Source: Bacteroidia bacterium (GTDB taxonomy: Bacteria > Bacteroidota > Bacteroidia > J057). From it: 64,000 bases of DNA. The position numbers were made by a program, and so were the translations under genes. Positions within the stretch are counted from its first letter, which is position 1. Each line of letters opens with the position of its first letter. The notes under the pieces were generated by a model. That model had not been told where the DNA came from, did not search any database, and worked only from the letters and a program-made list of their open reading frames with translations. Positions 1-64,000 of this stretch are shown piece by piece. The stretch spans positions 1-64,000 of the forward strand of contig JAUIKF010000046.1 in assembly GCA_030430575.1 (NCBI GenBank), read 5' to 3'.

Positions 1-56
1 CCCATTCCGAAAAACTTCTTGAGCCACTTTTTCCTATTTTTAGCACCCCGCTAAGT

Positions 57-153
57 TAGTACGACTTTATGAGCTTTCCACCTAGCACGACTTAGTGAGC
101 CTCAACCTTAGCACGACTTAATGAGCCAATTCCTTAGCACGACTTAGTGAGCC
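57..153. repeat. 26-bp tandem repeat, four copies
   Basis: Four copies of a 19-bp unit (consensus TAGCACGACTTARTGAGCC) start at 57, 83, 109 and 135, exactly 26 bp apart, and are separated by 7-8 bp of unrelated sequence. The first copy is more diverged. The period is not a multiple of three and no open frame crosses it, so it is not coding. The pattern resembles an iteron or multi-operator array. Its role is unknown. Confidence 0.85.
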
Positions 154-210
154 TTGACAACTCCCCAAAATAAGCAAGATAAAAGCACCTTATTTTTTGA
201 AAAATAAAAA

Positions 211-252
211 ATTCACTATTGCGACGGGTTTAAACCCGTCGCAATAGTGAAT
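211..252. repeat. 42-bp perfect palindrome (possible terminator)
   Basis: The arm ATTCACTATTGCGACGGG is followed by TTTAAA and the exact reverse complement. The element lies just beyond the end of the minus-strand toxin remnant and follows an A-rich run. It could act as a bidirectional transcription terminator or be a REP-like intergenic palindrome. Confidence 0.8.
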
Positions 253-272
253 ACACATACCCTTCATCAAAA

Positions 273-406
273 CTACATCAAGGCATGCAAATAATTAGCC
301 GTATCCTTTAACCCATTTCTCCTAAAAGCGGCAAGTACCTGAAATTCATCTAAATCAGGATTCCTTCTATTCAACACGAGTTTGCGAACCGAACACTATG
401 TATCAT
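273..406 (-). pseudogene. Remnant of a PIN-domain toxin (internal deletion)
   Basis: An ATG at 406 overlaps the antitoxin stop codon by 11 bases, the usual toxin position in this module, and gives MIHSVRFANSC before a stop at 371. Another frame then encodes about 38 residues (KLVLNRRNPDLDEF, later RRNGLKDTANYLHALM) ending at 273. As I recall the family, both the MIHSVRF start and the LVLNR+NP-LDEF tail are typical of the PIN toxin paired with this antitoxin. The roughly 140-residue catalytic core between them is missing. The toxin is therefore dead, probably by an out-of-frame internal deletion. Family recognition is from memory. Confidence 0.6.
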
Positions 407-866
407 ATAGACCTGATTCTTCGTCTGCGTGCATGATCTTTATCAGCAAATCCTGCTGCTTCGCCTTCATCTTTTTTTTATAAGCAGTTACATCCTCAAA
501 TTTCACTCGACGATGCTTGCCGACCTTAGAATATTCGATTTCTCCCTCTTCGAGTAGTTTCACTAGATGGGGACGAGAACATCCCAATAAGTCCGCCGCG
601 GCTTGTGTCGTCATTTCTGTTGCGATGGGAACAATAGAGATGGGCTTCCCTTGGCTAGTCACTTTTAAGATGTTAGCTAATAGCTTTAATGCTTTGAGGG
701 GAATTCTGATTTTCTCTTTCGTTTCCTCGATTTCTATTTCGGGGTTTTCAGTATGCAATTGCTCAAGAACGCTCGCAAGTGCATTGTATGACTCCATCGC
801 AACTTTCTGCTCTTCTTTTGAGGGTTTGCTTATTTTCTCCAAATATTCCATAATAACTAAATGCAT
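396..866 (-). CDS. Excisionase-type HTH antitoxin
   Basis: This is a DNA-binding antitoxin of a PIN-type toxin-antitoxin module. The C-terminal half carries an excisionase-like winged HTH (TTQAAADLLGCSRPHLVKLL, then GEIEYSKVGKHRRVKFEDV), and the N-terminal part is a helical region that probably contacts the toxin. The family typically represses its own operon. The frame continues upstream only to a TTG at 884, so ATG 866 is taken as the start; ATG 851 is equally plausible. A strong Bacteroidota promoter lies 16 bp upstream of 866. The partner toxin next door has lost its core, which leaves this gene an apparently intact orphan. Confidence 0.8.
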   Translation of the reverse strand: MHLVIMEYLEKISKPSKEEQKVAMESYNALASVLEQLHTENPEIEIEETKEKIRIPLKALKLLANILKVTSQGKPISIVPIATEMTTQAAADLLGCSRPHLVKLLEEGEIEYSKVGKHRRVKFEDVTAYKKKMKAKQQDLLIKIMHADEESGLYDT

Positions 867-881
867 TGTTTTGACCGAGTA

Positions 882-913
882 CAAATATAAACGAAATAAT
901 CGAAATAAACAAA
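882..913 (-). promoter_or_regulatory. Bacteroidota-type promoter
   Basis: On the minus strand TTTG (913-910), a 20-bp spacer and TATATTTG (889-882) match the -33/-7 consensus TTTG/TAnnTTTG of Bacteroidota primary sigma factors. It is positioned to transcribe the antitoxin, with a predicted 5' leader of 10-25 nt. Confidence 0.65.
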
Positions 914-1001
914 AAAAACGAAATCCGAGACACTGTCTCGGATTTTGAATAGATTCCTTTATATCACTCCTACAAATACTGAATAGCCGTCAGACAGGAA
1001 T

Positions 1002-1262
1002 CTAAGCACTTTTATAATTTTTCTTCTTCATTTGTACTTATCTAAAAGGTAATCTGTGTGATCATTTTTGAAATCAACATCCTCCGGAATACGCACCACC
1101 CCACTAAGACTTTCTACCAAGGGGGTTATTGGTCCCTCCTCCTGGTTCGTCACCAATGACCTCAGATAGGGCTCCACCAAATTTGATAAGCTGATTTGAT
1201 TTTCCTTTGCATATACTTTAGCCTGTTCAATTACCCTTCATTCAGGCTAAGGGTAAGTTTTT
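1002..1262 (-). pseudogene. Frameshifted DUF6364-like antitoxin with toxin scrap
   Basis: No intact ATG-started frame exists here, but two frames give KKLTLSLNEG and then VIEQAKVYAKENQISLSN, VEPYLRSL and a tail RIPEDVDFKN ending in DKYK at 1028. This is the layout of a DUF6364-type antitoxin broken by a one-base frameshift near 1230. An ATG overlapping its stop (AATGA, 1031) starts MKKKNYKSA and hits a stop at 1002; read past that stop it resembles the KxYKxSxIPV tail of PIN toxins. Both genes therefore look dead. The antitoxin assignment is fairly strong and the toxin-tail reading is tentative. The rest of 950-1412 holds nothing else clear, apart from a partial intergenic repeat near 1276-1310 (GATCCTTCACTCCGTGCAGG). 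Confidence 0.5.
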
Positions 1263-1412
1263 TTTGATTATGAGCTAGTAAGATCCTTCACTCCGTGCAG
1301 GATGACAACTTTGTTGTTAGTATTTGTGGGCACCTAAAACAGGTTATCTATTCGGTCTTAGGTATAAGACACTCCCCTTGGCTGAAATTCTCCCCGACAA
1401 CTTCTTCCATCC

Positions 1413-2102
1413 TTATTTCCGAAATATTACTTTGTGTATTCGCAATTCGATTTTTGGGCCGCCAATCCCTGTTATGGTCGTAAAGTTTGTGGCCATGGGC
1501 TTATTCAATGCGACTTTGTCTACTTTGGAGAGGTAATAATCCGCTTCTCTTTCCGTAAATCGTTCCAACGATTTTAGCTTTGAGTCCCGCACCATGTTGG
1601 CAAATGCCTTTGCCGTCGTTGGTTCTATTTCCTGTACGAATCCCAATTCAGTGGGTAATTCCGTTTCGATGCCAGTGAAAAAATGCGAACTTTTTCGGAT
1701 CCTTCCTTTAGGTTTATATCCATAGGGAGCTGGAATCAATAATTCCCCTTCGTTTGTATAGTTGTGGTATTCATAGGCACTACTTGAAAAAATGGCTTTC
1801 GTATACGCCCTGTTTTCTGCTATTTCATATTTCAGCGGAATCTTAAAGGGGTTTCCAACGTCTGATTCGGGCTGGTTTTGCTCAAGTTTCAGGTCACAGT
1901 CTTCTGGCAAATTCATGATCACTTCGCAATCGCAAGATCCTCCATTTTCTTCCAGTACATCAATCAGATCATCTCTGTTGACTCCATGAATTTTGGCCCA
2001 CTTGAAAGTGTGCTTGAGCGAATGGTCACAACCCTTTTTTTCAAGTCGTTTTTCGACGAAAATACAAAGGTCATTCACTTGGGCCTCAGTTAATACGATC
2101 AT
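1413..2102 (-). CDS. DUF2695 domain protein
   Basis: This 229-residue protein has an N-terminal DUF2695 domain (residues about 1-70), recognised from the CDHSLKHT motif at 25-32 and the GGSCDCEV motif at 55-62. The conserved Cys25, His27, Cys57 and Cys59 suggest a small metal-binding or redox-sensitive fold, but the function is unknown. The remaining 160 residues are charged, cytoplasmic-looking and unfamiliar. There is no signal peptide or membrane segment. The gene lies between the decayed TA remnants and the CoA gene, with a 62-bp gap to the latter, and no operon link is evident. Confidence 0.65.
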   Translation of the reverse strand: MIVLTEAQVNDLCIFVEKRLEKKGCDHSLKHTFKWAKIHGVNRDDLIDVLEENGGSCDCEVIMNLPEDCDLKLEQNQPESDVGNPFKIPLKYEIAENRAYTKAIFSSSAYEYHNYTNEGELLIPAPYGYKPKGRIRKSSHFFTGIETELPTELGFVQEIEPTTAKAFANMVRDSKLKSLERFTEREADYYLSKVDKVALNKPMATNFTTITGIGGPKIELRIHKVIFRK

Positions 2103-2164
2103 TTTGTTAAGGGATCAATTTGTTCCTTTGATGCTATCCTGTATAGGAGGTGCTTCATGGAGGG

Positions 2165-3301
2165 CTACTTCCCGATCTTCAATTTCTCCACAATCCCCTC
2201 CACCAAACCAGAAACAGCTTCAACATCCCCCTCCTGGGAATTGTCAATTTCCCATAAGTGACCATGATAATCCCTTTCGATACACTTGATGATCATCTCT
2301 TTTTTGAGCGCCTCATTAAACTGGCTATTGAGGCGACTTTCAATTTGGCGTGTAGTATATCCCCGCTGCACTAATCTTTGGCGCTGAATGTCCCGAGGCG
2401 CTTTCACGAGGATGATATTGTTGTTTGACAGGTAGGTCATCTTGGATTCTGCAATGAGCGCGGAATCTAGGAGGATGAGGCCCTGCTTGCCATAGAGTTC
2501 TCGTCTCAGCCTTAGCAAGAGGGGTTTATAGAGCAATTGGTTAAATGCTTCGAGTTTTTCAGCGTCATGAAAGATGATTTCGCCTAGCTTTTTGCGATGG
2601 ATGAATCCATCTGAGGCAAGTAATTCCTGCCCAAATAGGTTGCCTATTTTCTGTCGGGTTTCCTGGTAAATGGGAGCTACCAGTTCGCCCAAAATTTGAT
2701 GGCCAATTTTGTCAATATCGATGACATGAACGGCTATATTTTGGGCTTCGCACACCCTTTTGATCTGTTGACTCATAAAGGATTTCCCAACGCCGATTTC
2801 GCCTGTGACGGCCATGATATATTGCTTGGAGAGTCTTTCTTCAAGCTTTTGCTTGGCGAACAGCGGGACATATTCATGGATCAAGCCCTGCTCTAATTGC
2901 AGGGCTTTTACAGCTCCTGAACTGACATGCATCAGTTCCTGTCTGGCGGGCAGGTAGATGGTGTCAACCTGTTGTTTTTGACTCTCTCCTATTTGATGTA
3001 GCATCAATTCATAGGTGAGGTCTTCACTGTTTCTGATCCCCCGAACAACCGTTTTGATGCCGTGCTCATAGGCATAATCCACCAATAACCCTTTAAATGC
3101 GACCACTTTCACATTAGGCAAAAATCGCAGGGATTGGGCGGCGATTTCACGCCTTTCTTCCAGGGTGAAAAAATACTTTTTCGCTGGATTCACGCCGATC
3201 CCTACCACCAATTTGCCAAAAATCTCTAAGGAGCGCTGGATGATGTCAATATGTCCATAGGTTATGGGATCGCCCGAGAAGCCGTAGATTGCTTTGCTCA
3301 T
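2165..3301 (-). CDS. Fused CoaD-CoaE: phosphopantetheine adenylyltransferase / dephospho-CoA kinase
   Basis: One chain of 378 residues carries the last two enzymes of coenzyme A synthesis. Residues 1-160 are CoaD: FSGDPITYGH (8-17), VRGIR (86-90) and HVSSG (125-129) match the nucleotidyltransferase signatures, although the usual GxFDP is here FSGDP. Residues 161-378 are CoaE, with a P-loop GEIGVGKS (167-174), DIDKIGH and the lid region. Together they would convert 4'-phosphopantetheine to dephospho-CoA and then to CoA in the cytoplasm. Bacteria usually encode these as separate proteins; the fusion resembles the domain order of animal CoA synthase, but the bacterial-type CoaD sequence argues for an independent fusion. 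ATG 3301 is preferred to ATG 3310 by homology. The downstream 3302-3553 gap is repeat DNA. Confidence 0.9.
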   Translation of the reverse strand: MSKAIYGFSGDPITYGHIDIIQRSLEIFGKLVVGIGVNPAKKYFFTLEERREIAAQSLRFLPNVKVVAFKGLLVDYAYEHGIKTVVRGIRNSEDLTYELMLHQIGESQKQQVDTIYLPARQELMHVSSGAVKALQLEQGLIHEYVPLFAKQKLEERLSKQYIMAVTGEIGVGKSFMSQQIKRVCEAQNIAVHVIDIDKIGHQILGELVAPIYQETRQKIGNLFGQELLASDGFIHRKKLGEIIFHDAEKLEAFNQLLYKPLLLRLRRELYGKQGLILLDSALIAESKMTYLSNNNIILVKAPRDIQRQRLVQRGYTTRQIESRLNSQFNEALKKEMIIKCIERDYHGHLWEIDNSQEGDVEAVSGLVEGIVEKLKIGK

Positions 3302-3354
3302 GGTTATCATTCTGAGGGTTGATCTTGGGTTTCAAAAATTTTATAGCTTTATGA

Positions 3355-3535
3355 CAACGGGCTTCGCCCTTTCCTTGTTGAGCCCCTCCGCGCAACCCCG
3401 TTCCCCTTGGAAAAGGGAACGACCCGCAAAATTGGAATGTTATTTCAATTCCGATCGCTAGGCCCCTTCTTTGAGGCCTGTCCTGAGCTCGCCGAAGGAG
3501 TGGCCGTCTAGCCAAAGGGGGTTCCAAAGGCGAAA
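3355..3535. repeat. Mosaic intergenic repeat element
   Basis: This is a chain of small hairpins: GGGCTTCGCCC, GTTCCCCTT/AAGGGAAC, AATTGGAAT/ATTTCAATT, a GAGG/CCTC stretch and the module GCCTGTCCTGAGCTCGCCGA (3476-3495). A 24-bp core at 3383-3406 (CCCCTCCGCGCA then ACCCCGTTCCCC) recurs with one change at 55423-55446. Open frames across it are repeat artefacts. Confidence 0.7.
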
Positions 3536-3553
3536 ATATCATTTTCATAAACA

Positions 3554-3784
3554 TCACCGCTTCTCCAAGACCATCTCTATCATCACGCCCATGCCACTGT
3601 CAGGCATCGCCACAAAAGTGGCATTTGTGGCATTCTTCTCGGCGTTGGCCGTCTCATCTTCGAAGGCGACATCAAATAAGAAATGGTCTTCTATGATGAG
3701 GGTGAATTCGTTGACACGGGTGAAACCGGCATTCACTTTTTCCAATTGTAGACGCCACAGGCCATCGCCTGCGAATAATGTGTC
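3554..3784 (-). pseudogene. In-frame continuation after the SnoaL-like gene stop
   Basis: After the TAA that ends the upstream SnoaL-like gene (3785-3787), the same frame stays open for 76 codons (DTLFAGDGLWRLQLEKVN ... GMGVMIEMVLEKR) to a stop at 3554. The stretch looks like protein, with alternating hydrophobic strands, and is unlike the neighbouring repeat. It may be a second domain cut off by a nonsense mutation, or an old separate gene that lost its start. Homology is unrecognised. Confidence 0.35.
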
Positions 3785-4240
3785 TTACTGCTTTCCCATA
3801 AATCGCGCTTGGCGATCATACGGCAATGCATTGTCTGCATTATGGACGAGCAAAATGGGGTATTCGGCCATTTCTTTTCTGAAAATAATTTGCAATACCC
3901 CATTTCTATCTGGCAACGGCTTGCCATCGGGGGTCAGGCTTCCCGTGACTTTCCACTTGGCAGAGACGATCACGAGATCGTCCGTGAGCCTTCGCGCATA
4001 CCCTTCCTTCAATTCGAGCGTCGCTTGTTTCATCACGCGTTGAAAGGGAAAGACATGCTGTTCGATGATCGCTTCTTTGCCGATGGCCGTTTGGCCCACG
4101 ACATCCGTAAATTCTGCATTTTCTGCAAATAAGGACCCAAATCGAGTCAGGTCTTTGGCATTCCAGGCATCTACAAATGCCGTTAATTTCTCTTCTATCT
4201 GGCGGGTTGCTTCAACTGAGAGTCTTGAGGTTAATTCCAT
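3785..4240 (-). CDS. SnoaL/DUF4440-like protein (SgcJ/EcaC type)
   Basis: This 151-residue single-domain protein belongs to the NTF2-like superfamily. The segment TAFVDAWNAKDLTRFGSLFA (20-39) is the family hallmark, followed by AEFTDVVG and a region of beta strands ending with a W-x-V. Members act as small-molecule cyclases, isomerases or stress proteins, and the substrate cannot be inferred. There is no signal peptide, so it is probably cytoplasmic. The reading frame remains open after the stop, so the present protein may be a truncated form of a longer one. Confidence 0.7.
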   Translation of the reverse strand: MELTSRLSVEATRQIEEKLTAFVDAWNAKDLTRFGSLFAENAEFTDVVGQTAIGKEAIIEQHVFPFQRVMKQATLELKEGYARRLTDDLVIVSAKWKVTGSLTPDGKPLPDRNGVLQIIFRKEMAEYPILLVHNADNALPYDRQARFMGKQ

Positions 4241-4305
4241 AGGTAATCTTTTATACCGCCAAAGATGCCTCGTTTTTCAGACAAATGCAGACAATAATTG
4301 GCCTT

Positions 4306-4668
4306 CTACCCGTGAATCTTGATCCACTCCACGGTACTATCCGCAGAGAATTTAATGACGAGCGTCTTAGCAGTTAACGTCCAGGCTCCCATACGGCTCC
4401 TGGACACCTCATAGTACAGGTGGCCTTCTTGGGTTCGATCGGGCGCTCCAAGTAGGGCTAGTATTTCCGCGCGATTGAGGGACCTCACTGTGTCGTTGTA
4501 CACGATGTCATGGAGCATTTGTGCTCGGTAGGGATAGGCTCCCTCTTCTTTGACGCGCCATTTTGTTTGGTCAAAGGTCATTTCCACAGCAGTCCCTTCT
4601 GCTCCTGAATCTGCTTCAGTGATGCACGAAAAACTGCCTAGCAGTAATATAAGGATGAGAAATCGCAT
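4306..4668 (-). CDS. Small BamE-like lipoprotein
   Basis: The product is a 120-residue lipoprotein. MRFLILILLLGSFSC forms a signal peptide with a lipobox ending at Cys15. A SNRAEILALLGAPDRT-like segment followed by LYYEVSR resembles the helix-strand core of SmpA/BamE and related small lipoproteins of unknown role. A GTG two codons upstream (4674) could also start the frame, but ATG 4668 gives the better signal peptide. The gene stands alone between the SnoaL-like gene and a gene fragment. Confidence 0.6.
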   Translation of the reverse strand: MRFLILILLLGSFSCITEADSGAEGTAVEMTFDQTKWRVKEEGAYPYRAQMLHDIVYNDTVRSLNRAEILALLGAPDRTQEGHLYYEVSRSRMGAWTLTAKTLVIKFSADSTVEWIKIHG

Positions 4669-4757
4669 TAGCACAGGTTGTATTATAAAATAAAGTACTT
4701 TGCATTACAAAGTTATTGAACGAAGAATTTATTTCCAAGGTTTGGGCATCGCTGTTA

Positions 4758-5108
4758 TCAACTATCATTGGGGATAATCGGATCCTCAATTTTTTGCACC
4801 AATTGCCCCTGCAAGTCTTCTGTTAATTGCTTGGTCATACTTCGAAAGATCAAACGAGCATCGTGATTTAAATGACCTGCTGATACCCAGATTCTAAAGT
4901 AACAAGGTGGATTTGAGGACTTTGAGTCATCTGATATGAAATCGGGGAAAGCTTCTATATCCTTTACATATCGAATCGTGAAAAGCGCGCGAGAATACAG
5001 ATCTTGATATGTGTATTCATGTAGATGAAAATTCCAGGATTTATTGGGTTTAGATTGCCTCCCCCTTATGAAGGGAATAGGATTTCTCGTAGAGCCGCCT
5101 CTCTACTA
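4758..5108 (-). pseudogene. 3' fragment of an unidentified gene
   Basis: A frame without any in-frame ATG near its beginning runs from about 5050 to a TGA at 4758 and encodes protein-like sequence (WNFHLHEYTYQDLYSRAL, later PPCYFRIWVSAGHLNHDARL and MTKQLTEDLQGQLVQKIEDP). Upstream of 5050 the frame passes into mosaic repeat DNA. It looks like the C-terminal ~97 codons of a gene whose front was replaced by the repeat. I do not recognise the family. Confidence 0.45.
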
Positions 5109-5345
5109 ATTTTTTCGGTTCTCTGACAAATTCCGTAGAAAGCTTTTCGCTTCTGACAAACACATCTCCGCTCACACAAGCCGCAACCTCCCTTCGGAAG
5201 ACTCAGGGCATGCTTCCAAGAGGTTTTCGCGCAATCGAAACTTGGCCTGTGCGAAGTCCTCTTTGAAGAGGAGCCTGTCCCGAGCCTGCCGAGGGAGGGC
5301 TTGTGGGGTTCAGGAGATGTGAAAGCCCAAAGTGGACGCTCCACT
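5066..5345. repeat. Mosaic intergenic repeat element
   Basis: This GC-rich stretch has nested hairpin pieces: GTCCTCTTTGAAGAGGA, a TCAGGGCATGCTTCCAAGAG segment and GCCTGTCCCGAGCCTGCCGA (5273-5292), which is a variant of the module also at 3476 and 44125. No credible gene is present. It separates the truncated fragment from the PhnD-like gene. Confidence 0.6.
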
Positions 5346-5370
5346 AAAATTGTCAGAGATCCATTTTTCC

Positions 5371-6288
5371 TTAGTCTTCAAACTGCTTTAATATCTCAGT
5401 AAACCGGGTCCGGTTTCCATTAACTTCCCGAAATGAATCATAATATTCATCTGTAATCGATTGAAATTTCACAGCTTGCTTTGCCTCTGACCAGCCCGCT
5501 TTTACAGCTTCCAAAGCCGCTGGATTTTTGAGATGCAAATTCAAAATAAGCGCAGAAATGGCCTCCTGATCGACCACAGAAAGGTTTTTGTTGATTAATA
5601 CAGGCCCTAATGGAATTTCATCGGAAATCCACAATAAGTTCACAGTCTCTTTTAAGGTCGAATCCGACTGCAGTTGTTGAAAGTATTCATTGCTGCCGAT
5701 GGCACACATATCGGTTTTTCCCTGTAGTAGCTTCTCGAAGGTGGAGGTATGATTTCCACCATATTGGACCTCCTTAAATTGAGTTTCTGGAGAAGAGATA
5801 CCGATAGAACTTAAAAAGAGTCTTGGAATCAGGTTTCCTGAGGTAGACCCTTCTTTTACAAACATCATACGCAGGTCTTTTGCCTGTGCGCCAATCATGG
5901 CGAAATCGGTGATATTGTCATTTGTGGTAAGGATGACCGTTTTATAATTATCAATAGCGTCCTCTTTTACCCGGAGATTCGCTATCGGGATCATATGTGC
6001 ATTGTCTGATGCCAACCGCAAATAGCCTAGGGTATTGATCAAGGCTATATCTACCTCATTGGATTTTATCGCTTTAATAAAAGATCGAACATCTGGGTAA
6101 CTCTTTCTGTCGACCTTCTGTTGGAGCGTGAGTTCTAGCTCTTGAGCGAGCAACTTCATGTTGTCTATCCTATCGTTAGTCGCATAGGTATAAGTCGCGA
6201 GTCTTATGGGGTCACTTTGCTGTTGGCAGCTCCATAGCAAGCAGCCAATTAGCATAATGTATACTGTCTTAACGGGGGATTTTTTCAT
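5371..6288 (-). CDS. PhnD-like substrate-binding lipoprotein
   Basis: This is a 305-residue periplasmic binding protein of the phosphate/phosphite/phosphonate (PhnD) type. The signal peptide ends in a lipobox LLWSC (about 18-22). The body has family features: the early YTYATND strand, VDIALINTLGYL, a FVKEGSTSGNLIPR segment that usually contacts the ligand, and a YGGNHTSTFEKLLQGKTDM motif near the hinge. Such proteins deliver an anion to an ABC permease, but no permease or ATPase is nearby. It may instead feed a sensor kinase or a transporter elsewhere. The ligand cannot be deduced. Confidence 0.8.
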   Translation of the reverse strand: MKKSPVKTVYIMLIGCLLWSCQQQSDPIRLATYTYATNDRIDNMKLLAQELELTLQQKVDRKSYPDVRSFIKAIKSNEVDIALINTLGYLRLASDNAHMIPIANLRVKEDAIDNYKTVILTTNDNITDFAMIGAQAKDLRMMFVKEGSTSGNLIPRLFLSSIGISSPETQFKEVQYGGNHTSTFEKLLQGKTDMCAIGSNEYFQQLQSDSTLKETVNLLWISDEIPLGPVLINKNLSVVDQEAISALILNLHLKNPAALEAVKAGWSEAKQAVKFQSITDEYYDSFREVNGNRTRFTEILKQFED

Positions 6289-6329
6289 CTTTGGGGAGGG
6301 GAAAACACTTTTGAAGGTTATCTGAAGCC

Positions 6330-6809
6330 TCAGTTATTTTTTTCTTCTTTGATCATCTTTCGAATCAGCGATACCTGGCCCAAGTGATAGTACCCATGCT
6401 CGGTCGCCCCTTCGATGTTTCGCTGATAGGTTCCGTATTTTTCATCTACAAAGGGCTCTCCTAATTGCTCATCTGACATCGCTTCGACATGCGCGGCAAA
6501 CTTCTCCGCATTGGCCCACATCGTCTGCCGGAAGGTGTCCCAATCTTCTGCCGAATCAAGGCCCTGAAGGTCAAAGCTATATTTGTCCCGAATCTCGAGC
6601 GGACCACCTTCAAAGACATGGATCATGCCTGCGATGTAGTAATTGATATGGTAGGCCAAGGCAGCCAGGGTATTCAGGGACCCGATTTGGGTGGTGGCTT
6701 CTTCCCAGGTCACTTGGGACAATTGGTCTTTGAAATTGGTGTTGGCAATCCATCGCCCATTGAGCATGACTTCGGTGAAGCTTTTTGCGAGGAGTGTTGA
6801 GTTTTTCAC
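6330..6809 (-). CDS. DinB-family protein
   Basis: This 159-residue four-helix-bundle protein is of the DinB/YfiT superfamily. The metal-site pattern is visible: a His in ALAYHINYY and HGYYHLGQV near the C terminus. Members are metal-dependent thiol transferases or unknown enzymes. The frame begins with GTG at 6809, one base group after the upstream stop, and the N-terminal residues match the family, so GTG is accepted as the start. The 3-bp gap to the upstream SnoaL-like lipoprotein suggests co-transcription. Confidence 0.75.
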   Translation of the reverse strand: MKNSTLLAKSFTEVMLNGRWIANTNFKDQLSQVTWEEATTQIGSLNTLAALAYHINYYIAGMIHVFEGGPLEIRDKYSFDLQGLDSAEDWDTFRQTMWANAEKFAAHVEAMSDEQLGEPFVDEKYGTYQRNIEGATEHGYYHLGQVSLIRKMIKEEKNN

Positions 6810-6812
6810 GGG

Positions 6813-7556
6813 TTAGATATTAGAATCAATAAAAACATACCACTTGCCACTTTTATCCTTTTGCCAAATCAAGATATACTTCCCATTATATCCCTGCTGA
6901 CATTGGCCTATTTCAAAGATAAAATCGCTGTTGGCTATTTCAATAATAATCGGCGTAAGGGTAAGGCTATACTGTTCATAGTTCATATATTGATATTCCT
7001 TGATCAAGGATTCTCTACCTTGAACTAAGGGTTTATGATTGAAATAAAGCGTATTGGGGCTGTAGAGTTCATTGACCAATTCGGTGACCTGATGCGCATT
7101 GCAGAGCTTCATCCACAGCGCCCGCCTTTCATCAAGTTCGGAGAGGTCCTGGTCCGCCTTGTCCATCTTGGCCATAAATTCAAATACCCGCTGACGCGTT
7201 GTGTCTTTGGTTTGCCAGATGATAAGCCCCTTATGCGGGTCATTATTAGCATCCACAAATTCTCCGATCTCATACGTCAGCCCCCTCGCCTGATTGGCCA
7301 TGATCACGGTGTCAGATTGAGTAGGGGTGAGCAGGGAATGTTGGAAAAAATATTCTTTGATTTGTTCTCTCCCTGTCAAGATTTCTCCATTTTCAAGGAT
7401 TTTGACGGCATCTTCCGCATACATTTGGGAAATAATGCCCGCCATTAATTCATCCCCTTTGGGATGTATCCCAACTTTCTGCGTAGCAGTACTTTTGCAG
7501 GCCATTAGCATGATATAGGTGAGGAAGATTACAAAAATGCTTTTTAGATGGTTCAT
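6813..7556 (-). CDS. Lipoprotein with two SnoaL-like domains
   Basis: The 247-residue product begins with a signal peptide and lipobox (LMACK, Cys20). Residues about 35-130 and 135-247 each look like an NTF2/SnoaL-type domain; AEDAVKILENGEILTGREQI and SPNTLYFNHKPLVQGRESLI are matching segments of the two copies. It is probably anchored in the outer or inner membrane facing the periplasm. Its function is unknown. It shares a transcription unit with the following DinB-like gene. Confidence 0.65.
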   Translation of the reverse strand: MNHLKSIFVIFLTYIMLMACKSTATQKVGIHPKGDELMAGIISQMYAEDAVKILENGEILTGREQIKEYFFQHSLLTPTQSDTVIMANQARGLTYEIGEFVDANNDPHKGLIIWQTKDTTRQRVFEFMAKMDKADQDLSELDERRALWMKLCNAHQVTELVNELYSPNTLYFNHKPLVQGRESLIKEYQYMNYEQYSLTLTPIIIEIANSDFIFEIGQCQQGYNGKYILIWQKDKSGKWYVFIDSNI

Positions 7557-7639
7557 AGATAGGTAAATTTAATTAAGCACGAGCAATTGGGTATGCTCAT
7601 CCTATTTCCTCCGTCCTATCAACAACAGCGAATCGGGTT

Positions 7640-8896
7640 TTACAAATTGTCCTCCTTGATCAAAAAGTAATTGGCGATCCATTGAAAAGCGACAAACCCA
7701 ATCACAAAAATGAGGGACAGGCTATTAAAAATTTTCCCATTCAAGAAGGCCAGCAAAATGGCCCCAGCGCCCACAATTGCCATAACAATGGTATAAATCA
7801 GCAGGAAGTTCTTATTTTTTGAAGGCAATAACATCACGCTGAAAGGCACCATCATGGCAAAGCCAAATGCCGCCACAGGGAGAAATGTCTCGTCTTTGGT
7901 GAGTATATAGAGTAATATGCCGATCACACAAGTCGCCAAGCTTCCCGCAACAAAATTGGAGCTTGTCTTCTCATTTTCACCGAGCAATACCTTCCCGTAT
8001 TTATTGAATCGGAGAAATAGATTGCTGATCGGATCGATGATCCAAGTGGAAAATGCGACGATAGCAAGGAGGATGACCAAAGGCGTCAAAATAGGTTTCA
8101 ACGCATCCACCTTATCGGCTAGGTTGTTCAGCAATCTGACCAATAAATAAAAACCGATGATGACACCCCATTGATATTTTTCAGTCAAATTCCCCATGAA
8201 AAAGCCATACTTTAAAAATACCCTGTACAAGGGATTGGTCGCTTTGATGGCTTCTAGCAATCCCAACTGCGCATATTCATAGGTCGGGTCATTATTTAAG
8301 GCTTCATGAAAATGTTCTTTCGCCTTTCGGTAGTCGCCCTTTTCCAATAACCCCCACCCATAGTTTGCATGGGTATAGGCATTGTTTGGGTCTTCGTTCA
8401 GTGCGCCTTCTATGGTCTGAAAAGATTCATCTTTTTGGTCGAGCTTCAGCAAGGCCGTGCTGCGCACATTCAAGGCAAATAGGTTTTCGGCATCTATTTC
8501 GAGCGCTTTGTCAGCGAGTTCCAGCGCTTTCTGAAATTGCTTCCGCGCCAGCTTTATGTTGGCCCATAAAGCGAAGTAATCCGCATCGTACGGGTCCATC
8601 TCAATGCATTGCTTGAGAAGTCTTTCTGCGTCGTCGTATGCATCTTGCTCAATAGCAATTCTCGCTTTCGTATAGAGCAAATGGGCCTTGTCCGGCGCCA
8701 GGCCGATGGCCCGGTCGATGATGGTATCCGCTACCTCAAATTCATCCTGTTGCAACTTGACTTCTGCTAAAAGCGACAAGACGTAGATATTATCAGCGTC
8801 CTGAGCGAGCAGGTCTTTCAGTATTTGTTCTGCCTCAGCATATTTATGCTGTTGCATCAGAATCTGAATTTTGGCGAGCTTGTGATCTTCGAACAT
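7640..8896 (-). CDS. TPR protein with C-terminal membrane domain
   Basis: Residues 1 to about 235 of this 418-residue protein are tandem tetratricopeptide repeats (for example YAEAEQILKDLLAQDADNIY and YRKAKEHFHEALNNDP), predicted cytoplasmic. Residues about 245-415 contain several hydrophobic helices (YQWGVIIGFYLLVRLL, ILTPLVILLAIVAFSTW, AIVGAGAILLAFLNG and others). The gene starts one base after the stop of the TPR-AAA+ ATPase, so the two are almost certainly co-translated. A plausible model is a membrane anchor that recruits the ATPase or its substrates through TPR-TPR contacts. That model is inference. Confidence 0.75.
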   Translation of the reverse strand: MFEDHKLAKIQILMQQHKYAEAEQILKDLLAQDADNIYVLSLLAEVKLQQDEFEVADTIIDRAIGLAPDKAHLLYTKARIAIEQDAYDDAERLLKQCIEMDPYDADYFALWANIKLARKQFQKALELADKALEIDAENLFALNVRSTALLKLDQKDESFQTIEGALNEDPNNAYTHANYGWGLLEKGDYRKAKEHFHEALNNDPTYEYAQLGLLEAIKATNPLYRVFLKYGFFMGNLTEKYQWGVIIGFYLLVRLLNNLADKVDALKPILTPLVILLAIVAFSTWIIDPISNLFLRFNKYGKVLLGENEKTSSNFVAGSLATCVIGILLYILTKDETFLPVAAFGFAMMVPFSVMLLPSKNKNFLLIYTIVMAIVGAGAILLAFLNGKIFNSLSLIFVIGFVAFQWIANYFLIKEDNL

Positions 8897-8897
8897 G

Positions 8898-10205
8898 TTA
8901 TTTCTTTAAGTTGAGGTAGGAGAGGATTTCGTCATAAAGTCCCGAGTCATTGGCAAATAGGGCAAAATTCTTGGCCGTCGTGAACCACTCTTGGGTGCTG
9001 GGCTTATGCTTTTTAGCAGCAGTTATGAGGTCTTTTGTGACAATGGGTTTGGGAATGCCATCTGCAAATGAAGCTTCCAACTTCAGTTCGATCGCAATAT
9101 CAATCAGGGCGTCAATATCGGCCCCTGAATAATGCCCCAACTTCTTGGCCAGTTGGTTGTAATCGATGTTTTCTGTCGGTTTGCCTTTCAGTTTCAATCG
9201 GAGGATGGCTTCTCTGGACAGGGCATCTGGCGGCGGCACAAACACAATTCTGTCAAATCTTCCAGGCCGCCTGAAGGCGGGGTCCAGATTCCAGGGCGTA
9301 TTGGTAGCGCCCAGGATCAGTACGCCATCATTGCTACTTTCAATGCCGTCCAATTCCTGCAAGAACTGATTGATCAGGTGACGGCCGCTTGATTGCTTCA
9401 TGTCACTTCTGCTAGCGCCCAAGGCGTCGATTTCATCGATAAACAGCACACAAGGCGTATTTTCCCTTGCTAAGTCAAAGATTTCATGCAAGTTCTTCTC
9501 GCTATTCCCGATCCACATATCGAGGATGTCATTGAGGCTCACGCTGATGAATTTGGCATGGACCTGCCCGGCAGTAGCCTTGGCGATATAGGTCTTCCCA
9601 CACCCTGGAGGGCCGTACAATAAAATGCCGCCGCCTACCTTCTTGCCATAGGCTTTGTACAGTTCTGGATGTGCCAATGGCTTGATGATCTTCAACTCAA
9701 TCTCCTTCTTGACAGTATCCATGCCGCCCACATCGTCAAAATTGATGGTCGGCTTTTCCAAAAACCTGTCGTCCAATTCGTCGAGGGGTTCGGTATCCTC
9801 TTGGACACTTTTTACCTTTAATTGCCTGTCTAGCTCTTCGTCAAAAAAGTTGGGATTAAGGGCTAGTGCCTTTTGGTACATTTCTACCGCCTTACCGATC
9901 GCATGTTCTTTCAGCAGGGCTTTTGCATACAGGGTAAAAACCGCTACCTCCTGAATGCCACTGTCTATCACTTCCTCAAGGATGACATTGCACGCGGAAA
10001 AATTTCCTTTGTGAAAAAACACCTTGGCCAGCCCAATTTTTGCTTTGGTATCGGAAGTCTGCTTGAGCAGGGTGGTATATTCCGTCTCTGCCTCGTCAAG
10101 CCTGTTCACGGACAATAACGTATCCGCTAACAGGAGTCGCAAGGTGGTGTTTTCGGGCGAATGTTTAAGGGCTTCACGCAGGCTGTCTATGGTATTCTCA
10201 TTCAT
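8898..10205 (-). CDS. TPR-AAA+ ATPase (Vps4/FtsH-like module)
   Basis: This 435-residue ATPase has N-terminal TPRs (about 3-125) and one classical AAA module. Visible motifs are Walker A GPPGCGKT (198-205), a pore-loop-like WIGNSEKN (231-238), Walker B VLFIDEID (253-260) and the second region of homology ending RRPGRFD (312-318), followed by a C-terminal helical lid. It is not fused to a protease, so it is more like an unfoldase or remodeller such as Vps4 or katanin than FtsH. A TTG at 10226 could extend the frame by seven codons; ATG 10205 is preferred. It is coupled to the membrane TPR gene downstream. Confidence 0.85.
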   Translation of the reverse strand: MNENTIDSLREALKHSPENTTLRLLLADTLLSVNRLDEAETEYTTLLKQTSDTKAKIGLAKVFFHKGNFSACNVILEEVIDSGIQEVAVFTLYAKALLKEHAIGKAVEMYQKALALNPNFFDEELDRQLKVKSVQEDTEPLDELDDRFLEKPTINFDDVGGMDTVKKEIELKIIKPLAHPELYKAYGKKVGGGILLYGPPGCGKTYIAKATAGQVHAKFISVSLNDILDMWIGNSEKNLHEIFDLARENTPCVLFIDEIDALGASRSDMKQSSGRHLINQFLQELDGIESSNDGVLILGATNTPWNLDPAFRRPGRFDRIVFVPPPDALSREAILRLKLKGKPTENIDYNQLAKKLGHYSGADIDALIDIAIELKLEASFADGIPKPIVTKDLITAAKKHKPSTQEWFTTAKNFALFANDSGLYDEILSYLNLKK

Positions 10206-10358
10206 ATTAGGGGAATCATTTATCAACTGTTTATAGTGCTATAATACTGAATTTCGGTCAAGATCACTATAAAGATGGTGCCCTGCGTCTTTAAGAAATG
10301 TCATTCTTTTTTGATACTGCCCACTTTGATGGGATTATCTTGGGTATATCCACCCTTT

Positions 10359-10904
10359 TTATTGGTTGACATTTATGTCATCACATATAGAGTAGCCATC
10401 TGTGGAAAAAGCAAAACCCTTATTCCCGTTTTGACCCACCATCACTGCTTGTACCAAAGGTCTCACTTTATGGTTTTTAGCATTGATCACTACAATGAAA
10501 TTTGCACCAGGGCCGCCACTATCATCATCTTTTTCAATCACGTAATTGACCGTTCCCATGGGGGGGAGGCTAATAGTTTTGTCAATATAATTCCTCACCA
10601 ATTCCCCATCGGTATTGAAGTAATCAATCTTTGAGATAAATAAAGAATCGCGGTAGCTGGTATTTCGAATACTCAATGTGGCCGCCAAGAGGGATTTTTG
10701 ATATTGGGCATCAATATATATATCAGAATATATAGGCACATAAACGGTATCCTGATAGCTCATTTCTTGTCTATTGATTTTATGTGTGACTTCCAAAGAC
10801 TGAAATTCATCCTGTCCCTCCTCGTCTATATTGGGGTTAGGGGGATTACAGGCAATGATCATACTACTTATGCCAATTAGCAGGTAATTTATGGGGTTTC
10901 TCAT
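10359..10904 (-). CDS. DUF3124 lipoprotein
   Basis: This 181-residue lipoprotein has a lipobox IIAC (Cys19). The DUF3124 fold is recognised from VYVPIYSDIY, LAATLSIRNTSYRDSLFI, DYFNTDGELVRNYID, GGPGANFIVV and the closing QAVMVGQNGNKGFAFSTDG. The family has no defined activity; its members are small secreted beta-sandwich proteins. The gene stands alone, with a short poorly conserved leader upstream. The 207 bp between it and the next gene (10905-11111) contain nothing convincing. Confidence 0.85.
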   Translation of the reverse strand: MRNPINYLLIGISSMIIACNPPNPNIDEEGQDEFQSLEVTHKINRQEMSYQDTVYVPIYSDIYIDAQYQKSLLAATLSIRNTSYRDSLFISKIDYFNTDGELVRNYIDKTISLPPMGTVNYVIEKDDDSGGPGANFIVVINAKNHKVRPLVQAVMVGQNGNKGFAFSTDGYSICDDINVNQ

Positions 10905-11111
10905 GATTATAAGGGTATATTCGATTACTACTCGATTAGGCGGTGAGGTGTTTTTAGCCCAGGTACTATCAAATTTTCAGAAGCGGGCGGTCCGCAGATG
11001 ATGATGAGCTTCATTACATAAAACGAAATGAGGTCTTCGTATCCTGTGTCTCATGAAACGTGAATTGACGATGGAGAAGAAGCAAACTGATTTTGCCGCA
11101 GCAAAGATGGC

Positions 11112-11366
11112 TCAGTAAGTCAATTTTTCAAAACCTATCGCCTTTGCTTCTATCCCAAAAGTCTCCCAAAGCCATTGTTTGATGTGTCGCGCATGGCGAT
11201 AGGTTCTTTGAGTTCCATCTTCTTTGATCCAGACATGACTGTCTCCATTTACCTCAATGATCAAATAGCATTCCTCTCCTATCCGCTTGATGTACAAGCG
11301 GTCAAAAGTCCCCTCGCGAAGGGCATTTTGCTGATTTTCGAATAGCTCAGTGACAGGGGGTTTCAT
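11112..11366 (-). CDS. Small unknown protein
   Basis: This 84-residue hydrophilic protein is not recognised. It is rich in charged residues and has a compact alternating pattern (RLYIKRIGEECYLIIEVNGD) that suggests a small alpha/beta domain. Its start overlaps the end of the upstream gene by 20 bases, which supports real expression by translational coupling. Confidence 0.5.
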   Translation of the reverse strand: MKPPVTELFENQQNALREGTFDRLYIKRIGEECYLIIEVNGDSHVWIKEDGTQRTYRHARHIKQWLWETFGIEAKAIGFEKLTY

Positions 11367-12021
11367 GATAGACTTGTTGAGAAGTGATATTTCCTAAAGA
11401 GTCATGCAAGCAATATTCCATCAGACGATTGTGATTAAATACAGCATAGTCTTTGGCTGATTTGGAGCTAAAGTCCTTTTTGAGGCTCTCATGGTTGTGA
11501 TAGCCCTGCCGAAAGCCAAATTTATCGTATCGATTGACCGTATCCCCAGCCACTATGTCGAACGTCGGAGGCCGATGGTTGAGCCTATTATTTTCCCAAA
11601 AATTAAACCCATCACCACGATAATAGATCGCATAATCTTCCCAAGCCTCCATAGCGATGGTGTATTCAAATAAAAAAGTACACTCACAAGCAAAATTAGG
11701 AATGGCTTCCCGCATGATGGTGTCGCCGGCTTCATTGATTCTGGTTAGTCGCTGAGAAATCCCCACGATCATAGAATCTCCTATCAATTTAGAAAATCCA
11801 ACTACCTCTGAAGAATCCCCAAAGACACAATTCTCATGTGCCCTGATGACGATTTTTATAGTGTCAGCGTATTCAAAGAATTCCAGCATTTTGGGATAAG
11901 AAGGACAATCTGAAAAGTCTTGACAGATGGAGACATCGAACCTCAACAACTCCCCATCTTGCTGGGTAGGAGGATAGGAACATAATAAAACCAAGGCAGA
12001 TAATATGGATAAGAGTTTCAT
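11347..12021 (-). CDS. Secreted protein of unknown function
   Basis: The 224-residue product begins with a signal-peptide-like helix (MKLLSILSALVLLCS). The mature part has several cysteines (CQDFSDCPSYPK, ENCVFG, FACECTF), which suggests disulfides in the periplasm or outside the cell. No family was recognised. ATG 12021 is chosen over an upstream TTG (12027). It overlaps the next minus-strand gene by 20 bases. Confidence 0.55.
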   Translation of the reverse strand: MKLLSILSALVLLCSYPPTQQDGELLRFDVSICQDFSDCPSYPKMLEFFEYADTIKIVIRAHENCVFGDSSEVVGFSKLIGDSMIVGISQRLTRINEAGDTIMREAIPNFACECTFLFEYTIAMEAWEDYAIYYRGDGFNFWENNRLNHRPPTFDIVAGDTVNRYDKFGFRQGYHNHESLKKDFSSKSAKDYAVFNHNRLMEYCLHDSLGNITSQQVYHETPCH

Positions 12022-12045
12022 GAGCAAATTGTGATTGGAAAAATT

Positions 12046-12966
12046 CTATTCCTTAATCGCCTCCCCAAGCCTTTTGCCATCCCTCACAAAGACCAAGGTA
12101 TCTCCTTCGATGGTCAGCTCTTCTCCTGGATGGTATTTGAACAAGAACTGATTGTCACTTACAGGAACGAGTTCTCGTAGCAGTTCGCGGTCTCTGACGT
12201 GGTAGGAGGTCAGGATTTTATTTTCCAGGTAATAGATCTTATAGCTGACAGCCTGATCCTCAGAAGTGTATGTATCTACTTCATTCTTAGCAGGCAGCGA
12301 TAGGGTCGAAGCGGTGTCTGTATAGGCCTTCTTCTCAGCTGTCAACTCCAGCAGCCGCAATGAAATCTCAGGCGTCACATCTTTCCCCACAAATTCTCTC
12401 CCTTCCGACATCAGGCCTTTCGTGATGCCATAGGTCGTCCGATCGATCATTTCTGCCTCCATCATGATGCCTGCTTCTCTGCGCTTGTCGGGTTCATCTA
12501 TCACCCCTGTAAACCAAAAAGTGGCAGTGATAGGCTGGACCGTTCCATGTAGGGCTAAATTTCCAGTAAGCTTATAGCGATCTCCTTCCTTGCTGATGGC
12601 CGTAGATACAAAATGGATAAAGGGATGTTTATCACTTTCCAGGTATTTGCGGATGAGGTCGCGGTCCCGCTTGGCATTGTTTGTATTGATGCTTGATGTT
12701 TCGATGAAAATCTCCGCATGGGAGTTTGCCATATCTTCTCCGTCCAGAGAGATCGTCCCGATGAATTTGTCAAAACGCCCTTGCACCTGGGTGATGCCCC
12801 AAAAGGGAATACTGAAGGCGATCGAAGAGTGGGTAGGGTCAATATAATAGGTTACAGGCGCTGCGATGGTATATTCCGCCGCATTGAGGCGCTCGACGGG
12901 TTCTGTAGGGGACTGATTACAGGCAAAAAGGGAAAAGATAGCTAACAAAAAGAATAGACGTTGCAT
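12046..12966 (-). CDS. YceI-like lipoprotein
   Basis: This 306-residue lipoprotein has a lipobox (LFACN, Cys16). The central part is a YceI lipocalin-like barrel: YYIDPTHSSIAFSIPFWGIT, VQGRFDKFIGTISLDG, a SSINTNNAKRDRDLI segment and YGITKGL. YceI proteins bind polyisoprenoid or other amphipathic lipids in the periplasm. About 90 residues follow the barrel and are unfamiliar. The frame extends 41 codons further upstream, but ATG 12966 is chosen because it directly precedes the signal peptide. Confidence 0.85.
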   Translation of the reverse strand: MQRLFFLLAIFSLFACNQSPTEPVERLNAAEYTIAAPVTYYIDPTHSSIAFSIPFWGITQVQGRFDKFIGTISLDGEDMANSHAEIFIETSSINTNNAKRDRDLIRKYLESDKHPFIHFVSTAISKEGDRYKLTGNLALHGTVQPITATFWFTGVIDEPDKRREAGIMMEAEMIDRTTYGITKGLMSEGREFVGKDVTPEISLRLLELTAEKKAYTDTASTLSLPAKNEVDTYTSEDQAVSYKIYYLENKILTSYHVRDRELLRELVPVSDNQFLFKYHPGEELTIEGDTLVFVRDGKRLGEAIKE

Positions 12967-13143
12967 GAGGTAAAGTGATTGGAGAGTTGATGAAAAGAAT
13001 CTCATGTAGGTCCTGGACCGTTCGCCCGGCTGAGCGGAACGGATAAGCTTTGGGGGGTAAAAAATGAAAAGATCGTCACTATCAGTCATTTACCAATGAC
13101 ATGACTTCTGTATAGATGGTTACGCTTAAGAATCGGCTCCTTG

Positions 13144-13225
13144 GACATGTAACAGGTTGAAGAAAGCCTGTTACATGTCGATTGGCTCAAAGACGCAACA
13201 GATTTTCTTCAATCTGTTGCGTCTT
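13144..13225. repeat. Two adjacent hairpins of one palindrome family
   Basis: Hairpin one has 13-bp perfect arms (GACATGTAACAGG at 13144-13156 and its complement at 13167-13179) and loop TTGAAGAAAG. Hairpin two has 15-bp perfect arms (AAGACGCAACAGATT at 13190-13204 and 13211-13225) and loop TTCTTC. The inner part (AACAG, loop TTGAAGAA or its complement) is shared, in opposite orientation. The second core recurs at 27228-27263. They lie between two minus-strand genes and may terminate transcription. Confidence 0.8.
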
Positions 13226-13298
13226 CAGCTATTGTCTTGCGATCATCATTCCTGCATTTCTTATTTACAAATTTGAGAATAAAAGTATTCTGCTTCTC

Positions 13299-13628
13299 TT
13301 AGACATTCAAAAAACCATCTCCATCTGCTACTCTTAATCCTAAGTGCTTTAGAATATTTTTGATACAAGAAATCGCTTGATTACTTCCCCGCACATGCAT
13401 GGCAAAACCCGTCATTTCTTCCGTTTCTCCCATATTAAATTCTATAGAAAACTGATCATTCTCAAGGGTTCCCCAAGCGGGATCTAAAAAATTTGCAGAG
13501 GGCTCTACTTCTATTATTCTAGCAATAATTTCTGTTCGACTTCCAATAGATTGGGGTTCAAAATCGCCTGGGATTTCGGAGAGTGAATCCACATTACCCC
13601 AATCTTGTACAAATAAATCCCAGCTCAT
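13299..13628 (-). CDS. Conserved hypothetical protein (MSWDLFVQD family)
   Basis: This 109-residue cytoplasmic protein matches a small family that starts MSWDxFVQDxP and carries IPxDFxPxxIGSR, a DPxWG motif (here LDPAWGTLEN) and a C-terminal HVRG plus LGLRA-like segment (MHVRGSNQAISCIKNILKHL). As I recall, relatives occur widely and some sit near toxin or immunity genes, but no function is established. The stop is 16 bp before the ATG region of the preceding gene on this strand, so the two may be co-transcribed. Confidence 0.6.
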   Translation of the reverse strand: MSWDLFVQDWGNVDSLSEIPGDFEPQSIGSRTEIIARIIEVEPSANFLDPAWGTLENDQFSIEFNMGETEEMTGFAMHVRGSNQAISCIKNILKHLGLRVADGDGFLNV

Positions 13629-13644
13629 TTTTTAAAATCATTCA

Positions 13645-14214
13645 TTAATCAAAAACACCATTTCCTAAATAGCTATCTAAAAAGGACTTGTATTGGTCCA
13701 CTGCGTACCACGATGAAATATCCCGGAAATCTGGAGACCCAATGCTTGGCTTTATAGGATTAGTCGCGACTACAAAATGAAGATAAATCTTTTCCCCTTG
13801 CAATAAGGCTGGAATTTCAGCCTCAAACCCGAAGTCAATGTAGGTGATCAATGGGTTCACCATTCCAAATTGATTCCCAAGCCTTTTTGGCATCCAGTCA
13901 TTTCTCATAGATCTCGAGTACATGATTTCTTCATCTTCTGTTCCGATATGTAGATGGTGGGTTGTATTTTCTATTTCTATACAATCCAATCCCTCACCAC
14001 TTGCTAGCCCATATTTAGTTCCTTGAGCAGGATCGACCAGTCTACAAAAAATAGCCAGGTGCTCTTTTTCATTATTTACCTTTCTGATAAACCATCTCCA
14101 ACCAATAGAGGTCTCACATTTCACCGCATCATCGTGGGGCAATTCAAATCGTTGCAGCGTGATCTGATGTCCAAAAGAGGAGACGACATCATTATTAGTA
14201 GCCGTAGGAATCAT
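13645..14214 (-). CDS. Unknown protein
   Basis: This 189-residue protein has no signal peptide and no recognised domain. It has a mixed alpha/beta composition with several tryptophan-rich patches (IGWRWFIRKV, ISSWYAVDQY). It precedes the MSWDLFVQD-family gene by 16 bp and may be its partner. A toxin-immunity relation is conceivable but unsupported. Confidence 0.45.
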   Translation of the reverse strand: MIPTATNNDVVSSFGHQITLQRFELPHDDAVKCETSIGWRWFIRKVNNEKEHLAIFCRLVDPAQGTKYGLASGEGLDCIEIENTTHHLHIGTEDEEIMYSRSMRNDWMPKRLGNQFGMVNPLITYIDFGFEAEIPALLQGEKIYLHFVVATNPIKPSIGSPDFRDISSWYAVDQYKSFLDSYLGNGVFD

Positions 14215-14423
14215 TTGCTGGTCCGTTTGTATAAAGGTCCTTACTTATTATTCCAAGGGGGGTATCAAAGTCATCCATTAAAATTGCTTGATTCATAGGG
14301 CTGGGCTTTTTTATCCATCGTCTCTTCACCAAGATAGCAATTTCCCCCACATTTTATGGAAAGTTGACATTCGCTTATCTATGGGATATCCCGTTTTACC
14401 TACAACTAATCGCCCTCACCCAT

Positions 14424-14522
14424 ATGCGCCACCTAATCATCGCCTTCCTCCTTTCTCCCCTGATTTCCATCGCTCAAAGCCCTTTCAACAAGGTGGACAA
14501 ACTCATGGGCAGTTGTATGTGA
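14424..14522 (+). pseudogene. 5' stub of a secreted protein gene (possibly ApbE-like)
   Basis: A 32-codon frame encodes a credible signal peptide (MRHLIIAFLLSPLISIAQ) followed by FNKVDKLMGSCM and a double stop. The K-x-x-x-LMGS motif after a signal peptide is reminiscent of the start of ApbE-type FAD:protein FMN transferases. It looks like a truncated remnant; the ApbE link is weak. The rest of 14215-14693 shows no other feature. Confidence 0.3.
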
Positions 14523-14693
14523 TAGATGTGGAGAAAATAGTTGAGTAAGTCGCTCAGCTGATTTATAACAACCCAGGAACACTATTTTTTTGGCAAAAGA
14601 AATTGTTGTCGAGATAAGAATAGCTTACCTTCCCCTAATTCACACCTTATCAAATTAGATTTCCTTCAGTCGTTTTAAAAAAAACATGCTATT

Positions 14694-16391
14694 ATGACAG
14701 AACACCTCCATTACATTGATCATACAAAGACAATTGAATTTAATAATAGTACACTTTCTTCCCCAAATAGAAATTTCAAACTCCTCTTTGACGAAGGGGG
14801 AACGCTCAAGATATTAAACACAGAAAGTGTATCAGATCCCGGCGATGGCGATACGCTATGGGAGCTGTCCAATCCCACAAATGCGCATTTGCAATCCGCA
14901 AAAATTGACGATCAGGGATGCCTGTCTATATCAGATGCTGCCGGAACCAGCATTGTCCTCCCAACGGATAGCCAAGGGTATTCGGGTGAAAAAGTGCATA
15001 CCAGACTGTATTTAGAAAATAGTGGCCGCCTCATGCTAGTCACGATGCAAGGAGAGAAAATCCATACCCTCATATGGGACAGTTGGGACAATGAGTCCTT
15101 GACCCCTCATTATGAAGTATATGCGGAAAGCAAAGAGCAAGTATATACGATCGGAGGCGAGAAAACCAGAAAACTGCTGATGACGCCGAATCAAGGTGAG
15201 CTTTGGGAAATAACCTCAGGAGATGATTATGAGAAACTCAGTGTCTTCGGAAAGAAAGGGACTATTTCACAAACCCATCAGGAAGTATCCATTGCTACTA
15301 AAGGAAGTAAGCCAGGTTTCTCACTCGTAGGCACAGGCTTGGCCTTACAACACCATCAATATATTGGGAGTGACTATATTGTTGGATTAACCCCTGATGG
15401 TATCCTTAACTGCTATAAGAGTAATGCGCTCAAAAAAACGATAGGATCAAATTTCGCTTCTTTTTCCGTCACCAGGAATACGAAAGGCCTGAATGACTTT
15501 ATGCCCAGAATGGAAGTTATATGGGCCATTACTCAAACAGGGGAAATAACCCGATATCAGATTACCTATGTAGGAGAATCCTGTACAGTAATCCCTGGGA
15601 AAGGATCTCTTATTTCTCCTGGCTCCGAATATGAATTTATAGAAATATCTGCTCTTACCTTTGACAATGCTTGGGCAATACGGAAAAAGAAAACGCCACG
15701 AGCGGGCGAACAGAACTATGAACTGGTAAGGATTGTGGATAGCAAAGTGGTACCATTACCCAGTCAGTATCCTACTCCCCCTACAGACCTCATAGCTAGT
15801 GATCCAGGTTTTACGCGCACAGCACCTCCATCGATTGAGTTTCTCAAAGTGTCTGCCGTAGATAAGTATAATGCATATGCCATTTCAAAGGACTATCTCC
15901 TTTGGCGTACGCCCAATGCGGGTAAAGATTGGTTCATCGTCTTGACAAATACTACGACCATTGAGGAGTTTATCCAAAAAAGCTTGCAAAACATCCAGCA
16001 ACAAATAGCAGCCAAACATGAGGTAGAAAAGGTCATGCAGGAGGCTTTTGACAGGATGAAGGGACTGAACGATAATGGGGTTTCTGGAGATAGTGATTGC
16101 CTCCGAATAAAGGTTGTTTTTTCACATGCCGGATCGTTGACGCTCTTTGAGGGCCTCAAAGCTGCTGCTGAAATCGCCAAAATGTTAAAATTCCTGCCAC
16201 CTCCAATACCCACCTTACTATCCTTAGCCCTTAAAATAAATGCAGCAATCCTGAAAAAAAGGTATGAAGCTAAGGGCAAAAATAAGGGAATGACCATCTC
16301 AATCCCATGGGTTCTCTTGACACCTGCCATTTCTGCTGGGGCAGTCGGTGTGTCTGCATTGGTTCAAATATTTACCTCCATACATGATTAA
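14694..16391 (+). CDS. Lectin-like protein with hydrophobic C terminus
   Basis: This 565-residue protein lacks a signal peptide. Residues about 22-130 have the repeating strand pattern of bulb-type (mannose-binding) lectins: FKLLFDEGGTLKILN, then TLWELSNPT, and RLYLENSGRLMLVT with LIWDSWD. Residues about 135-430 are repeated strand units with tryptophans, consistent with a beta-propeller. After a helical stretch (about 430-480) come two hydrophobic segments (about 498-518 and 538-562, including WVLLTPAISAGAVGVSALVQ). It could bind glycans and insert in membranes, as a secreted effector or bacteriocin-like protein would. Domain calls are by eye. It faces the molybdopterin oxidoreductase gene convergently, 1 bp apart. 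Confidence 0.5.
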   Translation: MTEHLHYIDHTKTIEFNNSTLSSPNRNFKLLFDEGGTLKILNTESVSDPGDGDTLWELSNPTNAHLQSAKIDDQGCLSISDAAGTSIVLPTDSQGYSGEKVHTRLYLENSGRLMLVTMQGEKIHTLIWDSWDNESLTPHYEVYAESKEQVYTIGGEKTRKLLMTPNQGELWEITSGDDYEKLSVFGKKGTISQTHQEVSIATKGSKPGFSLVGTGLALQHHQYIGSDYIVGLTPDGILNCYKSNALKKTIGSNFASFSVTRNTKGLNDFMPRMEVIWAITQTGEITRYQITYVGESCTVIPGKGSLISPGSEYEFIEISALTFDNAWAIRKKKTPRAGEQNYELVRIVDSKVVPLPSQYPTPPTDLIASDPGFTRTAPPSIEFLKVSAVDKYNAYAISKDYLLWRTPNAGKDWFIVLTNTTTIEEFIQKSLQNIQQQIAAKHEVEKVMQEAFDRMKGLNDNGVSGDSDCLRIKVVFSHAGSLTLFEGLKAAAEIAKMLKFLPPPIPTLLSLALKINAAILKKRYEAKGKNKGMTISIPWVLLTPAISAGAVGVSALVQIFTSIHD

Positions 16392-16392
16392 C

Positions 16393-18666
16393 TCATTTCT
16401 CCAACTTCACCGCCACCTGCTTGTGAAAGGGCGTCTTGGCCAACGGATCGCAGTTTCCTGTTGAGGTAAGCCAGTTTGTCAGGGCGCCTAACCGCTGGGG
16501 AGATTTCTCCCCAGGGTATGAAAGCCCATAGCCATTGGGCATGGACAGGATGCCGACAGGCAATTCGTCCGTCACCTTGGCGGTGATCTGGATAGAGCCA
16601 ACCTCAGAGGTACAAGTCACCAAATCTCCTGTCGCAATTTGCAGCTTAGCAGCATCTTCAGGATGAATCTTCAAAGCACCTTCCTTGTCTGTCTTGCGCC
16701 ATTCAGGATTGCGCAAGATCGTATTGGCATTGTATGATCGGCGCTCGCCAGCGATGAGGTAAAAGGGGTATTCCTTCTTTTGTTGGGCTTCTTCAGCTAC
16801 CTGCCCAGGCAATTCATCCAGCCAATCCAGCAACAGCGGAATGGACAAGTGAACTTTCCTGTCCTTATGGCGGATCAGGTTCCAATGATCTTCAAATTGA
16901 TGGATACTGATCAGCGTTCCTGAGCGACTGGTCAAGACTTTTTTGAATAACGCTTCTCCCAAAGCATAGCCTTTCCCTGCTAAGCCTGTCCTGCGCACTT
17001 CTGCGGGGTATTTTTTGGCGTATCGATGGGCTGCCACCCACAATACTGCGGCGGCTTGAGTGCCTTTGGGAAGGGCACGCCCAAGCGTCTCCTTCATGAC
17101 GATCACCGCATACTTTTTCCATTTGGGTCTCAGGGCAAAAGTAGCAGCTAAAGCTAAGGGGAATATGCGTAGCATGGGAGCGAGGCGATCCAGTTTGGCC
17201 AAACCTGCCAAGACAGGAAATGATGAAGGCAGTTCTCCCATGGCGGTGAGCAAGCGGTGATGCATCTCTGGTTCGGGCAGGGTGTTTTCCAAGGGAGGCA
17301 GGATGGGCTTCCGTAGGTGAAAGAAATTTTTGGGAAATTCGAGGTTGAAGAAGGTCGCCTCTGTTTTTTCAAACTGCGTACTGGCTGGCAAGATATAGTG
17401 CGCTGCTTGGGCCGTTTCCGTCATGGCTACGTCTATGACCACCATCAAATCCAATTTGGCATAAGCCTTCAGTTGTGCTTGCACATCTGCATAGGAAGAA
17501 AGCGGATTGGCGCTTTCGACGATGAGGCCGCGGGTGCGTTTAGGATGATCGCTGTCGATTTCGAGGGGCAGGATATTCGGGGGAAATAGCTTGGCGATGG
17601 CTTGCATGCCCGTCACTTGGGTCGTGATACCACCTTCTTCGGGCGCCTTCGAATGCCCTATCAAAGGCAGAAAGGCCGTATGCAGGCAGTTGGTACCTTC
17701 TTTGCCAAAATTGCCCGTCACCAAAAACAGGAGCCTGACGAGGTAAGCGTTCAGCGTACTGTTCTGACTTTGCTCAATGCCCAGATCCGAGCGGATCGCC
17801 ATGGTTTTTGCATGGGCCATGCCCCTGGCTACCTCGCGAATCATATCCGCATTTATCCCACAAATATCTGCGTAATCTTCTACCGATATGTCCATAAAAT
17901 GGCCTTTCACCTCCTCAAAGCCTACCGTTTTCTCCGCTAAAAACGACTCATCTTCCAAGCCTTCCTGCATAATCACCGCCAACAAAGCGGCCAGGAGAAA
18001 AGCGTCTTTCCCCAATTTCACTTGCATGAAAACATCCGCCAATTTCGCCGTCTCTGTCCTACGCGGATCTACCACGACCAAGGTCCGCTCAGGGTCACGG
18101 GCAAGCTCACGCATCACTTTGCGCGCTCTGGGAATGCCATGCGATTGAAGTGGATTCGTGCCAATGATGAAGACATATTCCGCCTCAGCTACCGCTTCGC
18201 TGTAGTTGGTATTTTGTCGGCCAAAGAGCTTACCATTCACCCAAAAGTTGCCTGTTTTTTCCTGTGCCAAAGCGGAGTAGAAGTAAGGGGACTCACAAGC
18301 TGCTCTCAGAGCAGTGGCATAAATGCCTCCCAGATGATTTCCTTGCCCTCCTCCCCCTGCATAGGCAATGGTCTCTCCGCCGTGTGTGTCGCGAATGCTC
18401 ACCAGTTTATCTGCGATTTCTTGTATCGCTATTTCCCAACTCACCTCCTCAAAGGTGCCATCTGCTTTCTTTCGTAACGGAGCCGTCAGGCGCGCCTGAT
18501 CCTGATAATAATTCAGCCGAGCGGCCTTTTGGCATAGATAGCCTTCGGAAATCGGGTGGGCATCATCTCCCACGATTTTTTCAAATTGACCAGAATCGCC
18601 CACCTGGATCTGGATTCCACAGTTTTGGGGGCAAAGGATGCATGCAGTAGGATGGGAAATAGACAT
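16393..18666 (-). CDS. Molybdopterin-dependent oxidoreductase
   Basis: This 757-residue enzyme is of the DMSO reductase superfamily, assimilatory nitrate reductase/formate dehydrogenase-like. Cys9, Cys12, Cys16 and Cys45 form the 4Fe-4S site, followed by a lysine (CQK). Molybdopterin-binding segments include FIIGTNPLQSHGIPRARK, VVVDPRRTETAKLAD and the C-terminal MPNGYGLSYPGEKSPQRLGA domain. No Tat signal is seen, so it is cytoplasmic. The substrate is not evident. It has no adjacent electron-transfer subunit. The upstream TetR gene is 24 bp away and probably regulates this unit. Confidence 0.85.
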   Translation of the reverse strand: MSISHPTACILCPQNCGIQIQVGDSGQFEKIVGDDAHPISEGYLCQKAARLNYYQDQARLTAPLRKKADGTFEEVSWEIAIQEIADKLVSIRDTHGGETIAYAGGGGQGNHLGGIYATALRAACESPYFYSALAQEKTGNFWVNGKLFGRQNTNYSEAVAEAEYVFIIGTNPLQSHGIPRARKVMRELARDPERTLVVVDPRRTETAKLADVFMQVKLGKDAFLLAALLAVIMQEGLEDESFLAEKTVGFEEVKGHFMDISVEDYADICGINADMIREVARGMAHAKTMAIRSDLGIEQSQNSTLNAYLVRLLFLVTGNFGKEGTNCLHTAFLPLIGHSKAPEEGGITTQVTGMQAIAKLFPPNILPLEIDSDHPKRTRGLIVESANPLSSYADVQAQLKAYAKLDLMVVIDVAMTETAQAAHYILPASTQFEKTEATFFNLEFPKNFFHLRKPILPPLENTLPEPEMHHRLLTAMGELPSSFPVLAGLAKLDRLAPMLRIFPLALAATFALRPKWKKYAVIVMKETLGRALPKGTQAAAVLWVAAHRYAKKYPAEVRRTGLAGKGYALGEALFKKVLTSRSGTLISIHQFEDHWNLIRHKDRKVHLSIPLLLDWLDELPGQVAEEAQQKKEYPFYLIAGERRSYNANTILRNPEWRKTDKEGALKIHPEDAAKLQIATGDLVTCTSEVGSIQITAKVTDELPVGILSMPNGYGLSYPGEKSPQRLGALTNWLTSTGNCDPLAKTPFHKQVAVKLEK

Positions 18667-18689
18667 GAAGGGAAATTGATAAATGATAA

Positions 18690-19262
18690 TTAATGATTCG
18701 CAGGGAGTGATAGGTAGGTCAGGCTCCTGTCCAAGGCTTTCTTAAGATAGGCAGGGTTTTGATGTAGCTGCATCAGGATAATGGAGCCTTCTACTTCAGC
18801 CATAATTTGCTCCACTTGCTCATTCAGGTTTTCAGGGGCTATATTTCCCGAAAAAATATGCAGAAGCGCCTTTTCCCAGGCCTTAAAAAAGGCCATGATT
18901 TCAGGACGAAAGGTGTCTTCCACATGGGCTGTCTCTAGGATGGTATTGGCAAAAAAACATCCACCAGGCTGATCGACGAAGGCTTTATAGGTGATTACAG
19001 AAATCTGAGAGAGTTTCTCTTGGTCGGAAAGGCCTTCTTGATACGCAATCGCAAACACCTTGCGGTCAAACCAGCTAGCAGACATTTGTAGGGCCTCTTT
19101 CATCACCGTTTTTTTATCTTTAAAATGATGATAAAAGGCCCCTTTTGTCAGGCCCAATGCATCAGCCAAGTCTGTCATACTGGTGCGATAATAGCCTCTT
19201 TGGCGAAAAATGCGGATACTGGATTTCAGAATGTCTGCACGCGAAACTTTTTGGAGTGGCAT
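18690..19262 (-). CDS. TetR-family regulator
   Basis: This 190-residue regulator has the TetR N-terminal HTH (ILKSSIRIFRQRGYYRTSMT, GLTKGAFYHHFKDK, about 10-55) and a helical ligand-binding domain resembling the TetR_C group that responds to small hydrophobic inducers. It lies immediately upstream of the molybdopterin oxidoreductase on the same strand. A 30-bp perfect-arm palindrome 7 bp before its start is the likely autoregulatory operator. Confidence 0.9.
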   Translation of the reverse strand: MPLQKVSRADILKSSIRIFRQRGYYRTSMTDLADALGLTKGAFYHHFKDKKTVMKEALQMSASWFDRKVFAIAYQEGLSDQEKLSQISVITYKAFVDQPGGCFFANTILETAHVEDTFRPEIMAFFKAWEKALLHIFSGNIAPENLNEQVEQIMAEVEGSIILMQLHQNPAYLKKALDRSLTYLSLPANH

Positions 19263-19269
19263 AAAGAGT

Positions 19270-19299
19270 TTTTACATACTAAACGGTTGGTATGTAAAA
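19270..19299. promoter_or_regulatory. Candidate TetR operator
   Basis: TTTTACATAC (19270-19279) and its exact complement GTATGTAAAA (19290-19299) flank a 10-bp centre TAAACGGTTG. The spacing and ATAC/GTAT half-sites are typical of TetR operators. The site lies 7 bp upstream of the TetR start codon, so repressor binding would block transcription or ribosome access. Confidence 0.7.
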
Positions 19300-19340
19300 G
19301 TATAAAACCCCTCTTTGATTCGCAAGGCTTATAATACAAA

Positions 19341-19371
19341 GACCTCAAAGGTTGTGAAAACCTTTGAGGTC
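19341..19371. terminator. Perfect hairpin, probable terminator
   Basis: GACCTCAAAGGTT, loop GTGAA and the exact complement form a 13-bp stem. It sits 52 bp beyond the stop of the minus-strand parE gene and upstream of the TetR promoter, so it could end parE transcription. A T-tract is weak, so this could also be a repeat. Confidence 0.5.
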
Positions 19372-19423
19372 AATGGGCAGGAAAAGTCCTGTCATGAATT
19401 TGCCTATCAATTATGCCTATACA

Positions 19424-21316
19424 TCAAGCAGCCGCTTCAGCCACCTCCAACGCTTCTTCTACTTTTTCCTCTACCACATCCTTCTCTACCCGCAAGTTAT
19501 CGATGATAAACAGCTGACGGTCAGGGGTATTTTTACCCATGTAGTAGGTCAGGAGCTTCTTAATCTCGGCTTCGCTACTCAACATGACTGGCTTCAGGCG
19601 GATATCATCTCCAATGAAATTTTCAAATTCATCAGGAGAAATCTCCCCAAGTCCCTTAAATCGCGTGATTTCAGGTTTGGCGCCAAGCTTAGCCATGGCC
19701 GCTTGTTTCTCTTCTTCGTCATAGCAATAGAAAGTCGTCTTTTTATTGCGCACGCGGAACAGCGGGGTTTCAAGGATATAAAGGTGCCCGTTGCGGACGA
19801 GATCGGGGAAAAATTGCAGGAAGAAGGTGAGCAATAGCAAGCGAATGTGCATACCATCCACGTCTGCATCTGTAGAGATCACCACATTATTGTAGCGAAG
19901 CGTGTCGAGGCCGTCCTCAATATTGAGGGCGTGCTGGAGGAGATTAAACTCCTCATTTTCATATACCACTTTCTTGGTCAGACCAAAGCAGTTAAGCGGC
20001 TTTCCACGCAAGCTGAAAACAGCCTGGGTTTCCACATCACGCGCTTTGGTGATAGAGCCACTAGCAGAGTCGCCCTCGGTGATGAAAAGCGTCGTATCCA
20101 GACGTTTATCGCTATTTTTCTTGGTTTCCTTATCGCTATAATGAATGCGGCAGTCTCGCAATTTTTTATTGTGTAGGTTGGCGGCTTTGGCGCGCTTGGT
20201 GGCTAGCTTCTTGATGCCTGCAATCTCTTTGCGTTCACGCTCGGACTGCTGGATACGCTTGAGAAGTGCCTGAGCCGTTTCTGGATTTCGGTGTAAAAAA
20301 TCGTCTAAGGCTTTTTTAACAAAATCCACAATAAACGAACGCATCGTCGCTCCGCCAGGCGCGACATGGGTAGAACCCAGTTTGGTCTTGGTCTGCGATT
20401 CAAAGACAGGCTCTTGCACACGCACACTGATCGAGCCGATAATAGAGGCTCGGATATCGGGCGTATCGAAATTTTTGCCATAAAAATCGCGCACCGTCTT
20501 GACGATAGCTTCGCGAAAAGCCAGTAAGTGCGTACCGCCTTGTGTCGTATGCTGTCCATTGACAAAGGTATAGTATTCCTCTCCGTACGAATTGCCGTGG
20601 GTGAGGGCAATCTCGATGTCATCTCCTTGCAGATGAACGATGGGATAACGGATAGAATCTTCATCCGTTTTAGCCCTGAGCAGGTCTAGCAGGCCATTTT
20701 TAGAATAAAATCGCTGCCCATTAAACTCCAAACTCAGGCCTGCATTCAGGTAGGCGTAGTTCCAGAGTTGGTTGTGCAGATATTCAGGGATAAAGCGGAA
20801 ATTCTTGAAGACCGACTCGTCGGGTCTGAAGATTATGGTGGTGCCATTGGGTTCCTTGGTCTTGGCGAGTCGGTGATCTTTGAGCAGCTCTCCTCGCTCA
20901 AATTCGGCTACTTTCATCTTACCATCACGGACGGATTCCACCCGAAAGTAATTTGAAAGGGCGTTGACGGCTTTGGTACCTACCCCATTCAGTCCTACAG
21001 ACTTTTTGAAGGCTTCAGAGTCGTATTTACCGCCGGTATTGATCTTGGAAACGCAGTCGATGACCTTACCCAAGGGGATGCCCCGCCCATAGTCGCGGAC
21101 CCGGACTTCGCGCTGATCGATCTTCACCTCGATCTTTTTTCCATTGCCCATCACATACTCGTCAATGGAGTTATCGATGACTTCTTTCACCAGGACATAA
21201 ATCCCGTCATCGACGGAGGATCCGTCTCCGAGTTTACCGATATACATACCTGGGCGGAGGCGAATATGCTCCCGCCAGTCAAGGGACTTAATGCTACTGT
21301 CGTCGTATTTGGCCAT
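19424..21316 (-). CDS. parE: DNA topoisomerase IV subunit B
   Basis: This 630-residue protein is the ATPase subunit of topoisomerase IV, the Bacteroidota ParE form (starts with [20 protein letters not shown] rather than GyrB-type text). The GHKL ATPase motifs are [14 protein letters not shown] and [14 protein letters not shown]. The TOPRIM domain has EGDSASGS and [10 protein letters not shown]. It resolves catenated chromosomes together with ParC, which is not adjacent. A short repeat-like coiled tail ends the protein (EVAEAAA). The start MAKYDD is typical. Confidence 0.9.
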
Positions 21317-21564
21317 AGGTTACGCTAATATTATTCGCATCACGAATATAGGAAGAATTTTTATGCGATAAAAATTAGTATTTCCACAAATTATCCATAC
21401 GCATGATTGGGGAATTATTGATTACTGATTATTGATTGATTCCTTAAAGAAAGGAGGAATTCAGTGGAATACCTTAGTTAAATGCCCATTAATTGGTGTT
21501 TTTTTATTCAACTACCCAGCAGATTTCCCTAGAATAGTAACGGCAATACTTTTAGGATAATACT

Positions 21565-21600
21565 AAAAAAAGGAGCGAAACAGGGTTCCACTCCTTTTGT
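21565..21600 (-). terminator. Rho-independent-like terminator of the SusD gene
   Basis: Read on the minus strand, AAAAGGAG and CTCCTTTT pair around a 16-nt loop and are followed by a T-run. It lies about 50 bp past the SusD stop. The remaining 21317-21564 stretch contains only AT-rich DNA with TGATTACTGATTATTGATTG-type direct repeats. Confidence 0.55.
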
Positions 21601-21648
21601 CTTAATCATTTTATCATCTACTCATTCTATCATTTTCTCATTTCCTCT

Positions 21649-23043
21649 TTACTCATACACCCACAACGGCACATCCAGCAAAGCCCCAAACTGACGATGA
21701 ACGGCGAAATCTACATTCTCGCGGTTAAATTCAAACTCACTTTCAGGGTACCTGAATCGCTTGGGAATCCCGCCAGAAGGGTTGAGTGCATGTGCACCAT
21801 CTGGGTCGGGCGTGAGTTGGGGGAAGCCTGTACGGCGATAATTGGCCCATGAGATCATATGACCAGGGCCGAAATAGGCCAAATAAGCTTCACTGATAAT
21901 TCGCTCCAATTGCTGATTTTTATCAAGGCCGCTGAGGTCGGACTGGGCGGTGACATAGGCCATGTAATCATCGGGCATCAGCTCTACCTGCTCCATACTG
22001 GCAGTGATTGCCTGAGCCAGCGCCGCTTCTACGGCCGCAATAGAAGCTCCAGTTGCCAGCAAAGCTTCTGCCTCCATAAATGCCACCTCCACATACGAGA
22101 TAATCGGCGTCGCTGCATCTGGTCTATACCAATAGAGCCGATCTCGGTTATTATTGTCAAACAAAAAATATTCATTCCCATTCCAATAAAAGTACTTGTC
22201 CAATCGAGGATCTCCTGTCAGCTGTGTGATAAACTGGCCCTGTGCCTGTATGGTATTGGGGCGTTGGATCATGTATCCAGCCAATGGGCACATTTCATTT
22301 TCATTGTTCCCCCATTGAAAGTTGGGTTGATCAGCCAAGCTGCTGATAGCACCATCTCGAATGACATCAAGGGCCTGGGCTGCCGCCTGGGAATTGGCAC
22401 GGGTCATCTGCAAGAGGTAACGCGCTTTGAGCGCTTTAGCAGTCGCTAGCCATTTCGCTATATTTCCTCCAAATATCAGGTCATCCTCAGCAGGGCCGCC
22501 TGGTACCGCAGGAGATTGGAACGCTACAATCGCTTCGTCCAGTAACATATGGATAGCGACAAAAATATCCTCTTGCGTGTCATACTCGGGGGTCAGGTTT
22601 TCTATGCCTTTAAACGCCTCAGAATAAGGCAAATCCCCAAACATTAACGTGGCATTTCCCAATGCCTCAGCCAGCAGCGTCTTAGCGATTCCAGCATAAT
22701 GGGGTTGGTTTTCGGCATCCGCCTGCTCGATCATGATCTGGCAGTCTCTCATCGCACCTGCATACCAACCACTGGACCAGAGGAGGTTAAATTCACGTGG
22801 AGAGATTAGATATTCATCATACCCAAACACATCAAAGGCCTGGGTGTATTGCATGATGGCGCTAGGCACACGCGTTGCAGGTCCGAGCTGATTGCGCGCA
22901 GTCTGTGAAAGTGTGGTAGGCAGCAGGTCTCTTAGAGAGACTTGGTCGAGCTTGGTGGGGTCAATGTTGGTTTCCTCCAGGGCGCAGCCTTGGAAGCAGC
23001 AGAGCAAGCTTCCGATAAGGAAGCAATAGATTAATTTTTTCAT
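21649..23043 (-). CDS. SusD/RagB-family outer-membrane lipoprotein
   Basis: This 464-residue lipoprotein (signal peptide MKKLIYCFLIGSLLCCFQGC, Cys20) is of the SusD-like group that captures oligosaccharides or peptides at the cell surface. Conserved tokens are TLLAEALGNATLMFGDLPYS, a helical TPR-like core, and a C-terminal NPSGGIPKRFRYPE. Normally it partners with a SusC TonB-dependent porin encoded just upstream. Here upstream DNA is a non-related plus-strand gene, so this copy is an orphan. A terminator follows the gene. Confidence 0.85.
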   Translation of the reverse strand: MKKLIYCFLIGSLLCCFQGCALEETNIDPTKLDQVSLRDLLPTTLSQTARNQLGPATRVPSAIMQYTQAFDVFGYDEYLISPREFNLLWSSGWYAGAMRDCQIMIEQADAENQPHYAGIAKTLLAEALGNATLMFGDLPYSEAFKGIENLTPEYDTQEDIFVAIHMLLDEAIVAFQSPAVPGGPAEDDLIFGGNIAKWLATAKALKARYLLQMTRANSQAAAQALDVIRDGAISSLADQPNFQWGNNENEMCPLAGYMIQRPNTIQAQGQFITQLTGDPRLDKYFYWNGNEYFLFDNNNRDRLYWYRPDAATPIISYVEVAFMEAEALLATGASIAAVEAALAQAITASMEQVELMPDDYMAYVTAQSDLSGLDKNQQLERIISEAYLAYFGPGHMISWANYRRTGFPQLTPDPDGAHALNPSGGIPKRFRYPESEFEFNRENVDFAVHRQFGALLDVPLWVYE

Positions 23044-23145
23044 GAAAATAAGCTTTGGTTGGTACTGGTTTATGTGAAAATTACGGAAAAAGGAGAGACT
23101 TTTCCTAGGGATTGGCAGTTGTTTTTATGCTAAAAAAATGACTAA

Positions 23146-23664
23146 TTGCTAATAATTAAATCATTTTACTCTATTGTCTCTATTATCGAGGAAATGGGGG
23201 TGAGCAAAAATCCGAGAAGATATTGGTCTGATCTAAAAAAGAAACTGAAACGGGAGGGTTTTCAGTTGTACGATATTATCGTACAACTGAAACTAGAAGC
23301 TTCGGATGGCAAGAAATACAATACTGACGTAGCCAATCGCGAAACCATCCTCCGAATCCTTCAAAGTATTTCTCACCCCTCAGCCGAGCAGGCCAAACAG
23401 TGGCTAGCTGCAACAGGAGAAGAACGTCTGAAAGAGGCTGCGGGCGAACTTGACATAATCGAGCAGGCAATAGAAAAGGCAAAAGCCAAGTACAGAGAAG
23501 AAGGGTATAATGAGCAATGGATCAATCGCCGAATCAACGTCAAGCACATCCGCAAAATTCTGACGGATGAATGGAAAAATAGAGGAATAGCAAAGATAAG
23601 GCTGAATAAAGGTCTTATGTCAAAGAACAGAAGCCGTCAATCAAGGAATTGCTTGATCATTTAA
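23146..23664 (+). pseudogene. Truncated BRO/DinD-like antirepressor
   Basis: The frame begins without a proper ATG (TTG 23146, preceded by an in-frame stop) and encodes FYSIVSIIEEMG, NPRRYWSDLKKKLK, VQLKLEASDGKKYNTDVAN, RILQSISHPSAEQAKQWLA and LTDEWKNRGI. This is the middle of the Bro-N/DinD family of phage antirepressors, as I recognise it. The N-terminal ~20 residues and the usual C-terminal region (the downstream ~100 residues) are missing or shifted. It is probably non-functional, of prophage or mobile origin. It could still be expressed from the internal ATG at about 23194. Confidence 0.55.
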
Positions 23665-23696
23665 CTGGCCCAATTCCATTACCCCCCTAAAATCCA

Positions 23697-23761
23697 CCAC
23701 AGATTACTCAGATTTGCACGGATTAAAGAAGAAAATCTGTGGGAATCTGTGTAATCCGTGG
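23697..23761. repeat. CACAGATT-type inverted repeat (bidirectional terminator)
   Basis: Left arm CCACAGATTACTCAGATTTG and the mirrored right arm ending TGTGTAATCCGTGG have about 27-bp arms with a few mismatches, followed by a T-run. This AATCTGTG/CACAGATT element is a common intergenic sequence in many bacteria. It lies between the convergent antirepressor and adhesin genes. One arm-like copy is also at 52541-52572. Confidence 0.65.
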
Positions 23762-23847
23762 TTTTTTCTTTCCTCCGATAAATCCTCGAGAAACCCAAAC
23801 TTCCTTTCCTTCAAAAATCATCAATCCTTGTTCGATATTCTGCAATC

Positions 23848-26800
23848 CTAATAGATCATTATAAATTTCAAATAACTCCCCACCCGCAAACCATACAGGC
23901 CAGGCGGCAGATGAGGGGTTTGTACCAAAAGGGCCGTTCCGGCTGAGGTATCAACCCTTTTTCCCCACACCACCTGACCATTAGACGTAATCAATTCCAA
24001 AACCTCACCATCTATCGATGAAGGAAGGGTAATAGACAAAGGCATTCCCGCTTTCACCGGATTGGGAGCAATCTCCCAATCCCCTACGTCCTCCACCCAG
24101 ACCGACTTCCACGACGAGACCGTCAGTTGCCCATCGAGGCCTAGGCCCCGAAGTTGATAGTGATTCCAGCCACTGAGGGGCTTCTCATGCATCCAGCGAT
24201 AACTGCTGTCTGGAAGAAAGCCTTCTGGGTAGAAGGACGTGTGCATGATACCCTCCTGCCCATGTATTTCCAAAGTCATCGGCTGCTGATTGCCATGCCA
24301 TTCCCATTGTAAGACACTTTTCCCTTCCCACTCCCCTATCTCCCAGTCAAATCCGCCTACCTCCAAAATGCAGCCATCGAGCCGCAATCGTACCGTATCT
24401 GTCATCTGACACAAGCAGCCGTCTGCCACGGTGACCGTCACGACATAGGTCGTGTCAGTAGGGGGCGCAGCCTTGGGATTGGCAATAGTTGGATTGCTGA
24501 GACCGATCGTAGGTGCCCAACTATAGCGCGGGGCGATCCCCTCAGTGCAGACATTGAGGCCCAATGTGGGACGCTGCATGGACATCGTAGGGGTTTGTAG
24601 TTCACAGGGATTGACAGCCATGGTGCTCTGGCTATAAAGCACAGAGGGAAAAGTGGCCGTCTGACCGCTGACCACATAAGAAGCAAACCCAAATATTCCG
24701 GAACCGTCATTTGAGCAAATCTCGATTACCAGATTGCTCATGCCATCCCAGTCATAGGCCTGGTCCAGCGTATGGGTATTGAAGCCCGTTACAGGTAGAA
24801 AAGTCATGGGTCCCCAAACCGTCGCCAGCCCATCTATAAAGGAAGAAAGCGTATCTTCTGTCGTGCAGCCCATCTTGATGGTGAGTGTTTGAATACCCGA
24901 ATCTGGGCCTTGAGAAAAGATGTCTGAGACGTGAAACAATAATGCTTCTATCGTCCCCCCAAAGAATCCTTCCGCATTCAGTTCCGACTGTCGGAAGAGG
25001 TATTGCAGGCGAGCCGCTTCTACATGACTGCGATAAGGCGCAGTCGTCGTGACAATATCTCTGCATTGACTGCCAGCAGGCGGCACAGCCCCTGCGCAGG
25101 TATCCCCTACCTGATGATAGCCATCTACCCCACAACATTCGCCCCCAATTCCGCAGCGATCAGGCAACTGCAAGCCACTGGGGCCCAAGTAAGTCGCCAC
25201 CAACTGCTGACTGTCCCCTGGGCAGACACTGACGGAAACGGGAATAGTAGACAAATCCAATACGTCAATATTCACCGAATCTATTACCCCACAAATTCCC
25301 CCTGTATCGGCTACCTGAACCTGATAATACCCATTGAGCAGCGGCGTAATCGTGGCCGTATCTTGCATACTGATGATTGCGCCGAGAGGGTCTTTCCAAG
25401 TGGTGGTATAAGGCGAGTTAGCTTCGATTTGTGCCAATATTTCCGTTTGCGAAAAGCGACACACCTTGTCTTGGCGCACGCCTGCGGCGAGCGTCAGTTG
25501 GATCACCTCCAGATCTATCGAGTCTGCGATGACACAGCCAGAAGGGGCTTCTACTGTCAAGTGATAGCGAGTAGTCGATAAGGGATAGGCAAAACTTCCA
25601 CTTTGGGTAGGATCAGAAAGGGTAGCCGATGGCGTCCAAGCATAGCTATAAGCCGCTGGCGGCATGGCATTTACCATCAAGACCGTCGTATCTCCCCGAC
25701 AAATAACCGAATCCGCTAGTCCCAGTGTGAGCGTGAAGTCAGGCACCACCGTTACAGTCACCGTATCCTGATGGATACAATTCATCAGGTCGCTCGTCAC
25801 CACATAAGTCGTCGTCACAGCAGGCGAGGCCAATGGTGCCGCACAATTGCTACAAGACAATTCGCTCATCGGCGGTGTCCCCCCACCCAAATAAACCCAA
25901 GTAAAACTCGCCCCCCCAACCGCCTGCAACTGCACTGGTCCACCCGCCGGACAATAGGCCAAATCTGGCCCCGCCGACGTGCGATCCAGCACCGTGATCA
26001 GCAGGCTATAGCGTTGCACGCCCACCAAGGGGCAGTGATTGTCTTGGACAATCAGTTCCAGCAAGTGCGTACCGACATCCACAGGGGTAGGTATCCAAGA
26101 GAAGCTTGCACTTGCACTATCAAGGCCGTCAGTGGGCGTAAATAGCGCCCCAGCCGGCAGGCCATTGAGAATCCGCATGAAAACGGAGTCACCCATATTG
26201 GCATCCGTAGCTTTGAGGTCAAAGGTTAAGAGGTTTCCTGGGCAAAGCTCCACGGTCGTGGGGCCCGTTTGGGAGGCGTTACTTGAAAGGTTGAGAACCT
26301 GAGCGGGATCGAGGAGGGGAAATATATTATTACAATTGAGAACAATGATTTGCAGATCGCGACGGGTAGTACCAATCAATACCCCATTGCGGTATTCTTT
26401 TACCAAAATTGCCACCACAGAGACCTGAAGTTGATTCGGCGTCACGCTGAGCTGCCCAGTCACCTCGTCAAAACTGACTGAAGGACTCAATGGATTTGCG
26501 GAGCTGAATCCACTCACATGGGCTATGCTATCCGTCTGATTCTCTAGCGGATCTGCCAGGCTATAGACCAGCGAATCCCCATCTATTTCTCCCGTCCCTT
26601 GGGTGTAGAAAAAAGGCTGATTCAGGCAAATATAGGGCGTAGGGATCGCCGAAAATACAGGCGAACTGTTGCAGGGCGCTGCGACATTGTCGAGCGTAGC
26701 TTCGAGGTAGAAGGAACGCGACGACGGCGATTGCAGGTTGGTGATAGCCGCATTGCGACAGCAACTCGACCAACTGAAGGTCCAGTCAGAACAGGCCATT

Positions 26801-27171
26801 GGCAAGGTAACCGTATCTACGAAGGCAAATTCGCGCACGCCCAGCAAGGTGCCACCATTGCAGGAACTATTGGCCTGCTCGGCATTACAAAGTAGCGGCA
26901 GGGCGTTGCCCGAACCGGGCAAGAGGTCCAGCGTCAGGCTGGTATCGGCGCTACATGAAGAGCTGAGCTTCACTTGAACGGAAGACCCCATATTGATCCC
27001 CGAGCAGTCGCGGTAGGCTTTGAGGGTGACTTCATATTGGTTGCCGCCTAAACAGCGGTAGGTGAGGTCGCCAGCCATGATGTGCGAAGCGTTCACAGCC
27101 AGCGGCAGGCTGAGGATTCCGAAAACCCATAAGGCGAGTATGGGACGTACCTTTCGGATAAGTAAAAACAT
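23848..27171 (-). CDS. Large T9SS-secreted adhesin-like protein
   Basis: This 1107-residue protein starts with a signal peptide, then HIMAGDLTYRCLGGNQYEVT, the hallmark N-terminal domain of gliding-associated or adhesin-like Bacteroidota proteins, with CCRNAAI and multiple Cys. PKD/Ig-like segments follow, including domains with TTTYVVTSD and TDTVRLRLDG. A unique region near residues 640-830 (RCGIGGECCGVDGYHQVGDT and so on) is a fold seen in this protein class. The C terminus (WEIAPNPVKAGMPLSITLPS, ending PPGLYGLRV) is a T9SS type A sorting tail. It is expected on the cell surface. Confidence 0.85.
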   Translation of the reverse strand: MFLLIRKVRPILALWVFGILSLPLAVNASHIMAGDLTYRCLGGNQYEVTLKAYRDCSGINMGSSVQVKLSSSCSADTSLTLDLLPGSGNALPLLCNAEQANSSCNGGTLLGVREFAFVDTVTLPMACSDWTFSWSSCCRNAAITNLQSPSSRSFYLEATLDNVAAPCNSSPVFSAIPTPYICLNQPFFYTQGTGEIDGDSLVYSLADPLENQTDSIAHVSGFSSANPLSPSVSFDEVTGQLSVTPNQLQVSVVAILVKEYRNGVLIGTTRRDLQIIVLNCNNIFPLLDPAQVLNLSSNASQTGPTTVELCPGNLLTFDLKATDANMGDSVFMRILNGLPAGALFTPTDGLDSASASFSWIPTPVDVGTHLLELIVQDNHCPLVGVQRYSLLITVLDRTSAGPDLAYCPAGGPVQLQAVGGASFTWVYLGGGTPPMSELSCSNCAAPLASPAVTTTYVVTSDLMNCIHQDTVTVTVVPDFTLTLGLADSVICRGDTTVLMVNAMPPAAYSYAWTPSATLSDPTQSGSFAYPLSTTRYHLTVEAPSGCVIADSIDLEVIQLTLAAGVRQDKVCRFSQTEILAQIEANSPYTTTWKDPLGAIISMQDTATITPLLNGYYQVQVADTGGICGVIDSVNIDVLDLSTIPVSVSVCPGDSQQLVATYLGPSGLQLPDRCGIGGECCGVDGYHQVGDTCAGAVPPAGSQCRDIVTTTAPYRSHVEAARLQYLFRQSELNAEGFFGGTIEALLFHVSDIFSQGPDSGIQTLTIKMGCTTEDTLSSFIDGLATVWGPMTFLPVTGFNTHTLDQAYDWDGMSNLVIEICSNDGSGIFGFASYVVSGQTATFPSVLYSQSTMAVNPCELQTPTMSMQRPTLGLNVCTEGIAPRYSWAPTIGLSNPTIANPKAAPPTDTTYVVTVTVADGCLCQMTDTVRLRLDGCILEVGGFDWEIGEWEGKSVLQWEWHGNQQPMTLEIHGQEGIMHTSFYPEGFLPDSSYRWMHEKPLSGWNHYQLRGLGLDGQLTVSSWKSVWVEDVGDWEIAPNPVKAGMPLSITLPSSIDGEVLELITSNGQVVWGKRVDTSAGTALLVQTPHLPPGLYGLRVGSYLKFIMIY

Positions 27172-27227
27172 GTCTCTCGTGTTGGTGGAAGGGAAAGTTA
27201 CGAAAAATGCGTTGTAAATGTCCCCCT

Positions 27228-27263
27228 GACACCCAACAGATTTTCTTCAATCTGTTGGGTGTC
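27228..27263. repeat. Hairpin of the CAACAGATT family
   Basis: GACACCCAACAGATT (27228-27242), loop TTCTTC and the exact complement (27249-27263). The inner 24 bp are identical to the second hairpin at 13190. Outer flanks GCGTTGTAAATG and CATTTACAGCG form a further imperfect stem. It is upstream of the adhesin gene and 450 bp before the DUF4956 gene. Confidence 0.8.
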
Positions 27264-27409
27264 TAAGCTACGCGAGTCGCATTTACAGCGTGACTTAGCA
27301 GCTTACACTCGTTCAAATGGGTTCACCATTTCTGCAGTCGTCGGGATTACCCACAAGCCAACTCACAAGCTGGAAATCCCTCCTAGCCTTGAAAATGAGA
27401 ACCATAAAA

Positions 27410-27460
27410 CGTCACCCCACAAAATTTCGCAGCGTAGCAAGAAATTTATGCGGAATGACG
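27410..27460. repeat. Inverted repeat in the 27172-27718 gap
   Basis: CGTCA/TGACG ends with inner AAATTTC/GAAATTT stems form an imperfect hairpin. The 550-bp gap between the adhesin and DUF4956 genes holds this and the 27228 hairpin, and otherwise no gene that I can see. The DUF4956 promoter must lie near 27640-27700, but I cannot fix it. Confidence 0.5.
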
Positions 27461-27718
27461 CTACTGTATTGTCATAAATCATGAGAATTTTGGGTCGCCA
27501 AAATCAAACCCTCAACATGACATTCTTGCTGTGATGACCATAAATTTTGTTTACAAAGCCTTAACCGCCCCCGCCTCAAAATTTCGTTAGTCTAGGTAAG
27601 GGTTTCAGGATCATACCTGTCTTAATATTATCTCAGGATTATGACAATGTTAAGGGAATAGTGTTTATTTTTACCAACTTCGCAAGTTTTACAGGGGCAT
27701 CGCATCTAACTAGCTCGT

Positions 27719-28429
27719 ATGATAGATTTATTTTCTTTACAGCAAAACGCTGAGAATCCGACCTTTATCGTGATTCTCCTCACGGTGCTGATCGCTTTTG
27801 TATTGGGGAGCATGCTCGCTTTTACCTATGAAAAGACTTCTCGGGGGATTTCACGGCCGGACCACTTTATCCAGGCCCTCTTGCTGATCGGCATCGTCGC
27901 GGCTACGGTGATGCAGGCCATCGGTGACAGCCTGGCCTACGGCCTAGGGATGATGGGCGCATTATCCATCATCCGCTTCCGGACGACCTTGCAAAATCCG
28001 AGGAACATTGTGTTCATCTTTGCTTCCCTTGCCGCAGGCATCGCCTGTGGGGTGTATGGCTTCGTGATCGCTACAACAGGGACAGTGGGCTTCTGTGTGG
28101 TAGCCTTTTTGCTCTGGCTTTCCCCATTCAGCAAAGACTTAAATATGGTCGGAACCCTCGAATTTGAGCTGCCTGACCAATCAGATGCCATCAACCAAGT
28201 GAATGCCACCCTAGGCCGTCACTGCAAACAGCACGCGCTCAAAAAATACCGAATCGCGAAACTCGCTACAAAAGGAGAAGTGATCACCTATCGAGACGTA
28301 ATAGAATATAGTTATCAATTGACCCTAAACAATACGCATCAAGCCATCGCATTGACGGATGAATTGAAGCAAATAGCAGACGTAAACCAACTGAAATTGA
28401 CATTTAGAGATACGGTGGTACAATTGTGA
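27719..28429 (+). CDS. DUF4956 membrane protein
   Basis: This 236-residue inner-membrane protein has several TM helices in residues 15-140, including the signature SLAYGLGMMGALSIIRFRTT (DUF4956), and a cytoplasmic C-terminal domain of about 90 residues. In many genomes DUF4956 accompanies a VTC-like polyphosphate polymerase domain and CotH-like or HlyD/TolC-type genes. Here the HlyD-like and TolC-like genes follow, suggesting one envelope or export unit. No VTC gene is in the window. The exact activity of DUF4956 is unknown. Confidence 0.85.
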   Translation: MIDLFSLQQNAENPTFIVILLTVLIAFVLGSMLAFTYEKTSRGISRPDHFIQALLLIGIVAATVMQAIGDSLAYGLGMMGALSIIRFRTTLQNPRNIVFIFASLAAGIACGVYGFVIATTGTVGFCVVAFLLWLSPFSKDLNMVGTLEFELPDQSDAINQVNATLGRHCKQHALKKYRIAKLATKGEVITYRDVIEYSYQLTLNNTHQAIALTDELKQIADVNQLKLTFRDTVVQL

Positions 28430-28437
28430 CCGAACGA

Positions 28438-28483
28438 CCGTTTCCCGTAGGGTCACGATATATCGTGACCCTACGGGAAACGG
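28438..28483. repeat. 46-bp perfect palindrome
   Basis: CCGTTTCCCGTAGGGTCACG at the left, central ATATAT, and the exact complement at the right; no spacer. It starts 8 bp past the DUF4956 stop. It may be a terminator or processing site, or an intergenic palindromic repeat. It would give differential expression of the downstream HlyD gene if it acted as a partial terminator. Confidence 0.75.
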
Positions 28484-28528
28484 CTTGCAGCGGGCCCGAA
28501 GCCCGAGCGGTCTCATAACTTCTTAAGA

Positions 28529-29527
28529 ATGAAATTCAACATCATATACCTGGCAACACTCATTGTAGGCATAGGCATTTGGCAGATCTCCCGCCATTAT
28601 GGGGAGAAGAGCCTTCAGTTCTATGGGTTTTCGGAGAATAAAGAGATTGAGATCAAACTGGATCAGTCTGGAACCGTGATGGAGCTATATGTAGTCCCTG
28701 GGCAAAAGGTAACAAAAGGCAGCAAGCTGATTGCCCTTGCGCAGGAAAAATTGCCACAGGCAATGACACAGGTGCAGCACGAGATTGACGAGTTGGAGTT
28801 GAGGGATCAACTGTGGCGGTCGGAGACGCGGGCGGTCATCCAGCGTCTCAAGGCTGAGAAAGAGGCCGAAATAGGCGAGGTAAACGTCCGCATCGCGGAG
28901 TTGGAAGCGGAGCGCGCCCGCAACCATTCCTTGATTAGTGAACTGAAAAGCGTAAAGGCCTCTCCCCCTCGTAGCGACGAAACCCCTTCCCTCTATGGAT
29001 TGAAATTGCAAGGCTTGCAAGAGGAGTTGGCCCTTTTATCCAAACCCTACGACCTCAGAATCAGACAATTGGAGCAGGAACTCGCAGCACCTGATCATCC
29101 GCTCCGTGCGAAAATCCGCAAACTCAAGGCGGAATTTGCCAATTACCAAACCCGAGAAGAACGCCTGACCATCACCGCTCCGTCAGACGGCGTGGTAGGC
29201 AATATCGACTGCAAAGCATCAGAGAATGTAAACGCTTATGCTACGCTGATGAGTTTTTACGAAGAGACCCCTACGCAAGTGAAAGGCTATGTCATAGAGA
29301 CGCTGATCCTCGAAGTGGAAATCGGCGATGTGCTCACGGTGATGTCTACGACCCAGACGGGTTATACTTGTGAAGGGACCGTCACGGGCCTCGGCTCACG
29401 CATCGTAGAGATTCCCGAACGCCTGCGCAAGATGCCAGACCTCAAGACCTACGGTAGAGAAGTTCTTATCGAGATTCCCGCCTCCAATCGCTTCTTGCAG
29501 AAAGAGAAGGTGGTGATCATCGAGTGA
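28529..29527 (+). CDS. HlyD-family periplasmic adaptor
   Basis: This 332-residue protein has an N-terminal membrane anchor (about 3-18) then a lipoyl-like half (IEIKLDQSGTVMELYVVPGQ), a long coiled coil (about 75-215), the second lipoyl half (TITAPSDGVVGNIDC) and a barrel domain (GYVIETLILEVEIGDVLTVM). It is a membrane fusion protein linking an inner-membrane pump to a TolC-type outer-membrane channel. The adjacent TolC-like gene fits this. The inner-membrane partner may be DUF4956 or an ABC pump elsewhere. Confidence 0.8.
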   Translation: MKFNIIYLATLIVGIGIWQISRHYGEKSLQFYGFSENKEIEIKLDQSGTVMELYVVPGQKVTKGSKLIALAQEKLPQAMTQVQHEIDELELRDQLWRSETRAVIQRLKAEKEAEIGEVNVRIAELEAERARNHSLISELKSVKASPPRSDETPSLYGLKLQGLQEELALLSKPYDLRIRQLEQELAAPDHPLRAKIRKLKAEFANYQTREERLTITAPSDGVVGNIDCKASENVNAYATLMSFYEETPTQVKGYVIETLILEVEIGDVLTVMSTTQTGYTCEGTVTGLGSRIVEIPERLRKMPDLKTYGREVLIEIPASNRFLQKEKVVIIE

Positions 29528-29740
29528 GACCGCTCAGAGAAATGATAAAATGATAGGATGAGTAAATGATAGAATGGGAAGAAGGGCGGCTCGGCTTGTA
29601 AACAAGCCTTCCTATCTTTTGTCTGATAGTGAGGCGAGTCTTTAAGCCGAGCGGTCTCGTAGCGCAGCGGTCTGACAGGGAGCGTGGCGAATGATCTGAC
29701 AGCGAGGCCCTTCTTCGGGCCGAACGGTCCCTCAAACTAA
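29526..29740. repeat. Repeat-rich spacer with GAGCGGTCTC motifs
   Basis: GAGACCGCTC (29526-29535), overlapping the HlyD stop codon, and GAGCGGTCTC (29649-29658) form a 10-bp inverted repeat; a third copy is at 28505-28514 upstream of the HlyD start. Smaller hairpins (GGCTTGTAAACAAGCC, GGCCCTTCTTCGGGCC) lie between. No gene is present. Confidence 0.55.
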
Positions 29741-29746
29741 ATTTAT

Positions 29747-30985
29747 ATGAAAAACATACTCCTAGCCCTCTGGGCTGCCTTTATTCCCATTGTCACCCTT
29801 GCGCAAGTAGCCAGCACCGCTTCCATCCTCTCCTCCGCTCAAAGCGAAGAGGCCGTACGCCTTGCCGAAAGGATGACTTCCTTTTTGCAAAATACCTCGC
29901 ATGAGATGCCGCGCATCCAGGAATTGGAGTTTCGGACTGAAACGGATGAGTTTCAGGTCGGGCAGCAGGAATACCTGTTTCGACTGTCACCCAATACAAC
30001 CAAAATGCGTCGTGCCCAGCGTGGCCTCCATCAGCAACATATTGTGCTCACCCAGCAAGAGCAATTACTCCTGATCAATGACGCTTTGGAAGATCGGTAC
30101 GAGGCTTTGGTGGAGTGGAAACAGTTGCAGGAGAAAGAGGAAATTTTGGAAGCCTTGGAGGTATTGTATGCCGATCGGGTCAATGTGTTAACGAAAAGTG
30201 CTACGTGGCCTGATTTTGATCCGGAGGACCTGATTGATGCGGAGGCAGAAGCGCAGGAGATCGCTTTTGAGCGGTTGACGGTTTCGGGCAAAATGCAGCA
30301 ACTCGCAGTTGAGTTTGGTCAGTTCCAGGGCAATACGGAGTCCGTGACCCCAGATACGGCGCAGTGGATTTCCCTTGCTAGGATTACAGGACTCCTCCAG
30401 ACGTCAGGCGACAGTATTTCCAACCATCCCCTGCTCATGCGACGGGAAGCGAATATTGGCATAGTCCAACAAGAATATGCCCTAGAACGTGCAGCTAGCA
30501 GTCGCTGGCTGGACTTTGTCCAGGCCCGATATGGGGGAAATGACAATGTCCTGTTTAAAGAAGTATTCTCTGTAGGAGTAGGCTTTAAACTTCCGCTTAA
30601 AGGCGACAAAAAGCTGGACCTCAACGAATTGGAACTGGAACAAATAGAAGAGAAAAACCGCTATCAGCTCCTGCAATCCCAGCTACAACAGCAAGCTGAG
30701 GCCTGGGAAGCCCAGCTTTTACAGTTTCTCCAGCAACACCAATTACTCCAAACCCAGATCGCCAATAGCCAATCTGCGCCCATCCTGGAGCGCTACCGCC
30801 AGCTCGAAGACGCCAATCCCCTCACCCTCCTCAAGATGCGCGAGGTGCAATTAAAGAAGGCCCTGCAATTGCAGGAGGTGCGCTACCGCATCTACCGCGC
30901 CTACATCCAGTGGCTGGATGTGTCGGGGCGGATGATTGCGCTTCCGCTCAAGAATTACCTGTCGGAAGGATTGGAAGGCTTGTAA
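29747..30985 (+). CDS. TolC-like outer-membrane efflux protein
   Basis: This 412-residue protein has a signal peptide (IPIVTLAQ) and the long amphipathic coiled coils typical of the TolC family (for example ERYRQLEDANPLTLLKMREV and LQEVRYRIYRAYIQWLDVSG, the latter close to the C-terminal helix of OMF channels). The strand segments between (FSVGVGFKLPLKGDKKLDLN) fit the outer-membrane barrel. It probably forms a tripartite complex with the upstream HlyD-like adaptor. Confidence 0.75.
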   Translation: MKNILLALWAAFIPIVTLAQVASTASILSSAQSEEAVRLAERMTSFLQNTSHEMPRIQELEFRTETDEFQVGQQEYLFRLSPNTTKMRRAQRGLHQQHIVLTQQEQLLLINDALEDRYEALVEWKQLQEKEEILEALEVLYADRVNVLTKSATWPDFDPEDLIDAEAEAQEIAFERLTVSGKMQQLAVEFGQFQGNTESVTPDTAQWISLARITGLLQTSGDSISNHPLLMRREANIGIVQQEYALERAASSRWLDFVQARYGGNDNVLFKEVFSVGVGFKLPLKGDKKLDLNELELEQIEEKNRYQLLQSQLQQQAEAWEAQLLQFLQQHQLLQTQIANSQSAPILERYRQLEDANPLTLLKMREVQLKKALQLQEVRYRIYRAYIQWLDVSGRMIALPLKNYLSEGLEGL

Positions 30986-31054
30986 AAATCAGGCGTTATT
31001 GGGCATCCTTCGTAGGTCAACAAAGTAGTTTACACTTTGATTTCAAAAAAAAGG

Positions 31055-31195
31055 GTCATTTCGACGACCGGAGGCTTTGTGAAGGGAGGAGAAATCCAAC
31101 ACACCCTTTTGTTCTGGCTATACATCAAGGGTTCCAGACGCTTCGAATAGGCTACTAGACCACATAGTTAGATTTCTCCCGATGGTCGAAATGAC
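31055..31195. repeat. GTCATTTCGAC-type intergenic inverted repeat
   Basis: The element has GTCATTTCGAC at its left end and GTCGAAATGAC at its right, with inner GGAGAAATC/GATTTCTCC arms. This is a common Bacteroidota intergenic MITE-like palindrome. No gene is inside. Confidence 0.65.
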
Positions 31196-31253
31196 AGCTT
31201 TACTGTAGAATTATGACACTTTTCAAGTGTAAATTCCTAATGAAGGATGCCCG

Positions 31254-31580
31254 TTATTGGATCAATATTTTTGTTTTGCCTACCATCACATCATCTACCT
31301 TCATGATGGCCATATAGACCCCTGTAGGCAGGGTAGCATTAGCTTCATTTCGATTAAACACAATCTGATGATTTCCTGGTCTGTAGCTCCCAGAAGCTGC
31401 CAGGGCAACTCTTTTTCCGTTGAGGTCAAATATTATGGGTACAATCCGCCTTCCATGAGTATCTTCCTTTGGATAAGGCGTTCTGGGAAATTGAATTGCA
31501 ACAATTTTACAGTTGCTTCTCCAATTCGGGTTAACGGAATGATTTCGCCTTTATCAACTGAAAAATGGTTTTTTCACTAG
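31254..31580 (-). pseudogene. Broken T9SS C-terminal sorting tail
   Basis: Two frames join as a T9SS tail: DKGEIIPLTRIGEATVKLLQ in one frame, then PRTPYPKEDTHGRRIVPIIF and FDLNGKRVALAASG to PTGVYMAIMKVDDVMVG and a TAA at 31254 in another. The frameshift near 31500 and the lack of an upstream body mean it is a gene fragment, most likely from a secreted protein lost by deletion. It ends directly at the small gene 31577-31810. Confidence 0.5.
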
Positions 31581-31810
31581 GAGAGTAGAATTTTGGCGCG
31601 CGCTTTTGCAAGATTGATAAGTAAATCAAGTGATAAATAACGCTCCAGCTCAACGCTTTCCTCTTGTGAAAGGGAAACTGTATTGCGCTTTTGAATTAAA
31701 AATTCTACCCGACTAGACATGGTACCCGAAGCTTTTAACCCTACAATACTTTCTGGTGCCATCTTTGCCAGCGATTCGGCTACTTCTGAAAATGCTTCTA
31801 TGACTGTCAT
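31577..31810 (-). CDS. Small antitoxin-like protein
   Basis: This 77-residue protein has the VxGLKAxxxxSxRVEFLIQK and LSQEESVELERYL pattern of a small family that, as I recall, often precedes PIN or HNH toxin genes and is proposed to be an antitoxin. Here the following DNA is a broken T9SS tail, so no toxin partner remains. Helical, no signal peptide. Confidence 0.5.
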   Translation of the reverse strand: MTVIEAFSEVAESLAKMAPESIVGLKASGTMSSRVEFLIQKRNTVSLSQEESVELERYLSLDLLINLAKARAKILLS

Positions 31811-32003
31811 AAATCTTTAACTTTTCTTTAAGATACGATTTTTAGCGGATAGGAGGCAAAGACTTTCTAAATTTTGTTTTACGCTTTTTAATACTTTTTA
31901 ATACTTTTTTCCCCAAAAAAGAGGTGATGGCCTTTGGGGCCCTTCGACTGTATGGATGAACGTAATCACAACGCCAGCCCTTAACCTTAAACTACGTTAT
32001 CCA

Positions 32004-35000
32004 ATGAAATTACTTTATCCCCACCAATTCAGGATGCTCCTTTGTCTGGTGCTTATAGCTAGCCTGGGCCTTCTCTTTACTCAATCCAATCTCCGCTCTT
32101 CCGATGAACTCAGTCGAGCGATGTTTGGACAGGAAATATTGACCGGATCGATCGCCAGCCTTCATCGAGAAGTATCTGAAAAAAAAGTGTTTGCTCGTAC
32201 CAATGAAGACTTTACCCCCCCTCCCCCACCCTGTAATGGGCATGCTACCTTAGTTGACTTAGTCGACTGTATTGAAAGTGCTATCCCCAGAGGAACCCAT
32301 AAAGGAAATAATGAAGCTGGATTTGCTGATCCGACTGCGATCCAAACCGACTGGGAATCTACGGTTAATTCAATCATTACGACTGCCATAGAAACGTCTA
32401 CTTGCCCAAATATCAATCTTGTTGGGACTACCCTCAATGGCATTTTTACCTATGAGCATTTTAATGATGCAAATGGAAAAACCTATTGTGTCCTGCGTGA
32501 AACCGCCAATAGTGACGGCGATGCGAACAATTTTGATAATGGATGGGGTACCTTCATTGTAGATCCTATGGCCGAGCGGGAGCTGTTTATTCAAGTGCCT
32601 CACCCTTTAGCTGATGCAAATACCCCTGAATTGGGAATCAATGTGTTTAGGGAAACAAATTCACGCGCGTTTGTGATGGCGGGCGCCCACCGTTATGCAA
32701 ATGAAACCTGTAGTTCTGTACAGCACGATGGGGTAGCTAACTGTAGTAATTGTGAATGTAATGGGACTGCAACGGACGGGAGTGAAGAGCAACGTCGTTA
32801 TCGCGAATCTGATGTCGCTCATGACATTCATAATCCCTTCCAGTGGGCAACTGAAGAGGTGGTGGATTATTATGACGCGCATAATATGAGTTACCGCGTG
32901 CTGCAATTTCACGGAAATACCTCTTGCGCCGATGATACGGATGGGTACTTAACCTATGGGGTTGATGACACCCCTGGAGTCATGGACGAAATTAACGAAT
33001 TGAGAGACCACTTATGCGCAAATAATGGTGGTTGCTTAGCTACTGGAGGCAAAACTGAAGCAAATCCAGGAGCTTGGGATATTATCTTGGCCAATGGCTC
33101 CAACGTGCCCTGTAACCTACATGGGTCCCGCAATGTCCAGGGAAGGTATATTAATGGCTATAACATAAATGATTTATCGTCAACTCCGGTCAATAATAAT
33201 GCGCCTGATTACTCAGGCAATTTCTACCATATCGAATTGTCCTCACTAGATAATGGCCCTTATCGAAATGCATGTAATTGGATAGACGCAGTCCGAGAAA
33301 CCTGGAGACCTGTCGAACTCATGTTTGCCTTGGATATGTCTGGAAGCATGAATGCGCATGCGGTGATTGGAGATAACACCAGCCCTACAAGAAGAGAAGT
33401 CTTAATCAATTCTGTGGAAGAATTTATCAATGCATGGTCGGGCATTTCGGTGCGTGTAACAAATGATCAATTTGGGATCGTTTTATTTAGAACAGATGTA
33501 GAAGAGTATGAGCCTGTGGTAGACCAAATTTTTTATCCATTCTCTTCAACCACAGCCACTGATGTTGAAACATGGCTATCCGGTGAACCGAGTCAAGGGA
33601 GGACAAGCTTCGGCGGAGGCATACAGGCAGCGATGAATTGGATGACTGATGGAGATCGCAACACCTGTGGAGGGACAGCTCCTGTCGTGAACTGTGATGG
33701 CGTAAATCTTACAGAATCATGGCCAGCCAAGCACATCATTGCCTTTACTGATGGTCGCCAGAATACGAATCCTATGGTGTATGATGAAGACTTAGGCCCG
33801 GGTGAGAGTTGGATCATAACGGACTTGATGTCTCAAAACCATTCTGCTGGGAATATTGATCCCTGTAACCCTAATTCTGAACTAGATTTTAATGAAAATG
33901 ATATTTCCCTGCACACCATTGCGACCGTAAGTGCTACAGTGGATGACCTGGAAGGCATGGTCACGCCTGATCCTCCTGAGGGCTTCCATGCTGAGATTGC
34001 ATCAGAGAATATTCCGATGGCCTTCTATAATAATCTGGTAACCATTCTGGATGATTCTAGCCCGCAGATTGTTGATTATCGTAGCGGTAACCATGGCGGT
34101 AGTGGACAAATATCGAAAGAACCCTTCTGCGTTAATAGCAGTGCGGAGAGAGTATTGTTGAAAATTAGCTGGTATGGAAATAACGGGCTGGATTTCAGCG
34201 TGTTCAAAGACGGTGTCGACGTAACAAGTCTGGGGAGGACCCTCAGTGGATCTCATCACAAGATGTTTGTGATGGATGTGCCTACCCAAAACGGAACGAA
34301 TCCGATTCTCGCCGAAGGGGAATGGGTCATGCACATTGTGGGACCAGCAAATGATTATGAAGTGGCTGCATTAGTAGAGGAACCCAGTGTAGACTATACG
34401 CTTTCATTTAATAGTGGAAATAAGAAAGCTGGATCGACCATTACCTTGACAGCCCAATTATCTGAAGCAAACCAGCCTGTTTCTAACGCCATCGTAGAAG
34501 CAGTAATTAAATCCCCTAGGATGGGTGTTGGAACATTACTTTCTACCAACCCGATGCCTACCTTACCGCTTGACAGAGAGATAGAAAATGGTTTGACGCG
34601 GGATGAAATAAAATATATGAGATTGCTCCAAGATTCAATTTTGAGGGGGCAAATGGCTTATAAAACAACCAAAATACGCTTGAAAGAAGGAAAACCGGGA
34701 GAGTATGTCGCCGATTTCTCTGACACTAAGATTCCAGGCGCTTATATCGCTACCGTTTCCATCCAAAAGGATGAAAGTGGAAAAGGCTGTATCAACCGTC
34801 AGATCATGAAAAGTAGCACGATGGGATTTGGCACGATTGACCTGACATCGTCTAATGTCAATTTATCTACGATCAGTAGAAAAGGCAATGTGAAAGTTTA
34901 CCAACTGTCCATTTCCCCTCGTGATGGATATGGAAATTACCTAGGACCCGGGCATGATAAAAGCCTTAGCTTTTCACTTTCGACCGGTCCCATAAATGCC

Positions 35001-35129
35001 GATATTAGCAGTAATGAGATGGGCCAATATACGATTACCTTCAAGGCCAATCCTGCCAATAATCCAAAAGTTACCTTAAAACTTAAAGGAGAAGCTTTAA
35101 TAAATGGCGTAGCACTTTCGAATTTGTAA
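32004..35129 (+). CDS. Von Willebrand A protein with unusual N-terminal domain
   Basis: This protein of about 1041 residues begins with a signal-like helix (MLLCLVLIASLGLLFTQ). Residues about 100-430 form an unfamiliar domain with AFVMAGAHRYANETC, RESDVAHDIHNPF, QFHGNTSCADD and HIELSSLDNG, a His/Glu-rich pattern that recalls N-formylglutamate amidohydrolase- or M14-like zinc sites, though I cannot prove that. A VWA domain follows with a MIDAS DMSGSMN and IIAFTDGRQN. Beta-rich domains similar to those after VWA in calcium-activated chloride channel regulators complete the chain. ATG 32004 is preferred over 31956 because it precedes the hydrophobic helix. A terminator follows. Confidence 0.65.
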   Translation: MKLLYPHQFRMLLCLVLIASLGLLFTQSNLRSSDELSRAMFGQEILTGSIASLHREVSEKKVFARTNEDFTPPPPPCNGHATLVDLVDCIESAIPRGTHKGNNEAGFADPTAIQTDWESTVNSIITTAIETSTCPNINLVGTTLNGIFTYEHFNDANGKTYCVLRETANSDGDANNFDNGWGTFIVDPMAERELFIQVPHPLADANTPELGINVFRETNSRAFVMAGAHRYANETCSSVQHDGVANCSNCECNGTATDGSEEQRRYRESDVAHDIHNPFQWATEEVVDYYDAHNMSYRVLQFHGNTSCADDTDGYLTYGVDDTPGVMDEINELRDHLCANNGGCLATGGKTEANPGAWDIILANGSNVPCNLHGSRNVQGRYINGYNINDLSSTPVNNNAPDYSGNFYHIELSSLDNGPYRNACNWIDAVRETWRPVELMFALDMSGSMNAHAVIGDNTSPTRREVLINSVEEFINAWSGISVRVTNDQFGIVLFRTDVEEYEPVVDQIFYPFSSTTATDVETWLSGEPSQGRTSFGGGIQAAMNWMTDGDRNTCGGTAPVVNCDGVNLTESWPAKHIIAFTDGRQNTNPMVYDEDLGPGESWIITDLMSQNHSAGNIDPCNPNSELDFNENDISLHTIATVSATVDDLEGMVTPDPPEGFHAEIASENIPMAFYNNLVTILDDSSPQIVDYRSGNHGGSGQISKEPFCVNSSAERVLLKISWYGNNGLDFSVFKDGVDVTSLGRTLSGSHHKMFVMDVPTQNGTNPILAEGEWVMHIVGPANDYEVAALVEEPSVDYTLSFNSGNKKAGSTITLTAQLSEANQPVSNAIVEAVIKSPRMGVGTLLSTNPMPTLPLDREIENGLTRDEIKYMRLLQDSILRGQMAYKTTKIRLKEGKPGEYVADFSDTKIPGAYIATVSIQKDESGKGCINRQIMKSSTMGFGTIDLTSSNVNLSTISRKGNVKVYQLSISPRDGYGNYLGPGHDKSLSFSLSTGPINADISSNEMGQYTITFKANPANNPKVTLKLKGEALINGVALSNL

Positions 35130-35166
35130 GATTGTTCAATTATTTGCTACCCCATCTGGGATAGGG

Positions 35167-35203
35167 CAAAGTCGGTCAATACAGCTTGTATTGACCGACT
35201 TTG
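35167..35203. terminator. Terminator of the VWA gene
   Basis: A perfect 17-bp stem (CAAAGTCGGTCAATACA, loop GCT, complement) followed by TTTT, 38 bp past the VWA stop. Confidence 0.75.
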
Positions 35204-35263
35204 CTTTTAAATCAACATGCGATAGAAACATTTCCCCATAAATCTCCTACCTTCAATCCCCCA

Positions 35264-35500
35264 ACCCAAAACTTGAAACCCAGAACTTAGGAATGAGAGA
35301 TAAACAATTGTCGTGTTTAGGGTTGGTTTTGATTGATGAATATCGAACAAGGATTGATGATTTATGAAGTAATGAGGTTTTCCCTTCAAAAATCCTTGTT
35401 CTGCAATCCTTGTTCTGAAATCGATCTAGCCTATTTGGTTGTTGACAAATAGTATATCGGACAGGTATTGATGACCTAAAACTTAAAACCCAGAACTTAG
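35264..35500. repeat. 27-bp direct repeats and TATCGAACAAGG elements
   Basis: ACCCAAAACTTGAAACCCAG (35264 onward) and ACCTAAAACTTAAAACCCAG (35474 onward) are 27-bp direct repeats 210 bp apart with two differences. Between them are TATCGAACAAGGATTG and CAATCCTTGTTC pieces of an intergenic repeat also at 44112-44200 and near 23800. No gene is seen in 35204-35509. Confidence 0.6.
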
Positions 35501-35509
35501 AACGTTCCT

Positions 35510-38500
35510 ATGATCCCCCTCAAACTCACCCTTCAAGGGCTTTATTCCTACCAAGATCAGCCCCAGACGATAGACTTCGCCAAGCTCACCGAGGCGCAGA
35601 TATTTGGGATATTTGGGGCGACGGGCAGTGGGAAGTCCGCCCTCCTGGAGGCGATGACTTATGCCCTCTACGGCAAGACCGTCCGCCTCAATCAGGCCGA
35701 TGGCCTGAAATACAACCTCATGAACCTCAAGTCGAATCAGTTCTTGATCGACTTTGAGTTTGCGTCGGAACTAACCGAACGCAAGCACTATCGCATCACC
35801 GTGAAGGCGCGCCGCAACTCCAAGCGGTTTGGAGACATCACGACGCCTGAACGGATGGCGTATGTCTGGGAAAAGGAGGAATGGAAGCCCTTTGAGGTAA
35901 AGGAAATTGAGGACATCATCGGGCTTTCGTATGAGAACTTCGTGCGCACCACCATCATCCCCCAGGGGCAGTTTCAGGAGTTTATCAGCTTGGGACCGGC
36001 GGACCGCACACGGATGATGAAGGAGCTGTTTAAGCTCAATAAGTACGATCTCGGGTTCAAGGCCGCGAGCTTGGATCAAAAAAATAAAATGGCCATCGTG
36101 GCACAGGAGACCTTGCTGACGCAGCTGGCCGCCGCCACACCTGCCGCACTCACGGAGGTCAACGACCGCCTTCACTCAACTGCCGAGGCGCAGCAGCAGG
36201 CTACCGAAGCGCTCAAAAAGCAGGAAGCCGAAGCGCATCGCATGGAAGCGCTGAAAGCGCTTTTTGAGCGATTTGCGGCCCAGAAGCAGGAGCTGGAAGC
36301 CCTGAAAGCACAGAAGCCTGGCTTTGAGAAAAGGAGCGAGACCTTGCGGCAATATGAGCTTTGTCTGCTGCAATTTCAGCCGATTATGCAGCGGATCGAT
36401 GAGTTGAAGGACGAATTGGAGAAAGTACAAAAAAGCCTGCAAGTGAAGCAGGAGACCTTGGAGGATTTGGGGCAAAGGCTACCTGTCGCGGAGCAGAGTT
36501 TTACCAAAGTCCAACAGCAATACCTCCAACGTGCACAGCTTCTGACAGAAGCCGAAGAGTACGAACGCATCCTCGAATTGCGGGAGATGGAGGCCGCCAA
36601 TATTGCCCTGCAAAAGCGGATCGGCGATGGCAAGGAGGCCATCAAATTGAAGCGCGCGGAAGTGGATGACTTTCGCCTCCGCCGTGAGCAGCTCACGGAG
36701 CAGTTGGCGAAGCAGCGAAATGCGCTTCCCAAACTCAGCGTGATCCTGGAGCTTCGCGGCTGGATGGAGCAGCTTGCGACATTGGAGCGAGGGGCAGAAG
36801 AGGTACAGGCAAAAGTAGCAGAAGCTGACCGCCAAATGGCTGATTGTCAGCAGCGAAAGGCCGTTATCCTCGCCCAAACATCCCTTTTGCCCGCCCAATA
36901 CACGCTTGCTTTTGACCAGCTTTTGCCCATTATCCTACAGACACAAACCCAACAAGCATCCGAACTCGCCACTGCCAACGAAGCGATTGCCTCCCTTTCT
37001 GCCAAAACTCAGTTGAAGCAATTTGCAGAAACGCTGAAAGAAGGCGACCCTTGTCCCCTGTGTGGGGCGACACACCATCCCAATGTGAAGGAGTTTGAGC
37101 AGCTCGATTATCAATTGACTGCCCAGCAAACAGCAGCGAAGCAGTTTCAGGAAGGGGTTTCTAAGGCCCAACAAGCACATGTGCGACTGACAGCTTTGGC
37201 GGAAGAAGTCAGGCGCATTGAGGAGGTACAGCTAGATTTGGGCAAAAAAATGGCGGCGCATCAAGAAGCCATCGATAAACACGAAGCCACCTTCAAATGG
37301 CCTGAATATAAGGGCAAAGACCGTGTAGCCCTCAAGGCAGAACTCGCTCAGGTCGAGCAGGCCAATACGGCCATTGAGCAGCTAGAAAGCAATCGAGAGG
37401 TATTGGACAAAAGCCTGCAAACCGAGACGGAAAATTTGGAACGCTACCAGAAGGCTGTCGAGCTACTCTCAGGCCAATTTCAGCAAGCAGACGCCACCTT
37501 TCAGGCTTCTCTGAAAGCGTTGAAGCAAGTGGACTATACAGCCCTCAAAGGCGAGTCGACCCACAAGCTCGAAGGGCTGGCCGAAGCACGGAGGCAAGCC
37601 CATGAAGAATTGGAAACCCTTTTTGCCCAGACGGAACAGCATCTCAAGCAACTCCGCGACAAACTGGCCGGTCTCAAGGGCGAAGCAGAAATCCAGCTCA
37701 ATCAGGAAAAAACGACCACTCAAAAACTTGTCAAGCAGCAAAAACTGCTACAAGCCCAATTGGAAGCTTCTGACTTCCAGCAGATGGCTGAGGTGAATGA
37801 ATTGCTGGGACTGGCGCTCACTCCTTCGACTGAGCGGGACGCCATCAATCGCTTCCACCAGCAGCTTCACAGCGCAGAAGCGGCCTTTGGCGAGCTGGAA
37901 GCCCAGACCAAGGGTAAGGCGTATGACACAGCAGCGTTTGACGCGTTGGCGGCAAAGATTGCAGAAGCGCAAGCGCATATCACCCAGCTCACGCGTGAGC
38001 TGGGCGGCTTGCAGCAGGAGCAACAGCGCCTGAAGGCGCAGTTGGAGGAAAAAGAGAAGCTGAACGCAGAATTGGAACGCTTGCAGGTGCGAGCGGAAAA
38101 TATCAAGACATTAAAGAACCTGTTTCGCAGCAGTGGATTTGTCAACTATGTCTCCACCATATACCTTCAAAACCTCTGCGTGGCTGCCAATGACCGCTTT
38201 CGCAAACTCACGCGAGGTGCCCTGCATCTAGAGACGAAAGAAGATAACACCTTCATTGTCAGGGACTTTCTCAACGATGGGCAACCACGCTCCATCAAAA
38301 CGCTGTCGGGCGGCCAGACTTTCCAGGCGGCTTTGTCGCTGGCCCTTGCGCTGGCCGATCAGGTCCAGCAACAGGCCCAAGCCAAGCAAAACTTCTTCTT
38401 CATCGACGAAGGATTTGGCACCCAGGATCGCGAGGCGCTACAAGCTATTTTTGAAACCCTCAAATCCCTACGCCGAGAAAACCGTATAGTGGGGATCATC

Positions 38501-38599
38501 TCCCACGTGGAGGAGCTTCAGCAGGAAATAGATTCCTATTTGCTGATCTCAAGCGACCCCGAACGAGGAAGCCTCGTGAAGGCGAGTTGGGAGAACTAA
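35510..38599 (+). CDS. sbcC: Nuclease SbcCD subunit C
   Basis: This 1029-residue SMC-like ATPase has a Walker A GATGSGKS (36-43), long coiled coils with a CPLC zinc hook (515-518), the ABC signature LSGGQTFQAALSLALALA (about 932) and Walker B FFFIDEGFGTQD (about 963). It works with the SbcD nuclease to cut DNA hairpins and protein-blocked ends, notably replicating palindromes. The usual sbcD gene is not next to it. The hook spacing and length are usual for the family. Confidence 0.9.
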   Translation: MIPLKLTLQGLYSYQDQPQTIDFAKLTEAQIFGIFGATGSGKSALLEAMTYALYGKTVRLNQADGLKYNLMNLKSNQFLIDFEFASELTERKHYRITVKARRNSKRFGDITTPERMAYVWEKEEWKPFEVKEIEDIIGLSYENFVRTTIIPQGQFQEFISLGPADRTRMMKELFKLNKYDLGFKAASLDQKNKMAIVAQETLLTQLAAATPAALTEVNDRLHSTAEAQQQATEALKKQEAEAHRMEALKALFERFAAQKQELEALKAQKPGFEKRSETLRQYELCLLQFQPIMQRIDELKDELEKVQKSLQVKQETLEDLGQRLPVAEQSFTKVQQQYLQRAQLLTEAEEYERILELREMEAANIALQKRIGDGKEAIKLKRAEVDDFRLRREQLTEQLAKQRNALPKLSVILELRGWMEQLATLERGAEEVQAKVAEADRQMADCQQRKAVILAQTSLLPAQYTLAFDQLLPIILQTQTQQASELATANEAIASLSAKTQLKQFAETLKEGDPCPLCGATHHPNVKEFEQLDYQLTAQQTAAKQFQEGVSKAQQAHVRLTALAEEVRRIEEVQLDLGKKMAAHQEAIDKHEATFKWPEYKGKDRVALKAELAQVEQANTAIEQLESNREVLDKSLQTETENLERYQKAVELLSGQFQQADATFQASLKALKQVDYTALKGESTHKLEGLAEARRQAHEELETLFAQTEQHLKQLRDKLAGLKGEAEIQLNQEKTTTQKLVKQQKLLQAQLEASDFQQMAEVNELLGLALTPSTERDAINRFHQQLHSAEAAFGELEAQTKGKAYDTAAFDALAAKIAEAQAHITQLTRELGGLQQEQQRLKAQLEEKEKLNAELERLQVRAENIKTLKNLFRSSGFVNYVSTIYLQNLCVAANDRFRKLTRGALHLETKEDNTFIVRDFLNDGQPRSIKTLSGGQTFQAALSLALALADQVQQQAQAKQNFFFIDEGFGTQDREALQAIFETLKSLRRENRIVGIISHVEELQQEIDSYLLISSDPERGSLVKASWEN

Positions 38600-38762
38600 A
38601 AATTGAAAATGGAGAATTGAAAATGAGCGAAAAAATCTTCCCATTTTCTCCTAATTATCCCTTCAACACCCTCAGGGCAAGCATTTAATCATTTATTCAT
38701 CTAATCATTCCATTCTCTCATTCCTTCATTCTCTCATTCTCTCATTCTCTCATTAAAACTCA
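38600..38762. repeat. Low-complexity intergenic stretch
   Basis: A run of TCATTCTC/ATTCTCTCATT units precedes the AAA ATPase gene, after an AAAATTGAAAATGGAGAATT stretch. The units repeat with a 9-10 bp period at 38696-38756. No gene is seen. Similar units are at 21610-21650 and 29545-29575. Confidence 0.5.
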
Positions 38763-39845
38763 ATGCCTAAATTATTAAAAGCCTACGATTCCTACGGCGA
38801 CCTCGAACCCCCTTACTTTTTTACGTTTTGCTACGATGCCTTTCCCTCAAGCGTGAAATTGAATATCCGATTGCGGTCCCAACGTGAAAAGATTGAGGCG
38901 GTATTGGCAGCCGTTGATATGGATGTATATGCGCTTAACACGGTGTATAAAAATTGGCGGACGGACGGGGTAAAGAATCCCGATCCTTCTAAGGATTTTC
39001 CCTTTCAGCATTTGCTGAAAAGTGACTCTCACAAACTCCTTGTGTGGATCGACTTATCAGATAATAGCCTGAGCATTGACTGCTATTATGACTTAGCTGA
39101 CACGGAAGTAGAAGCCTGGGTGCTAGCGACATGTCATCGCCTACGTACAGAGTTTGCCGAAGAGCGTACCCATACGTTCAAGGTGCTCGCCCGTTCTGAC
39201 CGTCAATTCTACACAGAAGATGTCAATACAGGTGATTTTTCGGTTGTAGCGGTTGACGAGCTGTATAATGATGATTTCCAGGAAATTGATTCCATTATTT
39301 GTGAGTCGATGGGCAAAAGTGAAGCGGGGTTGATTCTCTTGCATGGAGAACCAGGAACGGGGAAGACATCCTATATCAAAAATTTGATCTGCAAATTTCA
39401 AGAGAAGGTCTTCATTTTTATCCAAAATGAATTTGTGCAGGACTTGCTGAAGCCCGAATTCATTTCCTTCTTATTGAAACACCGCGACGCTGTATTGATC
39501 ATTGAAGACGCTGAGAAAGTCATCATCTCTCGTGAGCATTCCTCGGAAGGCTCAGTGGTCTCTACCATCCTCCAATTGACTGATGGCCTTTTCAGCGACT
39601 ACCTCAATATCAAGATTATCTGCACCTTCAATACCGGTATTGACAAGGTCGATAAGGCCCTGGTCCGCAAAGGCCGATTGATCGCCAAGTATGAGTTTAA
39701 GCCTTTGACAGCAGAGAAAACAGCTAAGCTGCTCCAGTCCCTCGGGTACGAGGCGAAGGAGAAAGTCATGACGCTAGCGGATATATTCAAATTGAAGCAC
39801 AAGGACTTCAATGGGGAGGAGAAGAAGGCGAAGATTGGGTTTTGA
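38763..39845 (+). CDS. Bcs1-like AAA ATPase
   Basis: This 360-residue protein has an N-terminal ~185-residue region of unknown fold and a C-terminal AAA domain. Walker A is GEPGTGKT (about 194-201) and Walker B is VLIIEDAEKV, with ED at the catalytic position. STILQLTDGLFSDYLN and IICTFNTG match the sensor region, and VRKGRL is arginine-finger-like. This arrangement resembles Bcs1-type and phage or plasmid AAA ATPases more than proteases. It has no membrane anchor. Role unknown. Confidence 0.7.
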   Translation: MPKLLKAYDSYGDLEPPYFFTFCYDAFPSSVKLNIRLRSQREKIEAVLAAVDMDVYALNTVYKNWRTDGVKNPDPSKDFPFQHLLKSDSHKLLVWIDLSDNSLSIDCYYDLADTEVEAWVLATCHRLRTEFAEERTHTFKVLARSDRQFYTEDVNTGDFSVVAVDELYNDDFQEIDSIICESMGKSEAGLILLHGEPGTGKTSYIKNLICKFQEKVFIFIQNEFVQDLLKPEFISFLLKHRDAVLIIEDAEKVIISREHSSEGSVVSTILQLTDGLFSDYLNIKIICTFNTGIDKVDKALVRKGRLIAKYEFKPLTAEKTAKLLQSLGYEAKEKVMTLADIFKLKHKDFNGEEKKAKIGF

Positions 39846-39920
39846 GGGGGAGTGGAAAGTAAAAATAAAAAATAACTAACAAGGAAGGCTAAAGGAAATA
39901 TATCAAAAGGCTTAGACAGT

Positions 39921-40514
39921 ATGGCCCATTACAATTTTGAGTTTTTCAACAAAGTAGAAAAGGCCATTCATTGGGGCAAGCCTGTTGAGGAACAATTGGA
40001 GGCGCTGTCCCAATTCGATGATATAACTGTTGCAGATATCCAGGAAATGGCAGCTACATGCCATAAAAGTGCCCAAGCAGGAATTCTGTTGGAGTACTTA
40101 GGCTATGAAAGACTCAAACCTTATTCACCCCTGTTTTTAGAATTCCTCCAAGACATGAACTGGTGTGGCGGAGCAGGAGCCGCAACGATGCTCACGAAGG
40201 CTGGAAAGGAAATCATTCCTGAGATACAAAGGGTTTTCAAGGAGGTAGCAAATGATGCCATCTGGCACTATTGGATTTTGCTGGGAATCGTTCAGCGTTT
40301 TGACAAGGACTTGATTTTAATCTTAAAAAGCGACTTGTTAGCCCTTATTCAAAGGGCGGACAAGGAAGGGGCCGCGATTCAGGCCCTCGTTACCCTAAAG
40401 GAAAGCGCTCTACTGACAGAGAAAGAAGTATTGACTCATTATCATTATTTACTCAAAAAATACGAAGGAGATCCCTACTGGATTGAAGATTTGAATGAAG
40501 CGTTATCCCCATGA
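39921..40514 (+). CDS. DUF5071-like protein
   Basis: This 197-residue soluble helical protein has a C-terminal DUF5071-like core (LGYERLKPYSPLFLEFLQDM, NWCGGAGAATMLTKAG, AIWHYWILLGIVQ). It is probably a HEAT-like helical repeat. The last codons overlap the ATG of the 46-residue membrane protein (ATGA). Confidence 0.65.
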   Translation: MAHYNFEFFNKVEKAIHWGKPVEEQLEALSQFDDITVADIQEMAATCHKSAQAGILLEYLGYERLKPYSPLFLEFLQDMNWCGGAGAATMLTKAGKEIIPEIQRVFKEVANDAIWHYWILLGIVQRFDKDLILILKSDLLALIQRADKEGAAIQALVTLKESALLTEKEVLTHYHYLLKKYEGDPYWIEDLNEALSP

Positions 40515-40651
40515 AAAATAGCATCCTGAGAACCTTTATCATCTTTGGCATTTTCCTGGGATATTTTGGATTAAGGGATCTCCCTAATTTTGCCTGGCTT
40601 TCCAATGGACTTGCCCTGTTTTACATTTATTCCCTTATCTTGTATCAGTGA
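40511..40651 (+). CDS. 46-residue membrane protein
   Basis: This very short gene encodes two hydrophobic segments (ILRTFIIFGIFLGYFGLRD, then FAWLSNGLALFYIYSLI) with a charged N terminus, so a double-spanning or single-spanning peptide is likely. Its ATG overlaps the preceding stop as ATGA, and its TGA overlaps the GTG of the next gene as GTGA. This tight coupling on both sides strongly suggests that it is translated. It may be an accessory of the sensor kinase that follows. Confidence 0.65.
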   Translation: MKNSILRTFIIFGIFLGYFGLRDLPNFAWLSNGLALFYIYSLILYQ

Positions 40652-43600
40652 AAAAGAATACCCCATGGCTTATCAGCTTTATGCTGCTTCTACCCTTATG
40701 GCCAACCCTGGCCTTTTCTCAAGAAGCAACCCCATCCCCTGACACTGATTCTCTCCTCCAAGTATGGCATGATGAGGGTATCCCTGATTCCAGCCGTTTC
40801 CAAGCAAGGCTTACGATGATCTCCCAGCTCAGCGACAAACAGGCCGACACAGCGGTAGTATGGTCTCGCCGCTTGATCGAACAGGTTGAAGTATTGGGGG
40901 CAACGGAATGGACCAAAAAGGCAGAACAGGCCTTGTCCAAGAACCTAATCCTTTTAGGGTTTAATACCTTTGTAGCGGGAAAATACACGGATCGAGCGAA
41001 GAATAAGCTTGCGGCAGCGTACATTTTAGAAGGGTTTGAAATAGATAAAAAGTACCAAGCTTATACTGAGATGTCTCGTGCGATGCTGGTCTTGGGATAT
41101 ATCCATAAATATCAGGAGGAGATGGAATTGGCTTTGGAGAAGTTTGAAACTGCAGTGAAGTATGGGGAACTGGCCAAAAACCCGCTGGCGCTATGCAATG
41201 CGATTCGACAAGTAGGGGCCATCCAGATGATGACAGGAGATAACCAAGGCGCCCTCGCTAACTATGAGAAGGCAGTTGTCCTAGCTAGGGAGACGGGCGT
41301 CCGCAAGGAGGTGGCAAATAGCTTGACTCAACTTGGTCTTTTGACCAACCGGATGGGTCAATTTGAGGAATCGCTAGCATATCAGCAAGAGGCGTTAGGC
41401 ATATACCTAGAAGGAGATACCGCACAAGAAACCGTTGCTAGGGAAGTAAGCATCTCCATGATCAATTTTGGGGTGGTGTTAGATAATCTGGGACAAGCAG
41501 AAGCATCGCTTGCCATTTACCAAAGGGCGCTGAACCTCCTAGCACCTTTTGACGAAAAGCGCTATATCGCCAAGATACAGCAAAATATGGGGTTGATCTA
41601 TGCCAATCAGGGAAAGGTACAGCAGGCGATCGAATCAACTGAGAAAGCACTTGCCAATAAACGGGCCATCGATGACCAGCGCGGTATAGTCAGTTCTTTT
41701 GCAAAACTGGGCAACTTTAAGACAAGGGAAGCCAATTTCCCCGAAGCAATGGCCTACTACAACCAAGCCCTTGCACTGGCCAAGGAAATAGGCGTGCAAA
41801 CCCAGATCATTTCTATTCAGCACAATATGGCTGAGTTGTATGTGAGTCAAGGGGAAAATGAGCAAGCGGCTAACTTCTTTTTGCAGAACATTGAAACATC
41901 GGAGCAGTTGGAAATGCCCAGGTCTGTTGCTACAAACTTATTGGCGCTAGGGAAAGTGAAAACCCTCATGGGACAAGACTCAATGGCCTTGATTCACTTG
42001 CAGCGTGGCCTGGAAATTTCCAGGTCTATAAAGCACAAAGTTGGAGAAGGAGAGGCCTTAGAAGCGTTAGGGGATTTTCACTATCAGCAAAGGGAACTTG
42101 TACGGGCAGAGCAGTTGTACCGAGAAGCGTTGAAGTGTTATTCAGAAATAGGCAATCAATTGGGGACTACCACTGTCCGGAACCAATTGCATCAGTTGCT
42201 GAATGAGACCCAACGGCCTGCAGAGGTCCTGGAATACGGGGCCCAAGTCCTGGCTATGAGCCAGAATCTCCGTAATGTCGAAGAAATAGAAAAAGCGGCT
42301 TTTAACCTCTATGAGGCATATCGCGCAGCAGGCAAAAACACCTTGGCATTGGAGATGTATGAGCTGCACCAGCAGATGCGTGACAGCCTGGATACGGAGG
42401 AAAACCAACGGGCCATCCTCCGCCAACGCTACGCTTATGCCTACCAAGAGCAAGCGCTCAAAGACAGCCTTGAATTTGTCCAGCAGCGGGCAGAGCAAGA
42501 CCTGGAACACCAGCAGGAAATATCCCAACGCAATTACCTGATAGGCGGTGTTTTAGGATTGTTGCTGGTCAGCCTCTTGGGATTTCTCTTCTTCCGCAAT
42601 CAGCAGCGTATCCGCCTGCGTGAGCGAGAGATGGCCTTGCAACAAGAACGCTATCAGCAAGCCCGCCTTCAAGAACTCGACGAGCTGAAAACGCGCTTTT
42701 TTACCAATATCTCCCATGAATTTCGCACGCCGCTGACCGTCATCCTTGGGATGGCCGAGCAATTGGCAGCTCCTTTTGACCAGGAGCAGAGCCTGATCCG
42801 TCGCAATGGCCGTCGCCTCCTCCGTCTCATCAACCAGCTCCTCGACCTGGCGCGTATGGAGTCCCAGAAAATCACCCTGAACTTCGTTCAAGGCGATATG
42901 GTGAGTTATCTCCGCTACCAGGCAGAATCCTTTCAGTCCATGGCAGAAGAGCGAGAGATATCGCTTCAGGTAGAAACAGAAGTTCCTGAGATCGTCATGG
43001 ACTATGATGCGGAGAAGGTACAAGATTCTGGGGAAGGGATTCCCGCGAATGAACTGCCCCATATCTTTGATCGGTTTTATCAAGGCGGGCAAATCGCGCG
43101 TGACAGCTCTACGGGTATTGGGTTGGCATTGGTAAAGGGCTTGGTAGGGCGAATGGGCGGAGAGATTTCGGTCGAAAGTGAAGTGGGTCGAGGAACTACC
43201 TTTAGCTTTACCCTACCGATACGGCGAGAAGCTGACACACCGCTAGCCTATGCATCTACCGTCTCCGAAGTTCCTTTCGTAGAGACAAACGCCCCACAAA
43301 CGGCTGTTGGAGGGGATCAAGCTGACGATCCTGATCGTCAGCAGGTCCTGATCATCGAGGACAATCCTGACGTCATCACTTACCTGAGCGCCGTTCTAGG
43401 CCCTTCCTACAACTTGCTGACCGCTATGGACGGCACCACAGGCGCCAAAATGGCTTATGAACATATCCCAGACCTTGTGGTCTGTGATGTGATGATGCCT
43501 GGCATGGACGGCTATGAAGTCACAGAAGCCTTAAAAACGGATGCCCGCACCAGCCATATCCCTATCATCCTGCTGACGGCCAAGGCGAGCCAGGACGACA

Positions 43601-44100
43601 AAGTCGCTGGTCTGGTTCATGGAGCAGATGCCTACCTCACCAAGCCATTTGACCGAACAGAGTTGCTTGTGCGAATAGAAAAGCTCCTAGAGCTGCGGCA
43701 GAAACTGCAAGCGCGGTATCGTGAAATGGTGAGTACGGGAGAAGCGACCGTAGTTACGCCTAAAGCGCCCACGCTCGACGAAATATTTCTCCAAAATATC
43801 CGCACGACCATCACCGAAAATATCACCAAGACGGACCTCTCCGTCCATGACCTGTGCGAAGCCGTCAACCTCGCCCGTACCCAGGTGTATCGCAAACTCA
43901 AAGCATTGACAGGAGAGAGCCCCACTCTCTTCATTCGTTCCATCCGCCTGGCGCATGCGCGTCAGCTGTTGGAGACGACAGAATTGACGGTATCAGAGAT
44001 TGCCTACGATGTAGGGTTTTCTGATCCGGGCTACTTCTCTCGGGTATTTGCCGAGGCCTTTGGGGTAAGACCGACGGGCTTTCGGGAAGGGAAGAAGTAG
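40648..44100 (+). CDS. Giant hybrid sensor kinase with TPRs and AraC domain
   Basis: This 1150-residue one-component-like hybrid has a signal peptide, about 14 periplasmic TPRs (to about 590), a TM helix near 630-652, HisKA with phosphorylatable His690 (NISHEFRTPL), an ATPase domain, a receiver domain with Asp947 (CDVMMPGMDGYE) and an AraC HTH at the C terminus. The ATPase domain is abnormal: after MDYDAEKVQ (792) it jumps to DSGEGIP, so the stretch with the N-box (NxxxN) and about 45 residues is missing in frame. G1 (DSGEGIP), F (FDRFYQ) and G2 (STGIGLAL) boxes remain. The kinase may not bind Mg-ATP. Start codon is GTG. Confidence 0.85.
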   Translation: MKKNTPWLISFMLLLPLWPTLAFSQEATPSPDTDSLLQVWHDEGIPDSSRFQARLTMISQLSDKQADTAVVWSRRLIEQVEVLGATEWTKKAEQALSKNLILLGFNTFVAGKYTDRAKNKLAAAYILEGFEIDKKYQAYTEMSRAMLVLGYIHKYQEEMELALEKFETAVKYGELAKNPLALCNAIRQVGAIQMMTGDNQGALANYEKAVVLARETGVRKEVANSLTQLGLLTNRMGQFEESLAYQQEALGIYLEGDTAQETVAREVSISMINFGVVLDNLGQAEASLAIYQRALNLLAPFDEKRYIAKIQQNMGLIYANQGKVQQAIESTEKALANKRAIDDQRGIVSSFAKLGNFKTREANFPEAMAYYNQALALAKEIGVQTQIISIQHNMAELYVSQGENEQAANFFLQNIETSEQLEMPRSVATNLLALGKVKTLMGQDSMALIHLQRGLEISRSIKHKVGEGEALEALGDFHYQQRELVRAEQLYREALKCYSEIGNQLGTTTVRNQLHQLLNETQRPAEVLEYGAQVLAMSQNLRNVEEIEKAAFNLYEAYRAAGKNTLALEMYELHQQMRDSLDTEENQRAILRQRYAYAYQEQALKDSLEFVQQRAEQDLEHQQEISQRNYLIGGVLGLLLVSLLGFLFFRNQQRIRLREREMALQQERYQQARLQELDELKTRFFTNISHEFRTPLTVILGMAEQLAAPFDQEQSLIRRNGRRLLRLINQLLDLARMESQKITLNFVQGDMVSYLRYQAESFQSMAEEREISLQVETEVPEIVMDYDAEKVQDSGEGIPANELPHIFDRFYQGGQIARDSSTGIGLALVKGLVGRMGGEISVESEVGRGTTFSFTLPIRREADTPLAYASTVSEVPFVETNAPQTAVGGDQADDPDRQQVLIIEDNPDVITYLSAVLGPSYNLLTAMDGTTGAKMAYEHIPDLVVCDVMMPGMDGYEVTEALKTDARTSHIPIILLTAKASQDDKVAGLVHGADAYLTKPFDRTELLVRIEKLLELRQKLQARYREMVSTGEATVVTPKAPTLDEIFLQNIRTTITENITKTDLSVHDLCEAVNLARTQVYRKLKALTGESPTLFIRSIRLAHARQLLETTELTVSEIAYDVGFSDPGYFSRVFAEAFGVRPTGFREGKK

Positions 44101-44104
44101 GAGA

Positions 44105-44215
44105 TTGCAGAATATCGAACAAGGCTTGTCCTGAGCCCCGCCGAAGGGATTGGAGAATTAAGATGGGAAAGAGTCTTTATCCTTTAAAAATCCTTGTTCC
44201 GCAATCCTTGTTCGT
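44105..44215. repeat. TATCGAACAAGG inverted repeat with nested module
   Basis: AATATCGAACAAGG (44111 onward) pairs with CAATCCTTGTTC near 44192-44205. The module CTTGTCCTGAGCCCCGCCGA (44125-44144) interrupts the left arm, and the same module is in the elements at 3476 and 5273. The rest of 44216-44403 has no gene that I can see. Confidence 0.55.
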
Positions 44216-44403
44216 AAATCAATTCATATTATAGAAACCTAGTTGGTATTTTAAAAAAATAACAATCTTAATTGACTGAAAATCAGTATCTTACAACCCA
44301 TACAACCACAGTCCCAATCAATGCACCCACAGTCCCCCCTCCTCTGAAGCCCAACTGATAGCTTGCGGTCGAAATGAATTATTCACCTATAACCCAATCT
44401 ATC

Positions 44404-45177
44404 ATGTTTAACAAAAAAATCACTACCACCTCCTACACCTTCGCTACGCTCGCGCTCTGTATCTTTATGAGCTTTGTCCCACACCTGCATGCACAACAAT
44501 TGGAAATCCATTCTTCTTCAGACCAGGCGATCCAGGAAGTCCGTACTGGCATGGAACTCTTGGGGCATGAGACGAACAAGTTTCATACCCATATGGTAAA
44601 AGCCCATGAACTAGACCCTAATTTATTGATAGCCAATTTCTTCTTGGGGATGAATCCCGACGCGGAGAAAGAAGAAGCCATGGAGTATGTACAGCTTATC
44701 AAATCCTATGAAGGAGAGTTGAGTGCTGGCGAAAAGGTATTTGCAGAAATGGCGAGCCACTTTGGTGAAGAGGATTATGAGGTGGGTATCCAACTCAAGG
44801 AATTGGCTGACTTATACCCTGAGGACGGTGTCGTACAGCAGTTTGTCGGCATGGCCTTTAACTTATTCAAGCGCCCCAAGGAAGCGATTCCATACCTTAA
44901 GCGTGCGTATGAATTGGCGGAACTGCCTGGATCAGCAAATATTCTAGGATACACTTACCTACAAATCGGCGACACCGAACAAGCCCAAAAATACTTCGAG
45001 GCTTATATGGAAACTACCTCTGGTCACCACAATGCCTATGACTCTATGGGAGACTTTTACATGGCGACCAAGAACTACAAGGCTGCGGCGGAGAGCTTTG
45101 AGAAAGCTGCCGAATTGCACCCTGAAGGCACCCACCATACTGAAAAGGCCGAAAAAGCACGTGAGATGATGAAGTAG
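44404..45177 (+). CDS. Secreted TPR protein
   Basis: The 257-residue product starts with a signal peptide (LALCIFMSFVPHLHAQQ) and has TPRs in the C-terminal half (RPKEAIPYLKRAYELAELPG, GDTEQAQKYFEAYMETTSGH, NYKAAAESFEKAAELHPEGT). It is probably periplasmic. A second ATG 30 bp upstream (44374) would extend the N terminus by 10 residues; 44404 gives a better signal peptide. A strong terminator follows 64 bp after its stop. Confidence 0.7.
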   Translation: MFNKKITTTSYTFATLALCIFMSFVPHLHAQQLEIHSSSDQAIQEVRTGMELLGHETNKFHTHMVKAHELDPNLLIANFFLGMNPDAEKEEAMEYVQLIKSYEGELSAGEKVFAEMASHFGEEDYEVGIQLKELADLYPEDGVVQQFVGMAFNLFKRPKEAIPYLKRAYELAELPGSANILGYTYLQIGDTEQAQKYFEAYMETTSGHHNAYDSMGDFYMATKNYKAAAESFEKAAELHPEGTHHTEKAEKAREMMK

Positions 45178-45241
45178 AAAATTATCGAACGAGGAATGTA
45201 TAAAGAATTTTTAGGTTCTTAATTCATTTCTCGTTCTTTTG

Positions 45242-45270
45242 ACCCACAAGCGGCTGCTTGTGGGTTTTTT
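45242..45270 (+). terminator. Rho-independent terminator
   Basis: ACCCACAAGC, loop GGCT, GCTTGTGGGT and a run of six T form a textbook terminator after the TPR gene. Confidence 0.9.
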
Positions 45271-45374
45271 GTATGTTGAGTTTGAGCTTGAATTTGCACT
45301 TGAGTTTTATTTTCTCTTAATAGCCACTAAGGCTAACATTCCCTCCCTTGATGAGTTAGACGATAAAAAGTGAA

Positions 45375-46472
45375 ATGAAGAAATCCCTCCTCTTCCTGCC
45401 AGATATATCTGGATTTACAGAGTTTGTCCAAACGACAGAAGTGAGTCACAGTCAGCATGTGATTGCGGAAGTGCTGGAGGTCTTACTAGCAGCCAATACC
45501 TTGGACTTGCAGCTGGCGGAGATTGAAGGAGATGCCTTGTTCTATTTTAAAGAAGAGGAGATCCCTTCGCTGGAGCAACTGCTAGCGCAGGTGGAGACCA
45601 TGTTCACGGCGTTTTATAGCCACCTCAAATTGCTTGAGAAGAACCGAGTCTGTCCCTGCAACGCCTGCTCCTCTGCACCGAACCTACAGCTCAAGATCAT
45701 CGCCCACTGTGGAGAGTTGCAGTTTATCACCGTTCAGGATAAACGCAAACCTTTTGGGACGCAGGTGATCGAAGTGCATCGCCTGATGAAAAACTCTGTA
45801 GAAAGCGACAATTATGTGCTCTTGAGCAAAGAGCTGGCAGATCATATGGAATTGTCCACAGATTACAAAAGCAAGTTGTATGACTTTCAGGCTGGGGAAA
45901 ATGAATACGATGGCAAAAAGGTGCCTTATTTATTCTCCCTCATAGACAATGAAACGCTCAAGCTGAAGCCTTTTGCCCAAGCCCCAAAAATCAGCTTCGA
46001 CAAAGCGCCCAGCATTTACCTAAAAAAAGAATTCCCCGTTTCAGCCCCTCAATTGTTTGAATATATCTCCAACTATGCCTATCGTCATTATTGGACGGAC
46101 GGGGTGGATCGGTATGAATACGATGAAAATGAAGTCAGCAGAATAGGGACGGAGCATATCTGCGTGGTCAATGGCAAACACCTCAACTTCCTCACCGTCA
46201 TCAAGGAGGGAAAACCAGGCCAACTGGTCTATGGAGAGACGTCGTCTGACGCGCCGGTAGCAGATGCGTTTTATCAATTTTATTTCATCACCCCCCTGAC
46301 GGAACACTCCTGTATCTTTGAAACGGAAGTCTATCTGGTTGCAAAATCTCCCCTCAAACGACTGCTGATAGCACTGGTCATCCAACACATTTTTCGCAAA
46401 AACCTCAAAAGCGCTATCAATAGTTTGTTTGATTTTGTGGAAAAGGGAAAAAGGGGCCAAATTCAATTATAA
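45375..46472 (+). CDS. DUF2652/START-like protein
   Basis: This 365-residue cytoplasmic protein has an N-terminal domain resembling class III cyclases (LLFLPDISGFTEFVQTTE, and EIEGDALFYF), annotated DUF2652, up to about residue 190. A C-terminal SRPBCC/START-like domain (about 215-360) follows, with APQLFEYISNYAYRHYW. CPCNACSS (Cys95-Cys100 region) is a small Cys cluster. The catalytic status is unknown. A single-base-to-4-bp gap precedes the next gene. Confidence 0.75.
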   Translation: MKKSLLFLPDISGFTEFVQTTEVSHSQHVIAEVLEVLLAANTLDLQLAEIEGDALFYFKEEEIPSLEQLLAQVETMFTAFYSHLKLLEKNRVCPCNACSSAPNLQLKIIAHCGELQFITVQDKRKPFGTQVIEVHRLMKNSVESDNYVLLSKELADHMELSTDYKSKLYDFQAGENEYDGKKVPYLFSLIDNETLKLKPFAQAPKISFDKAPSIYLKKEFPVSAPQLFEYISNYAYRHYWTDGVDRYEYDENEVSRIGTEHICVVNGKHLNFLTVIKEGKPGQLVYGETSSDAPVADAFYQFYFITPLTEHSCIFETEVYLVAKSPLKRLLIALVIQHIFRKNLKSAINSLFDFVEKGKRGQIQL

Positions 46473-46481
46473 ACTCCGCAA

Positions 46482-47204
46482 ATGAAGAAAGCCATTTTAG
46501 TTATATACCTGAGTCATCTGACCTTCTTGATATTTGGCCAAACGACCAAGCCATTTCCCTATTTATTGGAAATTACTCACGCGGATGACTCGACAGTGCA
46601 TCTATATGTTGACAAACATAAAACGGAAATATTCAACCAAAAACTCAGTGAATTAAATAAAAACCATCCATTATATACTTCAGAAGATTGTGAGTCAGGG
46701 ATGACTTTGCTGGCTATTACATCGATTGATAATTCGTCAAGGAAATATGCAATAGTCTATGGCTTCTGTCCAGAGCCTGAATTTCACCTATACAGTGCTA
46801 GTGATCTCTCAAAATTTTATGGTGCAGTTGGTGGGGTAAATATGTATATACCTGGGAACGGAAGTTTGTATGTGTCGGGGCACCTTAATTCAAATTTTGA
46901 TCGAAAGGTAAAATTGAAATTTGAAAACAATGAATTGAAAGAAGTCAAACAACCGCTCTATTATGTAGGCCTTAAAACCAAGACGCTAAAACCTATTACC
47001 CTATATCAAACCAAAGAATTTAAAAATGTGGTCGCGAACCTTCCTGAAAATTACCGTGTCGAAGTGCTACTTGCTGAAACGGGGTACCGCCACGAAGATT
47101 ATTATCTCATAAAAACGGATTTTGGTTTGGTTGGCTGGGCGAAGATAAAAGCTGGGCAGTATTCCGCTATTGATATAGAAGGAATCTATTTTAATGGAGA
47201 CTAA
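46482..47204 (+). CDS. Secreted protein of unknown function
   Basis: The 240-residue product has a signal peptide (LTFLIFGQ) and a mixed beta-rich body. The C-terminal ~60 residues (VLLAETGYRHEDYYLIKTDF, GLVGWAKIKAG) look like a bacterial SH3-like repeat. No enzymatic motif is visible. It follows DUF2652/START gene by 9 bp and may be co-transcribed. Confidence 0.5.
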   Translation: MKKAILVIYLSHLTFLIFGQTTKPFPYLLEITHADDSTVHLYVDKHKTEIFNQKLSELNKNHPLYTSEDCESGMTLLAITSIDNSSRKYAIVYGFCPEPEFHLYSASDLSKFYGAVGGVNMYIPGNGSLYVSGHLNSNFDRKVKLKFENNELKEVKQPLYYVGLKTKTLKPITLYQTKEFKNVVANLPENYRVEVLLAETGYRHEDYYLIKTDFGLVGWAKIKAGQYSAIDIEGIYFNGD

Positions 47205-47219
47205 CTTGCCATTGACCAC

Positions 47220-47654
47220 ATGAAAAAGACTGACCAACCCATCATCATCACAAAAACTTACAACGCCTCTCGTGAAACTGTATGGCGCGCCCTCACAGAA
47301 CTGGGCCAGATGACCCAATGGTATTTTGAGCAAATCCCTGCGTTCCGGGCGGAGGTGGGGTTTGAGACGCAATTTGCCGTCCAAGTGGAAGATCGGGTAT
47401 TTACCCATCTGTGGAGAATGACGGAGGTGATTCCATTTCAGAAATTCACCCATACATGGAGATACTTGGAATATCCAGGAGATGCCTTTGTGACGTTTGA
47501 ATTGGCGGAGGTGGAGGGCAAGACACAGTTGACGCTGACACTTGAGGTGATTGAGAATTTTGCGGAAGGGATTCCGGAATTCAGGCGGGAGAGTTGTGTA
47601 GGGGGCTGGGAGTACTTTTTGGGGGAAAGGTTGATGGGGTATTTGGGGGAATAA
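47220..47654 (+). CDS. SRPBCC/AHSA1-like protein
   Basis: This 144-residue protein starts with the AHSA1/START fold signature (IIITKTYNASRETVWRALTE) and has a WRYLEYPGDAFVTFELAEVE strand, then a C-terminal helix with GGWEYFLG. These hydrophobic-cavity proteins bind ligands or modulate partners; the specific role is unknown. Confidence 0.8.
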   Translation: MKKTDQPIIITKTYNASRETVWRALTELGQMTQWYFEQIPAFRAEVGFETQFAVQVEDRVFTHLWRMTEVIPFQKFTHTWRYLEYPGDAFVTFELAEVEGKTQLTLTLEVIENFAEGIPEFRRESCVGGWEYFLGERLMGYLGE

Positions 47655-47677
47655 TCGGGATTTAACTAAATAGAAAT

Positions 47678-48127
47678 ATGGAAACGATACTTGATGAATG
47701 TTATGAGGTTGAGGTTGAACGAGTTGATTATCGAAGTGTAGGGATACTTAGAATAGTTTTAATTGAATTAGTAAGGTCAGAAACACCGGAAGATGTTCCG
47801 GTCACCGAAAAAGTAACATTTGAAAATTCCTTCGCTATTAGGTCAACAGCGAAAAGCAGGCATTTTTTGGTAGAATTTAACAATGCCATTTTCCACCAAG
47901 TCCTTAATGAGTCATATGCAAGTCAAAATAAAGATGAAAGGAGAGATACAAAAGGTTTTATCCAAAAAATAACCAAGTCCAATTATCAAGAATATATTAA
48001 AACGAATTTTGGTTGGTATGAGCAGGTAATAGGCAAAGGAATACATTACAGAATAAGAGGGATATCGGAAATTATTGATGTAATTTCATGTGAGGACCCT
48101 GAAATTATGGAAATAGATAAGAATTGA
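47678..48127 (+). CDS. Unknown protein
   Basis: This 149-residue protein is not recognised. It is acidic, soluble and beta-rich, with a moderately conserved-looking HYRIRGISEIIDVIS strand at the C terminus. The GC content is lower than in its neighbours. Confidence 0.45.
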   Translation: METILDECYEVEVERVDYRSVGILRIVLIELVRSETPEDVPVTEKVTFENSFAIRSTAKSRHFLVEFNNAIFHQVLNESYASQNKDERRDTKGFIQKITKSNYQEYIKTNFGWYEQVIGKGIHYRIRGISEIIDVISCEDPEIMEIDKN

Positions 48128-48192
48128 ATATTTGGTAATAGTTTCTTGCTGGGGTGTAAGTCTTTTCCTGCCCCACATTTTTTCGTGAATTT

Positions 48193-48852
48193 ATGATTCC
48201 CTTAAAAGCCATATTAACCACTGCCCACGGCTCCTTCCCTACTCAAGTGGAAGAGGAAGATTTTTTGGTAATGCATGTCAATGGGGTGAAAATAGAACTC
48301 GATGGGTTTGAGGTGTTGAGTATTGAAATGCCTCCAGCATACACAGCGGATCAATTATCGATATTCGACTATGATATTCGGAAGAATACTTATGAGGGCA
48401 GAAAATGGGATACCTTATTCTTGAAGGATTTTCAGTTGGATGCCTTTATTCCTTTGTCTTTGGTAGACCGAGAAACCCAAATACGCGAAATAGCAGATCT
48501 CCATATTAGGATATTAGCTGATAAAAACAGAAAATATCAGTACCTTTTCGAATTGCTCTCCGCAACCTCTGAACAAGCGTTTATTGATGATGCTTTGGGA
48601 GAAATATGGAAGAAATTGCGTGATCGATACCATATTGAAATATGTGCATGCTGTAAAAATTCGTGTACTAATCCTTATGGGGGGATTGCTTTCACGAGTC
48701 AATTATGTTTTAAAGCCATCAAGGAACAATTTTGGGGATTAGATAAAGTAGACAAGGCTTCAATTTCTTCACTGACTCATCAAAACTTGCATGATATAAA
48801 AAATGTAACCGACCATTGTGAGGAATTTTTGCCCAATATAACATCTCCATGA
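48193..48852 (+). CDS. Unknown protein (possibly DUF6304)
   Basis: This 219-residue soluble protein has a FPTQVEEEDFLVMHVNGVKI start and a CACCKNSCTNPYGG cysteine-rich segment near residues 154-167, which may be a metal-binding knot. It may belong to DUF6304, but this is from memory. The ATGA overlap (48849-48852) with the next gene supports co-translation. Confidence 0.5.
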   Translation: MIPLKAILTTAHGSFPTQVEEEDFLVMHVNGVKIELDGFEVLSIEMPPAYTADQLSIFDYDIRKNTYEGRKWDTLFLKDFQLDAFIPLSLVDRETQIREIADLHIRILADKNRKYQYLFELLSATSEQAFIDDALGEIWKKLRDRYHIEICACCKNSCTNPYGGIAFTSQLCFKAIKEQFWGLDKVDKASISSLTHQNLHDIKNVTDHCEEFLPNITSP

Positions 48853-49568
48853 AAACCCTATTAATCCTCTCCTTTAGCCTCATCCTGCTTTCTTGCGGTT
48901 CCCAAGATGTGGCAAATAAAAGCCCAGCCCCCAATTCTCAGCCTGTAGACACGGTCGTAACCGAAGCGCCAAATGAATCTTCTAGCCCACCCAAAATACA
49001 ATCATTACGCTACTTTGAGACCGCAGGCATTTGGGACACGCTTTTAAAAATATCTACCCATCAACACTTGGGAAATTTTCACATAAAAGACTTCCATAAA
49101 GAAGAATTGATCAATATCGATTCTACTTCCGTCGCCCAAGCGATACGGGAAATCTCTTCCTTGAAGTCTGTGTATCCGCTTCGGGTTTTTCCCCATTTTG
49201 ACGACCTGGTTTCCCTGGTCTTTTTTGGCGAGCAATATGATGCGGATCAAATAACAGACTTTCTAGCCATCGCTACGTTGAATCTGGAATCAGCGAAAAA
49301 AGGGGCGGTTGAAGCTCTCTCAGCGAGAGGAGAATTTATGGGGGAAAGCTGGGAGTATTTCGCTGAATTTCAGTCTGATAGGGGATTTCGGGTGACGCGT
49401 ATCGATCAGAATACTTGTGTTGACGAAATGGGAGATTCTCGCGCTGGAGAAATTTCTTTGCTAAAGTACGTGCAAGTATTTGACATCAACAGCCATGGTG
49501 AAATTGTTACTATAAAAAATGATACCTTGGCAATTGAATATTGTAAATTCCCCTCTCCCCATGACTGA
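48849..49568 (+). CDS. Unknown lipoprotein
   Basis: This 239-residue lipoprotein has MKTLLILSFSLILLSCGSQD with Cys16. The mature part has a helical domain and a beta-rich C terminus (FRVTRIDQNTCVDEMGDSRA). No family is recognised. It overlaps the preceding gene by 4 bases and the next by 8 bases, which fits translational coupling. Confidence 0.55.
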   Translation: MKTLLILSFSLILLSCGSQDVANKSPAPNSQPVDTVVTEAPNESSSPPKIQSLRYFETAGIWDTLLKISTHQHLGNFHIKDFHKEELINIDSTSVAQAIREISSLKSVYPLRVFPHFDDLVSLVFFGEQYDADQITDFLAIATLNLESAKKGAVEALSARGEFMGESWEYFAEFQSDRGFRVTRIDQNTCVDEMGDSRAGEISLLKYVQVFDINSHGEIVTIKNDTLAIEYCKFPSPHD

Positions 49569-49869
49569 AGAAACCCACTACCACACCACCGCCTCCGCCA
49601 TCCCCGACGCCACCAAAAGCCAGATGTTTGGCAAACCTTGTTATAAGATTAATGGGAAAGCCTTTTGCTGCTTTTTTCAAAACGAAATGGTGTTTAAATT
49701 GACGGGAGATGTACATCAAGAGGCATTAAGTTTTGACGGCTCAAAGCTGTTTGACCCTTCGGGCAAGGGACGAGCGATGAAGGAATGGGTACAAGTACCT
49801 TTTGACTACCAAGACAAGTGGGAACGCTTTGCGGCTGAAGCGGCTAAGTATGTGAGCGTTATGAATTGA
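49561..49869 (+). CDS. TfoX-N-like small protein
   Basis: This 102-residue protein resembles the N-terminal TfoX/YjbR-type fold (QMFGKPCYKINGKAFCCFFQ, then MVFKLTGD and MKEWVQVPF). It is short for a TfoX, lacking the C-terminal domain. ATG 49561 is chosen; an upstream ATG at 49519 would extend it, but overlap of 8 bp with the preceding gene is a typical coupled start. Confidence 0.65.
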   Translation: MTEETHYHTTASAIPDATKSQMFGKPCYKINGKAFCCFFQNEMVFKLTGDVHQEALSFDGSKLFDPSGKGRAMKEWVQVPFDYQDKWERFAAEAAKYVSVMN

Positions 49870-49954
49870 TATACCATCGATTGATTTTTATTGTAAAATA
49901 TTGATAATCAGCCAATAATGTCATATTTTACAATTACTAATCAGTCAATCCATC

Positions 49955-50962
49955 ATGAATAATTCCTTCATCCTCATCATAGGTCTTTTGTTGGCTACCG
50001 CCACCTGCATGGCCCAGCAGCCCCCTTACTCAGGGACCATCTTTATCGACCCTGACATTATTACCCCCACAGACTCCTCAGCCTACCAAAGTGTCACGTA
50101 CACAGGTCAAGGCATGCGCACGGTCTACGACCGGCGCGTCTCCAACTGGGTGACCATCAATGCCTACCTCTTTGATGTGGTATGGAATGATGGTCTCACT
50201 TCTGAGGCTCAGATCAATCCAGAGTTTGGCAGCGTAGCAGCGGCCACGGTGGAGGCCGAAAAATACGCTTGGAGCATCGGGCAGTTGCCGACGTGCCTGC
50301 GGGTGGACGTAGATGAAATCTGGATTCATCTGGGTACAGAGCCATTTGGCGGAGGGAATAACTCCATCCTCATCCATACGGGCCAAAGCACCATCTACGA
50401 GGCTGACGGCATCTTGGAAGAGACCTTGGTCCATGAAGCATGCCACACTTCTCTGGATGCGAGGCACGCTGCCTCAGCAGGCTGGCTGAATGCGCAGAAC
50501 CTCGATCCAACTTTTATCTCGACCTATGCGCGCGATCATCCTACCAGAGAAGACATCGCTGAGAGCTTTTTGACCTGGCTGATGGTGAGACACCGCCGCG
50601 ATAGCATCTCTCAGCAAGACTACGACGCGATCACGATGGCTATCCCTAATCGATTAGCCTATTTCGATAGCATCCCTTGTGACCTGTTTCCCATGGTGAT
50701 CTCAAGTGGGACGTCCATTGATAAGCCCAAGGACCTAGCCCTTTTCATTTACCCTAATCCCACGCAAGGAATGATCCACATAGAGGGACATGGAATAGTC
50801 GATGGAACCGTAAGAATTTGGGATACAACAGGGAAATTAGCCTATCATCGCCCCCTCTCAGCCCATGGTCAAGTAGATTTGGCCCATTTGCCAAATGGGT
50901 TGTACCTGATCGAGTTGAGGAGTGAAGCGGGGAGCGTGAAGCAGAAAGTGATTAAGCGATGA
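49955..50962 (+). CDS. T9SS-secreted zincin-like metallopeptidase
   Basis: This 335-residue protein has a signal peptide (LLATATCMAQ), a catalytic domain with HEACH (160-164) and downstream RHAASAGWLNAQ and REDIAESFLTWL (possible third ligand Glu), and a C-terminal T9SS sorting tail (IYPNPTQGMIHIEG to PNGLYLIEL). The HExxH helix suggests a zinc protease, secreted to the cell surface or medium. The substrate is unknown. Confidence 0.75.
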   Translation: MNNSFILIIGLLLATATCMAQQPPYSGTIFIDPDIITPTDSSAYQSVTYTGQGMRTVYDRRVSNWVTINAYLFDVVWNDGLTSEAQINPEFGSVAAATVEAEKYAWSIGQLPTCLRVDVDEIWIHLGTEPFGGGNNSILIHTGQSTIYEADGILEETLVHEACHTSLDARHAASAGWLNAQNLDPTFISTYARDHPTREDIAESFLTWLMVRHRRDSISQQDYDAITMAIPNRLAYFDSIPCDLFPMVISSGTSIDKPKDLALFIYPNPTQGMIHIEGHGIVDGTVRIWDTTGKLAYHRPLSAHGQVDLAHLPNGLYLIELRSEAGSVKQKVIKR

Positions 50963-50999
50963 AAATAATATTTCCAAGCCCTTTGAAACTCACCCCCAA

Positions 51000-51031
51000 C
51001 CCCCTCTCTTGGGAAGAGAGGGGGCTTTTTT
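51000..51031 (+). terminator. Terminator within a mosaic repeat
   Basis: CCCCCTCTCTT, loop GGG, AAGAGAGGGGG and a T-run, after the zincin gene. The following 51032-51090 (CCTTCTCTTTCGAAGAGAAGG and a GGCGGCGGAGGCGTAGC stretch) belongs to the same mosaic repeat type. Confidence 0.75.
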
Positions 51032-51134
51032 CAGGAGAGTCCTTCTCTTTCGAAGAGAAGGGCGGCGGAGGCGTAGCTGGAGCGGGATGAGTTTTCTTCT
51101 CAAACACCTATTATTATCCACATAACATACACCA

Positions 51135-51671
51135 ATGAAACCAACACTTATCCTCATCTGCTTTGCTCTTTTCCTAGCAAGCTGCATTGCCCCTGAAACC
51201 TCCGCAGATGCCCCTACAGAAGCACCTACACCACAAGAGACCGTTGCTATCGACACTACACCCCGCGTCACGGGCATAGGCGGCATCTTCTTTGGTTCCA
51301 CCAATCCCACAGCGGTGCGGAAATGGTATGGGGAGAATCTAGGCCTTGCTATAGACGAGTACGGCTCCCCTTTCGAATTCAGAAATGCGAATCGCCCTGA
51401 TGAAATCAACTACCTGCGGTGGAGTCCTTTTCAGACAGGCACGGACTACTTCGCGCCTTCGGAGAAAGAATTGATGATCAACTATCGTGTTCAGCATATA
51501 GAAGGCTTAGTCAAAAAACTCAAGGCTAATGGGGTCACTGTCCTGGATACCGTTACGGATTATGGCTATGGGAAATTTGTCCATCTGATGGACCTGGAAG
51601 GCAATAAAATCGAGCTGTGGGAACCTGTGGATAGCGTCTTGACGGCTATGGGGGGGAAGACGACGAAGTGA
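51135..51671 (+). CDS. Glyoxalase/VOC-like lipoprotein
   Basis: This 178-residue lipoprotein (LFLASC, Cys16) has a VOC/glyoxalase fold after a short linker: GIGGIFFGSTNPTAVRKWYG, a middle strand, and MDLEGNKIELWEPVD at the C terminus with the typical Glu ligand. It would sit in the periplasm. The substrate is unknown. Confidence 0.85.
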   Translation: MKPTLILICFALFLASCIAPETSADAPTEAPTPQETVAIDTTPRVTGIGGIFFGSTNPTAVRKWYGENLGLAIDEYGSPFEFRNANRPDEINYLRWSPFQTGTDYFAPSEKELMINYRVQHIEGLVKKLKANGVTVLDTVTDYGYGKFVHLMDLEGNKIELWEPVDSVLTAMGGKTTK

Positions 51672-51852
51672 ATTTTTGAATTTTTGGAAGCCAAAAATTC
51701 TTGATGGCAGCGCAGTAGTTGAATTGTTATATATCCACACAGTGGACAGGGTGTCCAATAGTAATGATTACGGGAAGGATTTGTTAAGGGAGCATTTGGA
51801 GCGGGCGCATTAGCGAATAAAAACCAATCATTATTTATCAAACCATAGTCCA

Positions 51853-52521
51853 ATGTTTACACTAAAGGAAATAACCATCCCCTCCATCCAATTGATTCTT
51901 TTGTCTGGCCTTCTATCCTTATTATTCATTTACTTTAAGCAGAAAACCATTCAGATTGCGGAAAAGGCTTCCAACAAGGCATTACGCCAATTTGATAATG
52001 AGCTAAAGAATAAAAACACTGTTACTTTTCGAGATGAGCAAGTGAGAAATAACCTTATTACTCACATGGCAAAGTTGTCAATTGATATAAAAATCAGGCT
52101 TTGGCAAGAATTATATGACCTATACTTCGACTATAAAAAGTCTTGGGATTTCGATAAAGGGACTCCGCTTAAGGATTATGGTGAGATAAATGCAAATCTT
52201 AAAAGAGCGCAGAAAAATATTTTGATTAATTCCATCTACTTAGGTGGGAAATTGACCATTTCTCTTTCGAACCTCAGCGCATTATTAATTGCATGTATTC
52301 GGTTAAAATATCAATCAAATAAACTTGGAGAAAGCTTTAACCTAGACACTGAAATTGAAAAGAATCACCTAAAGATTGATTCACTTATTGATGACGTTCA
52401 AACAGAATTAAATGCTACTTTATTTACTGATCAGTCTTTAAGAGACTATGAATTTACTGATGATCAATTAAAAGAGATTTTTGAAATCAGAAAAAATCAA
52501 CTCAAAAGCCTGTCAGAATAG
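51853..52521 (+). CDS. Membrane-anchored protein of unknown function
   Basis: This 222-residue protein has one N-terminal TM helix (LILLSGLLSLLFIYF), then a long helical cytoplasmic or periplasmic body. It is AT-rich compared with its surroundings. No motif is recognised. Confidence 0.5.
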   Translation: MFTLKEITIPSIQLILLSGLLSLLFIYFKQKTIQIAEKASNKALRQFDNELKNKNTVTFRDEQVRNNLITHMAKLSIDIKIRLWQELYDLYFDYKKSWDFDKGTPLKDYGEINANLKRAQKNILINSIYLGGKLTISLSNLSALLIACIRLKYQSNKLGESFNLDTEIEKNHLKIDSLIDDVQTELNATLFTDQSLRDYEFTDDQLKEIFEIRKNQLKSLSE

Positions 52522-52619
52522 ATCTAAAAATATTGAACTAACCACTGATAGCACAGATTTTCACAGATTATGGTTTCTTTTTTTATCACTATTTCGCATA
52601 AAATCGCAGTTGACAAGAA

Positions 52620-52958
52620 ATGACATATTCTACATATAGGGTCAGATTGTTGAAAGAGATTTTTAAACAAGGTTATCGTGATCGAGACTGGCGCCATAAT
52701 GACCCTCAGCCAGTCGTATCTTTGGAATATTTTTTTGAAGGGAATCCCCAAAAAGATTCCATTGCTCCTAATTTAATGGACAAACATCCTGGGCTAGATT
52801 TCTTTTTTCAGTACTTCAGAAATATTAGAATAAGACGAGATGTAAAAGACGTTTTAGTCAATATCCATAATCTAGATGATATCATTGGAGGAGATGTAAA
52901 CGGATGGCCATCTGCTGGAAATGTGCATATTCTTACTAGTGCATCAAGCATTATATAA
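52620..52958 (+). CDS. Unknown protein
   Basis: This 112-residue soluble protein (MTYSTYRVRLLKEIFKQGYR start) has no recognised domain. It lies in low-GC DNA between the membrane protein and the hairpin element at 52975. It may be a decayed or horizontally acquired gene. Confidence 0.35.
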   Translation: MTYSTYRVRLLKEIFKQGYRDRDWRHNDPQPVVSLEYFFEGNPQKDSIAPNLMDKHPGLDFFFQYFRNIRIRRDVKDVLVNIHNLDDIIGGDVNGWPSAGNVHILTSASSII

Positions 52959-52974
52959 TTAGCGGTTACTGAGG

Positions 52975-53113
52975 GGCGCGGATTACCCCAAAGATCCAGC
53001 CCTCCGAAGCCGGAAATCCGCGCCAGCTTGCTTGGCAACTAAGAAAACGCGCATTTATATGCGCTGGGCTGGATTTCTGGCGTGTGAGTTGGCTTTTGAG
53101 CGTAATCCAGCCC
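52975..53113. repeat. Covarying hairpin element (copy A)
   Basis: Two long hairpins are in a row: GGCGCGGATTA (52975-52985) with AAATCCGCGCC (53014-53024), and GGGCTGGATT (53066-53075) with AATCCAGCCC (53104-53113), with a small hairpin GCGCAT-TTAT-ATGCGC between. Copy B at 60510-60651 has the same inner GGATT/AATCC but different outer arms that still pair. It is followed by a conserved TTAGTGC...GCACT tail and lies just before the AraC gene. Confidence 0.75.
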
Positions 53114-53180
53114 TAAACCCATAAGAACTTAGTGCTTGATGCACTAGCCTTTTTCCCACGCTGATCAAATTAGCAGAACC

Positions 53181-54056
53181 ATGACCACCGACCCCATCCA
53201 TATCAAGTTCCAAAACCGTCAAAATCCGCAAGCGGAATTTGACCTCATCAGGCTGGAAGATCTGCGGGAGAGGAAGGACCTGGGCCACTCGCCCTACCAA
53301 TCACATGTGGTGGAGTTTTATATCATCCTCTTGATTGAAGAGGGAATAGGATTTCACACCATTGACTTCACCCAGTATCCGTACCAGAAGGGGACGCTGA
53401 TCACAATTCGGAAAGACCAAATCCACCAGTTTCACCAGAACAATTCGGTGAACGGATTGATGATGCTTTTTACAGATGAATTTCTGGTGAGTTATTTGGA
53501 GCAATTGGAAGCGTTGAAGTCCTTGCAGTTGTTTAATGAGTTATTGGGGGTACCAAAAATACAGTTGTCGGATAGCGAATTGAGGCAGGTATCTGAACTG
53601 GTGGGGCGAATAAACAAGGAATATTTCGAGGTGAATGACGACTATTCGCTGGGCATTATCAGGAGTGAATTGCACATCTTGCTGGCCAATCTCTACCGCA
53701 TCAAATCGCAAAACAATCAGCTCATCAGCAACCGCAAATACCTGAGCGAGTTTATCCATTTCCAAAACCTTGTGGAAAAACACGTCACAGAATACACCAA
53801 AGTGATGGACTATGCCCAGATAATCGGGGTTAGCACCAAAACCCTCAATACCATCACCCAACACATTGTCAATAAAACGGCCAAGGAATTCATTGACGAT
53901 ATTTGCACCAAGCAAATCAAACGCCTCCTCATCAATACCACACATTCTGTCAAAGAGATCGCCTACGCCTCAGGGTTCGAGGAGACCACCAATTTTTACA
54001 AATACTTCAAACGCCAGACGAAACTCACGCCTGAGCAGTTTCGAGCAAGTTTCTAA
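53181..54056 (+). CDS. AraC-family transcriptional regulator
   Basis: This 291-residue protein has an N-terminal cupin-like sensor (YIILLIEEGIGFHTIDFTQY, to about 110) and a C-terminal AraC double HTH (HVTEYTKVMDYAQIIGVSTK, then VKEIAYASGFEETTNFYKYF). The putative effector is unknown. The next gene, a duplicated SnoaL protein, 99 bp downstream, is a candidate target. Confidence 0.9.
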   Translation: MTTDPIHIKFQNRQNPQAEFDLIRLEDLRERKDLGHSPYQSHVVEFYIILLIEEGIGFHTIDFTQYPYQKGTLITIRKDQIHQFHQNNSVNGLMMLFTDEFLVSYLEQLEALKSLQLFNELLGVPKIQLSDSELRQVSELVGRINKEYFEVNDDYSLGIIRSELHILLANLYRIKSQNNQLISNRKYLSEFIHFQNLVEKHVTEYTKVMDYAQIIGVSTKTLNTITQHIVNKTAKEFIDDICTKQIKRLLINTTHSVKEIAYASGFEETTNFYKYFKRQTKLTPEQFRASF

Positions 54057-54155
54057 GTACTTTCTCATTTTTACAGTCTTTAGGCTGTTTGTTATATCCA
54101 TAAAGGCAGAAAAGGCCTTCATCTTTGTGTCATCATGTTAACACAAAAACACCAG

Positions 54156-54923
54156 ATGAAATTAACAAACAAGCAGAAAGCCGTAACCCTGATCGAAAGC
54201 CTTGAAAATGGCGCCCACGAACCTGTAGGATACATCAATCCCAATAAGTACATCCAGCACAATCTGGCCGTGGGAGATGGGTTGGCAGGATTTGGCGAAG
54301 TCATGGCGCATGCGCCCGAAGGCGGATTTAAAGCAAAAGTCGTGAGAGCCTTTGAAGATGGCGACTTTGTATTTTTGCATTCCGAATATGACTTCTTCGG
54401 CCCCAAGGCAGGATTTGACATCTTCCGCTTTGAAGATGGAAAAATCGTTGAGCACTGGGACAACCTCTCCCCCATTACCCCACCCAACCCCAGCGGCAGA
54501 ACGCAGTTGGATGGAGCCACGGAGATCACGGACCTGGACAAAACAGCCACCAACAAAGCTACAGTTCAGGCATTCCTGTCAGATGTCTTGATGAACGGGC
54601 AGACCGATAAGATCGCGGATTACATCAACCCATCACAGTATCTCCAACACAATTCAAGCATTGCAGATGGCTTGGACGGTCTGGGCGCTGCCCTACAGTA
54701 TTTCGCTGAAAACGGGATGGTATTGCAATATGACACCGTGCACAGGGTACTGGGCGAAGGGAACTTTGTCCTGACCGTGAGTGAAGGAAAATTTGGCAAA
54801 GGAGACCATGTCGCCTATTACGACCTCTTCCGATTGGAAAATGGAAAAGTCGTAGAGCACTGGGACATCATCGAAACGATTCCTCTACAGGCAGAATGGA
54901 AAAATACGAATGGGAAATTCTAA
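54156..54923 (+). CDS. Duplicated SnoaL-like protein
   Basis: This 255-residue protein has two consecutive NTF2/SnoaL-like domains (about 5-120 and 130-255). Matching pieces are INPNKYIQHNLAVGDGLAGF and INPSQYLQHNSSIADGLDGL, and DIFRFEDGKIVEHWDN and DLFRLENGKVVEHWDI. The tandem arose by duplication. ATG 54135 would give seven more residues; ATG 54156 matches single-domain relatives better. It is probably a cytoplasmic aldolase-like or stress protein. Confidence 0.8.
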   Translation: MKLTNKQKAVTLIESLENGAHEPVGYINPNKYIQHNLAVGDGLAGFGEVMAHAPEGGFKAKVVRAFEDGDFVFLHSEYDFFGPKAGFDIFRFEDGKIVEHWDNLSPITPPNPSGRTQLDGATEITDLDKTATNKATVQAFLSDVLMNGQTDKIADYINPSQYLQHNSSIADGLDGLGAALQYFAENGMVLQYDTVHRVLGEGNFVLTVSEGKFGKGDHVAYYDLFRLENGKVVEHWDIIETIPLQAEWKNTNGKF

Positions 54924-54947
54924 TTGGAAGAATTAACCTGTAACTTA

Positions 54948-54978
54948 AAGGGCCGCTCTACCATGAGTGGCCTTTTTT
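54948..54978 (+). terminator. Terminator overlapping the DUF2834 leader
   Basis: AAAGGGCCGCTC, loop TACCAT and GAGTGGCCTTTTTT form an imperfect stem with T-run, after the SnoaL gene. The DUF2834 ATG (54982) is only a few bases downstream, so this hairpin may control how much of that gene is expressed. Confidence 0.65.
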
Positions 54979-54981
54979 GTG

Positions 54982-55320
54982 ATGAAAAACAAGTATTTAC
55001 TATTGACCATTATTGGGACGATTCTGCCCAATATATTTGTCCTGAAAGAATCCCTCACCTCAGGAAATATTCTCCTGTACACGAACCCCATAGCTACCTT
55101 CCAGGGGATGTTTGCCAATAACATTTCTTCCGCATTTATCATAGACCTGCTATTTATCGTCATGCTGTTCCTATTCTGGTCTTTCTATGAGGCTAAAAAA
55201 CACAAAATGAAAGGGCTTGGGTGGATTTGGGTGTACACCTTTGCTTTAGGAATTGCAGGGGGATTGCCTTTGTTTTTGTATGTGAGGGAAAAGTACACAT
55301 CTGTTGCCAATAAAGATTGA
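54982..55320 (+). CDS. DUF2834 membrane protein
   Basis: This 112-residue protein has three TM helices and the DUF2834 signature (ANNISSAFIIDLLFIVMLFL, FWSFYEAKKHKMK, LGIAGGLPLFLYVR). Function is unknown. A GTG at 54967 could extend it by five residues. Confidence 0.8.
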   Translation: MKNKYLLLTIIGTILPNIFVLKESLTSGNILLYTNPIATFQGMFANNISSAFIIDLLFIVMLFLFWSFYEAKKHKMKGLGWIWVYTFALGIAGGLPLFLYVREKYTSVANKD

Positions 55321-55416
55321 CGATAGGTGGGCAGTTGATTTTCAGCCGATAGTTTTGCTGTAATATTGAGGGGCTAATTTTTCTTATCGCATATGCTAAA
55401 GCTTCTCCTATGCGCA

Positions 55417-55551
55417 TTGAACCCCCTCCGCGCAGCCCCGTTCCCCCTCAGGAAGGGGAACAACCCGCGCTCATCTATAAAATGGCTTTGCCATTTTATA
55501 AAGTCCCTTCTTGAGGGGACGCCAAAGCCGAAGGCTTTGGCAGGGGTTCAA
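55417..55551. repeat. Mosaic intergenic repeat element
   Basis: The ends TTGAACCCC and GGGGTTCAA form an outer inverted repeat. Inside are four hairpins (CGTTCCCC/GGGGAAC, ATAAAATGGC/GCCATTTTAT, GTCCC/GGGAC, CCAAAGCC/GGCTTTGG). A 24-bp core is shared with the element at 3383-3406. No gene is present in 55321-55701. Confidence 0.75.
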
Positions 55552-55701
55552 ACAGGCAGAAGCTTGCTTTTATAGGCGGTTGATAATCAGTGGAATGAAG
55601 ACTTTATCATAAGTAATTCAGTAAGAAATCTGACAAATTCTTTTGCAACTGCTTTTTCCTCAGGTTTATCTATCTCCAATTATCCAAAAAACCAAAGCTA
55701 C

Positions 55702-57540
55702 ATGATCAGCAGATTCATTTCCTTTCTCTTCCTTTCCCTGATCACAGGGACAGCCTTCAGTCAATCCCCGCAATCCTTCACCCTCTCTGGCCATCAAATC
55801 GCCATCGCAGGCGATTTAGGAGACTTTGACCTGACCGTCGAGGTCAAAAAACTCGAAGAAGGGCTGGAGACCGCGACGCTCCGCCTCACCCACCCCACAG
55901 GCGCCGTTCCGCCGCCTTTTTCCCTGAAATGGAAGATGCCTTCCAGCAATATCGCCGGCTACTGGAGTACCGCCAGCTATACCAACAAAACCATCCACCC
56001 CGACTGGTGGCCCTCCATCGTGCGGTCCATGCTGGCACGTGAAGCGCCCGTGATCACCCTCTTTGGCCATGACGATCAGAACCGCTCGACCTTCGCCATG
56101 TCAGACGCGCTGAATACCATCGTGACTTCTACGGCCGTCCGAGAAGAAGATGGCTTCATTCACAATGAGATCAAGCTGTTTTCCGAAGTGCACAAAGCCC
56201 TTTCCACCTACGAGGTGCAATTGCGGCTCGATACGCGGCCCGTGCCTTACTCGGCTAGCCTTCAGGACGTAGCCGCCTGGTGGGCTTCCTTTGACGCCTA
56301 CAAGCCCTTGTATGTGCCTGAGGTGGCGCGATTGCCCGTTTACTCTACCTGGTATAGCTATCACCAAAATGTCTCCTCAGAAGCCCTCCTGAAAGAATGC
56401 AAAGTGGCCAAAGCCATGGGCTTCGAATCCATCATCGTGGACGATGGCTGGCAGACGCTCGACGGGAACCGAGGATATGCCTTCACGGGCGACTGGGAGC
56501 CGGAACGCATCCCAGAGATGAAGGAATTGGTACAGCAAGTTCATGACCTGGGGATGAAATTTGTGCTGTGGTATGCTGTGCCTTTTGCAGGGGAGAACTC
56601 CAAGGCTTATCATCGGATGAAGGGGAAATTCCTGCGGTATTGGGACGGGCAGGGCGCTTATGTGCTGGACCCGAGGTTCCCCGAAGTCAGGGAATTTATC
56701 ATCCAAACCTATGTGAAAGCGGTCAAAGACTGGAACCTAGACGGCTTTAAACTAGACTTCATCGCACGATTCACAGCGGACAAAAACACCGTTTTGGAGG
56801 CGACAGACGGGCGAGACTTCGCCTCGGTGAATGAAGCCACCGATGTGCTCATGACCAGCCTCGTAGAAGCACTCAAGGCCATAAAGCCTGACATCATGAT
56901 TGAGTTTCGTCAGCCCTACTCAGGCCCTGCCATGCGCAAATACGGCAATATGTTCCGCGCAGGCGATTGCCCCAACCTCGCCATGATCAACCGCGTTCGT
57001 ACCACGGACCTGCGCCTCATCAGCGGCACGACTGCTGTGCATTCCGATATGCTCATGTGGCATGCCGATGAGCCTGTCGAAACAGCTGCCTTGCAACTCC
57101 TCAACGTGCTCTTTTCTGTCCCGCAGATTTCCGTTCGCCTGGAAGATATTCCCAAGGATCACTTCGACATGGTCCAGTTCTACCTGGACTATTGGTTGGC
57201 GAATCGCAGCGTGCTGTTGGATGGCGCGTTTCACGCTACCGCCCCCCTCGCCAATTATCCCATGATCACGGGATGGAATGCGGACAAGCGCATTGTCACA
57301 GTCTTCCATGATCAGGTGGTTCCGGTGAGAACGGGGGGTGAGGCCCATATTGACCTGATCAATGCCAAGGCTTCGCAGCAGGTCGTGGTTTCGGTCACAG
57401 GGCCTGCCAGGCAGTATACTTACACCGTTAAGTCTTGTTTGGGTATGCTGATCCAGTCGGAGACGATTGTGTTGGAGGAAGGGGTGAAGGCATTTGAGGT
57501 GCCGGCTTCGGGGATGATTTCGATTGTTAATAGTGATTGA
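55702..57540 (+). CDS. GH36-type alpha-galactosidase
   Basis: This 612-residue secreted enzyme has a signal peptide (LITGTAFSQ). The barrel carries SIIVDDGWQTLDG, the nucleophile Asp352 in GFKLDFI, and the acid/base candidate Asp422 in RAGDCPN. An N-terminal beta-sandwich and a C-terminal domain flank it. It likely releases terminal alpha-galactose from oligosaccharides or glycolipids. No transporter or SusCD pair is adjacent, so it is probably a stand-alone enzyme. Confidence 0.85.
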   Translation: MISRFISFLFLSLITGTAFSQSPQSFTLSGHQIAIAGDLGDFDLTVEVKKLEEGLETATLRLTHPTGAVPPPFSLKWKMPSSNIAGYWSTASYTNKTIHPDWWPSIVRSMLAREAPVITLFGHDDQNRSTFAMSDALNTIVTSTAVREEDGFIHNEIKLFSEVHKALSTYEVQLRLDTRPVPYSASLQDVAAWWASFDAYKPLYVPEVARLPVYSTWYSYHQNVSSEALLKECKVAKAMGFESIIVDDGWQTLDGNRGYAFTGDWEPERIPEMKELVQQVHDLGMKFVLWYAVPFAGENSKAYHRMKGKFLRYWDGQGAYVLDPRFPEVREFIIQTYVKAVKDWNLDGFKLDFIARFTADKNTVLEATDGRDFASVNEATDVLMTSLVEALKAIKPDIMIEFRQPYSGPAMRKYGNMFRAGDCPNLAMINRVRTTDLRLISGTTAVHSDMLMWHADEPVETAALQLLNVLFSVPQISVRLEDIPKDHFDMVQFYLDYWLANRSVLLDGAFHATAPLANYPMITGWNADKRIVTVFHDQVVPVRTGGEAHIDLINAKASQQVVVSVTGPARQYTYTVKSCLGMLIQSETIVLEEGVKAFEVPASGMISIVNSD

Positions 57541-57639
57541 TTTTTTCTAAAAAATACCTAATCTTAATTATGTTCTCTATTTCTAGGAGCAGTTTATTAT
57601 AAATTGCCATGAGAATAAATACAATCAATTTATCCCAAA

Positions 57640-58143
57640 ATGAGATACTCCCAAATAGGAAAAGTATATTCTGATATTAGGAATACGATAATGCAAGGAA
57701 AAACTAATGCTGCATTAGAAAAATTAGAAGATTTTATTTCATTACTTGGCGATGATGAATTAGAAAACCAAATCGTATCTCTTACTTCCCGGTATAATCG
57801 TTTCATGAGGGAGAAAATACAAGGGACAATTAGTGGAGGCAACAATACAGAACAAAACTTAATTGATACTAGTCTAATGACTCTTTTGAGAGAATCAAAA
57901 CAAATTGCAATAGAAGATGCATCTATGGCGGTCGGAGAACAATTATCAGAATTAGCTCAAGAGGGAGAAAATGCAATTGATGAACTAAAAAAATTAACAT
58001 ACGTGATGGCTGAAACACGCTTGCTTGAACTAAAAATATTTACGAGTTACTTCGGGTCATTTTTTTCGGAAAAGGATGTCGATAGCTTTGATAGGAATAT
58101 TAATGCCTTAAAGAAAGTATTAGGCAAAGAAGGTGAAGAGTGA
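57640..58143 (+). CDS. Effector-associated domain (EAD11-like) protein
   Basis: This 167-residue helical protein has an N-terminal region (about 8-85) that matches, by eye, the EAD11 pattern: a helix with IMQGKTNAALEKLEDFI, then IVSLTSRYNRFMREKIQGTI and LMTLLRES. EADs are death-domain-like adaptors of bacterial conflict systems. The C-terminal 80 residues are helical and unknown. No effector or receptor gene is nearby, so it may pair with a distant EAD11 protein. The GC content is lower than neighbours. Confidence 0.6.
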   Translation: MRYSQIGKVYSDIRNTIMQGKTNAALEKLEDFISLLGDDELENQIVSLTSRYNRFMREKIQGTISGGNNTEQNLIDTSLMTLLRESKQIAIEDASMAVGEQLSELAQEGENAIDELKKLTYVMAETRLLELKIFTSYFGSFFSEKDVDSFDRNINALKKVLGKEGEE

Positions 58144-58197
58144 AAATCAGTGTGCTTAAGAAATGTCCTTTGTGAGGTCAACATTTTAAATACCTCT

Positions 58198-58989
58198 ATG
58201 AACCTTAAATACACCCTCGGAGCTATCGCTTCCGTTCCACTCCTCCCCTTGATGTATGTTCAAGGAAAAAGAATAAAAGCCAGCGTGCCGCGCCTGCCCG
58301 AAGCACAAGGTGTCGAAGGACAGTGCATCTTCGAAGGAGCGACCAAGAAGCCGCTCCGGCTCTTGACCATCGGCGAGAGCACGATTGCGGGCGTGGGCGT
58401 AGCCACGCATGAAGAAGGGTTCTCCGGAACCCTTGCCCAAGCGCTCTCCGAGCACTTCCAGACCACGGTAGACTGGAAAGTCTATGCGCGGAGCGGCTAC
58501 GCCGTCAAGCGCGTCATTGAGCACCTCATTCCTTCCATTACCGAAACCGATGTCGATCTGATCGTGATGGGGATAGGCGGTAATGATGCCTTTAACCTCA
58601 ACACGCCCAGAGGCTGGCGAAAAGAGGTCAAGCGGCTCATGGCTGCGCTGCGCACCAAATTCCCCGACACCTTGATCGTCTTTTGCAATATGCCGCCTAT
58701 CAAAGAGTTCCCGGCCTTTACGCCGCTGATCAAGTTTACCATCGGCAATCTCGTGGAAATACTGGGCAAGGAATTGCAAGCGATCGTCCAGCAATATGAC
58801 AAGGTCTACTACTACCATGAGGTCATCACCCTGGAGAAGTGGCTTAAAAAACTTGATACGGGCGGTACAGTCGCTGATTTCTTCAGTGATGGCGTCCATC
58901 CCTCCAAACTGGCGTATCAAACCTGGGCGCGGGAATTGGCGCAGGTGATAGGGAGCGACAAGGTGACGCGGGAGGCGTTGGGGACTTGA
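58198..58989 (+). CDS. SGNH/GDSL-family hydrolase
   Basis: This 263-residue membrane-anchored hydrolase has block I GES at 59-61 (Ser61 the nucleophile), a GIGGND block III at 125-130 and a DGVHPS block V near the C terminus, giving the catalytic Ser-Asp-His. It begins with a hydrophobic segment that may anchor it (MNLKYTLGAIASVPLLPLMY). It is probably a lipase, esterase or acetylesterase; substrate unknown. ATG 58198 is preferred over upstream possibilities. Confidence 0.85.
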   Translation: MNLKYTLGAIASVPLLPLMYVQGKRIKASVPRLPEAQGVEGQCIFEGATKKPLRLLTIGESTIAGVGVATHEEGFSGTLAQALSEHFQTTVDWKVYARSGYAVKRVIEHLIPSITETDVDLIVMGIGGNDAFNLNTPRGWRKEVKRLMAALRTKFPDTLIVFCNMPPIKEFPAFTPLIKFTIGNLVEILGKELQAIVQQYDKVYYYHEVITLEKWLKKLDTGGTVADFFSDGVHPSKLAYQTWARELAQVIGSDKVTREALGT

Positions 58990-59175
58990 ACACCCCGATC
59001 GCACAAGGCCCCATTTCAATCGTCGCATTAGGGCCTTGTGCGTGTCCCCCTTGTGTGTTGGCTCTTTCTTGTCGGGCTGGCAAAAGGGGGAGGCTCGTGC
59101 GACAGGGGGATGTTCCATTGCAAGAGGCAAAGCCTCCTCACAAACAAAAAACGAAGTCTTATTTACCCCAAATAC

Positions 59176-60474
59176 ATGAAAAAAGTACTTCTCTTCCTCA
59201 TCGGATTACTCATCCTTTTCTCCTCCTGCCAGGAAACATACCAACAACAATTTGTCTCAACAGACATCGATCATTTCTGGGAAGCATATGACAGCATAAC
59301 CGCGACAGCCGATACATCAGCCCAGCAGCAATACCTGCAAGAACTATTTCTGGACAAAGGCACAGAAGGCTTATCAGCCTTGATGAAAGTGCGGCGCTAT
59401 ACGCCTGCGCAGTACCTGGAAGCCATCAATGCCTATCCCAAATTTTGGCAATCGATCCGGGAATCCACGACACAATCCCACCTGCATTATGCAGAGATAG
59501 ACCAACATATCGCCAAGCTGAAAGCGCTATATCCCGCGCTCACCCCGTCGACCATTTACTTCTCTATGGGCGTTTTTCGGTCCAATGGTACCATCCAAGG
59601 GCCTAAAGTGCTTATCGGTAGTGAAATGGCCCTGTCTCACAAAGGCGTGGACATATCTGAACTGCCAGAACACCCCAAAACATTCAACTCCCTTTACAAT
59701 CCCGTAGATGACATTGGATTTTTGGTGACCCACGAATACGTCCACACCCAGCAAAAGGAGCTGACCCATAATTTGCTGAATTACTGCATCTATGAGGGCA
59801 TCCCTGAATTCATCGCAGTGCTGGTGACTGGGAAAAAGCCCTATTTGAGCGCGATTGAGTACGCCGAAGTCAACTATGAACAAGTGCGGGACAAGTTCGA
59901 AGCAGATATGTATAACACCATTCGGACGTATCACTGGCTGTGGAGTACCAACAAGATATTTGGGGAAAGGGACCTGGGCTATGGCGTGGGATATGCCATG
60001 GCGAAGCACTATTATGAAAACGCTCCTGACAAAAAGGAAGCGATCCGAGCGATGATTGAATTGGATTTTGCCAATGACAGCGCGGTGGAGGCATTTGTCG
60101 ATGCCTCTGGCTATTTGACGAAACCCCTCGGGGAGCTGTATGAAGCCCATGACAGGTCAAGACCCTATGTCCTCCAGACCAGCGGCGTGATCAACGGCAG
60201 CAGGGGCGTGAAGCCTGGCATAACCCCCATCACCATGCACTTCTCCGAACCGATGAACAGCGGCAATACAGGCGTTGACTTCGGCGATATGGGCAAAGAC
60301 GCTTTCCCCCAACTCATAGGCGAACGCGTCTGGTCTGAAGGCAATACTGCCTGGACGATTACCGCTGAGCTAGAACCCAATCAGCACTATCAGATCCTCA
60401 TTTCTCAAAACTTCAGGTCAGAAAATGGGATACAGTTGAAGCCTTATTTGGTGGAGTTTTGGACGGGGGAGTAG
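59176..60474 (+). CDS. DUF2268-like zincin lipoprotein
   Basis: This 432-residue lipoprotein (LILFSSC, Cys18) has a zinc-peptidase motif HEYVH at 186-190 and a GIPEFIAVL downstream Glu, matching DUF2268-type predicted proteases. A C-terminal Ig-like domain (ITPITMHFSEPMNSGNTGVD, AELEPNQHYQILISQNF) follows. A frame open further upstream (to 59038) is not used, as the signal peptide begins at ATG 59176. Confidence 0.75.
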   Translation: MKKVLLFLIGLLILFSSCQETYQQQFVSTDIDHFWEAYDSITATADTSAQQQYLQELFLDKGTEGLSALMKVRRYTPAQYLEAINAYPKFWQSIRESTTQSHLHYAEIDQHIAKLKALYPALTPSTIYFSMGVFRSNGTIQGPKVLIGSEMALSHKGVDISELPEHPKTFNSLYNPVDDIGFLVTHEYVHTQQKELTHNLLNYCIYEGIPEFIAVLVTGKKPYLSAIEYAEVNYEQVRDKFEADMYNTIRTYHWLWSTNKIFGERDLGYGVGYAMAKHYYENAPDKKEAIRAMIELDFANDSAVEAFVDASGYLTKPLGELYEAHDRSRPYVLQTSGVINGSRGVKPGITPITMHFSEPMNSGNTGVDFGDMGKDAFPQLIGERVWSEGNTAWTITAELEPNQHYQILISQNFRSENGIQLKPYLVEFWTGE

Positions 60475-60509
60475 TGCCTTCGGCTCTTAATACATAGAGG
60501 TTTATTATG

Positions 60510-60651
60510 GTCGAGGATTACGCAAAAAGCCCTCGCCAAGATCCCGAAATCCTCGACAGCTTGCCATAACAACTCATCGAATGTGTATAAAAATGCACCT
60601 GCTGGCGCGGATTTCGGTAAGTGCGGTTGGGATTAAAGCGTAATCCGCGCC
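60510..60651. repeat. Covarying hairpin element (copy B)
   Basis: Hairpin one: GTCGAGGATTA (60510-60520) with GAAATCCTCGAC (60546-60557). Hairpin two: GGCGCGGATTT (60604-60614) with TAATCCGCGCC (60641-60651). Tail TTTAGTGC...GCACT follows at 60671-60690, as in copy A. Position is upstream of the desaturase gene, as copy A is upstream of the AraC gene. Confidence 0.75.
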
Positions 60652-60758
60652 GACACATAACCATCAGGAATTTAGTGCTGAAGGCACTCCGGGCTTTCAA
60701 CCTATTTTCACTTGCTGGCGTTTCCCTTTTTTACCTACAACCCTAACAATGGAACGCA

Positions 60759-61541
60759 ATGACACATCAAGAAATCCTCAGGAAAGTTGAATGGAGAGAT
60801 TTAAGAAAACTATCTACCAAGGAAATGTTAATTGAAAATAACCTGACCATTCCTTGGTTTGTGGCCTCCATTACCCTAGCCTACTTTGAATATTATTGGA
60901 TCGCTTTGCCCTTCTCCGCCTTTTTCTTTTTGACAGGTTTGAGACAAGTCCATAATGGATTCCATCGCGCACTCGGCACCAGCAAATTCCTGACATGGCT
61001 TTCCCTTTATATCAATAGTCTATTGATGATTGTTTCCATGCATGCCGTGAAATTTAACCATATCCGCCATCATAAATATTGCTTGTCCGAAGAAGATCAA
61101 GAGGGAAAATCTGCGCATATGACATGGTATGGAGCCATTCTATATGGGCCTATTCACATGTTCAAAATTCATCAAATCACCTGGAAAATTGGCCATAAAA
61201 AATACAGAAGGAACATGCTGCTAGAATTGATTTCTATCACATTATTGGTAACTGCCATCTTCTATTTTAATATTCATTGGGCCATTTACCATGTGCTTGT
61301 CATGGTCGTAGGGGAATTTTTGATGGCCTTTTTTGCGGTTTGGACAGTCCATCATGACACCGATGAGGATCCTTCTTTGGCGCGGACGCAAAGGAAAGGC
61401 TGGAAGAATAAGATCACTTTTAGCATGTTCTACCACCTGGAACACCATTTATTCCCTGCTGTCCCCACGATTAAACTTCCTGAGCTTGCAGCCCGTATGG
61501 ATGCAGTATTACCTGAAATAGAGAAGAAAAATACGTTTTGA
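60759..61541 (+). CDS. Membrane fatty acid desaturase
   Basis: This 260-residue integral-membrane di-iron enzyme has the three His boxes HNGFH (65-69), HIRHH (101-105) and HLEHH (226-230), the usual pattern for acyl-lipid or carotenoid-type desaturases/hydroxylases. Hydrophobic segments flank these boxes. Its substrate is unknown. The following unknown gene starts 6 bp after the stop, so they may be co-transcribed. Confidence 0.85.
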   Translation: MTHQEILRKVEWRDLRKLSTKEMLIENNLTIPWFVASITLAYFEYYWIALPFSAFFFLTGLRQVHNGFHRALGTSKFLTWLSLYINSLLMIVSMHAVKFNHIRHHKYCLSEEDQEGKSAHMTWYGAILYGPIHMFKIHQITWKIGHKKYRRNMLLELISITLLVTAIFYFNIHWAIYHVLVMVVGEFLMAFFAVWTVHHDTDEDPSLARTQRKGWKNKITFSMFYHLEHHLFPAVPTIKLPELAARMDAVLPEIEKKNTF

Positions 61542-61547
61542 GGAAGC

Positions 61548-62051
61548 ATGAAACTGATTGACTCAACCTACGAAATATTAGCCTGGAAGCACTTAGGACA
61601 AAGTGTAGACGAACGCTGGTCTCAATGGGCAACTGACATGGTGCTCGCAGGATTCGAGACTGAACATCTCATCGAATTGACTTGTTTGGAAAAACCCCTT
61701 AATCAATTTGAACTGGCAGGCCTAACGGATCGCGTGTTTGAGGAGCTGCAGCTTGATGTTACAGATCGAGAAAAAATCCTCTCAAACTATGTGAGCTATT
61801 TGGGGGAACAAGTCTTGGCAGGAGAAAGAGAGATATTGTCTGCATTACAGGACATTTATGAAGTATGGTTATTGGTTGGTTATGAACCCAAAGGTTACGA
61901 TTTCTATTGCTTATATCACGCCAAAGCGGATTTAGAAATAGCAGAAGTTCAGTGGTATTGGGAAGGGGCGACGAGAGCTAATATTGATCAAATCTGTGAA
62001 GCCTATTTTCGGAAATGGCTACAGGAGAATCCTTTGAAAGCACTTTTGTAA
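61548..62051 (+). CDS. Unknown soluble protein
   Basis: This 167-residue protein is not recognised. It is acidic and helical (ILAWKHLGQSVDERWSQWAT, then ENPLKALL at the end). It is 6 bp from the desaturase gene and may share its operon. Confidence 0.5.
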   Translation: MKLIDSTYEILAWKHLGQSVDERWSQWATDMVLAGFETEHLIELTCLEKPLNQFELAGLTDRVFEELQLDVTDREKILSNYVSYLGEQVLAGEREILSALQDIYEVWLLVGYEPKGYDFYCLYHAKADLEIAEVQWYWEGATRANIDQICEAYFRKWLQENPLKALL

Positions 62052-62120
62052 GCACAAAGCAACGATCACCATAGATTCTTTATCAAGAGACATTTGCTAT
62101 TCCTCTCCTGTCATTAAGAA

Positions 62121-62939
62121 ATGAAACATTTCTATTTTCTTTTCCTCCTTACTCTAGTCTGCTTCGCCGCATGCACCTCTGTCCCATCGGGAAATGCCCC
62201 CCTCTCCTGCACGCCCATCTGGGGATTGGACACCTTATTGCACCCTGGGCAGGTGATCTTGCTAGGGGAAATACACGGTACTGTAGAGGGACCAGGTTAT
62301 ATAGGGAAAATGGCTTGCGTAGGGGTCCAGAAAGGCCTAGCCGTATCTATAGGATTGGAACTCCCACAAACAGACCAAGCCGTCATAGATGCTTATCTCC
62401 AGTCTGAAGGAGCCGTAACAGATAAGCAAAAGGTGCTCTCCTTGCCCTTCTGGTCCAAGGACTACCAGGACGGGCGATCCAGCCAAGCGATGTTTGACTT
62501 ACTGGAATCTCTCAGAAGCCTCAAAGCACAAAACCACCAGGTAGAGGTCTTCTTGATCGACGAGGCAGGCGCGGCTGATCGCGACTATGCCATGGCGCAA
62601 AACGTTATCGCAGAAACACAGGAGAAGCCTTCCCGCTTTTTCCTTATCCTTACAGGCAATTACCACAATATCATTACCCCAACCGCAGGCAAAATGGGCA
62701 GTTATGTCTTGGAAGCCTTGGGCAGGGAGAAGGTCACGTCCCTCAACCAAACCTATCGGGGCGGTACAGCCTGGGTCGATATTGCGGGCCAAGGTTTTGG
62801 ACCTGCGGCCTTTCTGGGAGATGGCATGGAGGGCGTGGGCATCGTGCTGAATGAAGGCTTGGGAGACTATCACGGTACGTTTGAGATGGATAGCATTCAC
62901 TATTCGCGGCCAGCGAAGGAGGCTTTGGGGCGGGAGTAG
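62121..62939 (+). CDS. ChaN/EreA-like lipoprotein
   Basis: This 272-residue lipoprotein (VCFAAC, Cys18) has a fold resembling ChaN/EreA/TIKI-type proteins: VILLGEIHGTVEGPG, VSIGLELPQTDQ and LTGNYHN supply the conserved Glu and His residues. Relatives bind heme or metals or hydrolyse esters. The natural role here is unknown. Confidence 0.7.
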   Translation: MKHFYFLFLLTLVCFAACTSVPSGNAPLSCTPIWGLDTLLHPGQVILLGEIHGTVEGPGYIGKMACVGVQKGLAVSIGLELPQTDQAVIDAYLQSEGAVTDKQKVLSLPFWSKDYQDGRSSQAMFDLLESLRSLKAQNHQVEVFLIDEAGAADRDYAMAQNVIAETQEKPSRFFLILTGNYHNIITPTAGKMGSYVLEALGREKVTSLNQTYRGGTAWVDIAGQGFGPAAFLGDGMEGVGIVLNEGLGDYHGTFEMDSIHYSRPAKEALGRE

Positions 62940-62977
62940 GGACAAACGTATGGCCAACCCTTCCGTAATGTCCTATT

Positions 62978-63607
62978 ATGAAAAAAATAGCCCTGATTTT
63001 TATGCTGATAGCCCTTGGCGGCTGTAATTGGTTGAATGTTTCTCATTGGCGGGATCACGATTTTGTCTTTACCGTTGAGTTCCATCCATCACGGTATTAT
63101 AATAGTCAAGTAACATTTCGAAAAACTGACAAATCGCAATCTTTATCGATTGATATCCTCTACCACAATGTCGATTATATTGAAGAAGAGGATATGAGTA
63201 AAGTGATTATCGGAAATAGTGACAGCTTATTGGCCGCCAAAATAAATAAATCCTTCCGCAGCGATACGGTCTATTTCCATCGAATGGAGGAAGTTTCGCT
63301 TAGCACCAAAGTGCTACATCAGTTTTATAGTCGCTTACAGGAGATTGACCTAACTGAACAGGGTGATTGGATGAAAAAAGGAATCCCATCGCCAGATGGA
63401 ATCACGGTTATTTTTAGGTTCCAATCCGAATTGGGAGATAACCTATTTGAGTTTAAGAATCCGCTTCCTGGTCATGTGGAAGAATATCAAATCATCCAGG
63501 CTATATTTGAAATGATGGGAAGTAGTTTTGAGACAAAACTTGCAAAAAGCTATGTAACTCATCTTGGGCGGTATTTTGGTATTAGAGAAAATATGGATAA
63601 TTTATAG
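62978..63607 (+). CDS. Unknown lipoprotein
   Basis: This 209-residue lipoprotein (ALGGC, Cys16) has no recognised domain. Its 3' end overlaps the first of four repeats upstream of the Fic gene. Confidence 0.5.
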   Translation: MKKIALIFMLIALGGCNWLNVSHWRDHDFVFTVEFHPSRYYNSQVTFRKTDKSQSLSIDILYHNVDYIEEEDMSKVIIGNSDSLLAAKINKSFRSDTVYFHRMEEVSLSTKVLHQFYSRLQEIDLTEQGDWMKKGIPSPDGITVIFRFQSELGDNLFEFKNPLPGHVEEYQIIQAIFEMMGSSFETKLAKSYVTHLGRYFGIRENMDNL

Positions 63608-63671
63608 AGAAAATACAGATGGTTTATAGAGAAAAACCACGTACATTTGTATTTTTAGAGAAAATACGGAT
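63584..63671 (+). repeat. 22-bp-spaced direct repeats upstream of fic
   Basis: AGAGAAAATAYRGAT occurs at 63584, 63606, 63628 (shorter form) and 63657, with spacings of 22, 22 and 29 bp. It starts inside the preceding gene and ends 6 bp before the Fic start codon. The 22-bp spacing is two helical turns, so it could be a multi-site operator. Confidence 0.75.
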
Positions 63672-63676
63672 AAAAT

Positions 63677-64000
63677 ATGGAGAAAAAGTTCCAATTCAAT
63701 TTTTCTACTACTCAAGCAGTCATAAAGAAAATCGGCTTTATCGATTCCTTCAAAGGGAAATGGGCATCTATTCAAAAAGAAGAAAGCAAATACCTCAAAG
63801 AGCTAAAAAAACTTGCTACCATTCAAAGCATTGGCTCATCAACAAGAATTGAAGGAGCCACCTTAACAAATGAAGAAATAGCGACCCTCATTGAGAATTT
63901 GAAAATCAACAAATTAGAAACGAGAGATGAGCAGGAAGCCATAGGGTATTATGAAGTATTGGAGGTAATTCTCGAAGAATTTCAAGCAATTGAGTTAACC
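63677..64000 (+). CDS. Fic-family protein (5' part; runs off the window)
   Basis: The first 108 residues contain the Fic N-terminal region: SSTRIEGATLTNEEI (about 52-66) has the inhibitory helix motif (S/T)xxxE(G/N), followed by RDEQEAIGYYEVL. The catalytic HxFx(D/E)GNGR is beyond the window. The gene is a class II-type (self-inhibited) Fic AMP-transferase. It continues past 64000. Confidence 0.75.
   Translation, partial: MEKKFQFNFSTTQAVIKKIGFIDSFKGKWASIQKEESKYLKELKKLATIQSIGSSTRIEGATLTNEEIATLIENLKINKLETRDEQEAIGYYEVLEVILEEFQAIELT

Follow-up and report, generated by a model that had tools for sequence, protein, structure and literature searches.

The window, by which we mean the whole 64,000-nucleotide stretch of DNA analysed here, encodes a 1150-residue hybrid sensor/response regulator (the window protein; Table 1) that has lost 38 residues from its kinase ATP-binding domain, among them both N-box asparagines, while the reading frame is unbroken. 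We favour, as somewhat better than an even bet, a recent loss-of-function deletion in a regulator of the hybrid two-component system (HTCS) type. The output of this regulator is expected, from what the deletion removes and what it leaves, to be probably locked off.

The deletion and the gene that carries it

Pfam finds TPR repeats, HisKA, HATPase_c, a receiver and HTH_18 in that order along the window protein, the last four all above the cut-offs. Since these parts, ending in an AraC-type domain, lie in a single chain, the layout is that of an HTCS, and judged from its sequence the window protein is of this type. It shares with other Bacteroidota HTCSs the joining of sensor, membrane helix, HisKA, HATPase_c, receiver and AraC-type HTH in one chain, as well as the SHIP motif in the receiver; it differs from them in lacking the N-box part of HATPase_c and in its surroundings. 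HTCSs regulate a polysaccharide-utilisation locus, often adjoining it. Here, a Pfam scan of the eight adjacent proteins (38763–48127) found neither SusC/SusD nor a glycan enzyme, nor any sugar-utilisation gene, and three of the eight were without any match.

Table 1. Features of the regulator gene, in window coordinates.
Feature	Position	Strand	Basis
46-aa hydrophobic ORF; its 3' end runs into the GTG start codon of the regulator gene	40511..40651	+	ORF list
Hybrid sensor/response-regulator gene, GTG start, 1150 aa	40648..44100	+	Unbroken ORF and Pfam domains
Membrane helix, residues 628–649	42529..42594	+	By eye from hydrophobicity
HisKA, residues 681–739; phospho-acceptor His690 (42715–42717) intact	42688..42864	+	Pfam and sequence
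Deletion junction GTACAAGAT (V791 Q792 D793)	43018..43026	+	Sequence and sister-gene comparison
C-terminal remainder of HATPase_c: G1 DSGEGIP, F IFDRF, G2 STGIGLAL; N-box absent	43024..43224	+	Pfam, sequence, model
Receiver, residues 900–1010; Asp947 (43486–43488) and Lys999 intact; SHIP 969–972 (43552–43563)	43345..43677	+	Pfam and alignment
AraC-type DNA-binding domain HTH_18, residues 1069–1147	43852..44088	+	Pfam

The short ORF that overlaps the start of the kinase gene gave no match in the Pfam scan, and translational coupling between the two is possible from their arrangement. The large upstream gene (35510–38599) was found in 13 of 13 family genomes. By comparison, the downstream gene (45375–46469) had matches in 3 of the 13, neither G001 nor G012 among them, and none at E ≤ 0.001 in the sole other genome of the same genus compared. 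Matches to the sensor half of the window protein at E ≤ 1e-30 were likewise found in three family genomes (its own included), and not in G001 or G012; the other genome of the genus had none at this threshold and a weak 27% match (L019) at a looser level. Terminator-like sites numbered 10 in the scan, against 5.6 (sd 2.5) in shuffled sequences, and promoter-like sites 6 against 5.5. The gene has a G+C content of 0.51, that of the window being 0.46. Another HATPase_c protein is encoded in the window on the minus strand (19424–21316; match 20816–21208, E 4.9e-10).

The window protein runs directly from MDYDAEKVQ to DSGEGIP. A preliminary description of the sequence had reported this in-frame jump, together with retention of His690, Asp947 and the G1, F and G2 motifs; the ORF is indeed open throughout, and all five are present as described (G1 at Asp793, F-box at Phe807, G2 at Gly823). 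It had put the omission at about 45 residues (135 bp) and had suggested comparison with the closest full-length homologue. This is a protein encoded on contig 739 of G012, a genome of the same family (L053/L034; hereafter the sister), by an intact 970-aa frame from base 696, and it is 59% identical over residues 789–1147. Compared with the sister, the window protein lacks 38 residues (114 bp), so that the omission was real and its size overestimated. The same interval measures 36 to 70 residues across 127 relatives, with a median of 38. In an alignment of 128 proteins, both N-box asparagines are present in all 127 others and neither is present in the window protein, in agreement with the described loss of the NxxxN Mg-ATP site. 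The extent of that loss had been drawn too narrowly, as two strands of the sheet are gone as well (see below). The HATPase_c match in the window protein (residues 767–859) covers positions 23–110 of the 111 in the profile and, among the matches listed for its own genome, is the only one of 92 to start past profile position 10. The gap is more than alignment noise.

This set of 128, the window protein included, comprises phmmer relatives of the query at E ≤ 1e-20 that show HisKA and receiver parts, and is biased to that extent; duplicates, the window's own second copy and fragments were removed ahead of the count.

Structure models and the expected output state

The intact relative L061 (243 residues, 36-row alignment), modelled with AlphaFold2, served as a control, and the window protein was modelled by the same method. 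Placed in the alignment by the N-box residues N131 and N135 and the G1 aspartate D167, the missing stretch corresponds approximately to L061 residues 127–166, which in the control model contain most of helix 122–139 and strands 145–155 and 158–167. Mean pLDDT was 85.8 for the control and 74.6 for the window protein. In the window model, where the junction lies at residue 126, the 10-residue blocks of residues 121–160 had pLDDT values of 57, 66, 60 and 56; the first two compare with 97 and 89 in the matching control blocks, whereas the last two coincide with the ATP lid of the control, which is weak there too (71 and 60). PDB matches at E ≤ 0.001 numbered 350 for the control and 91 for the window model, with best E-values of 9.0e-20 and 5.2e-9 respectively, part of this drop being owed to the shorter chain of the window model. 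The latter still retrieves histidine kinases that match the greater part of its chain (e.g. 9jfj_C, TM 0.71).

With the N-box helix mostly gone and two strands of the sheet missing, the models indicate that the ATP-binding fold is broken, beyond the Mg-ATP site alone, with the reservation that AlphaFold is no test of stability. The N-box has a known role in the ATP-binding function of the kinase. Given this role and a sheet that would be two strands short, autokinase activity has very probably been lost, and the window protein can probably no longer start its own signal. The earlier suggestion that the sensor may be kinase-dead is thereby supported as probable, from the loss of the motif and the model of an intact relative; action as a phosphatase or through binding, which it also raised, would be hypothetical.

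What this would do to the output depends on the receiver. In several Bacteroides HTCSs the receiver is reported to keep the DNA-binding domain off without phosphorylation (Gao, Wu and Stock, PMC11253607), and the same source describes S/CHIP-DK as a conserved motif at the interface of the two domains. The window protein has the SHIP of this lock and a lysine, K1085, and the sister also has SHIP and K; the residue that we tried as the D partner, D1068, falls in a column with D in 27 of 128 rows. The work on the lock concerned Bacteroides HTCSs and not the window protein. With no kinase of its own and the SHIP of the lock kept, the window protein is expected to be off. Another donor could still phosphorylate its Asp947; in the sister the receiver aspartate is gone.

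Origin of the gap and condition of the remaining gene

In the sister gene, two 9-base stretches, ATCCAGGAT at the left end of the interval and ATCCGGGAT at the right, match at 8/9 bases and are set in phase at a distance of 38 codons; the window gene has one counterpart, GTACAAGAT. Elsewhere in these genes, at the same spacing and phase, matches of at least 8/9 occur at 0.03% of positions. At the two points equivalent to the junction they occur in 2 of 127 genes, namely the sister and L064, which has the 8/9 repeat yet no deletion. We consider replication slippage between such short in-phase repeats the probable origin of the deletion, the repeat being one observed in the sister gene and not in the window gene's own ancestor. 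The preliminary description had argued that the kept frame speaks against a sequencing collapse. This is a weak argument, as the likely slippage repeats of the sister share a codon phase, and slippage in phase preserves the frame even for a product of no use, so that selection is not needed to account for it.

The rest of the gene is in good condition. At sites conserved at 90% (in HisKA, the remaining HATPase, the receiver and HTH) the window protein changes 1 of 61, where the median of the set is 2, and at sites conserved at 95% it changes 0 of 38; on these counts we rejected a general decay of the gene. Its end branch, in a tree built from the top 50 by score of the 128 proteins (itself included), is 0.37 changes per column, as against 0.96 for the sister. 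The absence of changes at the 38 sites and the short end branch fit a recent lesion, but an otherwise clean protein can also mean one that is still useful. Between window and sister genes, the four domain stretches compared differ far more at third positions (0.54–0.66 per codon) than at second positions (0.18–0.25), although these values cover all of the divergence between the two genes, so they do not speak for the period after the deletion.

The sequence of events that we prefer is thus one in which slippage between two short repeats, coding for V/I-Q/R-D, presumably cut about 38 codons, so that the ATP-binding domain lost the greater part of its N-box helix as well as two strands. The shortened protein, otherwise preserved, would be unable to bind Mg-ATP properly or to phosphorylate its own His690, and the SHIP lock on the receiver would hold the DNA-binding domain off by default unless another donor phosphorylated Asp947.

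Relatives, alternative readings and significance

The window protein and the sister group at 100/100 support in the tree of 50, although the tree program flags the letter make-up of the sister as unusual. The HisKA, G1–G2 and HTH segments of the window protein are each nearest to the sister, whereas for the receiver segment L061 is slightly ahead (157 vs 154 bits). Since both sides of the junction are closest to the same relative, we rejected a chimera of paralogues.

A different reading of the deletion is that the regulator does without a phosphorelay of its own: the TPR sensor would move the dimer, and with it the DNA-binding domains, directly, so that the kinase chemistry was free to be lost in this small clade, through a different lesion in each species. 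We think this unlikely; a little more doubtful still is its fullest form, in which the clade has been freed from the phosphorelay by such mechanical coupling and the chemistry would have been lost twice (the ATP core in one protein, both acceptors in the other) and the rest kept under constraint. The sister is what brings this into consideration. It keeps the N-box, yet in an intact frame its HisKA acceptor is changed from His to Arg and its receiver Asp to Tyr. Judged by His, N-box and receiver Asp, the two proteins are the sole broken pair among the 128, leaving aside L128, which shows no His because its match starts past this residue, close to where its 3,000-base contig begins. Both are otherwise conserved: the sister changes 3 of the 38 near-invariant sites, these being the His, the Asp and one Met to Leu. 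The pairing of the two broken proteins as mutual nearest relatives suggests that the clade has come to depend less on phosphate (n = 2 proteins). Furthermore, the HTCS BT4236, with Gln at the His site, has been suggested to work without phosphorylation (PMC11253607).

Nevertheless, the clade has two members only, and their sensors are just ∼27% identical, with L019, from the same-genus genome, outscoring the sister on this segment (123 vs 112 bits). The lesions are independent, because each protein retains what the other lost, and both may be decay. The lock of BT4236 departs from the motif (CSIP-EK; PMC11253607), whereas window protein and sister keep SHIP. The sister comes from an assembly that is 87% complete and split into 1400 contigs, its own contig being 6.3 kb long, and its flagged letter make-up also counts against leaning on it. 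Moreover, damage beyond the pair is possible, as seven other proteins of the set have Asn in place of the first Asp of G1.

The proteins with this substitution (in DxGxG), of which six come from Bacteroides-named records, are L010, L067, L087, L093, L096, L102 and L129. They retain the other nine positions that we checked in kinase and receiver, and the change may affect ATP binding. For comparison, the His is reported missing in 0.9% of HisKA domains (722 of 76,471) and the Asp in 2.0% of receivers (3,111 of 152,269; PMC12632262).

Searches for further members of the clade in the family (13 genomes, threshold 1e-80) and the order (22 genomes) gave only G012 as close, the next in the order being G010 (333 vs 436 bits). 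At 1e-99 one of 395 class genomes passed, the window's own; these were an even sample of a larger group and evidently did not include G012, and with four candidates scored per genome in the rows listed this was a thin search. A scan of genome contigs kept 80 of 246 relatives, the best segment of the best relative reaching 45%; its seeds were six 8-residue peptides from the window protein, matched exactly, and members may have escaped it.

The window protein might also be phosphorylated in trans, the ATP-binding domain of an intact paralogue acting on His690 in a heterodimer and the phosphate then passing to Asp947. The intact His690, HisKA domain and receiver would allow this, and at least 10 other places in the genome match the bulk of the query, beginning near residue 117, at 41–48% identity. 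On the HisKA side, however, identity to the paralogues is only ∼42–56%, such heterodimers are hypothetical, and none of the eight adjacent proteins has a Pfam kinase domain; we regard the idea as improbable.

An error of assembly or sequencing seems to us just as improbable. The gene comes from a single draft assembly of 127 contigs, and a search of the genus (2 genomes, own included) gave no second genome of the species, so the deletion, known from one strain, could be private or wrong. Against an artefact, the HisKA and G1–G2 sides share a nearest relative, and words of 12, 15 and 21 bases taken across the junction occur only once in the window. The flanking repeat in the sister is just 9 bases, which is far below usual assembly word sizes. 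A near-identical intact second copy, which we also looked for, was absent from the genome among the matches listed, the best other place having 43% identity.

If the deletion that we take to be a recent loss of function is nothing but plain decay, this is an ordinary broken gene. From sequence and model together, the window protein very likely lacks one or more kinase functions. In this respect it can be compared with DivL of Caulobacter, which is not fused to a receiver and HTH. DivL is described as a pseudo-histidine kinase without kinase or phosphatase activity that is retained as a component of signalling; it has Tyr550 at the His site and a catalytic domain that is present but binds ATP poorly (PMC4211667), whereas the window protein keeps the His. 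BT4236 of Bacteroides thetaiotaomicron is an HTCS with a broken phosphorelay and a proposed phosphorylation-free action, with Gln at the His site and a non-consensus lock (PMC11253607); here the His and SHIP are kept and the N-box is lost. The notion of a pseudo-histidine kinase is itself established (PMC12632262, citing Collins and Childers 2021). A search with a few phrases over titles and the starts of abstracts of open-licence texts found no description of a natural N-box deletion in an HTCS, which is not proof of absence. What is new here is an HTCS without its N-box core that keeps the other motifs checked. The pseudo-histidine kinases met in this comparison (DivL and BT4236) had lost the acceptor residue; here it is the ATP-binding core instead. 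The window protein and its oppositely damaged sister therefore form a natural pair for asking whether such regulators work without phosphate.
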